Of a DNA stretch of 46,657 nt, positions 1 through 46,657 are shown one piece after another (the first letter of the stretch is position 1; every line of letters starts with the position of its first letter). Made by a program: the position numbers and the translations under genes. A model generated the notes under the pieces. The model did no database searches and had not been told where the DNA came from. It was given only the letters and a program-made list of their open reading frames with translations. This stretch comes from a virus: positions 1 through 46,657 of the IMG/VR virus record IMGVR_UViG_3300032086_004149, one strand, 5' to 3'.

Positions 1-207
1 CGTAAACCTGTAATTGTGTGTTGTCCCGAAGGCATTGATGCTATTCCCAACTGGGTATTTAGCGTGTGCCGTCATGAAATGTTCTTTGATTCTTGGGAAA
101 ATGTAAAAGAATTTATAAAATTAATGTGTTTTGTGGATAACCCGCCCACCTATAATAGGTGGAGGTTCTTTGATGCAGATATTATTTTTGGAAGAAATAG
201 ACAATGA
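1..207 (+). CDS. C-terminal part of a nucleoside 2-deoxyribosyltransferase-like protein (cut by window edge)
   Basis: The frame is open from the first base and ends at a stop overlapping the next ATG (ATGA), so the true start lies outside the window. The visible 68 residues begin RKPVIVCCPEGIDAIPNW and continue through HEMFFDSWENVKEFI. A KPVIV-CPEG strand followed by a late short helix is the pattern of nucleoside 2-deoxyribosyltransferase-like (TIR-like fold) phage proteins, which act in nucleotide salvage. The catalytic residues would lie upstream and cannot be seen. The family call is from pattern only and is tentative; the reading frame itself is secure from its tight coupling to the next gene. 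Confidence 0.5.
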   Translation, partial: RKPVIVCCPEGIDAIPNWVFSVCRHEMFFDSWENVKEFIKLMCFVDNPPTYNRWRFFDADIIFGRNRQ

Positions 208-791
208 TTACGTATTTATTGACTGGTATTGTAGCGATATCGTCACCATATGTTAGAGTTTCTAATATTGGTGAACAAGAACGAATCTGGTCAGGAGTTG
301 TGATTTCTGAAACAGAAGATGATTACCACATATTGACCTGTGCTCATGGAATTGATGATCTGCATAAAAGAAATATACATTTACAAGTTGACTTTGTGGA
401 TGCCGGTCAGTACAATTATGTGAGTGTTCCAGCAACATTAATTAAAAAAGATATTGATCGCGACTTGGCATTAATTAAATGCCCTAAATTAAAAATGGTA
501 ACTATAAAACCTGTGCCACTGGGAAAAGATCCACCAAAAAACTCCAGATCTACTGTTTGTGGTTTTGCGGGCAGAAAAAAAATGGCAATTCGATCATACA
601 CCGTCAGATCTATTGGTGAATACCAAGGAACAAACGGTGAAGACCTTCTTCTTTTAAATGGAAGGGCTGTTTCTGGTTTTAGTGGAGGAGCGGTAATTTC
701 TAATGGTAAAATAGTTGGCATACAATCTTCTGGAACTAATGTTAATGTAACATGTGCTAGTTTACAACAAATTAAGGATTTTATTAAGTGA
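204..791 (+). CDS. Trypsin-like (HtrA/DegP-type) serine protease
   Basis: The 195-residue protein has the chymotrypsin-fold triad in the right order: His48 in TCAHG, Asp87 in DRDLALIK, and Ser160 in GFSGGAV (the usual GNSGG). The N-terminus is mildly hydrophobic (ITYLLTGIVAIS) and could be a short export signal or the first strand. There is no PDZ domain, so it is a stand-alone protease domain. It starts at an ATG overlapping the upstream stop and its own stop overlaps the GTG of thyX, so it is translationally coupled to both. The substrate is unknown; processing of virion proteins or interference with host proteins are both possible. The fold call is firm, the role is not. Confidence 0.8.
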   Translation: MITYLLTGIVAISSPYVRVSNIGEQERIWSGVVISETEDDYHILTCAHGIDDLHKRNIHLQVDFVDAGQYNYVSVPATLIKKDIDRDLALIKCPKLKMVTIKPVPLGKDPPKNSRSTVCGFAGRKKMAIRSYTVRSIGEYQGTNGEDLLLLNGRAVSGFSGGAVISNGKIVGIQSSGTNVNVTCASLQQIKDFIK

Positions 792-1498
792 ATAATTCAG
801 TTGAACTTCTTGGGTATTACGGCGATGATACTGTTATAGCTTGCAGTGCATGGACCTCTACGTCTCGTGAACTGACAGATGATAAGCGTCAGCGAGTAGG
901 CAAGTTGATTGATATGCTTTGGTCGAACGGTCATGAAACGCCATTCGAAAAGGCAAGCGTACACTTTCTTGTTAACACAGAGATCGCCTCTCACATCCAT
1001 CTTTTAAAGCATCGTATCAGCAGTCTCAATGCAGAATCTGCTCGTTATAAAGAATTAAAAGAAGATAAGTATTACATTCCAGAGGACTGGAAAGATATTT
1101 CTGCCGAAAGTTATTCATACGATCCTGATTGGAGTAAGGCACATGGGTGGATTGGTGGAGATACTTGGTCTGACATGCTTGAAAAATATACAGAGTTGGG
1201 TAATGAGTTGTATCATAAATGTATCGCAGACCTTGAGCCAGTCTTGGGACGCAAGCGAGCAAAAGAGTCAGCACGATTCTTCAAGACTTACAACAGCCAG
1301 ATTCAGGCAGACGTTTCCTTCAACATGAGGTCATTCGCAAACTTCGTAAAACTCCGAAGGTGCGAGCACTCACAGCTTGAGATTAGGAAAGTTGCCGACG
1401 AAATGCTAAAGTTGGTCATGGACCTTCCCGATAATCCTTTCGAGCACACACTTGCCGCTTGGGAAAAGAATGGTATTATCAAGGACATAGAACTATGA
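788..1498 (+). CDS. thyX: Flavin-dependent thymidylate synthase ThyX
   Basis: ThyX makes dTMP from dUMP using methylene-tetrahydrofolate, FAD and NADPH. The signature motif is present as KHRISSLNAESARY at residues 74-87 (family form RHRxxSxNExSxRY), and the upstream GHETPFEKASVHF block (49-60) is also typical. At 236 residues it matches the family. The start is a GTG overlapping the protease stop. It fits with the dCMP deaminase at 5265, which supplies dUMP, and with the dNMP kinase and ribonucleotide reductase on the other strand. It replaces the ThyA-type enzyme of many T4-like phages. Confidence 0.95.
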   Translation: MNNSVELLGYYGDDTVIACSAWTSTSRELTDDKRQRVGKLIDMLWSNGHETPFEKASVHFLVNTEIASHIHLLKHRISSLNAESARYKELKEDKYYIPEDWKDISAESYSYDPDWSKAHGWIGGDTWSDMLEKYTELGNELYHKCIADLEPVLGRKRAKESARFFKTYNSQIQADVSFNMRSFANFVKLRRCEHSQLEIRKVADEMLKLVMDLPDNPFEHTLAAWEKNGIIKDIEL

Positions 1499-1668
1499 AA
1501 ATTAGAACGACAATGATTAAAGGATATGTATACTTGCAGGCAGAAGATGTTGCTGAATATATCAGAGAACTTGCTATGGGTGAAACCAGAGATGTCAGAA
1601 ACAGGCTTGAGGAAGCGGCTTATACTATCCGCACCTTCTATTTGGTTCCAGATGGGTGGGATAAATAA
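1495..1668 (+). CDS. Small hypothetical protein
   Basis: The 57-residue protein starts at an ATG whose last bases overlap the thyX stop (ATGA), which sets the start and implies translational coupling. The sequence is a short strand segment (MKIRTTMIKGYVYLQAEDV) followed by an amphipathic helix rich in Glu and Arg and ends DGWDK. No catalytic or metal-binding motif is visible. It abuts the nuclease gene at 1669. I do not recognise a family. Confidence 0.7.
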   Translation: MKIRTTMIKGYVYLQAEDVAEYIRELAMGETRDVRNRLEEAAYTIRTFYLVPDGWDK

Positions 1669-1995
1669 ATGTACGAATATAGAGCAAGAGTAAAAAGAAT
1701 TGTAGACGGTGATACTGTAGATTTTGAGGTAGATCTTGGTTTTAACGTAAATATAAATATCAGAAGCCGCCTTATTGGAGTAAACACTCCTGAAAGAGGT
1801 CATAAAGATTTTTACAAAGCATCAGCAGCATGTCATGATCTTTTAAAATCAGTGGCAGAAGTTGTCAATCAAGATGAACCCGACGAAGAGTTGTGGGTAA
1901 TAATTAAAACAAGTAAAACTGGAAAGTTTGGTCGGTGGCTTGTTGACATCGACGGTGTAAATAATAAACTAAAGGAGATTTGGCCTTATGACTAA
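1669..1995 (+). CDS. Staphylococcal-nuclease-like (SNase/TNase) protein
   Basis: The 108-residue protein is a compact OB-fold thermonuclease domain. It shows the family landmarks in order: VKRIVDGDTVDFEVDLGF (residues 8-25), RLIGVNTPE (34-42), a central helix after HKDFYKASAACHDLL, and KTGKFGRWLVDI (83-94). Arg34, Glu42 and Arg89 match the catalytic Arg, Glu and Arg of the family. It would cleave DNA or RNA with calcium; host DNA breakdown or nucleotide scavenging is plausible next to thyX. It is shorter than secreted forms and has no signal peptide, so it should act in the cytoplasm. The stop overlaps the next gene by 8 bases. Confidence 0.85.
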   Translation: MYEYRARVKRIVDGDTVDFEVDLGFNVNINIRSRLIGVNTPERGHKDFYKASAACHDLLKSVAEVVNQDEPDEELWVIIKTSKTGKFGRWLVDIDGVNNKLKEIWPYD

Positions 1996-2215
1996 AACAG
2001 CTATAATTGTAACAGGAGTAATAATTGCTCTAGGAATTTGGGATCTAATTGCAGTTACTTATCTTGGAGGAGTAGAAGTTTCTATTAGTAGATTCCTACA
2101 AAATTCATCACTCAAGGCACCATTTATACCTTTTGCTTTTGGATTTATTGCAGGACATCTGTGGGGCTATATGGCACCAAAATGCCCTAAATGCGATCAA
2201 GACAATGAAACGTAG
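1988..2215 (+). CDS. Small membrane protein with C-terminal CPKC
   Basis: This 75-residue protein has two hydrophobic segments (about residues 5-26 and 43-63) followed by a short tail with CPKC near the end. An AAAGGAG ribosome-binding site lies about 10 bases upstream of the ATG. The tail might bind a metal or be a half-zinc ribbon. It overlaps both neighbours. Function unknown. Confidence 0.7.
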   Translation: MTKTAIIVTGVIIALGIWDLIAVTYLGGVEVSISRFLQNSSLKAPFIPFAFGFIAGHLWGYMAPKCPKCDQDNET

Positions 2216-2747
2216 AGACTTCCTAAAATCTTCCATCCTCCTCACTTTAATGCCGGATGTTGACAACATCAATAAAAAAGTGGAGCAGGATATTGCCGAT
2301 CTTAAAAGATTTAATCATATCAAAGTATTAAGTCTTGAAGAAGGGTTCTGGTTTAGAACCGATAATAACGTAAAAGAAGATACAATCCATATACCTATGG
2401 GAAATCCACACACCATAGAGAAAAGATTTAGTGATAAAAAGATAAAAGATTTTCTACATCGAACCGCTAAGACGAATCACTCTAATTATGTATTTCACAT
2501 ATATGATAAATGGAATAGGATTAGAAGTCTTTTTGCCTGCGAAAAAACAGTTCCATCGAGTTCTTATTACTTTACATATTACCCTTGGGAAGAAGAACCA
2601 AATAGTGAAAATATAAGAATATCAAATGATTTGTCGCTAGAAGATAATATTATAGTTGAAACAAATGATTTTAAAATAGTAGACCTTTCTGATGTATTCT
2701 CTAATATACTGTATATTGGCGAATATGAATTTGTACAAGATTTTTAA
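2205..2747 (+). CDS. Hypothetical exported protein with Tat-like signal
   Basis: The ATG at 2205 gives a 180-residue protein starting MKRRDFLKSSILLTLMP; a longer open frame upstream only overlaps the preceding gene in another frame. KRRDFLK followed by a short hydrophobic stretch is a good match to the twin-arginine (S/T)RRxFLK signal, although the hydrophobic core is short and no clear AxA cleavage site follows. The rest is mixed and polar with many aromatic residues (VFHIYDKWNRIRSLF). It is the first of two Tat-like proteins in the window (the other starts at 6268). No domain recognised. Confidence 0.65.
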   Translation: MKRRDFLKSSILLTLMPDVDNINKKVEQDIADLKRFNHIKVLSLEEGFWFRTDNNVKEDTIHIPMGNPHTIEKRFSDKKIKDFLHRTAKTNHSNYVFHIYDKWNRIRSLFACEKTVPSSSYYFTYYPWEEEPNSENIRISNDLSLEDNIIVETNDFKIVDLSDVFSNILYIGEYEFVQDF

Positions 2748-2760
2748 TCAAAGGATGAAC

Positions 2761-2997
2761 ATGAACTTCAAACAAACCGCACTCGAATCATTGCTAACAA
2801 AAGCCGCCTCGGATCGGGCTGAAGCATTGACAAGTCTTTCAATTTTACTGGAGCACCCGGCTGGTATTGGAGATCACTCAACAGATGATCTCCACAACAA
2901 CCTTAACGATACTCTATCTAAACTGGCTGACGCCGATGACAGAATCGAAACACTGTATCGACATTTTCCAAATCTGAAACCCGGACATGGACAATGA
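2761..2997 (+). CDS. Hypothetical phage protein (LLEHPAGIGDH type)
   Basis: The start at 2761 is preferred because AAAGG lies six bases upstream; an in-frame ATG at 2755 is also possible. The 78-residue product is almost entirely helical and contains LLEHPAGIGDHSTDDL (about residues 29-44) and a later helix DADDRIETLYRHF. From memory, small proteins with a LLEHPxGIGDH motif occur in several marine phages without an assigned role. Its end overlaps the ATG of the next small membrane protein. Confidence 0.6.
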   Translation: MNFKQTALESLLTKAASDRAEALTSLSILLEHPAGIGDHSTDDLHNNLNDTLSKLADADDRIETLYRHFPNLKPGHGQ

Positions 2998-3160
2998 TCC
3001 TTACAAAACACCACGATCAAGCGTCTTAAAGACTACATCACGCCGTCATTATGACGCTTCGCATTCTCCGGTTGTTGACTGGAGAATGTTTTTTTTGGGA
3101 CTTGCAATTATGTTTGTGATCTTTATAATATCACCAATCCTATTTCTTTTATTGAGGTAA
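2987..3160 (+). CDS. Small single-pass membrane protein
   Basis: A 57-residue frame starts at ATG 2987, overlapping the upstream stop, and ends TAA at 3158-3160, two bases before the next ATG. The N-terminal half is polar (MDNDPYKTPRSSVL) and the C-terminal 25 residues form one strong membrane helix (FFLGLAIMFVIFIISPILF). The tight fit between its neighbours and the well-formed membrane segment support it as real. The N-terminal DPYKTPRS resembles the NPYxxP start of small membrane proteins in some bacteria, which is only a suggestion. Confidence 0.6.
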   Translation: MDNDPYKTPRSSVLKTTSRRHYDASHSPVVDWRMFFLGLAIMFVIFIISPILFLLLR

Positions 3161-3162
3161 AC

Positions 3163-3780
3163 ATGTCCAAAAGATATGATCATAGAACAGAACAGCAGTT
3201 TGCTAAAGACATCAAATTTGCCACCAAGCTTGAGGGATACTTTTTTAATGAGTGGATTAAGAGATGTACAGGGTTGGATTATGTCCATGTGTCCAACGCT
3301 CGTGATAACGGCATTTGCAATGATGGTGAATTAGTTCGTGGAGTAAATACTTCAGGAGCAGATTACAAGGTTGATATTTCTTATGATGATGGAAGCTGGG
3401 AATACAACTGTATCGACCTTCCTCTGGAGATTAAATGGGTGCCAACTCCGGGCAAGTTCTCTTTAAAAGAGGGAGATATGAAGGCGTATATCCGGGAGCA
3501 CGCGGCTATTTTATTTATCTACAACACCGTTAGAGGTGTAGATCTTAAAAAGCCAAGGCACCCAAAGGCTGGTGATTTCGAGAATCATATCAAAAAGATC
3601 GAGTCTAAAGAGAAAGATCTCAAGTGGGGAATCCTAATGCCCGATAAAGTAGAACGGATGCTTGACACTTACACAAAAAATGGTAAGATTGAACCTATAC
3701 GGTACATGGGAAATAAACCCGGATTGATTCTAACATCTAATGAGTTCGACAAATGGTTCCATCAGGAATCTTGGTCTTAA
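3163..3780 (+). CDS. Putative PD-(D/E)XK-type nuclease or unknown phage protein
   Basis: The 205-residue protein has GADYKVDISYDDGSW (about residues 65-79) followed by LPLEIKWVPTPGKFS (about 92-106). An Asp-containing strand followed by a strand with E-x-K (EIKW) is the core of PD-(D/E)XK nucleases, and the N-terminal helix (EQQFAKDIKFATKLEGYFF) would fit that fold. The remainder is mixed alpha/beta. The call rests only on motif spacing. The ATG at 3163 follows the previous stop directly, with GAGG upstream. Confidence 0.5.
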   Translation: MSKRYDHRTEQQFAKDIKFATKLEGYFFNEWIKRCTGLDYVHVSNARDNGICNDGELVRGVNTSGADYKVDISYDDGSWEYNCIDLPLEIKWVPTPGKFSLKEGDMKAYIREHAAILFIYNTVRGVDLKKPRHPKAGDFENHIKKIESKEKDLKWGILMPDKVERMLDTYTKNGKIEPIRYMGNKPGLILTSNEFDKWFHQESWS

Positions 3781-3797
3781 CACAAAAGGAGATTATA

Positions 3798-4130
3798 ATG
3801 GAACTTTGGTTGGTAACACAATATGACGTAGAACCTAAAACAGAAGAACATAATATTCCTTTTCAGATTGGTATATTTGACGACGAGAAAATTGCTGAGA
3901 ATATCACCATGAGCCTTCAGCAAATATATGGAGATAAGTATCTTTTCCTTATGACTCCTTTTGATTTGAATCAAACCTATGTCCGATCAGACGACAATCT
4001 TGAAGAACTGGCAGGCGATACGCTGGAAAGCCTCATCAAGTCTGGACATATTGACTATAAAATTGACGAAAATGGTAAATTTCTTTATGAGCTAACAGAA
4101 AAAGGACGTAAACATCTGGACATGGAGTAA
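3798..4130 (+). CDS. Hypothetical protein with winged-helix-like C-terminus
   Basis: The start at 3798 is set by AAAGGAG six bases upstream. The 110-residue product has an N-terminal alpha/beta half (MELWLVTQYDVEPKT) and a C-terminal segment LIKSGHIDYKIDENGKFLYELTEKGRKHL. That is the shape of a winged helix: a recognition helix, a beta hairpin and TxxGRxxL. It may be a DNA-binding or adaptor protein. It is the last protein gene before the stable-RNA cluster. No family recognised. Confidence 0.6.
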   Translation: MELWLVTQYDVEPKTEEHNIPFQIGIFDDEKIAENITMSLQQIYGDKYLFLMTPFDLNQTYVRSDDNLEELAGDTLESLIKSGHIDYKIDENGKFLYELTEKGRKHLDME

Positions 4131-4149
4131 TATAATGTTACAGTATGTA

Positions 4150-4169
4150 GGCAGTTACAACTAACTGCC
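4150..4169 (+). other. Perfect 8-bp hairpin upstream of the tRNA cluster
   Basis: GGCAGTTA (4150-4157) and TAACTGCC (4162-4169) form an uninterrupted stem with the loop CAAC. There is no T-run directly after it, so it is not a standard terminator. It stands just upstream of the terminator-like element at 4178 and could protect or direct processing of the mRNA end. Confidence 0.5.
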
Positions 4170-4177
4170 GACACTTT

Positions 4178-4242
4178 GCGATCCGGATTCACTATGTCAT
4201 ACGGACTAGATCCGAATTCAGCCCATCATCCGGACGCTTTTT
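4178..4242 (+). terminator. Terminator-like element, copy A of the 53-nt repeat family
   Basis: The 53-nt core runs 4181-4233. Its outer stem is CCGGAT/ATCCGG extended by GCG (4178-4180) and CGC (4235-4237), and a T-run follows at 4238-4242. The inner hairpin is ATACGG / CCGAAT (one mismatch) around the 7-nt loop ACTAGAT. The same core length and layout recur on the minus strand at 10183-10235 and 42721-42773. The stem shape plus T-run suggests an intrinsic terminator for the upstream mRNAs, placed immediately before tRNA-Gln. Copy A has the shortest outer stem of the three. Confidence 0.6.
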
Positions 4243-4314
4243 AACCCTGTGGTGTAATTGGTAACACATCGGACTTTGACTCCGACATTCCAAGTTCAAG
4301 TCTTGGCAGGGTTA
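4243..4314 (+). tRNA. tRNA-Gln (anticodon TTG)
   Basis: A full cloverleaf can be drawn: acceptor AACCCTG / CAGGGTT (4243-4249 and 4307-4313), anticodon stem TCGGA/TCCGA with loop CTTTGAC (anticodon TTG at 4276-4278), and T arm CCAAG/CTTGG with loop TTCAAGT. The discriminator is A4314. CCA is not encoded, so it would be added after transcription. It reads CAA codons, which an AT-rich phage favours. Confidence 0.93.
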
Positions 4315-4318
4315 TTAT

Positions 4319-4401
4319 GCCGGAATGGTGGAATTGGTAGACACGCGAAATTTAGGATTTCGTGCCCCACGGGCGTGCAGGTTCGAGTCCTGTTTCCGGT
4401 A
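4319..4401 (+). tRNA. tRNA-Leu (anticodon TAG)
   Basis: The acceptor stem GCCGGAA pairs with TTCCGGT (one G-U). The anticodon stem CGAAA/TTTCG carries loop TTTAGGA with anticodon TAG at 4353-4355. A long variable arm (GCCCCACGGGC) marks the type II structure of tRNA-Leu, and the T arm GCAGG/CCTGT has a standard TTCGAGT loop. CCA is not encoded. Only four bases separate it from tRNA-Gln, and the tmRNA acceptor piece follows at once, so the three are probably co-transcribed and processed together. Confidence 0.93.
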
Positions 4402-4479
4402 ATCCTGCTCGGCAGGATAAGCATGTAGAGGTTATTGCTAAAATCAGACTGGACGGGGGATCGTTGCCCCCCACCTCCA
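4402..4479 (+). ncRNA. ssrA: tmRNA acceptor piece (3' half of a circularly permuted ssrA)
   Basis: This piece carries the features normally found at the 3' end of tmRNA. After a hairpin ATCCTGC-TCG-GCAGGAT (4402-4418) comes AAGCATGTAG, nearly universal near tmRNA 3' ends. Then CTGGAC leads into a T arm GGGGG/CCCCC (4455-4459 and 4467-4471), followed by the acceptor strand CACCTCC (4472-4478) and discriminator A4479. Its partner strands lie about 600 bases downstream: CACCTCC pairs with GGGGGTG (5076-5082), giving the G3-U70 alanine identity pair; GCATGT (4421-4426) and GTTATTGC (4431-4438) pair with 5115-5120 and 5106-5113. The T loop is ATCGTTG, with bases 54 and 58 swapped relative to TTCGATT. 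CCA is not encoded. The exact 5' end is uncertain. Confidence 0.85.
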
Positions 4480-4504
4480 ATTTTTTCTTACGATCTCCAT
4501 CGTT

Positions 4505-4530
4505 TTTGGTGTATAGTATAATATAAACTA
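4505..4530 (+). promoter_or_regulatory. Possible promoter for the HNH gene and tmRNA coding piece
   Basis: The stretch TGGTGTATAGTATAATATA contains TATAAT-like and TATAGT-like -10 boxes and shares GGTGTATA with the region before the DUF1501 gene (6203-6210). It lies inside the segment separating the tmRNA pieces. If active, it would make the coding piece independently of the tRNA/acceptor transcript. No convincing -35 box is seen. Confidence 0.35.
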
Positions 4531-4554
4531 CTATTGCCTAAAATGGAGATTGTG

Positions 4555-5100
4555 ATGAAAACAGTAACACTCGTCTGCGAAACCTGTAATGAAGAATTTG
4601 AAAAATCGAAAGGAGAATATAACAGAAGAAAAAGACTGGGGAAAAATAAGTTTTATTGTAGTTTGTCCTGCTCCGCAAAGAGTCCAGAGAATCTGAAGCA
4701 TATTGTTGAGAACAAATCAGATTTTCCAATTTGGGAGCATTCTCATAATAGAAGGGATGAACTGTCGCCATTTAGAGAAACTTTTAGGAGACTAAAAAAT
4801 AGGGACAAAGAAGTTACTGTAACTTTAGAGTCTCTGAAAGAAATTTGGGACTCTCAAAAAGGCATTTGTCCTCTTACTGGCTGGACATTAGAACTTCCAA
4901 CTCAATCTAAAAATTACAAACTAAAATTAAGAACAGCAAGTCTTGATAGAATTGATAATTCAAAAGGGTATGCTGTAGACAATGTTAGATTTGTTTCTGT
5001 TATGTTTAATCTTGCTCGAAATCAATTTTCAGATGAAGACGTTATAGAATTCGCACGAGCGGTTACTAAAACAACGGGGGTGAATGGAATTGACAGGTGA
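4555..5100 (+). CDS. HNH homing-type endonuclease within the tmRNA intervening segment
   Basis: The ATG at 4555 has GGAG seven bases upstream; an upstream TTG (4534) in frame is less likely. The 181-residue protein has an N-terminal zinc-finger-like part (CETCNEEF then FYCSLSC, about residues 8-45) and a C-terminal HNH domain typical of phage homing nucleases: GICPLTGWTLELP (about 105-117), ASLDRIDNSKGY (about 132-143) and DNVRFVSVMFNLARN (about 146-160). It should nick or cut double-stranded DNA. It fills the segment between the two tmRNA pieces, and its last 25 bases overlap the 5' end of the tmRNA coding piece (5076 onward). This suggests a selfish gene lodged where inserted sequence is tolerated, being outside the mature RNA. 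Confidence 0.85.
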   Translation: MKTVTLVCETCNEEFEKSKGEYNRRKRLGKNKFYCSLSCSAKSPENLKHIVENKSDFPIWEHSHNRRDELSPFRETFRRLKNRDKEVTVTLESLKEIWDSQKGICPLTGWTLELPTQSKNYKLKLRTASLDRIDNSKGYAVDNVRFVSVMFNLARNQFSDEDVIEFARAVTKTTGVNGIDR

Positions 5101-5212
5101 CGTAGGTAATGGCTGCATGTCGAGGTTGGTCAGTGGGCCTCGTAAAAAGCTGACCAAAAGTTAAATGCAGAACCTAGTTTTGCTCTGGCAGCGTAAGTTG
5201 TCACGAGGAGTT
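5076..5212 (+). ncRNA. ssrA: tmRNA coding piece (5' half of a circularly permuted ssrA) with tag frame
   Basis: The segment begins GGGGGTG (5076-5082), the 5' acceptor strand, then AATGGAATTGACAGG, matching the tmRNA D-loop region. P2 strands follow at 5106-5120. Pseudoknot PK1 is clear: CGAGG/CCTCG (5121-5125 and 5138-5142) interleaved with TTGGTCAG/CTGACCAA (5126-5133 and 5150-5157), with the conserved GTAAAAAG linker. The tag frame resumes at GCA 5167, preceded by TAAAT (U at -5 and A at -4, as in E. coli), and reads AEPSFALAA before TAA 5194-5196. With the tRNA-borne Ala, the tag would be AAEPSFALAA, ending in the ALAA recognised by ClpXP. The 3' end of the piece is set only approximately by the following terminator. 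Confidence 0.85.
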
Positions 5213-5242
5213 GCCCGTCCTTGTCACCAAAACGGGCTTTTT
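5213..5242 (+). terminator. Intrinsic terminator after the tmRNA coding piece
   Basis: GCCCGT (5213-5218) and ACGGGC (5232-5237) form a stem with a 13-nt loop followed by TTTTT (5238-5242). It would end the transcript carrying the tmRNA coding piece, upstream of the dCMP deaminase gene. Confidence 0.75.
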
Positions 5243-5264
5243 ATTTATTAAAGGAAGACTGAGC

Positions 5265-5699
5265 ATGAATAGTTGGGATTGTTCGTTTTTAGATATGGCG
5301 GAAACCATCGCGAAGAAATCAAAAGATCCTTCTACCAAGGTTGGTGCTGTTATTGTTGATGATCAGAACAGACCTGTTTCTTGGGGTTATAATGGTTTTC
5401 CAAGGAAGATTGAGGACACGCCAGAGCGATTAAATAATCGTGATCTAAAGTTACAGCATACTGTTCATGCGGAAATTAATGCCATTCTATTTGCTGAACG
5501 ATCAAGGCTGGAAGGTGCTACTTTGTACACTTATCCCTTTATGCCATGCTCCAGTTGTTGTATTTTAATAATTCAGTCTGGCATTCAGAGAGTTGTTTCG
5601 TATAATGACGACACAGAAAGATGGCAGGAATCTTTCGAGAAATCCAAGACCATGTTCAAGGAAGCTGGAATACAACTATTCCTTTATGAGAAAGAATAA
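5265..5699 (+). CDS. Deoxycytidylate (dCMP) deaminase
   Basis: The enzyme converts dCMP to dUMP, the substrate of ThyX. The zinc site is complete: HAEINAIL (about residues 65-72) supplies His and the proton-shuttle Glu, and PCSSC (about 91-95) supplies two Cys. The early STKVGAVIVD motif (about 22-31) is also typical of the family. The start ATG at 5265 is favoured by AAAGGAAG upstream; the open frame before it overlaps the terminator. At 144 residues it is the usual length. An HNH nuclease gene follows two bases after its stop. Confidence 0.92.
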   Translation: MNSWDCSFLDMAETIAKKSKDPSTKVGAVIVDDQNRPVSWGYNGFPRKIEDTPERLNNRDLKLQHTVHAEINAILFAERSRLEGATLYTYPFMPCSSCCILIIQSGIQRVVSYNDDTERWQESFEKSKTMFKEAGIQLFLYEKE

Positions 5700-5701
5700 G
5701 A

Positions 5702-6199
5702 ATGTTAAACACTTTGGTTCTTAATGCTAATTATGTACCATTGTCTGTAATTAACGAGCAGCGGGCTGTTGTGTTGGATATCAACCATCCAAACATGACA
5801 GTCCTTTCTTATTATGATAAAAAGATAATTGGACTATCTGAATCTTATAACATTCCAGCGGTAATGGTTTTAAATAAATACATCAAAATGCACCACAAAA
5901 AACACTACCCCACCAAAAGAAATATTAGACTCAGAGACAAAGGAACTTGTGGGTATTGTGGTATAAATTTGGATTCTAAAAACTTCACAATTGACCATAT
6001 CATTCCGATATCACATTTCAAAAAAAGGCAAGAAGCTAACACTTGGGAAAACCAAATTTCATGTTGTAAATCTTGTAATAGTAAGAAAGGAAATAGAACA
6101 CCAGAGCAGGCCGGAATGGAGTTAAAACGGAACCCAAAACAGCCAAAAAACATAATATTTTACAATAAGCCGCCTCAAGAATGGCAGCCTTATTTGTGA
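5702..6199 (+). CDS. HNH endonuclease (LNANYxPL family)
   Basis: The 165-residue protein starts MLNTLVLNANYVPLSVINEQRAVVLD, the hallmark N-terminus of a widespread HNH family found in bacteria and phages. The C-terminal HNH module is intact: GTCGYCGINL (zinc Cys pair, about 78-87), FTIDHIIPISHF with the catalytic His (about 93-104), and ENQISCCKSCNSKKGN (second Cys pair and Asn, about 113-128). It is of a different type from the HNH protein at 4555. Such stand-alone genes may be homing nucleases or processing nucleases; context does not decide. Confidence 0.88.
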   Translation: MLNTLVLNANYVPLSVINEQRAVVLDINHPNMTVLSYYDKKIIGLSESYNIPAVMVLNKYIKMHHKKHYPTKRNIRLRDKGTCGYCGINLDSKNFTIDHIIPISHFKKRQEANTWENQISCCKSCNSKKGNRTPEQAGMELKRNPKQPKNIIFYNKPPQEWQPYL

Positions 6200-6200
6200 T

Positions 6201-6216
6201 ATGGTGTATAATTTTA
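6201..6216 (+). promoter_or_regulatory. Possible promoter before the DUF1501 gene
   Basis: The sequence ATGGTGTATAATTTTA includes TATAAT (6207-6212) and shares GGTGTATA with 4508-4515. The 68-base gap between the HNH stop (6199) and the ATG at 6268 is unusually long for this compact region, which supports a regulatory site. A phage late-type promoter is an alternative to a host sigma-70 -10 box. Confidence 0.4.
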
Positions 6217-6267
6217 TGCCGTCATTAATGTAATCAAGTGTGCTACCTATACAAGAAAGGTCGAGTT

Positions 6268-7515
6268 ATGAATAGAAGGTCATTTATCAAACATGGTGCA
6301 TTTGTTGGTGGGTCATTTTTAACATACGGTAATGTTTTTGCCAGTTCCAATAATAATCCAAATCCAGATGACACAGCAGTATTGTTTGTGTTTTTAAATG
6401 GTGGAGCAACACACATTGAAACATTTAACCCTGTACCACAGGCACCAGTGGAATTCAGATCAACTACAGGTGCTATTGACACAAATGTACCCGGACTGCA
6501 AGTTGGTGGACTATTTAAGAATCTGGCCCAACGAGCAAATAAAGTGGTGATTCCAAGAGCATTTGGTCATAAAGACCAAAACCATGCAAGTTCTGTCCAC
6601 TGGGTCGTAACGGGCGAACCTAACTTTGGTGCTGGTACAAATTCAAAATGGCCCAGTCACGGTAGTGTTATGAGTCGCTACCACGGCACCAATGCCGCAA
6701 ATGGACTTCCAACATACATTAAACTGGGTAAATTTCAGCACGATGCCGCCGCTTGGCTAGGAGGTAAATACACTGGATACGATGCCGATGCACAAGGTAG
6801 AAAAGATCTTCAGCTTATAAGTGGAAGTGATAGATTCAAGTCAAGAATAAACATATTGGATATTGTAGATAGTAATTTCACCAAAACTAATAAATCCCAC
6901 CAAGTCGTACAAGATTGGGGTGATTTGAAAGGTCAAGCAATCAATGTTGTATTAGGTGATGCATCAGAAGCATTTAAAGTAGAAGAAGATGCTAAATATA
7001 AGGATTTTCAAGCATCTCAATTTGGCAAAGATTCACTTACAGCAATTAGACTTCTTGAAGCTGGAGCAAAATTTGTTACGATTACCACTGGCGGATGGGA
7101 TATGCATAGCAATATCGTTGGAGGATTAAATAATCGTCAGGTTGAGCTAGATAATTACTTGGGCAAGATTATGGATACTCTTGAAGAAAGAGGCATGTAC
7201 AAAAGAGTTATGCTTGTAGTCACTTCTGAATTTGGAAGAACTCCAAAAGTAAATGGCAATGCTGGACGAGACCATTTTGGTAGAGTTGCTCCTTTAATGA
7301 TTAGTTGTGGTAGTTATGATATGGGAAGAACTATTGGAACCACCACGGCAAATGCTGACGATTTTGATCAAGATAGAACAACTCCAGAAGATTTAACTTG
7401 GACTATTTTTGATCATTTGAACATGAAAAAAGATACTAGATATGTTGCGACAGATGGAAGACCACACGATATTGTTAAAAAGAATGCTAAAAACATTTTG
7501 AAGGATTTTTCGTAA
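6268..7515 (+). CDS. Tat-exported DUF1501 family protein
   Basis: The 415-residue protein begins MNRRSFIKHGAFVGG followed by a hydrophobic stretch ending VFAS, a good twin-arginine signal, so it should be folded in the cytoplasm and exported. The mature part has the DUF1501 pattern: VFLNGGATHIETFNP near the start, HASSVHWVVTGE, GGWDMHSN in the middle, and VTSEFGRTPKVNGNAGRDH toward the end. The family has an alkaline-phosphatase/sulfatase-like fold and is very common in Planctomycetes. The ATG at 6268 follows GAAAGG. The stop overlaps the next ATG. An exported enzyme of this family in a phage is unusual; it may have been acquired from the host. Biochemical activity is not established. Confidence 0.88.
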   Translation: MNRRSFIKHGAFVGGSFLTYGNVFASSNNNPNPDDTAVLFVFLNGGATHIETFNPVPQAPVEFRSTTGAIDTNVPGLQVGGLFKNLAQRANKVVIPRAFGHKDQNHASSVHWVVTGEPNFGAGTNSKWPSHGSVMSRYHGTNAANGLPTYIKLGKFQHDAAAWLGGKYTGYDADAQGRKDLQLISGSDRFKSRINILDIVDSNFTKTNKSHQVVQDWGDLKGQAINVVLGDASEAFKVEEDAKYKDFQASQFGKDSLTAIRLLEAGAKFVTITTGGWDMHSNIVGGLNNRQVELDNYLGKIMDTLEERGMYKRVMLVVTSEFGRTPKVNGNAGRDHFGRVAPLMISCGSYDMGRTIGTTTANADDFDQDRTTPEDLTWTIFDHLNMKKDTRYVATDGRPHDIVKKNAKNILKDFS

Positions 7516-7874
7516 TGAACAGAGAAGAAATACAATACATTAAAGAGTTAGCTTTTGCTCCTCAAGGAGTTTGCGGATCTCTTCCAGATAAAAACAGAAC
7601 TACCAAAGAAGGTATTTTTAATGACGCTTTTGAGGCAGCATCTGATTGGTATGGTAATTATCCTTTAGGAGATGTTTTTTACCCAAAATTAGGAAGGATT
7701 AGAACGTCTCATCTCAGAAAAGAATGTAAGAAACATATCTACAAAAATGCCAAATTCACAAACAAACCTTCTGGGTTTTTACCTTCTTTTGTGTGGTGGT
7801 GGCTAGCTAAAATTGTAATAAATTGGATTATTGACAAAATCATACATCATCTACTGGAGAAATACACAAGATGA
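7515..7874 (+). CDS. Hypothetical protein with C-terminal membrane/amphipathic helix
   Basis: The 119-residue protein is polar for about 90 residues (including RIRTSHLRKECKKHIYKNA) and ends in an aromatic, hydrophobic helix (FLPSFVWWWLAKIVINWII) followed by a basic tail. The final part could anchor it to the membrane. It overlaps the DUF1501 stop by one base and the next ATG by four, so it belongs to the same transcription unit. No family recognised. Confidence 0.65.
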   Translation: MNREEIQYIKELAFAPQGVCGSLPDKNRTTKEGIFNDAFEAASDWYGNYPLGDVFYPKLGRIRTSHLRKECKKHIYKNAKFTNKPSGFLPSFVWWWLAKIVINWIIDKIIHHLLEKYTR

Positions 7875-8242
7875 ATAATTTTAGGGACTTAAGGAAAACT
7901 ATTTTTTGCGATATTGATGGCACGATCTTTCACCATAAAAAAGATCTACATGCTATGCTAACTGAAAAACCCATCTTACTTCCGGGTGTAATTGAGAGAT
8001 TTACAGAGTGGAGACTAAAGGATTATTTTATCCTTATCACCACAGCCCGTCCAGAAGGCACCAGAAGGGCCACTGAGCAACAACTAAATTCATTTGGTAT
8101 CTTTTACGACAAACTAATTATGGGGCTTCCTACGGGCAGCAGAATGGTCGTAAACGATAGAAAACCAGATGGGATGAATACGGCAGAAGCTGTATGCTTA
8201 GACAGAAACGCCGGACTATTATCCAGAGACGATCTTAGATAA
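7871..8242 (+). CDS. HAD-family phosphatase
   Basis: The 123-residue protein has HAD motif I FCDIDGTI (nucleophile Asp14, Asp16), motif II in the strand YFILITTARP (Thr as usual), and a late acidic motif VVNDRKPDG. Small HAD proteins of this type act on sugar phosphates, including in heptose and capsule pathways. It sits tail-to-tail with a nucleotidyltransferase (8219) and a heptose-kinase-like gene (8700) on the opposite strand, which makes a sugar-phosphate substrate plausible. Its 3' end overlaps the minus-strand gene by 24 bases, and no terminator separates the convergent genes. Confidence 0.8.
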   Translation: MNNFRDLRKTIFCDIDGTIFHHKKDLHAMLTEKPILLPGVIERFTEWRLKDYFILITTARPEGTRRATEQQLNSFGIFYDKLIMGLPTGSRMVVNDRKPDGMNTAEAVCLDRNAGLLSRDDLR

Positions 8243-8689
8243 AATCTCGCTAGAGCTATTAATTTTTGGCAAAGCAAGAAACACCGGAAGTATGTGGAAT
8301 TTTTCGCATACTTCCTTTTCTTTTGGGTCTGAAGTAACTCTATCACCAGAATTAAAAAAATAAATTCTGACATCTTCAGACTTGTCTCCAGCCGGAATAT
8401 TTAATAAATGAGTACCTTGCTCTATATGCCGCCCAAGTGCCTCTAAATCCGATGCAACATTAATCTCTTTGCTTTGAGATATCTTAGCTGACCAAACGCC
8501 TTTGATATTTTTAACAACCTCAAGGCGTTCATTCTCATCCATAAACTCTTGACTGCCTTTTAACTTTACCTGCTCATCATTATTAACAATGGCAAATAAA
8601 TGATCAACCATCTTAGCCGACTCTTGAATATACTGAATGTGACCACTATGAATTGGATTTGCGAATAAGCTTACTACCCCAATCTTCAT
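8219..8689 (-). CDS. Cytidylyltransferase-fold nucleotidyltransferase (HldE C-domain / RfaE2-like)
   Basis: The ATG at 8689 is preceded by GGAGAGG, so the 18-base upstream extension is not used. The 156-residue protein starts MKIGVVSLFANPIHSGHIQYI, with the nucleotidyltransferase HxGH motif at residues 14-17. That is the Rossmann-like fold used by HldE/RfaE2, glycerol-3-phosphate cytidylyltransferase and phosphopantetheine adenylyltransferase. Because the gene upstream encodes a heptose-phosphate-type kinase, activation of a sugar 1-phosphate with a nucleotide is the best guess. Substrate and nucleotide cannot be read from the sequence. Confidence 0.82.
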   Translation of the reverse strand: MKIGVVSLFANPIHSGHIQYIQESAKMVDHLFAIVNNDEQVKLKGSQEFMDENERLEVVKNIKGVWSAKISQSKEINVASDLEALGRHIEQGTHLLNIPAGDKSEDVRIYFFNSGDRVTSDPKEKEVCEKFHILPVFLALPKINSSSEILSKIVSG

Positions 8690-8699
8690 ATTACCTCTC

Positions 8700-9665
8700 C
8701 TATGCATGGATTATCTTTGAACCTTCGGGTGAATAACCACAGTCAATATAACTACCACTAAAATTCTGCACAATATCTTTTTTGCTTTTGCTATCTTTAG
8801 CTATTCCAAATATAAATCCAGAACCACCACTTCCTAAAAGCTTTCCACCTATCATTCCATGAGCATATAAAGACCTAAATGTGTCTAGGAGTTCTTCACC
8901 TGCAATTAAAGGTGAGATTTGTATTTTAGATTCCCAAGATTGCCTTAAAAGGATAGCAATGGATTCAATGTCTTCATTACTAAATGCACGAAGTGCGTCA
9001 TTCGCTAGTTTATGAATATTGATCTTGTTTTCATCAGACGATCCCGTATCACTAGATGAAGCTATCCTGAACGATCTTCTTTGTTTTCCAGTATAAATAA
9101 GAAAAGATCTATTGAAGAACTCTTCGATAAAATCTTTTGATATTGGCAAAGGTCTAACCCTAAAGTCTCCATCTTTTTTAATCTCGACTGAATTAAATCC
9201 TCCATATGCCGCCCAGATTTGATCTTGAATCCCACCCGGCTCCTTTAAGTGATTACGTTCAACTTCTATAGCAAACTTTGCCAATTGATATGGTGAATAA
9301 TTGTATTCCGACTTTAATGCATTGATCAATCCCACCATAAAGGCGGAAGAAGATCCAGTTCCAGTTTGAGCGGGAAAATCACTAAAGTAAGACATTTCCC
9401 ATCTTTTATCCATTTGCTGGAAATACTCAAGAGCACCTCTAACTCCGTCATGCTGAATTTCTTTGTTGTCGTTTACTTGCTCTATTTTAGAGTAGGATAT
9501 TTTAGATTTATAACTAAAGATCTCCGGGTTTTCTCTTAAGGAAAGATAGCAATATTTATCCATTGCAAATCCAATCAGCAACGAACCATGCTGCTCGTAA
9601 TATGATTTATAATCTGTCGATCCACCAAAAAGTGAAACTCTAAATGGGGTTTTAGATATAATCAT
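8700..9665 (-). CDS. hddA: GHMP kinase, D-glycero-D-manno-heptose-7-phosphate kinase-like
   Basis: The 321-residue protein matches GHMP kinases of the HddA type. The N-terminus MIISKTPFRVSLFGGSTDY is diagnostic of this subgroup, the ATP-binding loop is QTGTGSSSAFMV (about residues 100-111), EPGGIQDQ follows at about 143, and motif III is GGKLLGSGGSGFIF (about 276-289). It would phosphorylate the anomeric carbon of a 7-phosphoheptose or a related sugar. It overlaps the upstream nucleosidase gene by 14 bases and is followed by the nucleotidyltransferase, giving a small sugar-activation operon. Fucokinase-like activity on another sugar is possible. Confidence 0.85.
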   Translation of the reverse strand: MIISKTPFRVSLFGGSTDYKSYYEQHGSLLIGFAMDKYCYLSLRENPEIFSYKSKISYSKIEQVNDNKEIQHDGVRGALEYFQQMDKRWEMSYFSDFPAQTGTGSSSAFMVGLINALKSEYNYSPYQLAKFAIEVERNHLKEPGGIQDQIWAAYGGFNSVEIKKDGDFRVRPLPISKDFIEEFFNRSFLIYTGKQRRSFRIASSSDTGSSDENKINIHKLANDALRAFSNEDIESIAILLRQSWESKIQISPLIAGEELLDTFRSLYAHGMIGGKLLGSGGSGFIFGIAKDSKSKKDIVQNFSGSYIDCGYSPEGSKIIHA

Positions 9666-10152
9666 TAATTACTCCCAAAAAATGTTGTCTACCAGAAGAT
9701 ACTTTACTTCTCCAATCTTGTATTGAATTAGATCCAATATAATCTGTAATATATTTATAACAAGCAAAATTAACATTAAAGTATTTACATGCCTGTGCTA
9801 TAGCATATGCCTCCATGTCTGCCAGATCTGCATTAGAATCTTTTTCCTGTAAAGCAAAGGAATCTCCAGTTGACAATGTTAGTCCTGTGCCATATCTTAT
9901 GGTTTCATGAAACTCAGGATGACAATCTCTATTTACAAATGTTCCACACTTGTGTAGTCCAGAAAGGTTTTTGTCAAATGATCCAGCAGTGCCAAGATTG
10001 ACCACTAGATTTGGATTATAAGTTTTTATTAAATCAGAAGCAACTATTGCAGCATTAGTCTTTCCTACACCCGTGAAAAATATTTGATCATCACAATATG
10101 ATGGTACATCTGGTAATTCTTCTGAAAGTGCTAATAGAAAGATCTTGTTCAT
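9652..10152 (-). CDS. Nucleoside phosphorylase/nucleosidase-family protein (MTAN-like)
   Basis: The ATG at 10152 gives 166 residues starting MNKIFLLALSEELPD. Family motifs are present in order: FFTGVGKTNAA, VVNLGTAGSFD, and near the end LADMEAYAIAQACKYF, whose M-E dyad binds ribose. This set matches the 5'-methylthioadenosine/SAH nucleosidase branch of the PNP superfamily, shortened relative to the usual 230 residues. It might recycle adenosyl by-products or act on a nucleoside in the sugar pathway. It begins right after terminator copy B, so it may need its own promoter or read-through. Confidence 0.75.
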   Translation of the reverse strand: MNKIFLLALSEELPDVPSYCDDQIFFTGVGKTNAAIVASDLIKTYNPNLVVNLGTAGSFDKNLSGLHKCGTFVNRDCHPEFHETIRYGTGLTLSTGDSFALQEKDSNADLADMEAYAIAQACKYFNVNFACYKYITDYIGSNSIQDWRSKVSSGRQHFLGVINDYI

Positions 10153-10160
10153 ATGTAGTC

Positions 10161-10246
10161 CAAAAAAATCCCACCCCAAGTCCCGGATGATTCACTAAAT
10201 TTAGATCTGGCCTAAATGAAAATGTGAATCCGGATACTTGGAGTGG
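10161..10246 (-). terminator. Strong intrinsic terminator, copy B of the 53-nt repeat family
   Basis: On the minus strand an outer stem formed by 10236-10246 and 10171-10181 (CCACTCCAAGT against ACTTGGGGTGG, one internal mismatch) continues into CCGGAT/ATCCGG and GATTCAC/GTGAATC. It is capped by the hairpin ATTTAG-GCCAGAT-CTAAAT, and a T-run follows (A7 at 10162-10168 on plus). The 53-nt core is 10183-10235. It lies downstream of the gene ending at 10266 and should end that long minus-strand transcript. Confidence 0.85.
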
Positions 10247-10265
10247 CAAATTGGAAACCTCAGTG

Positions 10266-10625
10266 TTATTCTTCTTTGCCGGTTTCCTTGTTATACTTGG
10301 TCCAAGGTTTCCAGTTTCCTTCAGCATCCTTGTTCTTTGGGAAAAGACCTCCACCCTTCTTGTTTACACCAAACTTACGCTTAGCAAAGTGACACTCAGG
10401 CTGAGATGGATCGAAGCAGATTATTTCATAATACTCATTGTCTTCAGCATCTGTTCGAACATTGATACGAACATTGTTAGATTTCTGGCCATTTCTTTCG
10501 CAAGTGCTATTGTCAAAAAGTTCGCCCATATGATGGAGGAACTTAAAGACATCACAATCTGTTTCACAATCGCTGGACACAACAACTTCTCGTCCACCAA
10601 GAGTTAAATTATATTCTACCTTCAT
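10266..10625 (-). CDS. Conserved hypothetical phage protein
   Basis: The ATG at 10625 overlaps the preceding stop (10622), so the product is 119 residues starting MKVEYNLTLGGREVV. It contains a beta-rich segment with NVRINVRTDAEDNEYYEIICFD and ends in a basic, Gly-rich tail (KKGGGLFPKNKDAEGNWKPW). It is translationally coupled to the annealing-type protein at 10622 and may work with it. I recognise the general look of a DNA-recombination accessory protein but no defined family. The terminator at 10246 ends its transcript. Confidence 0.7.
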   Translation of the reverse strand: MKVEYNLTLGGREVVVSSDCETDCDVFKFLHHMGELFDNSTCERNGQKSNNVRINVRTDAEDNEYYEIICFDPSQPECHFAKRKFGVNKKGGGLFPKNKDAEGNWKPWTKYNKETGKEE

Positions 10626-11329
10626 TCTGTATTCCAATCTTCTGAATAACCTTTAATGCTTTCATCAAGTGGCACTTTGCCACTTGCTATTTCACCCAAA
10701 TGTTTAATCATTTTCGCGGCTGTGTCTCTTCTGACCTCGTAAACACTCTTATATTCTTTCTCGCCAGAATTCACAAAAGCCATGACGTTGATGTCTTCGT
10801 TCTTACACTTTTGTTTAATATAGTTGATCTGAGCCTTGTCGATTCTATCATCATGTTGACCAGATTGTTCACCCAAGAACTTAGAAACGTCCTTCTTGCA
10901 TAGTTCCTCTGCCGCAACTGCTCTAATCTTTAGTGCCTTCCTCAGAGCACGACCTTCTGCTTTAGTAGACGCAGTCGCCGGTGCGTGTACCGCAAAAAGA
11001 TCGTCTGTATTTCCAGCCCAAACATCAGAAACGTCGGCGTATGTTTTTACATATTCCTTATCTCCTTTTGTTACTAAAAATTGAACTTCATATGTTACCG
11101 TGGTTTTTCCAATGGGATCACCAGTTTCTATTCTTTGAACATCAATTGGCTTGCTTGAAATAATTTCACCAACGAGTATCTCAGCTACTCTTCTCAAACC
11201 TGCCGTCAATGGATTACCATCAATCAATTCATTATCCTGAAAATGTGACATCACATAGTCATTCCACTCAGGAGAATTAATTTCTGGAACTTCCTCTGTG
11301 GTCTTTTTAGATACGCCTCGCTTCGCCAT
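10622..11329 (-). CDS. Putative single-strand annealing-type (Rad52/Erf-like) protein
   Basis: The start at 11329 has GAGG at a good distance; an ATG three bases earlier is possible. The 235-residue product has a beta-rich domain (TVTYEVQFLVTKGDKEYVKTY) followed by ATASTKAEGRALRKALKIRAVAAEEL (split here as ATASTKAEGRALRK and ALKIRAVAAEEL), a helix motif seen in phage annealing proteins. The C-terminal third (DKAQINYIKQKCKNEDINV) is typical of these proteins too. It would anneal single strands during recombination. The call is by motif only; the RecA-type recombinase is at 29761. Confidence 0.6.
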   Translation of the reverse strand: MAKRGVSKKTTEEVPEINSPEWNDYVMSHFQDNELIDGNPLTAGLRRVAEILVGEIISSKPIDVQRIETGDPIGKTTVTYEVQFLVTKGDKEYVKTYADVSDVWAGNTDDLFAVHAPATASTKAEGRALRKALKIRAVAAEELCKKDVSKFLGEQSGQHDDRIDKAQINYIKQKCKNEDINVMAFVNSGEKEYKSVYEVRRDTAAKMIKHLGEIASGKVPLDESIKGYSEDWNTE

Positions 11330-12134
11330 CATGTACCTCAATTTCTATCAAACGGTTTTTCTTGGATGGAAACTTATCCTTTATTGCCTCAAGCTCAACA
11401 AGTATAGCTTGAAGTGTTTTACTCATCTTTGTCAAAGACATGTTTCTGTCTAACTGACGAACTCTTAAAACGACATATCCGCCACCAATTAGAATACCCT
11501 GCTTCGCAACATCAGAAGCTTGTTGCTTCTGTAGTTTTTCCTGACCCCAGATTGGCTCAAAGTGCCCCGGACCATCAATCTCAATTGCTGTCTTTAGTTC
11601 CGGAACAAAGATGTCAACCTCAAGGGTACTACCGAAAACAAGATTTCCCTTGTGCGTCTCTACATTATATCCCAAACGCACCAGTTCATTGGCAACATAT
11701 CTTTCAGTTTTTGAACCATTTCTGGAAGCTTCTCTAACACCTTCCATAGCCAAAGATCGAATCTCTTCTTTTTTAGCGTCGGTCAATTTTTCCCAATTGG
11801 CCTTGCTCATTTCTGAGATTCTTTTCTTTTCTGCGTTAGACAGACTGTGATAAGCCTTAGAACGAGCCTCCCCAATCTTGTCTTTATGAGATTGATCTAA
11901 CTTCTTACCTTTTGTAGGATGTCTAGAACGTCCTTTTTTAAGAGCAAGTTTCTGTGCCTCGGAATAATCTCGTTTAAAAAATTCCTCGTCATCATGCATT
12001 TCTCTACCAAGAAACTTTAATGCCCTAAGAATCTTATTAGAATACGTGCTAAAATCTTCTGCGATTTCGTAACTACTACAACCATCTTCCCATAATTTTA
12101 GGATTCGGTCTTTATTTCTTCTAGCAAAGTCCAT
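11307..12134 (-). CDS. Homing-type endonuclease with HTH, NUMOD-like region and Vsr-like (EDxHD) nuclease domain
   Basis: The 275-residue protein has an N-terminal helix-turn-helix (RILKLWEDGCSSYEIAEDF, about 11-29), a basic NUMOD-like linker (KGRSRHPTKGKKLDQSHKDK, about 67-86), and a C-terminal Vsr/DUF559-like nuclease. The nuclease core shows GSKTERYVANELVRLGY (about 140-156), TLEVDIFVPELKTAIEIDG (about 169-187) and GHFEPIWG. This matches the EDxHD homing nuclease group. A strong GGAGG precedes its ATG. It overlaps the annealing-protein gene by 23 bases and the upstream gene by 37, so it has been inserted or tightly packed between unrelated genes. Confidence 0.8.
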   Translation of the reverse strand: MDFARRNKDRILKLWEDGCSSYEIAEDFSTYSNKILRALKFLGREMHDDEEFFKRDYSEAQKLALKKGRSRHPTKGKKLDQSHKDKIGEARSKAYHSLSNAEKKRISEMSKANWEKLTDAKKEEIRSLAMEGVREASRNGSKTERYVANELVRLGYNVETHKGNLVFGSTLEVDIFVPELKTAIEIDGPGHFEPIWGQEKLQKQQASDVAKQGILIGGGYVVLRVRQLDRNMSLTKMSKTLQAILVELEAIKDKFPSKKNRLIEIEVHDGEARRI

Positions 12135-12571
12135 ATTTCCTCCAAGTTACATTGTGTTGTGCCTTCTGGTGTAAATCCAAAAGCTTTTTTAAGTGGTTCT
12201 AAATATTCTTCTGATCTTACTATTACCTTTAATTGATTATTATGTAAAATGTCATAAACTCGACTATATTCAATCGGCTCAAACATCCAGTCAAGATCAT
12301 GAATATACAAAACTTTGATCGCATTATTCGCACACCCAAGAATAGTCTCAGCATCTTTAAAAGAAAGAGCTAAAAGTATTCCATCACCAAATGAACCCAT
12401 TTCTGGCATTTGATGAATGGCTGTCCTTAATTGCACACATGCGTTCGTCATATCTAGTGGAACTACAGATACCTCTTCTAAACTTTTTTCCACTATTTCA
12501 TTGATTGACTTAAATAGAGAATAGTTTTTAGCAGAATACCCCAAGTTTGCTACATGTACCATTGTTTTCAT
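12098..12571 (-). CDS. Hypothetical protein of the glycan cassette
   Basis: The 157-residue protein starts MKTMVHVANLGYSAKNYSLF and has alternating strands and helices with IKVLYIHDLDWMFEPIEYSRV (residues about 85-105, shown as two parts IKVLYIHDLDWM and FEPIEYSRV) and VIVRSEEYLEPL. The strand/loop IHDLDW and VIVRSE resemble half of a GT-B glycosyltransferase. It is coupled by a four-base overlap to the glycosyltransferase-like gene downstream. It may be the N-terminal Rossmann half of a split GT-B enzyme, but this is a guess. Confidence 0.6.
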   Translation of the reverse strand: MKTMVHVANLGYSAKNYSLFKSINEIVEKSLEEVSVVPLDMTNACVQLRTAIHQMPEMGSFGDGILLALSFKDAETILGCANNAIKVLYIHDLDWMFEPIEYSRVYDILHNNQLKVIVRSEEYLEPLKKAFGFTPEGTTQCNLEEIWTLLEEIKTES

Positions 12572-13353
12572 TTGTATTCCTTCAATAGTTTGCTTTTTAA
12601 TGATTTCAGGTCAGATGATACTTTTGACAGTCCAATTTTCTTGAAGATCCAAATCATTCTATCAACACTTGTGTCGTTTGCTAATATATCCTCTTTACTT
12701 GGAAGATCAGGATTATCGTATTCCTTCCCAGCAATAACTTCCTCCAAGTCAGATTTAAACTTCTCTTGATTGTCGGGATCAAATAAAATAGCGTTTGCGT
12801 CATTAATCACAGCATTCATGATCTCATGTTTTTCATTATCTAAAAAGATAGATGCACGAGAATTAGAATAAAATGAATTTAACTCACCTCTTGTTATATT
12901 CCCAGCATATCCGCTTATATTGAAAGGAGTTTTATGAAAAAACCTAAAGTCAAAATTTTTACTATTAACCAAATACTCTAATGACTCTTGAAAGACTCTA
13001 GGATCTCCATTATATATTACATCACCAGTGTATTTAGTGGAGTCATCTCTATTCCTTGGCAGTAAATCTACAAAATCTTTGATGTAATTATCCGCACCTT
13101 CATTCTCAAAAGAGAAACTTCTTTCTGAATCCGACTCGTTAAAATTTATACAAATAGCATTAGTTTCAGCAGGATATGAAGTCAACACCGGAAGATTATG
13201 AAATATAACAGTTGGTGCAAACTTTTCTAGTTCTTCATTGGGTAATAGTTGATTGGCGTGTGCTACTGTATATGATGGTCCGATATTCCTTATAGCCTCC
13301 ATTAGCCTAAAGAATCTAATATCATCGTTATGATTAACAAAAAGTATTCTCAT
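12568..13353 (-). CDS. Glycosyltransferase-like protein (GT-B, CgeB-like)
   Basis: The 261-residue protein starts MRILFVNHNDDIRFFRLM, a GT-B N-terminal strand. It includes VIYNGDPRVFQESLEYL and the segment GYAGNITRGELNSFYSNSRA (about 148-167), which matches the CgeB/GT1-type pattern of a strand, an NxxxxxELxxxYxxSxA helix and an acceptor-binding turn. The classical ExxxxxxE motif is not clear, so activity is unproven. It lies in a run of coupled genes from 16972 down to 12098. Confidence 0.6.
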   Translation of the reverse strand: MRILFVNHNDDIRFFRLMEAIRNIGPSYTVAHANQLLPNEELEKFAPTVIFHNLPVLTSYPAETNAICINFNESDSERSFSFENEGADNYIKDFVDLLPRNRDDSTKYTGDVIYNGDPRVFQESLEYLVNSKNFDFRFFHKTPFNISGYAGNITRGELNSFYSNSRASIFLDNEKHEIMNAVINDANAILFDPDNQEKFKSDLEEVIAGKEYDNPDLPSKEDILANDTSVDRMIWIFKKIGLSKVSSDLKSLKSKLLKEYK

Positions 13354-14048
13354 TTAATAAGTTCCTTGATTGTTTGTATATTGATATTTTTATCGTTATG
13401 TATGTAGAAATCAATACTTTTAAATAAAATAGGAAGCAACTGAATCATATTAAAGACTTTGCTCTTTTTTGCTCTATTTAATATTTTTTTAAACTTTTTA
13501 AAATCTTTCTTTTGCATATACATTATTTCTGACCATACGTCAGGAAGCCCGTATGAGGCATTTACTATTTTTTTATCTTTATTATACGATAGTCCTATAT
13601 CATAATTTTTTTTGTCTGATCTATGGGAAAACAGTAAAGAGTTTGAAGTTTTTAAATCTATTGATTTGTCATTAAACAATCTATCTCCATAAATTATAAA
13701 AGTATTGGCATCCAAACAGCAATTGACCGCCATTTTTAAACTATCAAGAACAGTATTGTTTTTATATTGATGGTTATCTATAACTCTTATATCGTGATGA
13801 TTATTAAATACGTAATTTGTAACATTATCTGAGTCAAATCCAGTTACCAAAAATACATCATAATCCACAAAAACATTTCTTATTGTATCAACCTGACTAT
13901 CAATTAGGCATTTAGAACCCATAGGAAATAAAGGTAAAGAACCATGTAAACCTCTTATCTTGGGCTTACTGGCTGATAATATTATAAAATTATGTTTTTC
14001 ACGAGTTGTTGATTTAATCTCGTGAATATACCTAATTTTTGAATTCAT
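13350..14048 (-). CDS. Sugar nucleotidyltransferase-like protein (NTP_transferase fold)
   Basis: The 232-residue protein has the NTP-transferase opening FIILSASKPKIRGLHGSLP (about 21-39), with the region where GxGxR normally lies altered, then PMGSKCLIDSQVDTIRNV (about 42-59) and VFLVTGFDSDNV. Its acidic site would be IIYGDRLFND (about 118-127), corresponding to the usual GD motif. It would transfer a nucleotide to a sugar 1-phosphate, as in HddC or GlmU/RmlA. The unusual N-terminal loop means substrate and activity are uncertain. Next to a heptose-type kinase this could be the guanylyltransferase step. Very AT-rich and Lys/Asn-rich, more than its neighbours. Confidence 0.65.
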   Translation of the reverse strand: MNSKIRYIHEIKSTTREKHNFIILSASKPKIRGLHGSLPLFPMGSKCLIDSQVDTIRNVFVDYDVFLVTGFDSDNVTNYVFNNHHDIRVIDNHQYKNNTVLDSLKMAVNCCLDANTFIIYGDRLFNDKSIDLKTSNSLLFSHRSDKKNYDIGLSYNKDKKIVNASYGLPDVWSEIMYMQKKDFKKFKKILNRAKKSKVFNMIQLLPILFKSIDFYIHNDKNINIQTIKELIK

Positions 14049-14626
14049 TTGGTGTATGCTACATACAATGATTTTGGAATATGAATAACCATAGACTGCT
14101 GAAACGTATGAAGTTCAGGAGATTCCTGCCCAAGAAAACTGACAACCTTTTCTGTATTAAAAAATACACAAGGCATTGGCATTTGTTTTTTAATTGGAGG
14201 AGATGAAAGAAATGTTCTTAGTCTACCACTATTGTTTATAGAAACATCGTAATCAGAGTATATTGCACCACACTCCTTTTCTTCTTTAAAAAGGGAGAAA
14301 TTGACATCATCCAATGCATAAGTATTTAAAATTATGTTTTCCTGCATATTAACCACAGATTGATGAGCTATATATTCGATTATATTTGCCCTAGCCATAG
14401 ATGTAAACTCAGAAGGATCGTCTGCACTATGATCTAACACAGTAATGGTTGCTATATCTTCGTCATTAGCTTGTGCTATATGTTCTCCTACGGTATTCTC
14501 ATCTGAGAATACAAATAGTTTCACATGAACTTCATTGTTTTTAGATCTACACCCATCAAGAATGGTATTTAAATCATCAAGATTAATTCCAGAATTGATA
14601 GCATAATTTACAAGTACTTTATTCAT
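14045..14626 (-). CDS. Glycosyltransferase-like (GT-A type) fragment or unknown
   Basis: The 193-residue protein has a Rossmann-like start (MNKVLVNYAINSGINLDDL), a strand NEVHVKLFVFSDEN, and CGAIYSDYDVSINNSGRL (about 119-136). In GT2-type enzymes a D-x-D-like SDYD motif after GAIYSD is expected near this position. It ends with KKQMPMPCVFFNTEKVV. It is coupled by four-base overlaps to both neighbours. Probably a small GT-A glycosyltransferase; confidence is limited. Confidence 0.55.
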   Translation of the reverse strand: MNKVLVNYAINSGINLDDLNTILDGCRSKNNEVHVKLFVFSDENTVGEHIAQANDEDIATITVLDHSADDPSEFTSMARANIIEYIAHQSVVNMQENIILNTYALDDVNFSLFKEEKECGAIYSDYDVSINNSGRLRTFLSSPPIKKQMPMPCVFFNTEKVVSFLGQESPELHTFQQSMVIHIPKSLYVAYTK

Positions 14627-15341
14627 CTATCTCTTTCCATGTAAATATTTGCGATTCTAATTTTTGAGTTTCTGTCATTTCCTTTATCTTGCTTGTGATA
14701 TCAGCCATTAGATCTCCTCTGAGCCATTTGTACAAGAGGCACATGGTGGCAGACTGATGTACCCCGTCAGTACCAACTACATGTAATACCTTTTTCATCT
14801 TATGATTAACAGCAGAATTTAAAGCGTCGATAATACCCGGATCAAAGTCTTTGTCGGAATCTAAAGTTATTAAATACCCATTCTTGACACGCTTGAACGC
14901 ATCAAACAACAATTCATCTGTGTTATCCAAATAACTCTTCACACAAATGTAATCTGTGAATGTTATCTTATCTTCACATAATTTTTGTAGTCCATCCAGA
15001 GCACCTCTATGAACAACAACAAGATTGAATTTGTTGATATTCTCAATACTTGATAATTCATCCAAAGTTTTAGACAATCCATCTAAAGAATTGACTATCA
15101 AAAGAATAGACCCAGAAATATACATTTCTTTTTCCAGAATGTCTGAAAGATTTGGATCGTCTTTGTGCTCCCAATCAAGATCTCTTCTAGATGGACAAAC
15201 TCTAAGTACGACGGGTCCATCTTCTTCCCATCTAATCTTGCTATCACAATCTTGAAACTTATCAAGATATCCTGTCTGGCAAGATTTATCATCGTTATTG
15301 TAAAAGCAGCAGTTCTTACAAAAAGTTGCTAATTGAGCCAT
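14619..15341 (-). CDS. Hypothetical protein with N-terminal Cys cluster and GT-A-like domain
   Basis: The 240-residue protein begins with a Cys-rich region (CKNCCFYNNDDKSC, then DC and later CPSRRD), which could bind zinc or a cluster. It continues with an alpha/beta domain including ILLIVNSLDGLSKTLDEL (about 79-96), NLVVVHRGALDGL, and YLITLDSDKDFDPGIIDAL (about 154-172), where LDSD resembles a GT-A DxD. Likely a glycosyltransferase-associated protein. Overlaps both neighbours. Confidence 0.6.
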   Translation of the reverse strand: MAQLATFCKNCCFYNNDDKSCQTGYLDKFQDCDSKIRWEEDGPVVLRVCPSRRDLDWEHKDDPNLSDILEKEMYISGSILLIVNSLDGLSKTLDELSSIENINKFNLVVVHRGALDGLQKLCEDKITFTDYICVKSYLDNTDELLFDAFKRVKNGYLITLDSDKDFDPGIIDALNSAVNHKMKKVLHVVGTDGVHQSATMCLLYKWLRGDLMADITSKIKEMTETQKLESQIFTWKEIDE

Positions 15342-16972
15342 TTTGCTTTCCCGTCTATAAGTTTAGATCTATCTACTCTAACAGTTTCCCATATATTATA
15401 ATTCTCTAGTCTTTTCTTCATAAAATTAACTAGATGCTGTCTATCTACCGGAGAATGCTTTCCGTCATTTCCTGGAGAAAAGTCAGAAGTGAAAAATCCA
15501 TCAAAATTCATTCTTGTTGCTCCTCTACACAATGCTGAGTGTAGATTCCTAATATAGTGTGAGTTTCTATGAGAAGCGGTATACATGTAAACACTTAGCA
15601 AATCATTTATGAACTCGCTGTGAGATGATTGTTCTGTATTGATATCTACAACTGGACGAAGAATAGGAGGCTGTTTCCAATCAGCATAATTACAATCATC
15701 GATTATATCTGCCCACTTCTTAGCGGTTTCATCCCAACTATAGTTTTCTTCGAAAAGTCTTCTTGTTGAACTGCCAAGCTCCTTTCTTTCTTCTTCGTTT
15801 TTCTTGTTGAAGAAAGTATTGAAAGTATTTACTATATCATCTTTTAAGGGCACCGCTCTGTCACACCCAGTTTCCAATTCTTGGTATGTATTGTACTTAA
15901 GAGGATATGCACCAAGTTTATGAACAACATCTTCCATTGCTGAATAGTATGTACAGGCAATTGGAATTCCACAAGCCGCCGCCTCTACTTGAGGCAATCC
16001 AAATCCTTCGGAATTGGCACATTGAACATATAGGTCAAAACAGTTGTATACCTTCGCCAGAGTCTCGTCGTCAACTCCGTTTGACACACTAACTGGTGCC
16101 GAAGCATATTGCTTACATCCACTACAAACTTTTCTAGCATCATGGAATGTGGAAACATCGAGTTTACTACAATTGTGACACCTATAACTAAACAAAACCC
16201 GCGAAGAAATGTTGTGCCTGTGTAACATTTCTGAAATATTCCATCCAGCATCAGGGTAGCTAGTATGGCAATAAAGGTAAGTATTAAGATCTCCAGAACT
16301 GTGTAAATATTCACCAAATGCCTCCAACAACGCTGGAAATAATTTCCTTCTTTGATTTCTCATCACGGTTCCAATGATCTTCCAATCAGATGGGACTCCA
16401 AGAGAATCTCTAGCATTTTCTATCGGCTTGAATTCTTTTGAAGCTGATGGAGAGGCTGTTCCGCATAGGTTTATGGAAGGTCCGCCCTGTTTTTTAAGTA
16501 CTTCACCAGCCCAATCTGAGTAGGTTAGTAGATAGTCTGCATCGGAAAACATATCAACCCACTCTACATTTTGTGGGCTAGCATCGACAGTTGGCATCCA
16601 CGCCCATTCAAAGATCCTTCTGTACGGCGAGTGCCAAACAAAAGAATCCATCCAAAAGTCTCGAATACAAAGTACAATGTCTGGTTCAAAGTCCAGACAT
16701 GCTCTTTCAAATCTCCAAGCACCAAATTGATTTGTGGAATTGGAGTTATATAGTTGTTGCTGCTCTGCGGAATCATCCGGCATATTGCAGTAATTCTTCC
16801 ACTTTATAGACTTTCTTCTTGAGTCTTCAGTGTTGCCATAGACAGAAAATTCCGCAACCTCATATTTATTTGACTTATACAGTCTATCTAGAACCTCTCT
16901 GCCATAGGTAGCATACCCAGTGCTAAGATAAGATGCTTCTGTTAGAAATAATGCTCTTTTTTTTCTACTCAT
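15329..16972 (-). CDS. GT4-family glycosyltransferase with zinc-ribbon insertion
   Basis: The 547-residue protein is a GT-B retaining glycosyltransferase. The N-terminal domain starts KKRALFLTEASYLSTGYATY; the donor-binding domain has the EGFGLPQVEAAACG motif (E-x7-E type, about 327-340). A CxxC...CxxC insertion (CHNCSKLD and CSGCKQY) sits between the two domains; it probably binds zinc and is unusual. The C-terminal 100 residues (beyond KWADIIDDC) are not part of the standard fold. It is the largest enzyme of the glycan cassette and its start follows the sigma factor stop by an eight-base overlap. Confidence 0.85.
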   Translation of the reverse strand: MSRKKRALFLTEASYLSTGYATYGREVLDRLYKSNKYEVAEFSVYGNTEDSRRKSIKWKNYCNMPDDSAEQQQLYNSNSTNQFGAWRFERACLDFEPDIVLCIRDFWMDSFVWHSPYRRIFEWAWMPTVDASPQNVEWVDMFSDADYLLTYSDWAGEVLKKQGGPSINLCGTASPSASKEFKPIENARDSLGVPSDWKIIGTVMRNQRRKLFPALLEAFGEYLHSSGDLNTYLYCHTSYPDAGWNISEMLHRHNISSRVLFSYRCHNCSKLDVSTFHDARKVCSGCKQYASAPVSVSNGVDDETLAKVYNCFDLYVQCANSEGFGLPQVEAAACGIPIACTYYSAMEDVVHKLGAYPLKYNTYQELETGCDRAVPLKDDIVNTFNTFFNKKNEEERKELGSSTRRLFEENYSWDETAKKWADIIDDCNYADWKQPPILRPVVDINTEQSSHSEFINDLLSVYMYTASHRNSHYIRNLHSALCRGATRMNFDGFFTSDFSPGNDGKHSPVDRQHLVNFMKKRLENYNIWETVRVDRSKLIDGKAKWLN

Positions 16973-17462
16973 TACTTGCTTTATACCTTTCTGCCACTTT
17001 GTTGATAACCGAAGCCACCTTGTTTGGATGCATATTTAATTGTTTTGCGATATAACTATTATTATATCCATCCACTTTAAGTTTAATCACCTTTCTTTCT
17101 GAGTCATTCTTGAGATTAAAATAATCTTCAACATCATAAGTAACATCTAGAGTTTCATCCTTGTAAGATACGCTCAGGTCATTATCAAAAAGCTTAGCTC
17201 TTTCGACTTTTCCCAGTTTATTTGTTACAGATAATTTTTGATTTTTAATAAACTTAAGAATATCATTTTTAACACAATGGGTAAGAAAGGTGGAAATCCT
17301 ACCACGTTTTGAATTATATTTAGATCCGTTCCTCCATACAGACATAAGTCCGACTTGATATAGATCCTCGCAGGAAAACAGACCGTTTTGAACATACATA
17401 TTATGTGCAATCTTGCGTACCAATCTCTCATTATCTTCAATCATCTTTTCAACATCAACCAT
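16965..17462 (-). CDS. Phage RNA polymerase sigma factor (sigma-70 family, gp55-like in size)
   Basis: The ATG at 17462 gives 165 residues starting MVDVEKMIEDNERLVRKIAHN. Region 2 is clear: CEDLYQVGLMSVWRNGSKYN (about 31-50) followed by GRISTFLTHCVKNDILKFI, the core-binding and -10 recognition helices. A C-terminal region-4-like HTH is present (SERKVIKLKVDGYNNSYIAK, then QLNMHPNKVASVINKVAERY). The size is close to that of T4 gp55. It probably redirects host RNA polymerase to late promoters such as the TATAAATA box at 43491. Confidence 0.85.
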   Translation of the reverse strand: MVDVEKMIEDNERLVRKIAHNMYVQNGLFSCEDLYQVGLMSVWRNGSKYNSKRGRISTFLTHCVKNDILKFIKNQKLSVTNKLGKVERAKLFDNDLSVSYKDETLDVTYDVEDYFNLKNDSERKVIKLKVDGYNNSYIAKQLNMHPNKVASVINKVAERYKASNE

Positions 17463-17478
17463 TGTCTCAATACCTTTC

Positions 17479-17775
17479 TCAAGTAATAATTTTAAACTCA
17501 TTAATCCTAAACACAACACCTCCATCAAAAGACTTACGTGCTGTTGAATTAATAATCAACAATTGACCGCCAGTATCAAGGTTGCTAAACAACACTAATG
17601 CCGCCGATCCCCAAGCTTCAAAAATTAGATTCTCGACATCAACTTTCTTGGAGGAATCGTATTTGGTTTTCCGCTTGTTTTCAACCGCTAGTGTCAAAGT
17701 GACTTTTTCTTTGTCGTTGTCATCAAGCTGAAAGGTTTTGTTTACTACCCTCCCCAGAAATTTACAGTCATTCAT
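17479..17775 (-). CDS. SSB-like OB-fold protein
   Basis: The 98-residue protein starts MNDCKFLGRVVNKTFQLDD and continues VTLTLAVENKRKTKYDSSK, FEAWGSAALVLFSNLDTGGQ and LIINSTARKSF, the strand order of a single-stranded DNA-binding OB fold. It lacks an acidic C-terminal tail like that of bacterial SSB. It lies directly downstream of the split DNA polymerase genes, which suggests a role at the replication fork. A second SSB-like protein is encoded at 46283. Confidence 0.75.
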   Translation of the reverse strand: MNDCKFLGRVVNKTFQLDDNDKEKVTLTLAVENKRKTKYDSSKKVDVENLIFEAWGSAALVLFSNLDTGGQLLIINSTARKSFDGGVVFRINEFKIIT

Positions 17776-17784
17776 CTTATTACC

Positions 17785-19335
17785 TCAAATCACAAAAACC
17801 TTATCAACAATGAACGAATTACGCTTCTTATCCTTAATTTCTCCAGAAAGAAGAAGAGTAGCGTCATTATAGATTATATCCCTGTGCTGCCCGTATACAT
17901 CAGGAAATATTATAATATTTTCAGATTCTCCAGAATCATCTTCTACGGACAGAAATGCCATTACATCTCCGTTTTTTGTTTTATGTTCTCTTACATTTTT
18001 TACAATCACTGCCACAACACTGCTGCCCATTTTACCATCGGCTATTTCTTTACATGTTGTGTTGGCGTGACAGGCGTCAGAGCAACTGTTTAGTTCGGAG
18101 TGGTTGATAGAGTAACCAAGAAGTCTTTCCTCTGTTTTGGCATAAACTACAGAGTTGTCACTAAGGCTTCTGCCGGGATTTTCAAGTCTGGATAAAACGC
18201 TTTCTACCTTGACGACTCTGTTTTGGCTGGAAATAAATCCACCATCTTTTTTGGTTCCGTACGATAGAAGCTTTTTAATGATATCGGCAACGTCACCATC
18301 GATATTTAGGTTTTCTTCAACAGCCTGCATTTCTTTCTTGGTCAGTTCCATAAAACAATGGTACTCGTGAAGCATTGCTGTTCTGGACTTTCCAAGACCA
18401 CCAAACGCACCAACCTTGATCAAGTTCTCAACGGCCCGCTTATTAACATTTCTCAAAACCTTAATTAGCACATTAGACCAGTCAAGTTCATTATCATTAA
18501 GCTGACCAAGTTTGTCTTTTAGCTGAAGAAGGTGAGCCTTGCCTACATTCTTGACGTTACAAATGCCGAAGTGGATGGCTCCCTCTGTCCAAGAAAAATT
18601 CTCTTCCAAGACTTTAAAACTGGGACCATAAACGTCGATGTTTTCAGCTTTGGCCGCCATGATCAATTGACGCTTTTCCATATCGGGGTCAATTTTGTCG
18701 CTGGCACCGCCCAACCAGTTCTTAAAGAACCTACTGGGATGATGACAACGTAACCATGCTGACCAGTATGCCATTTCAGCGTACGCTACAGCGTGAGATT
18801 TGTTGAAAGAGTAGCGTGCAGACTTTTCAATCATGTCGAAAATCTCTACAGCCTTTTCTTCTTCAATGCCATTATCTTTACAACCATCGATATACTTCAC
18901 ACGAACTTTTCTCATCAAGTCAGCTTTTTTCTTACCAATAGCTTTTCTTAAGTCATCCGCTTCTTGAAGTGAGAACCCTGCCATAACTTGAGCAATTTTC
19001 ATCGCCTGTTCTTGATATACAATAACTCCGTAAGTTTCCTTAAGTAGTTCATCAATACTCTCATGAAGACTGGGAATTTCTTCTTTGCCAAACTTACGGT
19101 CGACAAAGTGCTGAGTCATCGACTTGCCGTCAACAATAGCCTTGAGAGTACCCGGACGAATAATACTAATCAATGCCGCTAACTCAAGCATATTCTCTGG
19201 CTTTAAAGCTTTTGCCCAAGTTTTACCAAGATGTCCTTCAATCTGAAAAACACCTTTGACTCGACCTTCACCGATCATCTTCCAGACTTCTGGATCTTCT
19301 TTGTCAACACTTGTGATATCAATTTCCAAATGCAT
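17785..19335 (-). CDS. dnaE: DNA polymerase III alpha subunit, C-terminal part (fingers, HhH, OB)
   Basis: This 516-residue protein starts at the position that would follow the palm domain in DnaE: EIDITSVDKEDPEVW then GVFQIEGHLGK (about residues 28-38). The fingers motifs are present: LISIIRPGTLKAIVDG, ETYGVIVYQEQAMKIAQVM, LRKAIGKKKADLM and SARYSFNKSHAVAYAEMAYW. A later HhH region and an OB domain (SVEDDSGESENIIIFPD) follow. It contains no catalytic Asp; those lie in the product of 20005-21870. The two halves would have to associate. Its start overlaps the exonuclease stop by 17 bases. Confidence 0.92.
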   Translation of the reverse strand: MHLEIDITSVDKEDPEVWKMIGEGRVKGVFQIEGHLGKTWAKALKPENMLELAALISIIRPGTLKAIVDGKSMTQHFVDRKFGKEEIPSLHESIDELLKETYGVIVYQEQAMKIAQVMAGFSLQEADDLRKAIGKKKADLMRKVRVKYIDGCKDNGIEEEKAVEIFDMIEKSARYSFNKSHAVAYAEMAYWSAWLRCHHPSRFFKNWLGGASDKIDPDMEKRQLIMAAKAENIDVYGPSFKVLEENFSWTEGAIHFGICNVKNVGKAHLLQLKDKLGQLNDNELDWSNVLIKVLRNVNKRAVENLIKVGAFGGLGKSRTAMLHEYHCFMELTKKEMQAVEENLNIDGDVADIIKKLLSYGTKKDGGFISSQNRVVKVESVLSRLENPGRSLSDNSVVYAKTEERLLGYSINHSELNSCSDACHANTTCKEIADGKMGSSVVAVIVKNVREHKTKNGDVMAFLSVEDDSGESENIIIFPDVYGQHRDIIYNDATLLLSGEIKDKKRNSFIVDKVFVI

Positions 19336-20002
19336 TCTTGAAATTCTTTCTGCTTGCTGTAGTTCTCAACATTCTCATAGTTCTACAAAACAACTCAGCG
19401 GTCATAATAACGTCTGACATAGCATCATGTGCGGTGCCTTCTGAATATCCCATATAACCTCTAATAAGATTATCGGCAGACAGAGAGTTTACATCCTTGT
19501 TATTCTCGAATAATGCAAACATAAAGTCAAGCATATCTATGCTATGAATTCGCTGAAAAAGGTTTTGACCGCCTCTTTTTTCGTCACTAGGACCAAAATT
19601 ATAAGGTGCTTGACAACAAAGTCTGTCTACAATAATTGAGTCAAATCCTTTGATGTTGTATCCTACAGAGATTGGTGCTGACCAGTTGTTGCCCTTAAAG
19701 TTGTGCTCGTTAACATACTCTACAAAGTTTTGCCAAACTCCTTTTGTTGCTGGTGCCTTTTTGAGTATCTCTTTTGTTTTTCCGTGTACGGCAACAGCAC
19801 CATCTTCTAGTGGATCTAAGTTAAGTTCAGCACACTTTTTTTCAGTAAAGATAGGTTTCATGAGTGATTGGAACTCAGTTCCTTTTTTGATCTCAAGTTT
19901 TCTACCATGCACCACAACTGCCGCTATTTGTACAGGCTGAGTAGTATGTGGATTAGCACTTGTAGTTTCAAAGTCATAGACAATATAGTCACGGTAATTC
20001 AT
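19319..20002 (-). CDS. DnaQ-type (DEDDh) 3'-5' exonuclease
   Basis: The 227-residue protein has all DEDDh motifs: ExoI YDFETT (Asp and Glu, about residues 9-14), ExoII GYNIKGFDSIIV (about 114-125) and ExoIII GTAHDAMSDVIMTAELF (about 188-204) with the His and final Asp. It would proofread for the polymerase. Its gene sits exactly between the two polymerase alpha halves, and is coupled to both (two-base gap upstream, 17-base overlap downstream), so all three proteins should be made in similar amounts. It may bridge the two halves. Confidence 0.9.
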   Translation of the reverse strand: MNYRDYIVYDFETTSANPHTTQPVQIAAVVVHGRKLEIKKGTEFQSLMKPIFTEKKCAELNLDPLEDGAVAVHGKTKEILKKAPATKGVWQNFVEYVNEHNFKGNNWSAPISVGYNIKGFDSIIVDRLCCQAPYNFGPSDEKRGGQNLFQRIHSIDMLDFMFALFENNKDVNSLSADNLIRGYMGYSEGTAHDAMSDVIMTAELFCRTMRMLRTTASRKNFKNAFGN

Positions 20003-20004
20003 AA

Positions 20005-21870
20005 TTATGCTTCCTGTTGTTCAAAATGGTTATTTATTTCTCCTACGGTTTTTGATATCTTAGACAAAAGAGATACCCCAAGAATATCGAATTTTACACA
20101 TCCAATAGACTCAAGATCTCCCATCTCCATACCAGCTATTTTCTCGTCACCTCTCGATGCTTTGACCATTGGACAAATTTTCTCAAGATTATGGGACGCA
20201 ATTACCACCCCAGCGGCATGTTTCCCTTGTGTTTTAAAGATTCCCTCCATTCTCATAGCTTGCTCAAATACTTTAGCATATTCACCCTGTAGAGTTCCAT
20301 CTTCGTCAATCCAGCAGTAGTCAATCAAGGCATTCTTGTCATTTTCTAATGCCCAGCGAATAACAGAAGGCTCATCCATTTCTTCAAGAAGGTCTGAGAT
20401 AGACGCTTCGTTTGGAATCTTCTTGGTTATTTCGTTCATCTGATCAAAAGAACATGATTCATTTACTCTGAGAACTTCCTTAAGGATAGACCGACCTGCC
20501 AGTCGACCAAACGTCAACATCTGACAAACCTGAGAAGATCCATACTTTTCTCTGAGATAATCAATAACAGCGTCTCTATAGTCTGGTGGAAAGTCTACGT
20601 CAATATCAGGAAGCGACACATGATCCGCTGTATTTCTTCCTTCATTGTAGAATCTTTCGAATAGAAGTCCATACTTGATTGGATCAAGAAGAGTAATTCC
20701 AGTCAGGTAGCAAACCAAAGATCCACCACCCGATCCACGGGCGGGACCGATCAGACAACCTTGATTCCTAAAGTGATTGACATAATCCTGTACGATAAGA
20801 AAATAGCCAGCAAGATCTGCTTTGCTGATAACCTCAAGCTCACGCAAAACACGGTCTTTGTAGGCATCATAAAGCTTGGGATCAATGTTTGTCATGATCA
20901 ACCTCTTCCACCCCTGTCGACAAAGTTCCTTTAGGTATTCATCTTCAGAGCTACCATCCGGAGTTTCAAAGGTAGGAAGTTTTGGTTTAGAAAGAATCTC
21001 CAAACCATCACACAAAGACACAACTCTGTTTAGATTCTCAATACATTGCTGTCCGTAGTTTTCCAGAAGAAAATACTTAGGCTTGATGTAATGATTGCTA
21101 CTTCGGATAAACTTGAGAGACTCCAGATCTTGCTTCTCGTTGATCTTCTGATCCAGTTTTTTCATGGTGGTCTTCAGCTTTGTACAAACCAAAACCCTAT
21201 GATCAACAGCATCTTTTCTTTCAGGATAATAGGATGATGTGTCTGGCAAAGTAAACAACTCTTGAGGATCAATCTCATGAATGATATCGCACATCAGTTT
21301 GGTGACAGGAAATGAATCATTATCCACATTGTTGATTTCAAGGAAATAATTCTCGCCAAAGTAATCCTCCATCTTTTTCACATGATCTTTAGCAACTTGC
21401 TCGTGATTGTCATCCAGACACTCAAAAAGACCTTCATTGTCCAGTGATTCAAAAATACACTGACTATCCGGAAAAACACGAGAAAACAAGGCACTACCAA
21501 CATAACCGTCTATGCAGATAAAGTTAGAAGGAGTGATTACCTCCATCAGCTTTTCCAGAGAAATCTTGGCACCCTTATCGTAGTTTTCTGGGTCATTAGA
21601 TACAGATACCACAGTCAGAAGTTCCATCCAAGCGTCATTGTTCCTACACAACAGCGTCACTCTTGAGCCATTATCAAGAACAACTTCACAACCAATAATG
21701 GGCTTGATGTCTTGATTTTTACAGGCTTGAATAAAATTCACACAGCCGCTGACAGTGGAAAGATCTGTCAAAGAGGCATGATCATATCCAAGTTTTTTAC
21801 AGGTTGAAACAATCTGCTTGGATCTAGAGGTTGATACCAAAAGAGAATAATGACTGTGATTTCTTAGCAT
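20005..21870 (-). CDS. dnaE: DNA polymerase III alpha subunit, N-terminal part (PHP and palm)
   Basis: The 621-residue protein starts MLRNHSHYSLLVSTSRSKQI, the PHP domain; some PHP metal residues look changed (SLTDLSTVSG where ALTDHGN is usual), so PHP proofreading is probably lost. The catalytic palm is present: GPARGSGGGSLVCYLTGI (about 375-392), LPDIDVDF with Asp422 and Asp424, and CVKFDILG with Asp595, the third catalytic Asp. The protein stops 26 residues after Asp595, before the fingers. The missing part is encoded at 17785-19335. No intein motifs are seen at either end, so this is a gene split rather than a split intein. Confidence 0.93.
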   Translation of the reverse strand: MLRNHSHYSLLVSTSRSKQIVSTCKKLGYDHASLTDLSTVSGCVNFIQACKNQDIKPIIGCEVVLDNGSRVTLLCRNNDAWMELLTVVSVSNDPENYDKGAKISLEKLMEVITPSNFICIDGYVGSALFSRVFPDSQCIFESLDNEGLFECLDDNHEQVAKDHVKKMEDYFGENYFLEINNVDNDSFPVTKLMCDIIHEIDPQELFTLPDTSSYYPERKDAVDHRVLVCTKLKTTMKKLDQKINEKQDLESLKFIRSSNHYIKPKYFLLENYGQQCIENLNRVVSLCDGLEILSKPKLPTFETPDGSSEDEYLKELCRQGWKRLIMTNIDPKLYDAYKDRVLRELEVISKADLAGYFLIVQDYVNHFRNQGCLIGPARGSGGGSLVCYLTGITLLDPIKYGLLFERFYNEGRNTADHVSLPDIDVDFPPDYRDAVIDYLREKYGSSQVCQMLTFGRLAGRSILKEVLRVNESCSFDQMNEITKKIPNEASISDLLEEMDEPSVIRWALENDKNALIDYCWIDEDGTLQGEYAKVFEQAMRMEGIFKTQGKHAAGVVIASHNLEKICPMVKASRGDEKIAGMEMGDLESIGCVKFDILGVSLLSKISKTVGEINNHFEQQEA

Positions 21871-21884
21871 TGTTAAATTATCCT

Positions 21885-22868
21885 TTACTTATTGTCTTGA
21901 TTGGTATAGCTACTTGTTTTTATGTCTTCTGGCTTAAAAGAAACTTCTTGATCCCAATTATACATTCTATTTCTTGCTATCGCATTCAAGTCTAAACATT
22001 CGTTGTTATATTCATCGTAGGCTATAAACCCATAACAACCAAACTCATCCATTCTCCAGCATAAATCGGCAAGATCATTGATATATCCCCTCCTTCTGTC
22101 AGAAGACACGGCATTGCAAAAGAAAAAAGTGCAGCCCATATCCAACGAAATACACACCTTGTTGAAAAAATTTACCTCTCTGCCGAAGTCATCTATTGAG
22201 CTTTCTATGTCGTTAACGTAAGACATTATTTCTGCCATTACATCTTCTGCATTGGGATAATACTCTCTTGAATAATTCTCGTAGCATTCTTCATCGCTAT
22301 CACCCCAGTTGTATTTTGACCTTTCCCATTCTTCTTTATAAAACCGCTGCTCTTCTTCGTCCAGCAAGGACCAACTCACTCGACCAAGTTGAGGCCATCC
22401 ACGGGGTGACAAGACTTCCATCTCTAAAAAAGAAAAATCTGTATCGTATAACCCCTTTGAGCCATCCCAATCAACTTTTTGATTATTAGTGTAAACAAAA
22501 TCAAAATCTATGGCAATTTTTTCATTTTCTCCACCCATAGAAACTCGATAAACTCTAGACGCATCAGTACTTGGTGCTATTCCGTCGTATTTTATATCCT
22601 CCTGTAGAACTTTATTCAAAGCGTCGGTGGGTAAAGATTCTATATAACTTACAAGTTCTGGCTTATTATCAAACCACTCCCCATGCGTTCTCAAGTCTTT
22701 GAACTTACTATGGAGTTCTGCTTCGATATCTCCTTTATAGAGACCCACAATTTGTAACTCTTCTGGACTACCGGTCTGTAGTTCTCTAAGTCTTTTGTTT
22801 GGGTCTTGCTTGGTTTTACCTATCTTTATACTACCACCTCGGACACTCTGAACAAAATATGTGTACAT
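21885..22868 (-). CDS. GIY-YIG/T5orf172-domain protein with long acidic C-terminus
   Basis: The first 80 residues of this 327-residue protein match the T5orf172/MUG113 type of GIY-YIG domain: MYTYFVQSVRGGSIKIGKTK, RLRELQTGSPEELQIVGLY, then EAELHSKF and GEWFDNKPELVSYI. The remaining 240 residues are acidic and rich in aromatic residues, with no recognised domain. It sits between the Cas4-like nuclease and the polymerase in the replication operon and could be a nuclease with a protein-binding tail. Confidence 0.75.
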   Translation of the reverse strand: MYTYFVQSVRGGSIKIGKTKQDPNKRLRELQTGSPEELQIVGLYKGDIEAELHSKFKDLRTHGEWFDNKPELVSYIESLPTDALNKVLQEDIKYDGIAPSTDASRVYRVSMGGENEKIAIDFDFVYTNNQKVDWDGSKGLYDTDFSFLEMEVLSPRGWPQLGRVSWSLLDEEEQRFYKEEWERSKYNWGDSDEECYENYSREYYPNAEDVMAEIMSYVNDIESSIDDFGREVNFFNKVCISLDMGCTFFFCNAVSSDRRRGYINDLADLCWRMDEFGCYGFIAYDEYNNECLDLNAIARNRMYNWDQEVSFKPEDIKTSSYTNQDNK

Positions 22869-22881
22869 TTAATATTACTCC

Positions 22882-23895
22882 TTATTTCTTGCCATCTTCG
22901 TCAAGGCGACCACCGCCCGCTCCGTATGTACCAATTTTGTTGACGTTTGCGTGATCGTCCACAACTTTTTCAATACCTTCTAATTGTATCAGATCATGGA
23001 AGTATTGGCAAGTTGTTTTTCCTGTATCTTCGTGCATCTCGGAAAACTTACATAATTTCTGACACTTCCAATGACCTTGATCTTTGGATAACTGTCGCGG
23101 TATTTCTATAGATCGGATTTCTTCAAACCTTTTCCTTAGCATATTTTCAGCTTTAATGTAATCTTCATCACTAAATACGATGTCAAACAGACCTCCATCA
23201 TTGATATAGTAAATGCTGGTGTAAAAGTCTCGATCTGGGTACATGTTCTTCAGAGCGTAGAAATACAGAAGAAGCTGTTTGTCTGAGCAAAGATCTTCGT
23301 ATGTCTTCTCTTTACCAGTTGCCCAGTTAAGTCTTTTGCCTGTTTTATAGTCCAAGACCTGAAAATAGTTTTCATCTTCTTTTACGATAAGGTCAATGGT
23401 GCCTTTGATTGAAAGATTTCCAGAGAATACCTTACCGCCTGCTTCATAATAGTATTCAGCCCAAGGTTTGTCAATGGTAATATCAAAGAACAATTCTGTA
23501 GCGTAAACATCTTGGTTTCGGGGGTCAAGAGTTCCGTTATTATATGCTAATGCCTTGTATACCCAATTAATGCAAGTCTTTAGGTCTTTTGCATTTAGAC
23601 CAACATCATCTTCGTGCTTTTTGTAGTATTCAAAGCAAACTTCTGTAATGTATTCAATATCGTCACACTGAGAAAAGCTCAGATCCTCGATGTCATCATT
23701 GACCAAAAGAAGCTTGCCCTCCTGTTGAGCTATTCTTTTATCTGCTAAAATTTGCATAGCACGATGTACTACAGTACCAAGCACAGCCTTTTTATTAGTC
23801 TTATCCTTTTGACCAAGAACATACTGAAAAAAGTACTTCATCTGGCACATCTCAAAAGTACCCAATGAGCTACTACGATGATAGCAAATAATCAT
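22882..23895 (-). CDS. Cas4/RecB-like PD-(D/E)XK exonuclease, probably with Fe-S cluster
   Basis: The 337-residue protein has the Cas4/AddB plan: Cys17 in LGTFEMCQMKYFFQYVLG, then GTVVHRAMQ, KGTIDLIV and FQVLDYKTGKRLNW (Asp and E/D-x-K motifs) and a QLLLYFYALKNMYP helix (motif YaaQ type). C-terminal Cys residues WKCQKLCKF and TTCQYF complete a four-Cys set with Cys17 that would hold an iron-sulphur cluster. It would resect DNA ends for recombination or take part in genome processing. It is coupled to the glf gene by a four-base overlap. Confidence 0.85.
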   Translation of the reverse strand: MIICYHRSSSLGTFEMCQMKYFFQYVLGQKDKTNKKAVLGTVVHRAMQILADKRIAQQEGKLLLVNDDIEDLSFSQCDDIEYITEVCFEYYKKHEDDVGLNAKDLKTCINWVYKALAYNNGTLDPRNQDVYATELFFDITIDKPWAEYYYEAGGKVFSGNLSIKGTIDLIVKEDENYFQVLDYKTGKRLNWATGKEKTYEDLCSDKQLLLYFYALKNMYPDRDFYTSIYYINDGGLFDIVFSDEDYIKAENMLRKRFEEIRSIEIPRQLSKDQGHWKCQKLCKFSEMHEDTGKTTCQYFHDLIQLEGIEKVVDDHANVNKIGTYGAGGGRLDEDGKK

Positions 23896-24983
23896 ATATT
23901 GTCCTTTATTTTATTACAAACTTTTAAGGCGGCAGCAATAGCTTGATCCATGTTGTAATACTTGTATGTTGCTAGCCTCCCAATAAAAATATACTTTGAC
24001 ACATCTATCATTTTTTTATATTGACTATAAACGAAAGTGTTTTGAGTGTCATTAACTGGATAATATTTTTCTTGACCTCTATTGTATTCTTGAGGATACT
24101 CTGTAGTTATTACCGTCTGAGAAGTATTTATGTTTTTATAGAAGTGTTTGTGTTCTATTGTTCTAGTGTATTTAATTTCTTCGTCTGTATAATTTATTTG
24201 AGCTACAGGTTGTAACCATTCAGCTTGTTTGACTTCATGATCAAACCTTAATGATCTCCAGTCTAAATCACCATGAGCATAATTGAAGAATTCATCAATA
24301 GGTCCAGTATAAACTACAACTTTAGCCATACCGTCCCAATAATCTCTTTTATTTAAATAATCTACATCAAGTCTAATTTCTATTCCATCCAGCATATTTT
24401 CTATTAATGCGGAGTAACCTTCTTTTGGAATTCCTGAATAGATACATTTATGATAATCATCATTTCTATTTTTTCTAATTGGAATTCTACTAATAATTAA
24501 TGCAGGTAGATTTCTAGGCTCCTTGCCCCATTGTTTTTTAGTGTAACCGTAAATAAACTTGCGATATATTTCTTCACCAAGATTTTCTATGGCATATTCT
24601 TCTAGATTTTCAAAGCCAGCCTTTGGTTCTGTATTTAGTTTTCTCAAAAGATCCTGATCGACATCACCCCACAACTCTTCTAGTGTATTGAGGTTGATTG
24701 GGAAAGAGTATAATGTTCCACCTTGAGAGCATTTGACCCTGTGTCTATAATCATTAAAGGGAGTGAAGTTGTTTACATAACCCCACAACATAGGAGAATT
24801 TGTATTAAAAATGTGAGGACCATACATATGAGTATGTATTCCTGCTATTTTTTCTGTATATACATTTCCTCCCATAGTTTTACGGCGATCAATAACAAGG
24901 CATTTTTTACCAGAGTTTGTCATCTCTCTAGCAAAAGTCGCCCCGGACAATCCAGTTCCAACTATTAGAAAGTCATACTTCAT
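23892..24983 (-). CDS. glf: UDP-galactopyranose mutase
   Basis: The enzyme converts UDP-galactopyranose into UDP-galactofuranose using reduced FAD. The 363-residue protein starts with the FAD dinucleotide fold FLIVGTGLSGATFAREM and continues VIDRRKTMGGNVYTE, GIHTHMYGPHIFNTN and YTKKQWGKEPRNLP, all characteristic. The length is standard. It lies inside the replication operon, away from the glycosyltransferase cassette at 12-17 kb and the GT at 44788, but would feed galactofuranose into such enzymes. Confidence 0.93.
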   Translation of the reverse strand: MKYDFLIVGTGLSGATFAREMTNSGKKCLVIDRRKTMGGNVYTEKIAGIHTHMYGPHIFNTNSPMLWGYVNNFTPFNDYRHRVKCSQGGTLYSFPINLNTLEELWGDVDQDLLRKLNTEPKAGFENLEEYAIENLGEEIYRKFIYGYTKKQWGKEPRNLPALIISRIPIRKNRNDDYHKCIYSGIPKEGYSALIENMLDGIEIRLDVDYLNKRDYWDGMAKVVVYTGPIDEFFNYAHGDLDWRSLRFDHEVKQAEWLQPVAQINYTDEEIKYTRTIEHKHFYKNINTSQTVITTEYPQEYNRGQEKYYPVNDTQNTFVYSQYKKMIDVSKYIFIGRLATYKYYNMDQAIAAALKVCNKIKDNI

Positions 24984-25831
24984 TTGATTGATGCTGTGAA
25001 TTTATTTATTTCTCTGAGCTTCTTGGTGATACCAAGCTTGATCAGCGACTCGATGAATAGATCACATGATTCCTGAAGATTCATACTGTCATTTTCAATT
25101 ACGTCGTCAAAACCTTCATAATTGTCAGCGTCAATTTCACTTTGGTGGTTACACTCATATAGTGATCTCTTTAGACGAATAACTTTTCCACCTCGTGCCT
25201 GAACGGCGTGAATCTCGTTCATGAATCGACAGTCGCCAATGATGGCAATCTCTGGCTTATCTTCTTCAATTCTACGGAAGCAATTTTCCAACCAGATTGG
25301 CTCGTACATTTTACGCATAATGTCTGTGCCAAGATACTGCATAAATTCGCGTGCGGTCATTGGGCCTGCGGCGTGATACATTAATCCATCAGGTTCTCCA
25401 TCTGAACATAGGATATCCCAGACCTCTGAACATGTAATTACTCCCGGCATGTTTTCCCAACGTAAATGCTCCTGCACTTGGTTCTTTTGTTCGTCAGTAC
25501 CATATACACATTCCGGTGGAATGTTGAACAACATCACACACATCTCTTTTAGAGCATCCGCAAAGTTGTAAGCACGAATGAGTGGCCAGATGTTCTTCGT
25601 CGCATAGCGATAGAAATTATCATTCCTTTGTTGCAAATCTAGCACACCCATTTCCTCAAAGTCATTACCCTTCTCGTCTTGAAATGTACAGTTGACGACT
25701 AGGTTTCCTTCTGGAGATAGAAAAAACTTTTTTACCACATCATGACGTTGCATTTCATGACCGTGTAAATAATTAGAAAGACTGGTTTTTCCAGACTGCT
25801 TCTTACCAGACAATGCTACTATGATGGTCAT
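24980..25831 (-). CDS. Deoxynucleoside monophosphate kinase (T4 gp1-like)
   Basis: The 283-residue protein begins MTIIVALSGKKQSGKTSLSN with a Walker A loop at residues 9-16. It continues in the dNMP-kinase style with RAYNFADALKEMCVMLFN, TAREFMQYLGTDIMRKMY and a Walker-B-like strand IAIIGDCRFMNEIHAV. These enzymes phosphorylate dNMPs to dNDPs for phage DNA synthesis. It is somewhat longer than the T4 protein because of an insertion around residues 45-75. It overlaps glf by four bases. Confidence 0.82.
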   Translation of the reverse strand: MTIIVALSGKKQSGKTSLSNYLHGHEMQRHDVVKKFFLSPEGNLVVNCTFQDEKGNDFEEMGVLDLQQRNDNFYRYATKNIWPLIRAYNFADALKEMCVMLFNIPPECVYGTDEQKNQVQEHLRWENMPGVITCSEVWDILCSDGEPDGLMYHAAGPMTAREFMQYLGTDIMRKMYEPIWLENCFRRIEEDKPEIAIIGDCRFMNEIHAVQARGGKVIRLKRSLYECNHQSEIDADNYEGFDDVIENDSMNLQESCDLFIESLIKLGITKKLREINKFTASIK

Positions 25832-25847
25832 ACTTAACTTTCCTAAA

Positions 25848-26837
25848 TTAAAGTTGTGGTTTTATAATATTATTAATTTCAGTTACGGTCATATCTCCAA
25901 TATCATTGGTAGGAGTGTTGACTCTTTTTACATTAAATAAATATTTGAATCTTTCTTCAATGTCGTTAGCACACTTTTGACCAGCCTCATCAGCGTCGGT
26001 CATTATCACCACTGTTGAAACTCCAGATTTCTGTATTAAGTATTCTTGAGAGTCGCTAATCTTAGAACCAAAAATACCAACAACATTATTGATGCCAGCT
26101 TCATAAAGCCGTATAACATCTCCTTGTCCTTCCACCAATATTATAGCATCTGTCTCGCCCGTGTATTTCAACGCTTTTCCATAATTGAACAGAAAGTTGG
26201 ATTTATTGAACCCCTTCTGGTTGATCCATTTTCTTACGTCTCCACAAACAGTTCTTCCAACACAGCCAATCATATATTCATCGTTTTCATCGTACACCGG
26301 AAAAACAACTCGATTATGCATTTGACTTCCGGGTCGAGTGCAAAGACCAACATCAAAATGATTCAACGCCTCTTCCGTAAAACCTCTTTTGATATAATAA
26401 TTACAAGGAAATTCTAAATGGGATCTAACCATCCGCCGTGTTATTCGGTTATCCTTAGATGATTTCTTCCTTGGATTTTTAATCAACTTGTCTATAGGAT
26501 CTACTGTGGTTATCAGCACATCTCCAACACTTACTTTAACATCAGCACAAAAAGTCTCAGCGAATTTCAGAACTTCTGGGAACTTGAAGTCCCTATTGTG
26601 TTTATCCTCAAGCAACATCCATAAAAGAGATAGAATATCCTTGCCGGGTTTGTTAAGATGACACTGCTTAGTATTACAAAACCATCTTCCATAATGTTCG
26701 TCGTTATCCTCTTCTACATTAATGTTGAATGCTGTATAGTTATCGCCGTGGTGTACCGGGCAGCATGTTGTTAGCCTTCCATCCGCCTCGTAATAATCAA
26801 TATCAAAGTGGTCAAAAAGATCGTGAATCTTCTTCAT
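25848..26837 (-). CDS. dnaG: DnaG-type DNA primase
   Basis: The chosen ATG at 26837 gives 329 residues starting MKKIHDLFDHFDIDYY; an upstream ATG at 26900 is in frame but lies deeper within dnaB. A zinc-binding domain (TTCCPVHHGDN and WFCNTKQCH) is followed by the RNA polymerase/TOPRIM core: RVVFPVYDENDEYMIGCVGR, ILVEGQGDVIRLYEAG with the catalytic Glu, and VIMTDADEAGQKCAND with the DxD. The C-terminal helicase-binding domain of bacterial DnaG is missing, as in many phage primases. It overlaps dnaB by 26 bases. Confidence 0.9.
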   Translation of the reverse strand: MKKIHDLFDHFDIDYYEADGRLTTCCPVHHGDNYTAFNINVEEDNDEHYGRWFCNTKQCHLNKPGKDILSLLWMLLEDKHNRDFKFPEVLKFAETFCADVKVSVGDVLITTVDPIDKLIKNPRKKSSKDNRITRRMVRSHLEFPCNYYIKRGFTEEALNHFDVGLCTRPGSQMHNRVVFPVYDENDEYMIGCVGRTVCGDVRKWINQKGFNKSNFLFNYGKALKYTGETDAIILVEGQGDVIRLYEAGINNVVGIFGSKISDSQEYLIQKSGVSTVVIMTDADEAGQKCANDIEERFKYLFNVKRVNTPTNDIGDMTVTEINNIIKPQL

Positions 26838-28302
26838 CAGTTTCTTCTTCAGGAGAATAACCCTCTGTATTTTCGCCAAGTTCTTGGTTTCTACCGTCAT
26901 GTTTCTTAATCTCTCTAATAGTTCCTAATTCCCTCAACCTAGCAAACTGACCATCCATTTGCAGACAGATATATCCTTCGTCTTCTATTCCAGGACCGTG
27001 TCTTGAAACGATTGGTATTAGTTTCTTATTGCCATTTTGTATACCATCTTGTAGTTTCTCTTCATCTGTTTTATCCTTGAAGATTGTGAAACTGGTACAC
27101 AGCCATACAAGTCTATCGGAACCACTAACCACGTCTGTTGACTCTTTTGTGATACCATCTCTGTTAAGCTGAACAAAAGAAAGGCACGGGCAGTCATTTT
27201 CTACACAGAAATTATGTAGCTGAGTAATCTGGAATCCGAGAACTTGGAACTCTGCCATATTGTTTGAAATGGAGGAAGAAGACATTAACTTCAAATAGTC
27301 ATAGATAATCACGCAGTCGTTAAGAACTCCATTTTCGTCATAACCAACTTTCTTGAGCAACCACCTTTTAGCGATAGAAAGAATCTCTTCAAATGGTCGT
27401 CCAGCAATGCTGATATAATCATATGGTAATTCTTGTAGTTCTTCTATGGATCTTAGTAAAGCATCTTCTTTTTCTCCATCATCAAATGCCTCACCTTTTG
27501 CAATTTGATTGATTTCAATATCAGTAAGATTAGCCAAGATTCTGTTCCAATGATCTTGCTTGCTCATTTCTGTATCCAAGACCAGCACTGGAATTTTGTG
27601 AGTAGTGGCAATGTTTAATGCTATATTGTCAGCAAGTACAGACTTACCAGTTTTAGGACGAGCGGAAATAAGATCTACACACTTTCTGCGTAATCCACCA
27701 CCAATAGCTTTATCGTAAGCGGGAAAGCCTGTAGGAATACCAATAGACTTTCCTTTATTGTTTCGTAGATGTTCGATATAATCGTCCAGATCATCACCAA
27801 TAGCTTGAGGAGTCATATCATCTTCTTTAATATAATCCAAGCAAATCTTTTGAATTGGAGATTCTACGACGGATAGAATATGTGCAATGGATTCGTCTCC
27901 ACTTACATCATTGAGATCTTTGTACATGTCCCGAAGCTGACCCTGAAGTTTACGACCAAACTCCAGTCTTTTTAGTTTTTTAGCATGTTCTGCCACATTA
28001 TTAATATCAATCGGCGTACTCATAACACCTTTGATATGTTTCAGAACATTGTCGTTTTCCACATACTCATCTAAACCAATACTTTTAGCTGATGATAGAA
28101 TTTCCGTATATCCAATACTGTCATTAGTAGATAGAGCATGATGCACACATTTATAAATGACCTTATTGTGATCAATTGTAAAGCTATTCTCGTCAACGTA
28201 CAATTCTACCTCAAGCAAGCAATCACTACCATGCTGCATCAAACCAGAAAGAACCGCACGCTCGGAGGCAACGTTTACAAGATTTGTTTCAATTTTAGAC
28301 AT
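26812..28302 (-). CDS. dnaB: Replicative DNA helicase DnaB
   Basis: The 496-residue protein has the DnaB N-terminal helical domain (ASERAVLSGLMQHGSDCLLE) and a RecA-type ATPase domain opened by IPTGFPAYDKAIGGGLRRK. Walker A is ARPKTGKS (residues 214-221), with LVLDTEMSKQDHWNRI next and Walker B near CVIIYDYLKLM. It ends in an acidic tail. It would unwind DNA at the fork with the primase encoded just downstream. It differs from T4 gp41 and T7 gp4 in being a bacterial-type helicase. Confidence 0.93.
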   Translation of the reverse strand: MSKIETNLVNVASERAVLSGLMQHGSDCLLEVELYVDENSFTIDHNKVIYKCVHHALSTNDSIGYTEILSSAKSIGLDEYVENDNVLKHIKGVMSTPIDINNVAEHAKKLKRLEFGRKLQGQLRDMYKDLNDVSGDESIAHILSVVESPIQKICLDYIKEDDMTPQAIGDDLDDYIEHLRNNKGKSIGIPTGFPAYDKAIGGGLRRKCVDLISARPKTGKSVLADNIALNIATTHKIPVLVLDTEMSKQDHWNRILANLTDIEINQIAKGEAFDDGEKEDALLRSIEELQELPYDYISIAGRPFEEILSIAKRWLLKKVGYDENGVLNDCVIIYDYLKLMSSSSISNNMAEFQVLGFQITQLHNFCVENDCPCLSFVQLNRDGITKESTDVVSGSDRLVWLCTSFTIFKDKTDEEKLQDGIQNGNKKLIPIVSRHGPGIEDEGYICLQMDGQFARLRELGTIREIKKHDGRNQELGENTEGYSPEEETDEEDSRSF

Positions 28303-28303
28303 A

Positions 28304-28888
28304 CTATCCTCGCCGTGTCAAACATCCATCACAAGTATAATTATCACGAGCAAACATAGGATTTACTTGAAAAGTATTACTACAAGATCCACACGTTACA
28401 CTGGCTTGCTTATATTTTTTTCTTATATTTCTTTTTTTATCTGTTTGTATACTGTCATTAATTCGATCAAAACCATCATCTCTACCAGCTTGAGAAATAA
28501 CATCTTCCATATCTTCAAATTTATTTTCAGACGACGCCCTATCACTAACTTTTCTGGATCTACTAGCACCACCCGTACTAAAGTCGCCTTCTTCTTTAGA
28601 GACTTGCTCTTCAACTTTCTTCTTCCTTGGTCGCCCTTTTTTCTTTTTAGGTTTTACAGCCTGTTTTTCATTTTCAAGACTGTCAAGCCTTGACATCATC
28701 TGCTTTAACAAGGCTGTTGTATCATCTTCTTCAACACGCTCTGGAATGTCGATGTGTTCACCGCACAGAATATAATACGCCTCAGAAACAAGGCACCATT
28801 CCGAATCAGTAATGGCTTCGTGCAGTAAATCTGATACCTGCGTAATATGATCGATCATAACTTCTAAGCTTTTAACTGTGGATTTCAT
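28304..28888 (-). CDS. Hypothetical protein with AT-hook-like motif and zinc ribbon
   Basis: The 194-residue protein has a helical N-terminus, a basic segment KPKKKKGRPRKKKVEEQ (about 78-94) containing the AT-hook core GRP, a Ser/Asp-rich linker, and a C-terminal zinc ribbon TCGSCSNTFQ ... YTCDGCLTRRG. It should bind DNA. Its place directly upstream of dnaB suggests a replication accessory such as a helicase loader, which is inference. It overlaps the upstream gene by four bases. Confidence 0.65.
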   Translation of the reverse strand: MKSTVKSLEVMIDHITQVSDLLHEAITDSEWCLVSEAYYILCGEHIDIPERVEEDDTTALLKQMMSRLDSLENEKQAVKPKKKKGRPRKKKVEEQVSKEEGDFSTGGASRSRKVSDRASSENKFEDMEDVISQAGRDDGFDRINDSIQTDKKRNIRKKYKQASVTCGSCSNTFQVNPMFARDNYTCDGCLTRRG

Positions 28889-29376
28889 CTGAAACTCTTT
28901 CCTTTTCCTAAGTCTTGAAATATATTCGCTCGCTTCTTTAGGTCTTTACATGTCTCTTCCAGCGATAGAATACCAGCATACAACCTTAGTCGGCATTTTT
29001 CAACAACTACCGCATAAGAATTATCACGAATGATGTTCTTCTTTTTGATTTCCGCTGGCATGAACTTATCTTGTTGATCCCACTGCTTAGCACAAAGATA
29101 GTTTATTGCCTCTTCACACCAGTTGAACTGGCTTCTAATTAAATCTAACTTTCTTTGTAACGCACCAGCATAATTCATTATTTGTAGACTGTATGCAAAA
29201 CATTCATCTGCATCAAGTCCAGCAATAGTCTCAGACGAAATACTGAGAATATACTCACATTCATCATCAACTTTAAAATTTGGTATATTATTTTCCTTAC
29301 AGAAAGCCTCAACCCATTCTGTAAAGTTACTTAGTCCAGCGACTGAGTCTGTGTCTTCAATATTAAGTTCTTCCAT
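28885..29376 (-). CDS. Hypothetical helical protein of the recombination operon
   Basis: The 163-residue protein is acidic at the start and mostly helical afterwards (ALQRKLDLIRSQFNWCEEAI and VEKCRLRLYAGILSLEETCK), with conserved-looking aromatic residues. Its place between recA/nuclease and dnaB, and its size and helicity, resemble recombination mediators such as UvsY, but there is no direct motif. The gene starts inside the end of the upstream nuclease gene (46-base overlap). Confidence 0.6.
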   Translation of the reverse strand: MEELNIEDTDSVAGLSNFTEWVEAFCKENNIPNFKVDDECEYILSISSETIAGLDADECFAYSLQIMNYAGALQRKLDLIRSQFNWCEEAINYLCAKQWDQQDKFMPAEIKKKNIIRDNSYAVVVEKCRLRLYAGILSLEETCKDLKKRANIFQDLGKGKSFR

Positions 29377-29768
29377 TCTTTTCTTTCATTGTAAGGTAAG
29401 ATGGCGATTTTGATACCATTTAGTGTACACCATTCTATTTTATCAGCATCTCTTTTTTTAGACTTTACGAAATCCATTTTGGTTTTATGGAAAAAAGAAC
29501 AATAAGAATAATGTTGTTTACCGTGAACTTCTACGATCATCATAAGGTCTGGAATGAAAAAGTCAGCATATAAAAGAGAAGATCTTCCCAGTTTTTTACT
29601 TCCGGGAAGTGTGACCTCTTCATATAGGGAATATGTAGGATATAACTCCTGAAGTATAACCCTTACTTCTTTATGCAGAGATGACTTTTTGCTGTGATGT
29701 TTTCTTGATTTATTTTTGGAGAAGTTAAATTTGTGCTCGTTGCCGTCAAATCCAACTACTCTAAACAT
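29331..29768 (-). CDS. Vsr/EDxHD-fold nuclease next to recA
   Basis: The 145-residue protein has a basic N-terminus (FNFSKNKSRKHHSKKSSLHK), then a nuclease core: LYEEVTLPGSKKLG, LYADFFIPDLMMIVEVHGKQ (Asp and E-x-H as in EDxHD and Vsr-like enzymes), and FVKSKKRDADKIEWC. Unlike the 275-residue enzyme at 11307, it has no HTH or NUMOD part, so it is probably a recombination or repair nuclease rather than a homing enzyme. It overlaps recA by eight bases and the next gene by 46. Confidence 0.7.
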   Translation of the reverse strand: MFRVVGFDGNEHKFNFSKNKSRKHHSKKSSLHKEVRVILQELYPTYSLYEEVTLPGSKKLGRSSLLYADFFIPDLMMIVEVHGKQHYSYCSFFHKTKMDFVKSKKRDADKIEWCTLNGIKIAILPYNERKEWKNLILKTQTQSLD

Positions 29769-30798
29769 CCGCCAGCATCTCTCTAACTTGATCTTCTACT
29801 TCTGTGTAGACAGACTTATTTTCGACCAGAAAGTCGTAGATTTTTGCTTGACCTTGGAACTTGGGTGCTTCTTCATAACCTTCTCTGCCCTCCAAGAATG
29901 GAAGACTGTACCAAGCACCAGCTTTGTCGACAATACCAAAAGATTCAGCAAGTTCGATGATTTCTTTTTCTTTGTCGATACCTTTGTTGTATTTTAAGTA
30001 GCTAATACACTCAGCACCAGAAGCACCCATAGACGAACAGCTAATCTTCCAGTGAATCAATTGACCTACCTTTTTACCGCCTTCTTCCCAAGGTTCTATT
30101 CGGGCAACATCCAGTCTAGTATCCGCTTGATATTGCACCATGACACCACAGTCTGGAACTTTGATTTTGCCATATCCACTTGTGTTTGTGATGTAGTGTG
30201 TAATGATCACTACGATGATCTTATTTTTGACCACCGTCTGAGCGTTCTTTTTAATCCAGTGGCTTAGGAGGCGAGGTAGGTTGTTTCTGATGTTACCAGA
30301 GGCGTCTTGCTCAAGTTCTGCTCGTGGCACGAGAGATGAGCATGAATCGATAACGCAAACAGCACCTTTGTTTTCTGGACGCTTGATTAGGTTTTCAGCA
30401 ATCTTAAGAAAATCCTCAGCAGCAAGCGATTCACCTTCTTCTGGACTATGAACAACCTGAATCTTATCAAGATCCAAACCTTCTGTTCCAACCAGATTGT
30501 ATACCTTCAGGCGACTTTCTCCATCTACATAAACCACAGGTCGTCCATCATCCTGTGCGTTCTTGCAAATCTGTAAACAAGTGCTACTCTTTCCAGTCTT
30601 GGGGTCTCCGCTAATAATTGTCCAGCTACCCTCCAATAGACCACCATTTAGTGCTAGGTCAAGACTGGGACTAACCGTAAGTGGTTTTAGCTCTTTTCTG
30701 GCTGAGACCAATTCTGATCCAGCAGATAATACTTTTCCAAATTCTTTTTCAATAGCCTTATCTGTACTAAGGTCAACTTTCTTTTTTGCTTTTGCCAT
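29761..30798 (-). CDS. recA: RecA recombinase
   Basis: The 345-residue protein has Walker A GDPKTGKSS (residues 64-72), the catalytic-Glu region VVYVDGESRL (about 88-97), Walker B AVCVIDSCSSLVPRAELEQD (about 145-164) and the allosteric IIVVIITHYITNTSGYG region (about 192-208, where Gln is replaced by His). A C-terminal domain is present but short. It would form filaments on single-stranded DNA for strand exchange. It is more like bacterial RecA than T4 UvsX in domain order. Confidence 0.9.
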   Translation of the reverse strand: MAKAKKKVDLSTDKAIEKEFGKVLSAGSELVSARKELKPLTVSPSLDLALNGGLLEGSWTIISGDPKTGKSSTCLQICKNAQDDGRPVVYVDGESRLKVYNLVGTEGLDLDKIQVVHSPEEGESLAAEDFLKIAENLIKRPENKGAVCVIDSCSSLVPRAELEQDASGNIRNNLPRLLSHWIKKNAQTVVKNKIIVVIITHYITNTSGYGKIKVPDCGVMVQYQADTRLDVARIEPWEEGGKKVGQLIHWKISCSSMGASGAECISYLKYNKGIDKEKEIIELAESFGIVDKAGAWYSLPFLEGREGYEEAPKFQGQAKIYDFLVENKSVYTEVEDQVREMLADV

Positions 30799-30801
30799 AA
30801 A

Positions 30802-31317
30802 TCACAAGTCCTTCAATATGTTTTTCTTTTTATTGCCAAATGGTTTAGAAACTTCAATTTTTTCCTGCTCAGACTCAAGCAGTTCTGTATCCTTTCTTTG
30901 CCTTTCATAATACTCAATTATTGGCGTTAGCTTTTTTATGTTCTCCTTCTTGGATAGCTTGAGAATGTACTTTGCTCTATTTGATTGTATCGCTTGAGCA
31001 ACCGAAAGTACATGATATTTCTTCAATAATTTATTAGCTGCGATAACTTCACCTTTATAGGCACCATGCAGTCGATTTCCTGTAAGCCAGAATTGTTCAG
31101 CATTCTTGCCGGAATTAAATGCTTCGCTGCGTTTTTTGAATATCAATTCGGCTATATAATTACCAGCATTGATATATCCTTCTTTGTACATAGACTTAAA
31201 AGGATATTTTTCACTTTGTTTATGGACTTTAGTCTTTTTAGTCTTTGATTGTATGGATGTGTCCTTTGAGTTTTCCTGACAAGACGTTGTCTTTTGCTTT
31301 TCTGTTTGATTCTCCAA
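30802..31317 (-). CDS. Hypothetical basic protein (TTG start)
   Basis: The only in-frame start that covers the coupled region is TTG at 31317, with GGGAGG eight bases upstream; the first ATG is at 31191 without a ribosome site. The 171-residue product has a Lys/Ser/Thr-rich N-terminus, then IAELIFKKRSEAFNSGKNAEQFWL and a helical, basic C-terminal half. It overlaps the gene upstream by 80 bases, so the first 27 residues are read in a different frame of the same DNA. No family recognised; near recA. Confidence 0.55.
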   Translation of the reverse strand: MENQTEKQKTTSCQENSKDTSIQSKTKKTKVHKQSEKYPFKSMYKEGYINAGNYIAELIFKKRSEAFNSGKNAEQFWLTGNRLHGAYKGEVIAANKLLKKYHVLSVAQAIQSNRAKYILKLSKKENIKKLTPIIEYYERQRKDTELLESEQEKIEVSKPFGNKKKNILKDL

Positions 31318-31561
31318 CTTCTGATGCCTCCCGAGTCATAACTGTATAACCTCTTTGTTTATTACTAACCATAAGATCTCCAGCAGAAATACTATCAGAT
31401 TCTTGCTTGCTTGTCAAGCATTCATCATAGTATTTTTGTATAACAGATGGCGATCTTCTTAAGTCTTTTGCTACAGCTTCCATATCGACTGATTCACAAT
31501 TTTGCTCAATGTAAAATTTTTCAGCCTTGGTCAGTGGCTTTGTTGCTCTTTTTTTCGGCAT
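31238..31561 (-). CDS. Conserved hypothetical phage protein with HTH-like N-terminus
   Basis: The 107-residue protein starts MPKKRATKPLTKAEKFYIEQ, followed by a helix-turn-helix-like stretch MEAVAKDLRRSPSVIQKYYD (about 27-46). The C-terminal part SAGDLMVSNKQRGYTVMTRE resembles short phage proteins with GDLM...TVMT motifs seen near recombination genes. It may be a DNA-binding regulator. It overlaps genes on both sides (40 and 80 bases). Confidence 0.6.
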   Translation of the reverse strand: MPKKRATKPLTKAEKFYIEQNCESVDMEAVAKDLRRSPSVIQKYYDECLTSKQESDSISAGDLMVSNKQRGYTVMTREASEVGESNRKAKDNVLSGKLKGHIHTIKD

Positions 31562-31787
31562 TTGAAATTTCTTTCTTTAATGAATAATGAATTTTTTCTA
31601 ATTTGATTTTAAGATCTTGAAGTGCATCAACATAGGATGGACTTACGTCTTCGTATTCAAGCTGGAACCCACCAGCAATTGCCTGTAATTCCTCATTGCT
31701 TAAAGTTTTAATGTATGATACTGGAGACCCCTCACTCAGTTCCACCAAGCAAGGGGTTATCAGTAGTACCGTCTTGTACTCAGCCAT
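31521..31787 (-). CDS. Small hypothetical protein
   Basis: The 88-residue product begins with a hydrophobic strand (MAEYKTVLLITPCLVEL) and ends in a Lys-rich helix (LKIKLEKIHYSLKKEISNAE). The overlap with both neighbours (8 and 41 bases) is the main evidence that it is expressed. No motif recognised. Confidence 0.55.
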   Translation of the reverse strand: MAEYKTVLLITPCLVELSEGSPVSYIKTLSNEELQAIAGGFQLEYEDVSPSYVDALQDLKIKLEKIHYSLKKEISNAEKKSNKATDQG

Positions 31788-32118
31788 TTTCTATGAACCT
31801 CCTCCGTTGAGAGTCGTTCATTCCATTGATTTTAGAATGCATCTCCTTTCGAGCTTCCTTCATGGCTGTTTTTTTGGAATCCTTATCCTTAAGAGTTCTT
31901 TCCTGAACTTCTTGTTTTCCAAGTTTCTTCGCATTTCGCTCGGATAGTTGACCAAGTGTTGTTGCTTCTTGTTTTACAAATACCGTAGGAGCAAATAGTA
32001 CCCTCTCTAAAGTATTTCTGCCACACGCATCGCACTTTACCAACGGTTTGTCTTTGATTGACTGCTGAACATCACACAGTTCATAATCGCAGTCCGAGCA
32101 TTTATAATCATATAACAT
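31780..32118 (-). CDS. FmdB-like zinc-ribbon protein
   Basis: The first 45 residues form a FmdB-type zinc ribbon: YDYKCSDCDYELCDVQQSI followed by LVKCDACGRNTLERVLF (two CxxC pairs). The rest of the 112-residue product is a long basic and acidic helix, ending MNDSQRRRFIENG. FmdB-like ribbons occur in many phages beside structural or replication genes; their role is not settled. One base separates it from phoH upstream. Confidence 0.8.
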   Translation of the reverse strand: MLYDYKCSDCDYELCDVQQSIKDKPLVKCDACGRNTLERVLFAPTVFVKQEATTLGQLSERNAKKLGKQEVQERTLKDKDSKKTAMKEARKEMHSKINGMNDSQRRRFIENG

Positions 32119-32119
32119 A

Positions 32120-32791
32120 TTATTCCTCTAATGCTTTTAGAACTTCTCCTAGAATTCCATTTCTTTGAATATCATCATATGTCAATTCACAATTGGCAAC
32201 TCCATTAATATGCTGTAACTTTTCAATTATTGTTTGAAGTCCACTTTTTGATTTGATATCAGTTTGTTTAGTGTCACCATTGATCAAAACCTTGCTATTT
32301 TCACCCATTCTGGTTATAAACATTTTGATTTGATCAAGAGTACAGTTTTGAGCCTCATCCAATATCATATAGGTATTATGAAATGTTGCTCCTCTCATAA
32401 CCTCTAAAGGCTTAAACTGTATTTGATCATTGTTAAAATAATGACCATAAAAAACTTGTGTCAGGAAATACTTAATATTTTCCTGCATTGGTAGTAAATA
32501 AGGTGCAATCTTATCAGAAAGTTCACCGGGAAGTGAACCAATATCTCTACCCGCACAAACCAAAGGTCGGGAAATAATTATTTTTTCTATTTCACCATTA
32601 TGTAGAGCATGTGATGCCATACCAGAAGCAATAAAGCTTTTGCCACTTCCAGAAGGACCGGAACAAAATATTATAGAGTTTCCGGCAAAGGATTTGATAT
32701 ATTTTTTTTGATTTTCTGTTTTTGCTTCTAAAGGAATAATGGATTTATGCGAATTAGAATTTGTGCTTCTCTTTCTTGATTTTCTCTTCAT
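32120..32791 (-). CDS. phoH: PhoH-like ATPase
   Basis: The 223-residue protein is a PhoH domain: Walker A FCSGPSGSGKSFIASG (P-loop at residues 45-52), then IISRPLVCAGRDIGSLPGEL, and Walker B TYMILDEAQNCTLDQIKMFI, followed by KVLINGDTKQTDI. PhoH ATPases are widespread in marine phages; a helicase or RNase-linked role is suspected. The N-terminus is strongly basic (MKRKSRKRSTNSNSHK). Confidence 0.92.
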   Translation of the reverse strand: MKRKSRKRSTNSNSHKSIIPLEAKTENQKKYIKSFAGNSIIFCSGPSGSGKSFIASGMASHALHNGEIEKIIISRPLVCAGRDIGSLPGELSDKIAPYLLPMQENIKYFLTQVFYGHYFNNDQIQFKPLEVMRGATFHNTYMILDEAQNCTLDQIKMFITRMGENSKVLINGDTKQTDIKSKSGLQTIIEKLQHINGVANCELTYDDIQRNGILGEVLKALEE

Positions 32792-32803
32792 CGAGATCTT
32801 TCG

Positions 32804-34084
32804 CTAAACCGGGTTCTTTTTGGACGACCAGAATTTACAACTCCAGTATTTTGCCTTCCATTTTGGACCTGGGCTTACATCACACTTGTGTCTTGCTCTA
32901 AAAGATTTGCGTCTAGCAGGGTCATCACGTTTGATTTCCATGTTTGGATCGCCAAAGTTAACCTTAACCACATTACCTTTGTCGTTTTTCACATAAACAG
33001 AAAACTTCTTTGGTCCTTTTGGTGTTCTGAAAGGCTTATTTAAAGTAACCTTTTTGCCTTGATACTCGGAGGCTTTAACAAGTTTCAAAACTCTACCATC
33101 TTTTTTGTATAAACCTTTTCGTCTGTACGTAAAGATTTCTCCAGTTTTTGGGTCTTCATACTTATAAACAGCTTCAGCCTTTGATCTCCTTGGATGCCCT
33201 TTTGGTAAAAGATCATTATCTTGTGTATATGCTGAATTAGATGGTTTTCCGGTTCTAAGCAGTGTAAGAAAAGCATTTACCCTAGCCATAGCCCATCCAT
33301 CTCTGGACATCTTAGGGGCATGACTTGTAGAATAAGCTCCAGCACCTCTACGATAAACAGCTTTGAGCATACCAAGAGTTGCCTTTGAACCTTTACCCTT
33401 AGCATTGTGTTCTTTAACTTTTTTAGAAAGTTTTGCTATAGTCTGCTTGCTAAAAGTGATCTTACCTCTAGGATCTTTAGCACTACCCGGCTTATTCTTC
33501 TTAGAACCTTTCTTTCGATCTTTCTTTGGTGCGGGAGTTCTACGAGGGTCATTTTTTCCGGGTTTGTCAGCTTTTGTATGAGTATAACCCATCTTCTTCA
33601 TCCGTAAATGATCTTCATATGTTTTAGCCTCATAAGGCTTTCCATCCTTGTCGTACATAATATGAGGCTTAAAGTCTTTTTGGTTTTTAGCCCTTTTCCA
33701 AGATTCTGGATCTGGACGATCAGGATCTCCCGGCTTTGCAGCTTTGTAATCGTCGCCCTGTCTTTCTTTTTTCTTTCTGATATTTTCCCACAATCCGGGC
33801 TTGTTGGCGAAAGTATACTCTTCAGCTTCTTCACCAAAATCTAAATATTCATTTTCATCTGGAATATAAGCTTCTGATTCATCTAAAATAATTTCAGTTG
33901 AACCAAAAGTATTTTCGTAATGACTATCAGAAATACGTGCAGAAACAGAACTTTTAGAAGATGTTTGACAAACGGCAAATCTTTGACCTTTGTCTGGATA
34001 TTCTGAATTCATTATTGAATCAGACATACATCTTAACATAAAATCATCACGATCTTCATCGTCTCTTCTTTTAGGAATTGGCAT
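32804..34084 (-). CDS. Multidomain phage protein of unknown function (capsid-associated type)
   Basis: The ATG at 34084 is preferred because the longer frame runs back into the MazG gene. The 426-residue protein starts MPIPKRRDDEDRDDFMLRCM and YPDKGQRFAVCQ (a motif seen at the N-terminus of phage head proteins). A long basic Pro/Lys-rich middle follows, then GAGAYSTSHAPKMSRDGWAM with ARVNAFLTLLRTGKPSNSAY (about 250-290), known from DUF5824-like phage proteins. The C-terminal domain has FSVYVKNDKGNVVKVNFGD and ARHKCDVSPGPKWKAKYWSC. The order suggests a virion or head-maturation protein embedded in a nucleotide-metabolism region. Function is not established. Confidence 0.65.
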   Translation of the reverse strand: MPIPKRRDDEDRDDFMLRCMSDSIMNSEYPDKGQRFAVCQTSSKSSVSARISDSHYENTFGSTEIILDESEAYIPDENEYLDFGEEAEEYTFANKPGLWENIRKKKERQGDDYKAAKPGDPDRPDPESWKRAKNQKDFKPHIMYDKDGKPYEAKTYEDHLRMKKMGYTHTKADKPGKNDPRRTPAPKKDRKKGSKKNKPGSAKDPRGKITFSKQTIAKLSKKVKEHNAKGKGSKATLGMLKAVYRRGAGAYSTSHAPKMSRDGWAMARVNAFLTLLRTGKPSNSAYTQDNDLLPKGHPRRSKAEAVYKYEDPKTGEIFTYRRKGLYKKDGRVLKLVKASEYQGKKVTLNKPFRTPKGPKKFSVYVKNDKGNVVKVNFGDPNMEIKRDDPARRKSFRARHKCDVSPGPKWKAKYWSCKFWSSKKNPV

Positions 34085-34538
34085 TATCGTCACTTTCTTT
34101 AATAAATACGCCATCTTGCATCCTACCCTTACGGTCCTTGATATCATCCCAAGCTTTAGACAAACAATCAGCTAAGGATAATCCGTTTCTTTCTGCTATA
34201 TTAATCAGGACGACCATCATATCGCCAATATCATCCGCAACACTTTTACCTTTACAGATGCTATCTGATAGTTCACCCGCCTCTTGAATGAGTTTACAAT
34301 ACTGATCTTTATCTGTAGCACCTTCAATCAGATTGCGATCATGATGCCACTGAGTAATTTTTTCTACAAAGTCATCAGTTTCACTGATGGGAATTATAAC
34401 TGTATCAGAACAAGATTTAGTACAAGTTACAGATTCTTCAAGTTTACCATTCTGGAGTTCATGAAGTTGTGCCATACGAGCCTGTTGATCATTGCATACA
34501 CAACTATTATTTTTCCCGTAACCGCCATACATTCTCAT
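34071..34538 (-). CDS. MazG-like nucleotide pyrophosphohydrolase
   Basis: The MazG-type part of this 155-residue protein covers residues about 58-145: ITQWHHDRNLIEGATDKDQY, then KLIQEAGELSDSICKGKSVA with the E-x3-E pattern, and DDIGDMMVVLINIAERNG with E/D-x-x-D metal ligands. A Cys-containing N-terminal stretch (NNSCVCNDQQAR, later TCTKSCSD) is extra. It would hydrolyse nucleotides such as dNTPs or (p)ppGpp. GGAGG precedes the ATG. It overlaps nrdB and the next gene. Confidence 0.85.
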   Translation of the reverse strand: MRMYGGYGKNNSCVCNDQQARMAQLHELQNGKLEESVTCTKSCSDTVIIPISETDDFVEKITQWHHDRNLIEGATDKDQYCKLIQEAGELSDSICKGKSVADDIGDMMVVLINIAERNGLSLADCLSKAWDDIKDRKGRMQDGVFIKESDDNANS

Positions 34539-35608
34539 AACTGAAAACCTCCAAGATCCATATCTTCTAAGTCATTTTTACTGGCACCAATTTTGTAACT
34601 TGTGATTTCGTGTTCTTGTGGTGCAACCTGAACACTTTCACTATTCATCCAACTATCTGTCCATCCAGAAATAGGGTTCTTGAAACCAGTTTCGTAAGGC
34701 AGACCAATAGCTTTTCTTCTAGAATGACACAACCAATCAATATACTGGTGTAAAACAGCCTCATTGAGACCTATAATACTACCATCTTTAAAGAGATAGC
34801 TGGCCCATCTTTTTTCTTCTTCAGCAGCAGATTCGAACATTTTACAGGCATCTTCTTCACATTCTTTTGCCACTGAAGTAAAGCCTTCTTCTTCTACGGT
34901 ATTCAAGATCTTTAGGATCTCTTGAGTATTATATAGGTGAAGTGCTTCGTCTCTTTTGATTAGCTTAATAATGTCGGCATTGCCTACCATTTTTTTGTTT
35001 TCAGCAAAAGCAAAAGAACAGATGAAAGATACGTAGAATCTAATGGCTTCCAAAATGTTAATCGAAACAATTGTCATATAGATTTGCTTCTTGATTTCCT
35101 TCGTGGAATTCTTAGAGCAAGCCATACCCATCAAATTATTATAGTCCTCAATAGCAACTTTTGCTCTTTTAATAATCTCCTTATCGTCATAAATTCCCCC
35201 AAATACCTCTCTTGAGTCGGGGTAGACATTTTGAATAATGTAGCTATAACTTTGTGAGTGAATCTTTTCAAAGAACTGCCATGTCATGAGACATGCTTCT
35301 AGTTCTGTATTTGTTACAAACTCAAGGAGTGTAGGAACTCCACGGCAAATGACACTGTCGAGCATAGTCTGATACTTGAGATTAGATGTAAAAATAAACT
35401 TTTCATTCTCGCTCATCTCAAGGAAGTCATTCCTATCCTTTTTTAATTCAATCTCTTCAGGCCGCCAGAAATTCATCATCTGACGACTATCTAAGTCTTT
35501 AAAAACCGGATATTTAATAACGTCAAATCGTTGCACACCCAAATCTTTGCCCAAGAAAAGAGGTTGTGTCATCGGATCAATATTTTTTAGATTGAAAATA
35601 GTTCTCAT
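34535..35608 (-). CDS. nrdB: Class I ribonucleotide reductase, beta subunit
   Basis: The ATG at 35608 gives 357 residues (MRTIFNLKNIDPMTQPLF). The di-iron site is intact: Asp84 in MLDSVICRG, Glu114 and His117 in FFEKIHSQSYSYI, and the radical-forming Tyr121 four residues after the His, spaced as Glu115/His118/Tyr122 of E. coli NrdB. Later ligands appear in the IRFYVSFICSFAFAE and RDEALHLYNT (E-x-x-H) regions. It provides the radical for the NrdA reaction. A small membrane-protein gene lies between nrdA and nrdB. Confidence 0.93.
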   Translation of the reverse strand: MRTIFNLKNIDPMTQPLFLGKDLGVQRFDVIKYPVFKDLDSRQMMNFWRPEEIELKKDRNDFLEMSENEKFIFTSNLKYQTMLDSVICRGVPTLLEFVTNTELEACLMTWQFFEKIHSQSYSYIIQNVYPDSREVFGGIYDDKEIIKRAKVAIEDYNNLMGMACSKNSTKEIKKQIYMTIVSINILEAIRFYVSFICSFAFAENKKMVGNADIIKLIKRDEALHLYNTQEILKILNTVEEEGFTSVAKECEEDACKMFESAAEEEKRWASYLFKDGSIIGLNEAVLHQYIDWLCHSRRKAIGLPYETGFKNPISGWTDSWMNSESVQVAPQEHEITSYKIGASKNDLEDMDLGGFQL

Positions 35609-35617
35609 CGTTATCAC

Positions 35618-36007
35618 CTACCTAGCAAATGTAAAAAAATCAACAAACTTATCAAAATATAAACCTAGTAGAAAAGTTCCAATTGGCAAACCTGTGATAG
35701 CGAGAAAGAATCCTGCTTTAAATTTAGATAAAGAATTACTTAATATAAAATTTTTAGCAGATATTTTAGCTGCTTCTGTAAGAAATTCATTTCTTTCTTC
35801 TACAGCTTTTTTAACATCAATTGGTTTTCCGTGAATACAATATTCTGGTTGCTCATCGGCCCTAGCTAATGCCTGACGAATGGCTCTTTCTGTGAACAGC
35901 ATTTTCTGACCTTTGCCGGTGTGAATAAAAAAGTAATACTGGTCAACACCATTATATGTTCTTTTATTTTTAACACGATATAAGAATGAAGGAAAAAGAT
36001 GCTTCAT
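35618..36007 (-). CDS. Hypothetical protein with C-terminal membrane helix, between nrdA and nrdB
   Basis: The 129-residue protein has a polar alpha/beta first part (FLYRVKNKRTYNGVDQYYFF, KGQKMLFTERAIRQALARAD) and a hydrophobic segment near the end (AGFFLAITGLPIGTFLLGLY, about 98-117). It is read with the two reductase genes, nine bases before nrdB. It could be a membrane tether or an unrelated insertion. No family recognised. Confidence 0.6.
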   Translation of the reverse strand: MKHLFPSFLYRVKNKRTYNGVDQYYFFIHTGKGQKMLFTERAIRQALARADEQPEYCIHGKPIDVKKAVEERNEFLTEAAKISAKNFILSNSLSKFKAGFFLAITGLPIGTFLLGLYFDKFVDFFTFAR

Positions 36008-36030
36008 GCTTTACCTTTCTAAAATATGGA

Positions 36031-38283
36031 TTAGATTGAGCAAGCCCCACCTGCACAGCCAGAGTCGTCATCAATATCCGATGTCATATTCTTTTCAGTC
36101 TCTCCGTCACCATCAGGCGTATTGCAATAGTATAGATTCTTTATTCCATGTTTAAAAGCATAAATCTGATCTTTAATCAAAACACTCAAAGGAATATTGC
36201 CATTGTCGTAATGACTGTAGTTATAGTAAAGATTTAAGCTAATTGACATATCTACAAACTTCTGGATAACAGAAGCAATATCAATCATACCTTTATTGCT
36301 GGTCATTTCCCAAGCTTGAGTATAATATTTTTTCTTGCTGGAAAAGTTTGGAACCAACTGCTTAAGGACTCCGTTTTTAGCTTTCTTGTATGACAAAAGA
36401 CTTCTTACAGGCTCAATACCATTAGTACTGTTTTGGATAACAGAACTACTTTCACATGGCATAATTGCTGATAAAGTGGAGTGTCTTAGGCCAAATTCCT
36501 TAATTCTTCCACGAAGACCTTCCCAATCCATTTTGTATTCAACCTTAACAAGATCGTCAACAGACTTATTGTACCAATCAATGGGGAGAAGTCCATCAGC
36601 ATATTTAGTTTCATTGAATTTAGGGCATGGTCCTTTTTCTTCAGCGAGCTTGCACGATTCACTAATAAGGTTATACTGGATCTCTTCCATGATCTCATGA
36701 ACAAGAACGAGTGCCTGTGGATCATCGTATGTTAGTTTATTTTTAGCGAGAAATCCCGCAAGGTTGGTGACACCAATACCAAGAGATCTACGATTCTTTG
36801 TAAAGTTTTCTCCAGCTTTAACTGGATAATCTTGATAATCAATGATTGCCTCAAGAGAACGAACTGCTGCGGCACATGCTGTTTGAATTGCTCTACTACC
36901 CGTCATTTCAATTAAGTTAATTGCCGATAGCATACAAATACCGATCTCTCCCTCTTCATCTTCAATCGAAGTGATTGGTTTTGTTGGGTGGAGGATTTCC
37001 TGACAAAGATTACTCATCCGTACAGGAACATTCCAAGAACTGTGTTCATTGGCGTTGTCAATATTCATAGCATAGATTCTACCAGTTTCGAGTCGCTCAC
37101 GACTGTAAATCTCAGCAAGCTTGACGGCAGGAATCTTCTTTCGGAATAGTAGACCTCTTGCGTTTTCGTACTTCTTGTACAGTTCTTCAAACTTTTCATT
37201 ATCGCCAAATGCCTCATAAAGATCTGGCACTTCATTTGGACTGAACAGAGAAATTGTTTCATTAGCGATCAGTCTCTCATAGAATAGCTTACAAAACTGC
37301 ACAGAGTAATCAAGCTTACGAACTCTATTGTCGTCAGTTCCAGCATTGTTCTTTAGCTGAACAACATCTTGAATCTCATAATGCCAAAATGGAATGTGAA
37401 CTGTCGCACTCCCGCCGCGAATACCGTTTTGAGATGTAGACTTAACAGCACTCTCAAAATTCTTCAGATATGGAATGAGTCCGGTGTGAATGACTTCGCC
37501 ACCACGAATCGGAGAATTAATTGGGCGAATACGACCAATATTCAGTCCGATACCAGCACGGCGAGCCGTGTAGCGACCAACAGCGTGTACTGAAGAGAAG
37601 ATACTGTCAAGATCGTCGTCAACATCAACCAAAACACAGCTTGCGAACTGACGAATGGAAGTTCTAACTCCAGCCATGATCGGAGTTGGAAGGTTGACTT
37701 TGAACGTTGAGTATGTATCATATGCTTTTTTGACAGACTTAACATCGTCAAACAGACACATAGCAATTAGCATATATGCAATCTGTGGTGTTTCGTAGAT
37801 AACTCCGGTGGATCTGTTCTTGACAAGATACTTGTCAACCATCTGCTGAAGACCGGAATATGTAAACAGATCATCTCTATCATGTACAATGTGCGATCCA
37901 ATCTTTTTGATATCGCCCTCGCTCCACTTCTCTAGAATCTGAGGATCATAGATTCCATTATCGACATTCAACTGAATTTGATGTAGAAGACTGGGAGGTG
38001 TTGTTGCGTGACCCCAAACATCTTTTCTGAGGTCCATATTCAGCAACTTGGCGGCAACGTATTGGTAGTTTGGATTATCTTCTGAGATTAGATCGCTAGA
38101 AGACTTGATCAAGATCTTATGAATATCCTTAGAGCTAATGCCATCAAATAAAGAGAGTCTTGCATTCATTGCAATTTCAGAAAACGACACTCCGTTTATT
38201 CCGTCAGTCGCCCATTCTAAAACCTTATGGATCTTGTCAACATCGTAATCTTCAAGTGATCCATTTCTCTTCTTTATTTGCAT
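36031..38283 (-). CDS. nrdA: Class I ribonucleotide reductase, alpha subunit
   Basis: The 750-residue protein reduces ribonucleoside diphosphates to the deoxy forms. An N-terminal ATP cone is present (MQIKKRNGSLEDYDVDKIHK). Catalytic features include SCVLVDVDDDLDSIF, GIGLNIGRIRPINSPIRGGE, NLCQEILHPTKPITSIEDEE with the NxCxE triplet, and the C-terminal DSGCAGGACSI with the two swinging-arm cysteines. It needs NrdB at 34535. A rho-independent terminator (38309-38337) stands just upstream, so the gene probably starts its own transcript. Confidence 0.95.
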   Translation of the reverse strand: MQIKKRNGSLEDYDVDKIHKVLEWATDGINGVSFSEIAMNARLSLFDGISSKDIHKILIKSSSDLISEDNPNYQYVAAKLLNMDLRKDVWGHATTPPSLLHQIQLNVDNGIYDPQILEKWSEGDIKKIGSHIVHDRDDLFTYSGLQQMVDKYLVKNRSTGVIYETPQIAYMLIAMCLFDDVKSVKKAYDTYSTFKVNLPTPIMAGVRTSIRQFASCVLVDVDDDLDSIFSSVHAVGRYTARRAGIGLNIGRIRPINSPIRGGEVIHTGLIPYLKNFESAVKSTSQNGIRGGSATVHIPFWHYEIQDVVQLKNNAGTDDNRVRKLDYSVQFCKLFYERLIANETISLFSPNEVPDLYEAFGDNEKFEELYKKYENARGLLFRKKIPAVKLAEIYSRERLETGRIYAMNIDNANEHSSWNVPVRMSNLCQEILHPTKPITSIEDEEGEIGICMLSAINLIEMTGSRAIQTACAAAVRSLEAIIDYQDYPVKAGENFTKNRRSLGIGVTNLAGFLAKNKLTYDDPQALVLVHEIMEEIQYNLISESCKLAEEKGPCPKFNETKYADGLLPIDWYNKSVDDLVKVEYKMDWEGLRGRIKEFGLRHSTLSAIMPCESSSVIQNSTNGIEPVRSLLSYKKAKNGVLKQLVPNFSSKKKYYTQAWEMTSNKGMIDIASVIQKFVDMSISLNLYYNYSHYDNGNIPLSVLIKDQIYAFKHGIKNLYYCNTPDGDGETEKNMTSDIDDDSGCAGGACSI

Positions 38284-38308
38284 TGTACGACTTTCAAAAT
38301 ATAGGGAT

Positions 38309-38337
38309 AAAAAATACCAGCAGATTGCTCCGCTGGT
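38309..38337 (-). terminator. Intrinsic terminator upstream of nrdA
   Basis: On the minus strand ACCAGC (38332-38337 on plus as GCTGGT) pairs with GCTGGT (38316-38321), with a 10-nt loop, and is followed by T6. It ends the transcript of the small gene at 38365 and separates the membrane/virion-side operon from the nucleotide-metabolism operon. Confidence 0.8.
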
Positions 38338-38364
38338 TAAGTTGTACTAAGTTTTATTATGCTG

Positions 38365-38649
38365 TCAACTAATCTGTTCGTAAGTAAATGGAATATCTGG
38401 AAAGTTGTCTAATTCCAAAACCCCACCTTTGTCGGAAAAATGTACACCAGAAAGCTTGATAGAAAATGATATAATTTTCTTGATTGAAATAACAGGCTGG
38501 TTTTTTGGAAAAGAGACAACGACTGATGTATCATTTTTTTTAATATTGATGTCAGTATCTTTATCACATTTTATCTTAAAACCTCTTACTGAAAATCCAT
38601 CCTCAGAAAATATTTGATCAACTATTTTGAATATTTCATCAAATGTCAT
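38365..38649 (-). CDS. Hypothetical protein
   Basis: The 94-residue product starts MTFDEIFKIVDQIFSEDGF and continues with alternating strands (TSVVVSFPKNQPVISIKKII, ISFSIKLSGVHFSDKGGVLE), suggesting a small beta-rich fold. It overlaps the thioredoxin-like gene upstream by four bases and is the last gene before the terminator. No family recognised; it may be a virion-associated or assembly protein. Confidence 0.6.
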   Translation of the reverse strand: MTFDEIFKIVDQIFSEDGFSVRGFKIKCDKDTDINIKKNDTSVVVSFPKNQPVISIKKIISFSIKLSGVHFSDKGGVLELDNFPDIPFTYEQIS

Positions 38650-39386
38650 TGCTGATACGCCTTGAGTTTATTCAATACAAATTCAGCAGTACATCCTCCA
38701 ACCCAAAATTCTTTGAATTGCCCATTAACCTCTATTACAAACTGTGGTATGCTAGTGCTCTTAGTTAGTTTTACATTTTCTGACCATCTTTTTTTATCTT
38801 TATCAATATCTACGACCTCATAATTAGAAAAACTTTTTCTGACTTTAGGAAGTTCGTTTTTCTTAAAAACCTGACAAGGCCCACACCAAGAAGCAGAAAA
38901 TATAACCAACTTAACTTTTGCTTTTAGAAGTGCATCTAAATCTCTCATTAGATTAGATTCTATAGTGGCTACATCCTTTTCACATCCACAATTAACACAG
39001 TCACATCGGCCATCAGTGCAATTACATGTACCATTATTATAGCACTTGCAGTCAGATGATTCACTGGTATTTTGGTCTGAAGATCCACTTTTGACGCAAT
39101 TACATATACCATCACCTTCGTTAAAACACTGACATGGCGTTTTATGTCCGTCGCCATGAATCATGACTTTACTTCCGTCGCAGTCACATTTAGTTACTGG
39201 ATCTGGTGTAGGAGGATCTGGTGTGTCTGAAGATTCTGTTGATTGAACAATAAATGATATATAACCTTCATTTTTAACTTCGTCAAACTGAAACACATTT
39301 CTGTCGTCAGCATTTAATACAAACATATCAAATGGAATAAAAGAAATTAACAGTAGGACTAATATTGTTATAGATTTTCTATTCAT
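38646..39386 (-). CDS. Exported Cys-rich protein with thioredoxin domain
   Basis: The 246-residue protein has an N-terminal signal or membrane anchor (SITILVLLLISFIPFDMFVL), a Pro-rich linker, a 70-residue segment with 14 cysteines in CxC-type pairs (about 67-135, including CDCDGSK, CQCFNEGDGICNC and CNCTDGRCDCVNCGC), and a thioredoxin fold at 140-246. The redox motif WCGPC (167-171) is complete. It would act on disulfides outside the cytoplasm, perhaps in folding the Cys-rich segment itself. The Cys-rich part looks like a repeat derived from a metal-binding or EGF-like pattern. It is coupled to the C1 peptidase gene. Confidence 0.75.
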   Translation of the reverse strand: MNRKSITILVLLLISFIPFDMFVLNADDRNVFQFDEVKNEGYISFIVQSTESSDTPDPPTPDPVTKCDCDGSKVMIHGDGHKTPCQCFNEGDGICNCVKSGSSDQNTSESSDCKCYNNGTCNCTDGRCDCVNCGCEKDVATIESNLMRDLDALLKAKVKLVIFSASWCGPCQVFKKNELPKVRKSFSNYEVVDIDKDKKRWSENVKLTKSTSIPQFVIEVNGQFKEFWVGGCTAEFVLNKLKAYQQ

Positions 39387-40300
39387 TAGATTATCCTTGT
39401 GTTTAGCTTATTAACTCTTTTTTCGAATCCATCATAACCACTGTACGCCCAACAATCACCAGTTTTTAGAATTTTTCTTTCGATATCATCTGCATCAACC
39501 CAGAAAGATCCATCCGGTTGATTATTTCTTTTTGGACCTCCATTCCATTTTCCCCAACTATTTTGTACTAAAACGCCAGGTCTTTTGTAAGCATCGTCAA
39601 CACCAAGAATACACATTTGATGATGCCATGTACCTTGAGGTCTAGCGAATCCCTCTGAATCTCTTCTTGATGAAAATCCTTGGCTACTTGCTATAGTAAC
39701 AGCATAGCCATTAGCAATTAAATCTCTAACTTCATTATAGCTTCTTACTTGAGATACCGTAATAACCGGGTGGTCTTTGACAATTTCTACAAATTCTTGA
39801 GGTAACTTATATCCTTTTCTACCCCAAGTTCTGGCTTTACTTCCTGAATAATTTGTTAAATCAATATTTCCATATTGTGCTCTTGGCAAGGCACCATATT
39901 GATTTACATATTTTGCAGCCCAAATACCAAATGAGCCATCACTATTACCAAGTCTACCTTTGCCAATAACGTTTCTACTACCCCAATAAATATCTTCAGT
40001 TGATGTTCTAGCAACCCACTTTTCGTTTTCACCCTTTATAAAAATATCCACACATTTGATCGCATCAACAGCATATGCCGCACCATGAGCAACACAGTCG
40101 CCAATAGTTTGCTTTCTTATTGGAAAACTTCCGGAAACCTTTTCGATGATATCGTACAGTAACACCTTTTTGTTTTTGCCAGAATCCTTTTTTATTTGAG
40201 AATGAATATCCGAAAAAACAGGAAATGGGAGGCTTTCCATCGCCTGCTCCACTTCCTGCGGGTCATCAATCCATCCACATAAATCGGATAGGTCACTCAT
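39386..40300 (-). CDS. Papain-like (C1 family) cysteine peptidase
   Basis: The 304-residue protein has the papain residues in order: Gln64 and nucleophile Cys69 in RKQTIGDCVAHGAAYAVD, a His in TWHHQMCILGVDDAY (226/227), and Asn247 in VLVQNSWGKWNGG. The QxxxxC form QTIGDCVAHG occurs in bacterial and phage C1 peptidases. No signal peptide is visible, so it may act in the cytoplasm or be released by lysis. It is translationally coupled to a thioredoxin-type protein downstream and a membrane protein upstream, which places it in a lysis or virion module. Confidence 0.85.
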   Translation of the reverse strand: MSDLSDLCGWIDDPQEVEQAMESLPFPVFSDIHSQIKKDSGKNKKVLLYDIIEKVSGSFPIRKQTIGDCVAHGAAYAVDAIKCVDIFIKGENEKWVARTSTEDIYWGSRNVIGKGRLGNSDGSFGIWAAKYVNQYGALPRAQYGNIDLTNYSGSKARTWGRKGYKLPQEFVEIVKDHPVITVSQVRSYNEVRDLIANGYAVTIASSQGFSSRRDSEGFARPQGTWHHQMCILGVDDAYKRPGVLVQNSWGKWNGGPKRNNQPDGSFWVDADDIERKILKTGDCWAYSGYDGFEKRVNKLNTRII

Positions 40301-40733
40301 ATTTTGTAGCCTCCGCTAAGTCTTTAAATATCTTAGCAAATTCTTTTCTTTCTTGGTCGGTTTTGAGATCTTTGGGTATATCATACTCTACGCTTACCAA
40401 ATAATCAGAAACAGCATCCGTAAAATCGGAATACTTATCTCTTTCCCAACCATAACTTGATTGTACTCTGCCAAGTATCGGGTCGAATTGAGAAGTATTA
40501 ACCATTGTCTCACATTTTAAGAGATATTCTGCACCACCAGAAAATAGTTTATGAATTAACTCTTTATCTTCTTTAGAATCTATTTTAGTAAATTCTTCTT
40601 GTACGAGTTTTAATTCATTACTAGCATCATTCTGAATTAGCATTGCTTGATCTGACTTCATGAGCCAAACCGAGCCAGCTATTATCATGGCAGCAACTGA
40701 GATAACTAATGAAGTTGAATTATTTTTATCCAT
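40293..40733 (-). CDS. Single-pass membrane protein (possible spanin-like or anchor)
   Basis: The 146-residue product has one N-terminal membrane segment (SLVISVAAMIIAGSVWLM, about 7-24) and a long, mostly helical polar part outside (ELKLVQEEFTKIDSKEDKEL and KTDQERKEFAKIFKDLAEAT). This is the architecture of an inner-membrane spanin or a virion/membrane anchor. The genes on both sides overlap it. The role is not demonstrated. Confidence 0.6.
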   Translation of the reverse strand: MDKNNSTSLVISVAAMIIAGSVWLMKSDQAMLIQNDASNELKLVQEEFTKIDSKEDKELIHKLFSGGAEYLLKCETMVNTSQFDPILGRVQSSYGWERDKYSDFTDAVSDYLVSVEYDIPKDLKTDQERKEFAKIFKDLAEATKYE

Positions 40734-41133
40734 CTACATTTACCTCTTTTTCATTTTTTGGCTCAACAGCAATGCTTTTTGCTTTAAAAAGGAAGTTGTT
40801 GAGGTCAATAACATTACTCAAAGCTTCTTTAGAAGCTAACTCATCCGCCCTCGTTCTTAAATAGGAGAGACACATGAAGTCAATAAGATCTTTGTTGTCG
40901 CTATTGAGTAGTTGCTCAATTGAAGTAATTTTAGTCATTTTCACTTTGTCCTTTTTAATGCTAAATAAACTTTTAAAACTAGCAGATGTTAGCAATATAT
41001 ATATTCCACCGACTCCAGCAATACCCATCTGAACAAAATACTGAATATCAGCAACATCTTTGTCTACCAACTGCCAATATCCAGCCATTCCCCCAGATAC
41101 TAGAATCAATGCAAGTCCTATCAAAGCATTCAT
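40726..41133 (-). CDS. Membrane protein with two transmembrane segments
   Basis: The 135-residue product has two hydrophobic segments (ALIGLALILVSGGMAGYW at 3-20 and VQMGIAGVGGIYILLTSASF at 34-53) and a polar C-terminus (KMTKITSIEQLLNSDNKDLI). Two close membrane helices and a cytoplasmic tail fit a holin or antiholin. It lies between two other membrane protein genes, typical of lysis cassettes. No further evidence is available. Confidence 0.6.
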   Translation of the reverse strand: MNALIGLALILVSGGMAGYWQLVDKDVADIQYFVQMGIAGVGGIYILLTSASFKSLFSIKKDKVKMTKITSIEQLLNSDNKDLIDFMCLSYLRTRADELASKEALSNVIDLNNFLFKAKSIAVEPKNEKEVNVDG

Positions 41134-41137
41134 TCAA

Positions 41138-41353
41138 TCAACCTTTCTTTGTGTTGTCCTTAATCCATTTAATTAGAGAATCAAGACCAACTGAAATAAT
41201 TGGAACAACAAGCATACCTGTAGCACCAAGATCAAGATGTCCAAGATTATCAGCAACATATGTTAATGCTGCCGCACCTCCGACAAGTACTGCATTTTTT
41301 ACTAAATTGGCTACATCCGCTTTGTTTAAACTAAAACTTTTTGAATTTTCCAT
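41138..41353 (-). CDS. Small membrane protein, possible holin
   Basis: The 71-residue protein starts MENSKSFSLNKADVANLVKN, followed by hydrophobic stretches AVLVGGAAALTYVADNLG and ATGMLVVPIISVGLDSLI and a basic end WIKDNTKKG. The size and charge layout suit a holin or a phage membrane protein. A GGGG ribosome site lies upstream of the ATG. Similar small proteins are common in marine phage genomes without proof of function. Confidence 0.6.
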   Translation of the reverse strand: MENSKSFSLNKADVANLVKNAVLVGGAAALTYVADNLGHLDLGATGMLVVPIISVGLDSLIKWIKDNTKKG

Positions 41354-41363
41354 TTTAACCCCT

Positions 41364-41873
41364 TTACTGATCTAAACCTAAAACTAATATTTTGTAATTT
41401 ACACCAGAACCTTGATCGTTCAACTCAAAAGCCTTATTGCTAGCAGTAACAACGGTTCCAGTGTACACATCATTGTAAGAAAAAGAAGAATATGGTTTTA
41501 CAACAAGATTACCAGACCCACCATTGAAAATATTTGTGAAAGCATTCGTGCCCGTGGCGGTAACTGTAAAATCATATCCTTCTGTGGTAGAATCATTATA
41601 AACTGAGAAGTGTTTCACTCCAGAAAAGTTTATATTTTGACTCGAACCAAAAGTAGTTTGACTTATTGCTTGTAAATCAAACTCGACCGTCCCGCCAGAT
41701 GGCAGAACTCCAGTTATAGACACTCCGTTAGTTACTTGATTATCTCCACTGCCATAAGTATAGGACGAAGATAAATTCTTTGAATCCGTCAAAGAAGCAG
41801 ATTCTCCAGCATTCGTCTCTGTTAGAGTGAAACTGGACTTATTATTATATGTTGCTGTTATAGATAGAGCCAT
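41364..41873 (-). CDS. Putative virion structural protein (beta-rich)
   Basis: The 169-residue product starts MALSITATYNNKSSFTLTET and is rich in Ser, Thr, Gly and Asn with alternating beta strands (GVSITGVLPSGGTVEFDL, FTVTATGTNAFTNIFNGGSG). This composition and the MALxxTA start are typical of phage tail or decoration proteins. It shares the MALxxx opening and its position in the late-type module with the 208-residue protein at 42798. No enzyme motifs. Confidence 0.6.
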   Translation of the reverse strand: MALSITATYNNKSSFTLTETNAGESASLTDSKNLSSSYTYGSGDNQVTNGVSITGVLPSGGTVEFDLQAISQTTFGSSQNINFSGVKHFSVYNDSTTEGYDFTVTATGTNAFTNIFNGGSGNLVVKPYSSFSYNDVYTGTVVTASNKAFELNDQGSGVNYKILVLGLDQ

Positions 41874-41874
41874 A

Positions 41875-42429
41875 TTATTGTTCTTTCAATTCTATGGTTC
41901 CAACTGAAATTCCATTGGGAATTCCAATGACCGTTACGTTAACGTTAACTTCTTTACGTGACTTTGTCAAGACTGAACAAGAAATATATCTTTCAAATAT
42001 TTGAGTATCAGTGGGGTCATTTATTTTTGAAATAAACTTTTGACGATGTGTATCTTTTAAAGCGTCTGGAATTAATGAATGCAATGATTTACCAACTATT
42101 TCTGATTTGGTATAACCTAACATTTCCAACGCTCCATTTGACCATGCAAATATTTTACCTTCATAGTCTACCCCAATAAGAGTATTATTTGAAGTATTGA
42201 TTACCTTTTTTAATAATTCTTGATCATGTCTATTATCTATTTTATCAATACATTTTTTAGTCAAAGATATTTCATGAGACAAATCTTCTTGCAATACTTG
42301 CGTTTTTTGCAATATAGTGGATACATTTTTTATAAGTACGATGTTTAACGCAGATAAAATACCAAACGCAAAAATTAGACTAAATACTAATATATTTACG
42401 ACATAATTATTGTTGTGGCTTCGAGACAT
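41875..42429 (-). CDS. Membrane-anchored PAS-domain protein
   Basis: The ATG at 42429 has AAGGA upstream (an earlier TTG is less likely). The 184-residue protein has one membrane segment (VVNILVFSLIFAFGILSALN, about 10-29), a coiled-coil-like linker, and a PAS domain from about residue 70: TLIGVDYEGKIFAWSNGALE, MLGYTKSEIVGKSLHSLIPD and a KSRKEVNVNVTVIGIPNG strand. There is no kinase or cyclase domain. A lone membrane-tethered PAS sensor is unusual in phages. It lies between a small membrane/coiled-coil protein and a virion-type gene. Confidence 0.8.
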   Translation of the reverse strand: MSRSHNNNYVVNILVFSLIFAFGILSALNIVLIKNVSTILQKTQVLQEDLSHEISLTKKCIDKIDNRHDQELLKKVINTSNNTLIGVDYEGKIFAWSNGALEMLGYTKSEIVGKSLHSLIPDALKDTHRQKFISKINDPTDTQIFERYISCSVLTKSRKEVNVNVTVIGIPNGISVGTIELKEQ

Positions 42430-42691
42430 TTTCAATCCTTATCTGCAATTTTTCTAATTGATTTTGAATCTCCATATTCTGCTCTAGATTTTTTCTATAC
42501 ATTTCATCAAAATCATCATCACGTCGTTGTATATACTGCAACCATTCCCCTCGCTCACTTTGATGCCTTTCTTCTATTGACGGTATGTGTTTTACCACCA
42601 AATACCAAACAAGAGCACCAAAACCACCAGCGGTTGCTAATTGCACGAGAGGTTCAATCCAAGATGTAAAATCACTAGGATTATCATTCAT
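42407..42691 (-). CDS. Small membrane protein with coiled-coil tail
   Basis: The 94-residue protein has a hydrophobic segment (ATAGGFGALVWYLVVKHI, about 19-36) and a charged helix (DDFDEMYRKNLEQNMEIQNQ and LEKLQIRIENVSK) that looks like a coiled coil. Such small proteins occur in lysis cassettes. GGAGG stands before the ATG, immediately after the T-run of terminator C, so this gene is the first after the terminator and needs a separate promoter or read-through. Confidence 0.6.
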   Translation of the reverse strand: MNDNPSDFTSWIEPLVQLATAGGFGALVWYLVVKHIPSIEERHQSERGEWLQYIQRRDDDFDEMYRKNLEQNMEIQNQLEKLQIRIENVSKPQQ

Positions 42692-42702
42692 AACTTGCCT
42701 CC

Positions 42703-42783
42703 AAAAAACAACCCTAGACTCCGGATGAAGCTGTGAATTTAGATCTAGTCTAAATAACTTTCTAAATCCGGATATCTAGGGTT
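42703..42783 (-). terminator. Strong intrinsic terminator, copy C of the 53-nt repeat family
   Basis: On the minus strand AACCCTAGA (42775-42783) pairs with TCTAGGGTT (42710-42718). Inside it are CCGGAT/ATCCGG and the hairpin ATTTAG-ACTAGAT-CTAAAT. A T6 run follows (A's at 42703-42708). The 53-nt core is 42721-42773. It lies downstream of the 208-residue structural-type gene whose late promoter is at 43491, and would limit transcription of the genes beyond. Confidence 0.85.
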
Positions 42784-42797
42784 TCAATGATAATTAC

Positions 42798-43424
42798 TTA
42801 CGCACCGGAACGGGCTTTGTAATCATCTTGTTTTGCATCAATCGCACCGTACATGTAAGCCAATTCACCAGGAATGGACTTGTATGTTACGAATTGACCT
42901 TGATCTACAGCATCAGATGCATTGTTTGTAGGCAGCTTGAATGTAATATCTCCAGTAGAAGGTGGAGTGCTCCAGTTTGTTCTCTGACCTGAGATTCCAA
43001 CACCTCTCCAATATCCGGAGCGATGTGCAGTTGTGAGCAAAGCACCTTTAGCACTATCAGTAACATTATTCTTAGGACGATTTCTTGGAATACCATTGAT
43101 TTGAAGAACAGTATTTGATTGATTGTTGATCTTAGTTGTAACAGTTCTGATAATAAACTGATCTTGATCATAAGCAAATGTACCACCGGTATCTGCTTTT
43201 TGAGCACTATATGCGTGTGCCGCACCAGATGCTTCAAGAACTAGAACCCTTCTTTCTCTACCATCAATAGCATTGTCTGTCAGATTGAAGGTTTGAGTGA
43301 TAGGCCCAGCAGTTGTGTCAGTGGCAGATGTAATACCAATGACTGTTCCACCATCAGCTTTTTCTGTTGGTGAAGAGTTATCACCAGTTGTTCCGTAAAT
43401 AATTGTGTTTGGGAGTAAAGCCAT
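42798..43424 (-). CDS. Putative abundant virion structural protein
   Basis: The 208-residue protein starts MALLPNTIIYGTTGDNSSP and is rich in Gly, Thr, Asn and Ala with beta-type stretches (GPITQTFNLTDNAIDG, NQSNTVLQINGIPRNRP) and no catalytic motif. It is a one-gene unit with its own T4-late-type promoter (43491) and a strong terminator (42703). The ribosome site is GAAAGG, and the DNA is less AT-rich than that of its neighbours. This points to a highly expressed late virion protein, such as a decoration or tail protein. The exact role is not visible. Confidence 0.65.
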   Translation of the reverse strand: MALLPNTIIYGTTGDNSSPTEKADGGTVIGITSATDTTAGPITQTFNLTDNAIDGRERRVLVLEASGAAHAYSAQKADTGGTFAYDQDQFIIRTVTTKINNQSNTVLQINGIPRNRPKNNVTDSAKGALLTTAHRSGYWRGVGISGQRTNWSTPPSTGDITFKLPTNNASDAVDQGQFVTYKSIPGELAYMYGAIDAKQDDYKARSGA

Positions 43425-43490
43425 TTTAATACCTTTCAGCTTTAATTACCCTGTCCTGTTTTTCCTAAAAATAATGTTCCACATCCACTA

Positions 43491-43498
43491 TATTTATA
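43491..43498 (-). promoter_or_regulatory. T4-late-type promoter (TATAAATA)
   Basis: The minus strand reads AGGTGTATAAATATAGTGG, containing the exact T4 late -10 consensus TATAAATA at 43491-43498. It lies about 67 bases upstream of the ATG at 43424 in one of the few longer minus-strand intergenic gaps. In T4 such boxes are recognised by the gp55-type sigma factor; a sigma factor of that size is encoded at 16965. Transcription would start a few bases downstream, giving a leader of roughly 60 bases. Confidence 0.65.
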
Positions 43499-43503
43499 CA
43501 CCT

Positions 43504-44154
43504 CTAAACATTGTCACAGGTGATAATATTTCCATTTTTTAGGTTTTTTAGTTTTTTTAATTTTAGCTGGTATTCAGCATCAGAACCAAATTGTTTTTCG
43601 TTGATAGACGTTACAGATCCGTCAGAACCTATAAATACAGCCCATTTTTCAGAGTCTTTTATAGACATGTGAATTTCGTTGATTTTTTCCATTAAATTAG
43701 TAAAGTGTAGCTCAACATTTTCATTTTCTACGAACTCAACGGGATCTAAGTTAGAACACAGTTCTTTTTGAATTTGCCATCTAACAGAGGAAAAGCAAAA
43801 CATTTTCTCAATACCAATTGCAAACCTGTATTTAGACAGCACCTTTAGACATCCTACACCGTGAATATGATTATCCAAGATATGGAATTCATTATCAGTA
43901 ATTGGAAAATTAGTGTGTCCAATCCAGCAATCAAACATTCTAACAGCACAAAACTGGTCATCTGGATTCACAACACCAAATGGTGTGTTTATTTTATTGG
44001 TAAATAAGTCAATTGGGAGGATCTGGTCAAGCTGAGGTCGAACAAATTCCTGCTCATCTTCCTCATCAAATCCATTCTCAATATTATCTCTTATTTCTAT
44101 TTCGTCATGTATTTCCTCAAGAATATATTTTTCCCAACCTATTTTTCTTTTCAT
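43504..44154 (-). CDS. Hypothetical acidic protein
   Basis: The 216-residue product has an acidic N-terminus (EEIHDEIEIRDNIENGFDEE), a central alpha/beta part with several aromatic and Cys residues (VRMFDCWIGHTNFPITDNEF, GVGCLKVLSKYRFAIGIEKM), and a C-terminal helical tail ending NGNIITCDNV. No known motif is visible. It lies directly before the late promoter. Confidence 0.6.
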   Translation of the reverse strand: MKRKIGWEKYILEEIHDEIEIRDNIENGFDEEDEQEFVRPQLDQILPIDLFTNKINTPFGVVNPDDQFCAVRMFDCWIGHTNFPITDNEFHILDNHIHGVGCLKVLSKYRFAIGIEKMFCFSSVRWQIQKELCSNLDPVEFVENENVELHFTNLMEKINEIHMSIKDSEKWAVFIGSDGSVTSINEKQFGSDAEYQLKLKKLKNLKNGNIITCDNV

Positions 44155-44165
44155 GGCAGCACTCC

Positions 44166-44447
44166 TTATCGGAATTGACTTGGTTTAACAACTGGATTGC
44201 TATTTTTTTGAAAAAGTCCTATAGATTGATCCTTTTTTTCTTGTTCATCTATTAAAGAGAATAAAATGTTGATTATGTCTTTTTCTTCCTTAGAAAGGTC
44301 TTTGCTTTTGAGTATAATATCTCTTAGTAAGAATTGACCCTCTGCGGAAAACATCGTATAAAGTAGACTTTGAAAGTCTGAAAATTCTTTAAAATCCGAC
44401 TCTAGATCCACCATGCCATTATTATGTGAAATAGTAATTTTTGTCAT
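44166..44447 (-). CDS. Hypothetical small protein
   Basis: The 93-residue product begins with a short beta hairpin (MTKITISHNNGMVDLESDFK) and continues as charged helices (LRDIILKSKDLSKEEKDIIN). It overlaps its upstream neighbour by four bases. It is acidic overall. No family recognised; its place just before the 216-residue gene suggests the same transcript. Confidence 0.55.
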   Translation of the reverse strand: MTKITISHNNGMVDLESDFKEFSDFQSLLYTMFSAEGQFLLRDIILKSKDLSKEEKDIINILFSLIDEQEKKDQSIGLFQKNSNPVVKPSQFR

Positions 44448-44788
44448 TTTCTACCCTGCATATTTGAGAACCTATATAAATCCATGCTTTTTTTATTAAA
44501 TTTCACAAAACTTCCGGTATCCTTACATCTGGTTGAATTCGTAAAAAGATTGAAGTATATTTCAGTTCTTTCTTTGGTGGTTTTAATAGTCGAGAAGCTT
44601 TTAAGTGCAAGCGTCTCATCTACGTTATAGATGTGCCTGTCTAATTCGCTACGTAAAAGTGCCTCAAAATTACAAGGATGTTCAACCTTTACTGATGGAA
44701 GGTCACTATCTTTTTGCATAAATATCAAAAACGCACCCTCATCCCAACCGTTGTGACTCAAGATTCTCAACACCAGATAAACATCCAT
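44444..44788 (-). CDS. Hypothetical protein
   Basis: The 114-residue protein starts MDVYLVLRILSHNGWDEGAF and appears mixed alpha/beta (KSFSTIKTTKERTEIYFNLF). A GGAGG ribosome site precedes the ATG. The ATG shares one base with the stop of the glycosyltransferase upstream, so the two are co-translated. No domain recognised. Confidence 0.55.
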   Translation of the reverse strand: MDVYLVLRILSHNGWDEGAFLIFMQKDSDLPSVKVEHPCNFEALLRSELDRHIYNVDETLALKSFSTIKTTKERTEIYFNLFTNSTRCKDTGSFVKFNKKSMDLYRFSNMQGRK

Positions 44789-45876
44789 TATACCAACCCT
44801 CCTAAATACTGTATTTTATCATGAAGTATCGATGTTGAATTTTCCCATGTAAATTTACTGGCGGATTCTACACCTGCGGAGTTGACCTCTAATTCACCTT
44901 CCTGCCTTCTCTTGTGTACAGAACGCATGTATTCAACCATCTGGTCTACTTCATCAGAACCAATCTTTCTCCAATCAAATTGACCATGAAACCATTTTCC
45001 ATCGTTAGCTGGTTCGTATCCACTATTCATTTCAACAAGCATAGAGTTTTCTGAATCACAGAACTCAGTATGGGCAGTTGCATTTGTAATAATTAAATGT
45101 CTGCCACATCCTAGTAGTTCTAATGCTTCTAAATTCCAACCTTCAGCTCTTGACGGAAAAATACCGCAATGTATTTGTGACATAATATTATACACCATAT
45201 TTTGCGTTTTTTGTCGTCCAACAAAGACTATTTTGTCTCCAAGTTTAGTACCTTTGAAGCGGTGAATCCATGCATCAGTTTCATCCTGATTCAAGAAAAA
45301 ATTATGAGGCATCATAATAAGTGCAACATCATCAGTTTTTTCAAATGCTTTATTGAATATGGCAGGTAGGATGTCGTGCCCCTTCCTAACCTCAAACTTA
45401 CCAAAATTACCAAATACTGTAGTTCCACCTTGTGGTAAAGGACAAGGCTTGAATATTTCTGGATCATAACCAAGTGGAACTACATGGGTACGTCCAATTT
45501 TATCTGGAATATTGGATTCAATAACCCCTTTTGCCCATTCTGATGACACAAACAAATAATCTGGATTATTAAGGGAATGAAGTTCTACATCTCTAAACTT
45601 CTCAAGCTCAAAGATAGGCATTCCTATTCTGAGACCTCTTCCGTAAAAAGGATTGAGATCATGTTGGTGCCATATACGTAAGCATGGTGCGGTATAAGAA
45701 AAGTCCCAACGAGACATAGCCTTCTCTAGGTGTGGGGCTAAGTTCTCGTCGGGACTATTTTGTCCAATCGGAATGTGTCTAAGGTCATATCCTAATTTAG
45801 AAAGTTCCTTAATGAAGTAAGAAGACACATACCCGTAAGATGTTACGTTGATTGGGCAATTTATGTTTAAGATCAT
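44788..45876 (-). CDS. GT4-family glycosyltransferase
   Basis: The 362-residue protein is a GT-B enzyme. The N-terminal half starts MILNINCPINVTSYGYVSSY with HDLNPFYGRGLRIGMPIFEL. The C-terminal half has TTVFGNFGKFEVRKGHDILP, DKIVFVGRQKTQNMVYNIMS and the donor-site motif FPSRAEGWNLEALELLGCG (E-x7-E), which is diagnostic. It is outside the large glycan cassette and near the SSB gene. It may glycosylate a virion protein or a cell-surface molecule. The start overlaps the small basic protein upstream (ATGA). Confidence 0.88.
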   Translation of the reverse strand: MILNINCPINVTSYGYVSSYFIKELSKLGYDLRHIPIGQNSPDENLAPHLEKAMSRWDFSYTAPCLRIWHQHDLNPFYGRGLRIGMPIFELEKFRDVELHSLNNPDYLFVSSEWAKGVIESNIPDKIGRTHVVPLGYDPEIFKPCPLPQGGTTVFGNFGKFEVRKGHDILPAIFNKAFEKTDDVALIMMPHNFFLNQDETDAWIHRFKGTKLGDKIVFVGRQKTQNMVYNIMSQIHCGIFPSRAEGWNLEALELLGCGRHLIITNATAHTEFCDSENSMLVEMNSGYEPANDGKWFHGQFDWRKIGSDEVDQMVEYMRSVHKRRQEGELEVNSAGVESASKFTWENSTSILHDKIQYLGGLV

Positions 45877-46052
45877 TCATCTTTTTTCTTTTTTATAGGT
45901 TCAATCTTAGGTTCCATTTGCCTTTGGATTTCAGCTACTTCTCTTTCAAGTTTAGCTTGTTCTCTAATGAGTTTCCGCTTTTTGAGAAGTTTCTGTTTTA
46001 CCCTAGCTTCTCTAGCTTTTTGCTTTTGAAACTTCTTTCTTTCTTTAGACAT
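45873..46052 (-). CDS. Small basic coiled-coil protein
   Basis: A 59-residue frame from ATG 46052 to the stop at 45873 is flanked by tight overlaps: it overlaps the upstream gene by eight bases and its stop overlaps the glycosyltransferase ATG. A GGGGGAG site lies just before the start. The sequence is almost all Lys, Arg, Glu and Gln (MSKERKKFQKQKAREARVKQ ... LEREVAEIQRQMEPKIEPIK), predicting one long coiled-coil helix. The coupling makes it likely to be real. It could bind nucleic acid or act as a scaffold. Confidence 0.6.
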   Translation of the reverse strand: MSKERKKFQKQKAREARVKQKLLKKRKLIREQAKLEREVAEIQRQMEPKIEPIKKKKDE

Positions 46053-46281
46053 CTTCTCCCCCGGATTGTTCCTTTACATAAAGTACTTGATCAGCCTTTA
46101 CCAATATTGTCTCTGAAAAACCGTATTCACCACACGAACGAATTTCAATACAGTTATCAGTTAGACCACCAGAAAAGACCTCATAAAACTGGTCTAATAA
46201 ATCCCTAGCTTCGTCTGGAGACAGATATACCGATATTTCACGATTATCCTTTAGAGCGATAGAAATTTTATTATACTTCAT
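46045..46281 (-). CDS. Small hypothetical protein
   Basis: The 78-residue protein starts MKYNKISIALKDNREISVYL and has a helix SPDEARDLLDQFYEVFSG followed by strands (CIEIRSCGEYGFSETILVKA). The mixed alpha/beta layout suggests a compact domain. It follows the SSB-type gene after one base and may belong to the replication genes beyond the window edge. No motif recognised. Confidence 0.6.
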   Translation of the reverse strand: MKYNKISIALKDNREISVYLSPDEARDLLDQFYEVFSGGLTDNCIEIRSCGEYGFSETILVKADQVLYVKEQSGGEDV

Positions 46282-46282
46282 T

Positions 46283-46621
46283 TTAGAATCCAGCTTCAGC
46301 TTTTACTTTTCTTGCGAGCTTAAGCAAGCTATTTGCATACACAACAGATACACTTACTTGATTACCTTCTTTGTTGGTAAACTCTTCAGTAGCGAGTCGT
46401 CCAATAACCTGAACTCTGTCGCCCTTTCCAACTTCGTGGTACTCAAGATCGTTAAAGACATAGCCAAAAAGCTTGACATCAATGAAAAGAGTATCTTCAA
46501 CTTCACCTCTTTTGGTGTTACAAGCAACACGGATCTTACCAAATTTTCCACGTTCAGTTTCGATAATGTCTGGATCTCGCACCAAATTACCAATTAATCT
46601 TACTTCGTTTGTTAATGACAT
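46283..46621 (-). CDS. ssb: Single-stranded DNA-binding protein (SSB)
   Basis: The 112-residue protein has the bacterial SSB OB-fold pattern: MSLTNEVRLIGNLVRDPDII, FGKIRVACNTKRGEVEDTLF, then IDVKLFGYVFNDLEYHEVGK and GDRVQVIGRLATEEFTNKEG. It lacks the long acidic tail of bacterial SSB. It should coat single-stranded DNA during replication or recombination. Together with the OB protein at 17479 it gives the phage two SSB-like proteins. Confidence 0.88.
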   Translation of the reverse strand: MSLTNEVRLIGNLVRDPDIIETERGKFGKIRVACNTKRGEVEDTLFIDVKLFGYVFNDLEYHEVGKGDRVQVIGRLATEEFTNKEGNQVSVSVVYANSLLKLARKVKAEAGF

Positions 46622-46657
46622 TCTAATACCTTTCTACTATTGTAAAATCCACCGAAA

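Follow-up and report, generated by a model that had tools for sequence, protein, structure and literature searches.

The window analysed here, 46,657 nucleotides of the virus record IMGVR_UViG_3300032086_004149, raises the question whether a tmRNA gene that is split into two pieces in permuted order, with an endonuclease gene between them, can be a working gene, and how the endonuclease gene came to lie there. The earlier note on this DNA had read a permuted two-piece phage tmRNA from the letters alone, with the 3' domain before the 5' domain and an HNH gene that fills a spacer of about 600 bases and overlaps the coding piece by 25 bases. This reading is borne out: positions 4421-5240 hold a circularly permuted two-piece tmRNA gene with the piece order acceptor, spacer, coding, both halves match the tmRNA model RF00023 in permuted order, and the spacer measures 596 nt, with the HNH stop codon 25 nt inside the coding piece. 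The features of the locus are as follows.

4242-4315, plus strand: tRNA-Gln(TTG), found by ARAGORN and Rfam; together with tRNA-Leu directly 5' of the acceptor piece
4318-4402, plus strand: tRNA-Leu(TAG), found by ARAGORN and Rfam; the same Gln and Leu pair occurs in the HNH-less relative L266/L274
4421-4479, plus strand: tmRNA acceptor piece, from sequence reading, covariance model and helix comparison; candidate mature 5' end in the range 4403-4421
4421-4428, plus strand: 3' strand of P2, within the acceptor piece
4455-4471, plus strand: T arm, GGGGG ATCGTTG CCCCC, within the acceptor piece
4472-4478, plus strand: acceptor strand CACCTCC, followed by the discriminator A4479
4480-5075, plus strand: intervening spacer, 596 nt, predicted to be excised from the pre-tmRNA
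4492-4552, plus strand: predicted RNA hairpin, fold z -6.1, with similar folds obtained in 11 further loci
4555-5100, plus strand: putative homing-type endonuclease gene of HNH type (PacI-like beta-beta-alpha metal), 181 aa, from phrog_3322 (E 2e-21), the AF2 model and dN/dS
5076-5240, plus strand: tmRNA coding piece with the 5' acceptor strand GGGGGTG (5076-5082), D-loop region, P2, PK1, tag and PK2
5113-5120, plus strand: 5' strand of P2, within the coding piece
5121-5125/5138-5142 and 5126-5133/5150-5157, plus strand: PK1, within the coding piece
5167-5196, plus strand: tag reading frame AEPSFALAA with stop TAA, after the resume region, read from the sequence
5213-5217/5233-5237, plus strand: PK2, GCCCG with CGGGC, followed by a T-rich tail

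Across the two pieces all seven pairs of the acceptor stem form, including the third-position pair G5078.U4476 that had been pointed out before, and GCATGTAG (4421-4428) pairs with CTGCATGT (5113-5120) in a P2 helix that extends upward, again as previously read. The tag ends in a hydrophobic degron of the ALAA type. The T-rich tail at PK2 may have a second role as terminator, and processing of the upstream tRNA-Gln and tRNA-Leu would help to define the 5' end of the acceptor piece. Elsewhere in the window, DNA polymerase III alpha is divided between two reading frames (20005-21870 and 17785-19335, minus strand; together 17785-21870), between which the gene of a DNA polymerase exonuclease subunit is located (19319-20002). 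Furthermore, a 425-aa ORF (6238-7515, plus strand) starts with a Tat-like signal, MNRRSFIKHG..., which is unusual in a phage, and had no PHROG match below 0.001.

The covariance-model check proposed in the earlier note gave matches for both halves. With RF00023, cmscan scored the 5' half (5076-5260) at 54.2 bits (E 2e-20) and the 3' half (4403-4482) at 22.2 bits (E 7e-7). The permuted model RF04321 (tmRNA_permuted) produced a single match over 4421-5196, with the 596-nt spacer inside it, at 26.6 bits and thus below the cut-off of 47. ARAGORN and the Rfam gathering scans did not detect the gene in the window, presumably owing to its long spacer. A further tmRNA, including an intact one-piece ssrA, which had been named as a finding that would speak against the reading, was found neither in the window nor in the overlapping 107-kb contig G001. 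A nucleotide search of a phage collection returned tRNA, deaminase and distant HNH matches only.

The score under the cut-off, together with a T loop (ATCGTTG) that deviates from TTCGA, could mean that the two pieces are degenerate tmRNA remnants flanking an HNH gene. However, scores below the RF04321 cut-off are confined to HNH-carriers with a long insert, while the HNH-less relatives reach 100.4 (L162), 89.2 (L279), 87.6 (L266) and 76.0 bits (L159). Moreover, tag endings of the ALAA or AMAA type are kept in L004, L005, L015-L017, L019, L266 and L279. When the helices of 11 phage-type permuted sequences were delimited manually, the T stem was paired in 55/55 cells, PK1 in 55/55 and 87/88, PK2 in 55/55 and the inter-piece P2 in 83/88, compared to 59-79% of cells in a control with partners swapped between sequences. 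Double-sided changes occur at four of the eight P2 positions (shuffles: 3/2000). Judged by this covariation, four to six tmRNA helices are retained through compensatory changes over the 11 sequences, and the pairing of acceptor and P2 type, whose loss in relatives had been proposed as a refutation, is kept in the same way. Decay of the gene therefore appears very improbable.

The same layout, an HNH gene in the spacer of a permuted tmRNA, was found in seven distinct phage lineages, i.e. the window (which equals L002 and L003), L004, L005, L015, L016, L017 and L019; further contigs of this kind were obtained by a protein search and four more by a profile search. The tmRNAs of these lineages are rather divergent in sequence, with their helices retained. 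Since six further lineages share the layout and the HNH-less relatives score 76-100 bits, it is not due to chance. These relatives, in which the same pieces occur without HNH as the earlier note had suggested to look for, differ in spacer length: 123 nt in L266 (contigs G034 and G035; also L274/L275), 19 nt in L279, 29 nt in L162 and 36 nt in L159. L266 is closely related to the phage of the window, with an approximately 72% identical helicase and the same upstream tRNA-Gln and tRNA-Leu. The PK1 region is near-identical between the HNH-less L162 and the HNH-bearing L016, and in its predicted fold the spacer of L162 simply prolongs the acceptor helix (z -3.3). The close viral relatives are mostly fragments or contigs of uncultivated phages.

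The protein encoded in the spacer matches endonuclease families in PHROG (phrog_3322, E 2e-21). Its AF2 model (pLDDT 84.7) has PacI as best PDB match in Foldseek (prob 1.00, TM 0.43/0.52, E 0.01), which assigns to it a predicted beta-beta-alpha-metal nuclease fold, and the HNH profile aligns with the PacI stretch DRSDSFEGYSPQNAR (E 0.047). Invariant residues of the family include C8, C11, C35, C39, D131, R132, I133, D134, G138, Y139, N143 and N152, resulting in a PacI-like active-site pattern D-R-I-D...GY..N. The family alignment holds no invariant His that could represent the classical HNH catalytic histidine and a Pfam search gave no match, hence DNA cleavage by this protein is only putative. 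The gene itself is, according to its substitution pattern, under purifying selection, with dN/dS of 0.30 between the window and L004 and of 0.18-0.30 within the spacer-HNH set.

The reading frame starts with ATG at 4555 and ends with the TGA at 5098-5100. The overlap with the coding piece amounts to 25 nt in the window and in L004 and to 8 nt in five lineages, where the TGA contained in GGGGGTGA, at the very beginning of the coding piece, serves as stop codon. Upstream of the frame, GATCTCCAT (4492-4500) forms one arm of the predicted hairpin and is paired with ATGGAGATT, the segment that surrounds the ribosome-binding site of the HNH gene, GGAG at 4545-4548. A ribosome-binding-site hairpin with an upstream arm of CTCC type was obtained in all 12 loci folded (z -2.4 to -7.8), and hairpins over the ribosome-binding site have been described for I-TevI, segB and mobE (PMC2988022). 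A -10-like TATAAT (4517-4522) was noticed in the hairpin loop by eye only, and the promoter scan found no sigma-70 promoter within the window spacer. In some loci the acceptor end occurs twice: approximately 20 nt past the real one, the hairpin contains it again in its 5' arm, e.g. as CCCGCCTCCATTTT (L036 2439-2470, L066 2446-2475, L015 2420-2455). As a mimic of the target site, this additional copy might act as an operator.

Where such a gene usually resides becomes clear from its 80 nearest viral relatives, at least 62 of which lie at a tmRNA gene (some contigs are near-copies): 7 in a permuted spacer, 50 by a standard tmRNA, 2 by an intron-bearing (group I) tmRNA and 3 directly 5' of a permuted tmRNA with a short spacer. 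Others are found by group I introns or after a tRNA. On the same strand, the HNH gene follows the tmRNA 3' end at a median of 61 nt (n=50, eight of them bacterial loci, e.g. from Laspinema, Scytonema and Calothrix), and in permuted genes it follows the acceptor end at 65-86 nt; in convergent cases it still faces the tmRNA 3' end. The HNH protein tree unites the HNHs of all seven spacers in one clade (99/96), nested within the HNHs of standard tmRNAs. The earlier note had proposed a selfish gene tolerated in the spacer. The HNH gene in the spacer stands, but by position and phylogeny it belongs to a family tied to tmRNA 3' ends and is not a random invader.

Several observations extend the range of this family. 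On the chromosomes of cyanobacteria (L095-L100 and L104; Laspinema, Oscillatoria, Scytonema, Calothrix) members occur 69-75 nt after a one-piece ssrA; the family is therefore not restricted to phages. In L064, L070 and L074 the HNH gene directly precedes the acceptor piece of a permuted tmRNA with a short spacer, and in L074 it also follows a tRNA gene, like in L076 and L086. In crAss-like and other phages (L010, L012, L022, L037, L043, L044, L054, L075, L081, L088, L093), HNH relatives are convergent with a group I intron which they abut, which suggests intron-associated homing; the idea that the HNH neighbours in crAss-phages hide an upstream tmRNA was rejected, because two of the three examined adjoin group I introns. 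In L041 and L050 the HNH gene lies beside tmRNA genes that also bear a group I intron in the T arm, as if nuclease and intron had a common target in collaborative homing. GOLLD RNA genes were seen no more than about 2 kb away from the tmRNA-HNH locus in L008, L042, L059 and L090, and a second, different HNH-like ORF (CSNCHMEHTH) downstream of the first, past the tmRNA, in L031 (3050-3410, plus strand) and L036 (after 3050).

The mobility of the element can be followed at filled and empty sites. The phage clade of the window, defined by its DnaB-like helicase, holds all four states, i.e. permuted and standard tmRNAs, each with and without HNH; in L080, the state standard with HNH is based on 92% DNA identity to L078 over the tmRNA-HNH region. 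In the near-identical phages L066 and L258 (92-95% identity), the HNH element is present and absent, respectively, at the same site. The empty site of L258 joins GCCGCCTCCA directly to CTTGACAATAGCAAC, and L066 has the element between these two; in short form, ..GCCTCCA is followed by CTTGACAATAGC in L258 and by the element and then CTTGACAATAGC in L066. Therefore, the left end of the element directly follows the discriminator base. On the right, the element ends before the stop codon of its HNH gene, and this codon is supplied by the flank. The pairs L031 (filled)/L257 (empty) and L025 (filled)/L264 (empty) show the same pattern. In the three pairs, 17 of 51 T-arm positions differ versus 40 of 903 in the rest of the tmRNA (Fisher p 5e-10), and the T-arm stems in the carriers are still paired despite these changes. 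An empty-empty control showed 1 difference in 17 T-arm positions versus 27 in 328 elsewhere. The change in the carrier T-arm fits target immunity, co-conversion, or both.

We consider it quite probable that the locus is a working permuted tmRNA gene belonging to a large phage, and that a free-standing endonuclease gene of homing type, with specificity for tmRNA 3' ends, has settled in the spacer that this gene discards. This explanation builds on the anatomy, the homologous filled and empty sites, the covariation, the T-arm change and the HNH phylogeny; DNA cleavage, homing, RNA processing and nonstop control are what we infer beyond these. The usual site of the family is directly after the discriminator base of one-piece tmRNA genes. 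The most likely cleavage target of the nuclease is the T-arm of HNH-free tmRNA genes, as is partly concluded from homing genes of the T4 type, and repair of the break from the donor would copy the HNH gene in and alter the T-arm on the way; the rewritten T-arm could then protect the carrier from cleavage. In a permuted gene, the site after the discriminator base coincides with the start of the spacer, from which RNase P and tRNA 3' processing would strip the insert, and we propose that the invader is therefore removed from the RNA. On read-through pre-tmRNA the ribosome-binding-site hairpin should silence the HNH gene. Furthermore, the HNH stop codon is borrowed from the coding piece, so that the spacer, once cut off by RNase P, should become a nonstop message and hence itself a substrate of trans-translation.

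Where the permuted gene itself came from is less clear. It shares the piece order of the permuted ssrA genes from alphaproteobacteria, betaproteobacteria and cyanobacteria, as the earlier comparison had it, but it is not clearly of any of these types. One explanation is that the permuted tmRNA was acquired from a bacterial host of a beta-like or alpha-like lineage and that HNH invaded the spacer later. L162 exceeds the cut-off of the beta_tmRNA model (97.5 bits, cut-off 84), L279 and L266 exceed that of the alpha_tmRNA model (73 and 61 bits, cut-off 50), and host-type permuted tmRNAs are known in phages (PMC9004378). In tree tests, which are weak with 155 columns, a clade of phage type and beta received a p-AU of 0.036, which speaks against the host, compared to 0.058 for all permuted tmRNAs as one clade, which is thus not firmly rejected, and 0.14 for the phage type alone. 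Against a host source, too, are comparisons of the joined 154-nt core of ten phage-type permuted tmRNAs with twelve alpha, beta and cyanobacterial permuted references: all ten are nearer to a standard tmRNA of their own phage clade (0.67-0.75) than to any reference (0.56-0.64). The phage type, moreover, mostly keeps CATGTAGA in the P2 strand and keeps a full PK1, both absent from these references. Hence, acquisition from a host appears rather doubtful, and a separate, phage-born permutation is likely but not established, with evidence of a suggestive kind. In the helicase tree a single origin of the permuted phages was rejected (p 7e-69); therefore, the permuted gene was either transferred among phages or originated repeatedly, and the tmRNA data (one clade, p 0.14) are compatible with both.

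A phage-born permutation could also have arisen by duplication, in which a tandem tmRNA-HNH-tmRNA lost its outer halves, so that permutation and HNH spacer originated in one step and the HNH-less genes lost HNH later. The order required, a standard tmRNA and then the same HNH, exists within the same phage clade (L031, L066), the HNH start is equidistant from the acceptor end in standard and permuted forms, and the similarity of the permuted cores to the clade's standard tmRNAs agrees with it as well. However, HNH-less permuted genes with short ordinary spacers appear at several places of the phage tree (e.g. L162), and a duplicated intermediate was not seen among the loci examined; an extra permuted-model match in L040 was rejected as such a tandem, because it corresponds to the 5' portion of a standard tmRNA. 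The permuted call by ARAGORN in L061 was not trusted. Furthermore, the HNH of L019 groups with those of L005 and L015-L017, while its helicase and tmRNA group with the window and L266. By these trees the HNH has moved independently of its tmRNA and therefore enters ready-made permuted genes. We regard the one-step duplication as improbable. Colonisation of an existing permuted gene is the reading we prefer. A wider version of it can be offered only tentatively: a phage-born fourth lineage of permuted tmRNAs, derived from the standard tmRNAs of one clade, may coexist with a T-arm-specific endonuclease drive across standard, intron-bearing and permuted genes, in which RNase P cleavage removes the stop codon of the nuclease, and maturation and trans-translation restrain it.

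Permuted tmRNAs in phages have been published, for example in the Methylophilales phage Melnitz, the ssrA of which resembles the alphaproteobacterial permuted tmRNA (PMC9004378). The supposed novelty of the locus is thereby limited to the arrangement: in a literature search largely confined to papers outside subscription, neither an endonuclease gene in a permuted tmRNA spacer nor an endonuclease family at tmRNA 3' ends turned up. One permuted spacer is reported to contain a tRNA-Ala gene and another a repeat, and no endonuclease gene (PMC11915505). Besides group I introns, the discarded spacer of a permuted gene would represent a second route by which a selfish nuclease gene can reside in an RNA gene of essential type. 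The work also defines a widespread endonuclease family at tmRNA 3' ends in phages and some cyanobacterial chromosomes. The filled and empty pairs give a precise insertion point and, with the T-arm, a candidate target for in vitro testing, and the occurrence of standard and permuted tmRNAs in one phage clade makes the origin of tmRNA permutation directly testable.

Compared to known permuted tmRNAs (RF04321; alpha RF01849, beta RF01850, cyano RF01851), the window shares the piece order, the inter-piece acceptor stem with G3.U70 and the ALAA tag end, but it differs in its spacer of about 600 nt with a protein gene and in keeping the full PK1 and the CATGTAGA P2 strand, like standard tmRNA. The two-piece tmRNA of Melnitz is likewise permuted and phage-borne, with no HNH reported. 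Among tmRNAs with a group I intron in the T loop, 36 of 883 carry a homing endonuclease gene, of the LAGLIDADG family (PMC11915505). They share with the window a mobile endonuclease gene that is tied to the T arm and removed from the RNA, which in the window is predicted; there, however, the gene sits in a self-splicing intron, whereas the window has no intron and removal would need tRNA-processing enzymes. HNH genes known within host genes resemble it in the embedding, the sporadic presence and the hairpin that hides the ribosome-binding site, but in the window the target is a non-coding RNA gene, the stop codon is borrowed and the nuclease family is another one. Finally, F-CphI and collaborative homing (DHHRN family, PMC6083498) offer a free-standing phage endonuclease beside its target, with similarity to Endo VII (phrog_1035), as here; the DHHRN histidines, in contrast, are absent from the HNH protein of the window, the pattern of which is the PacI-like D-R-x-D...GY..N.
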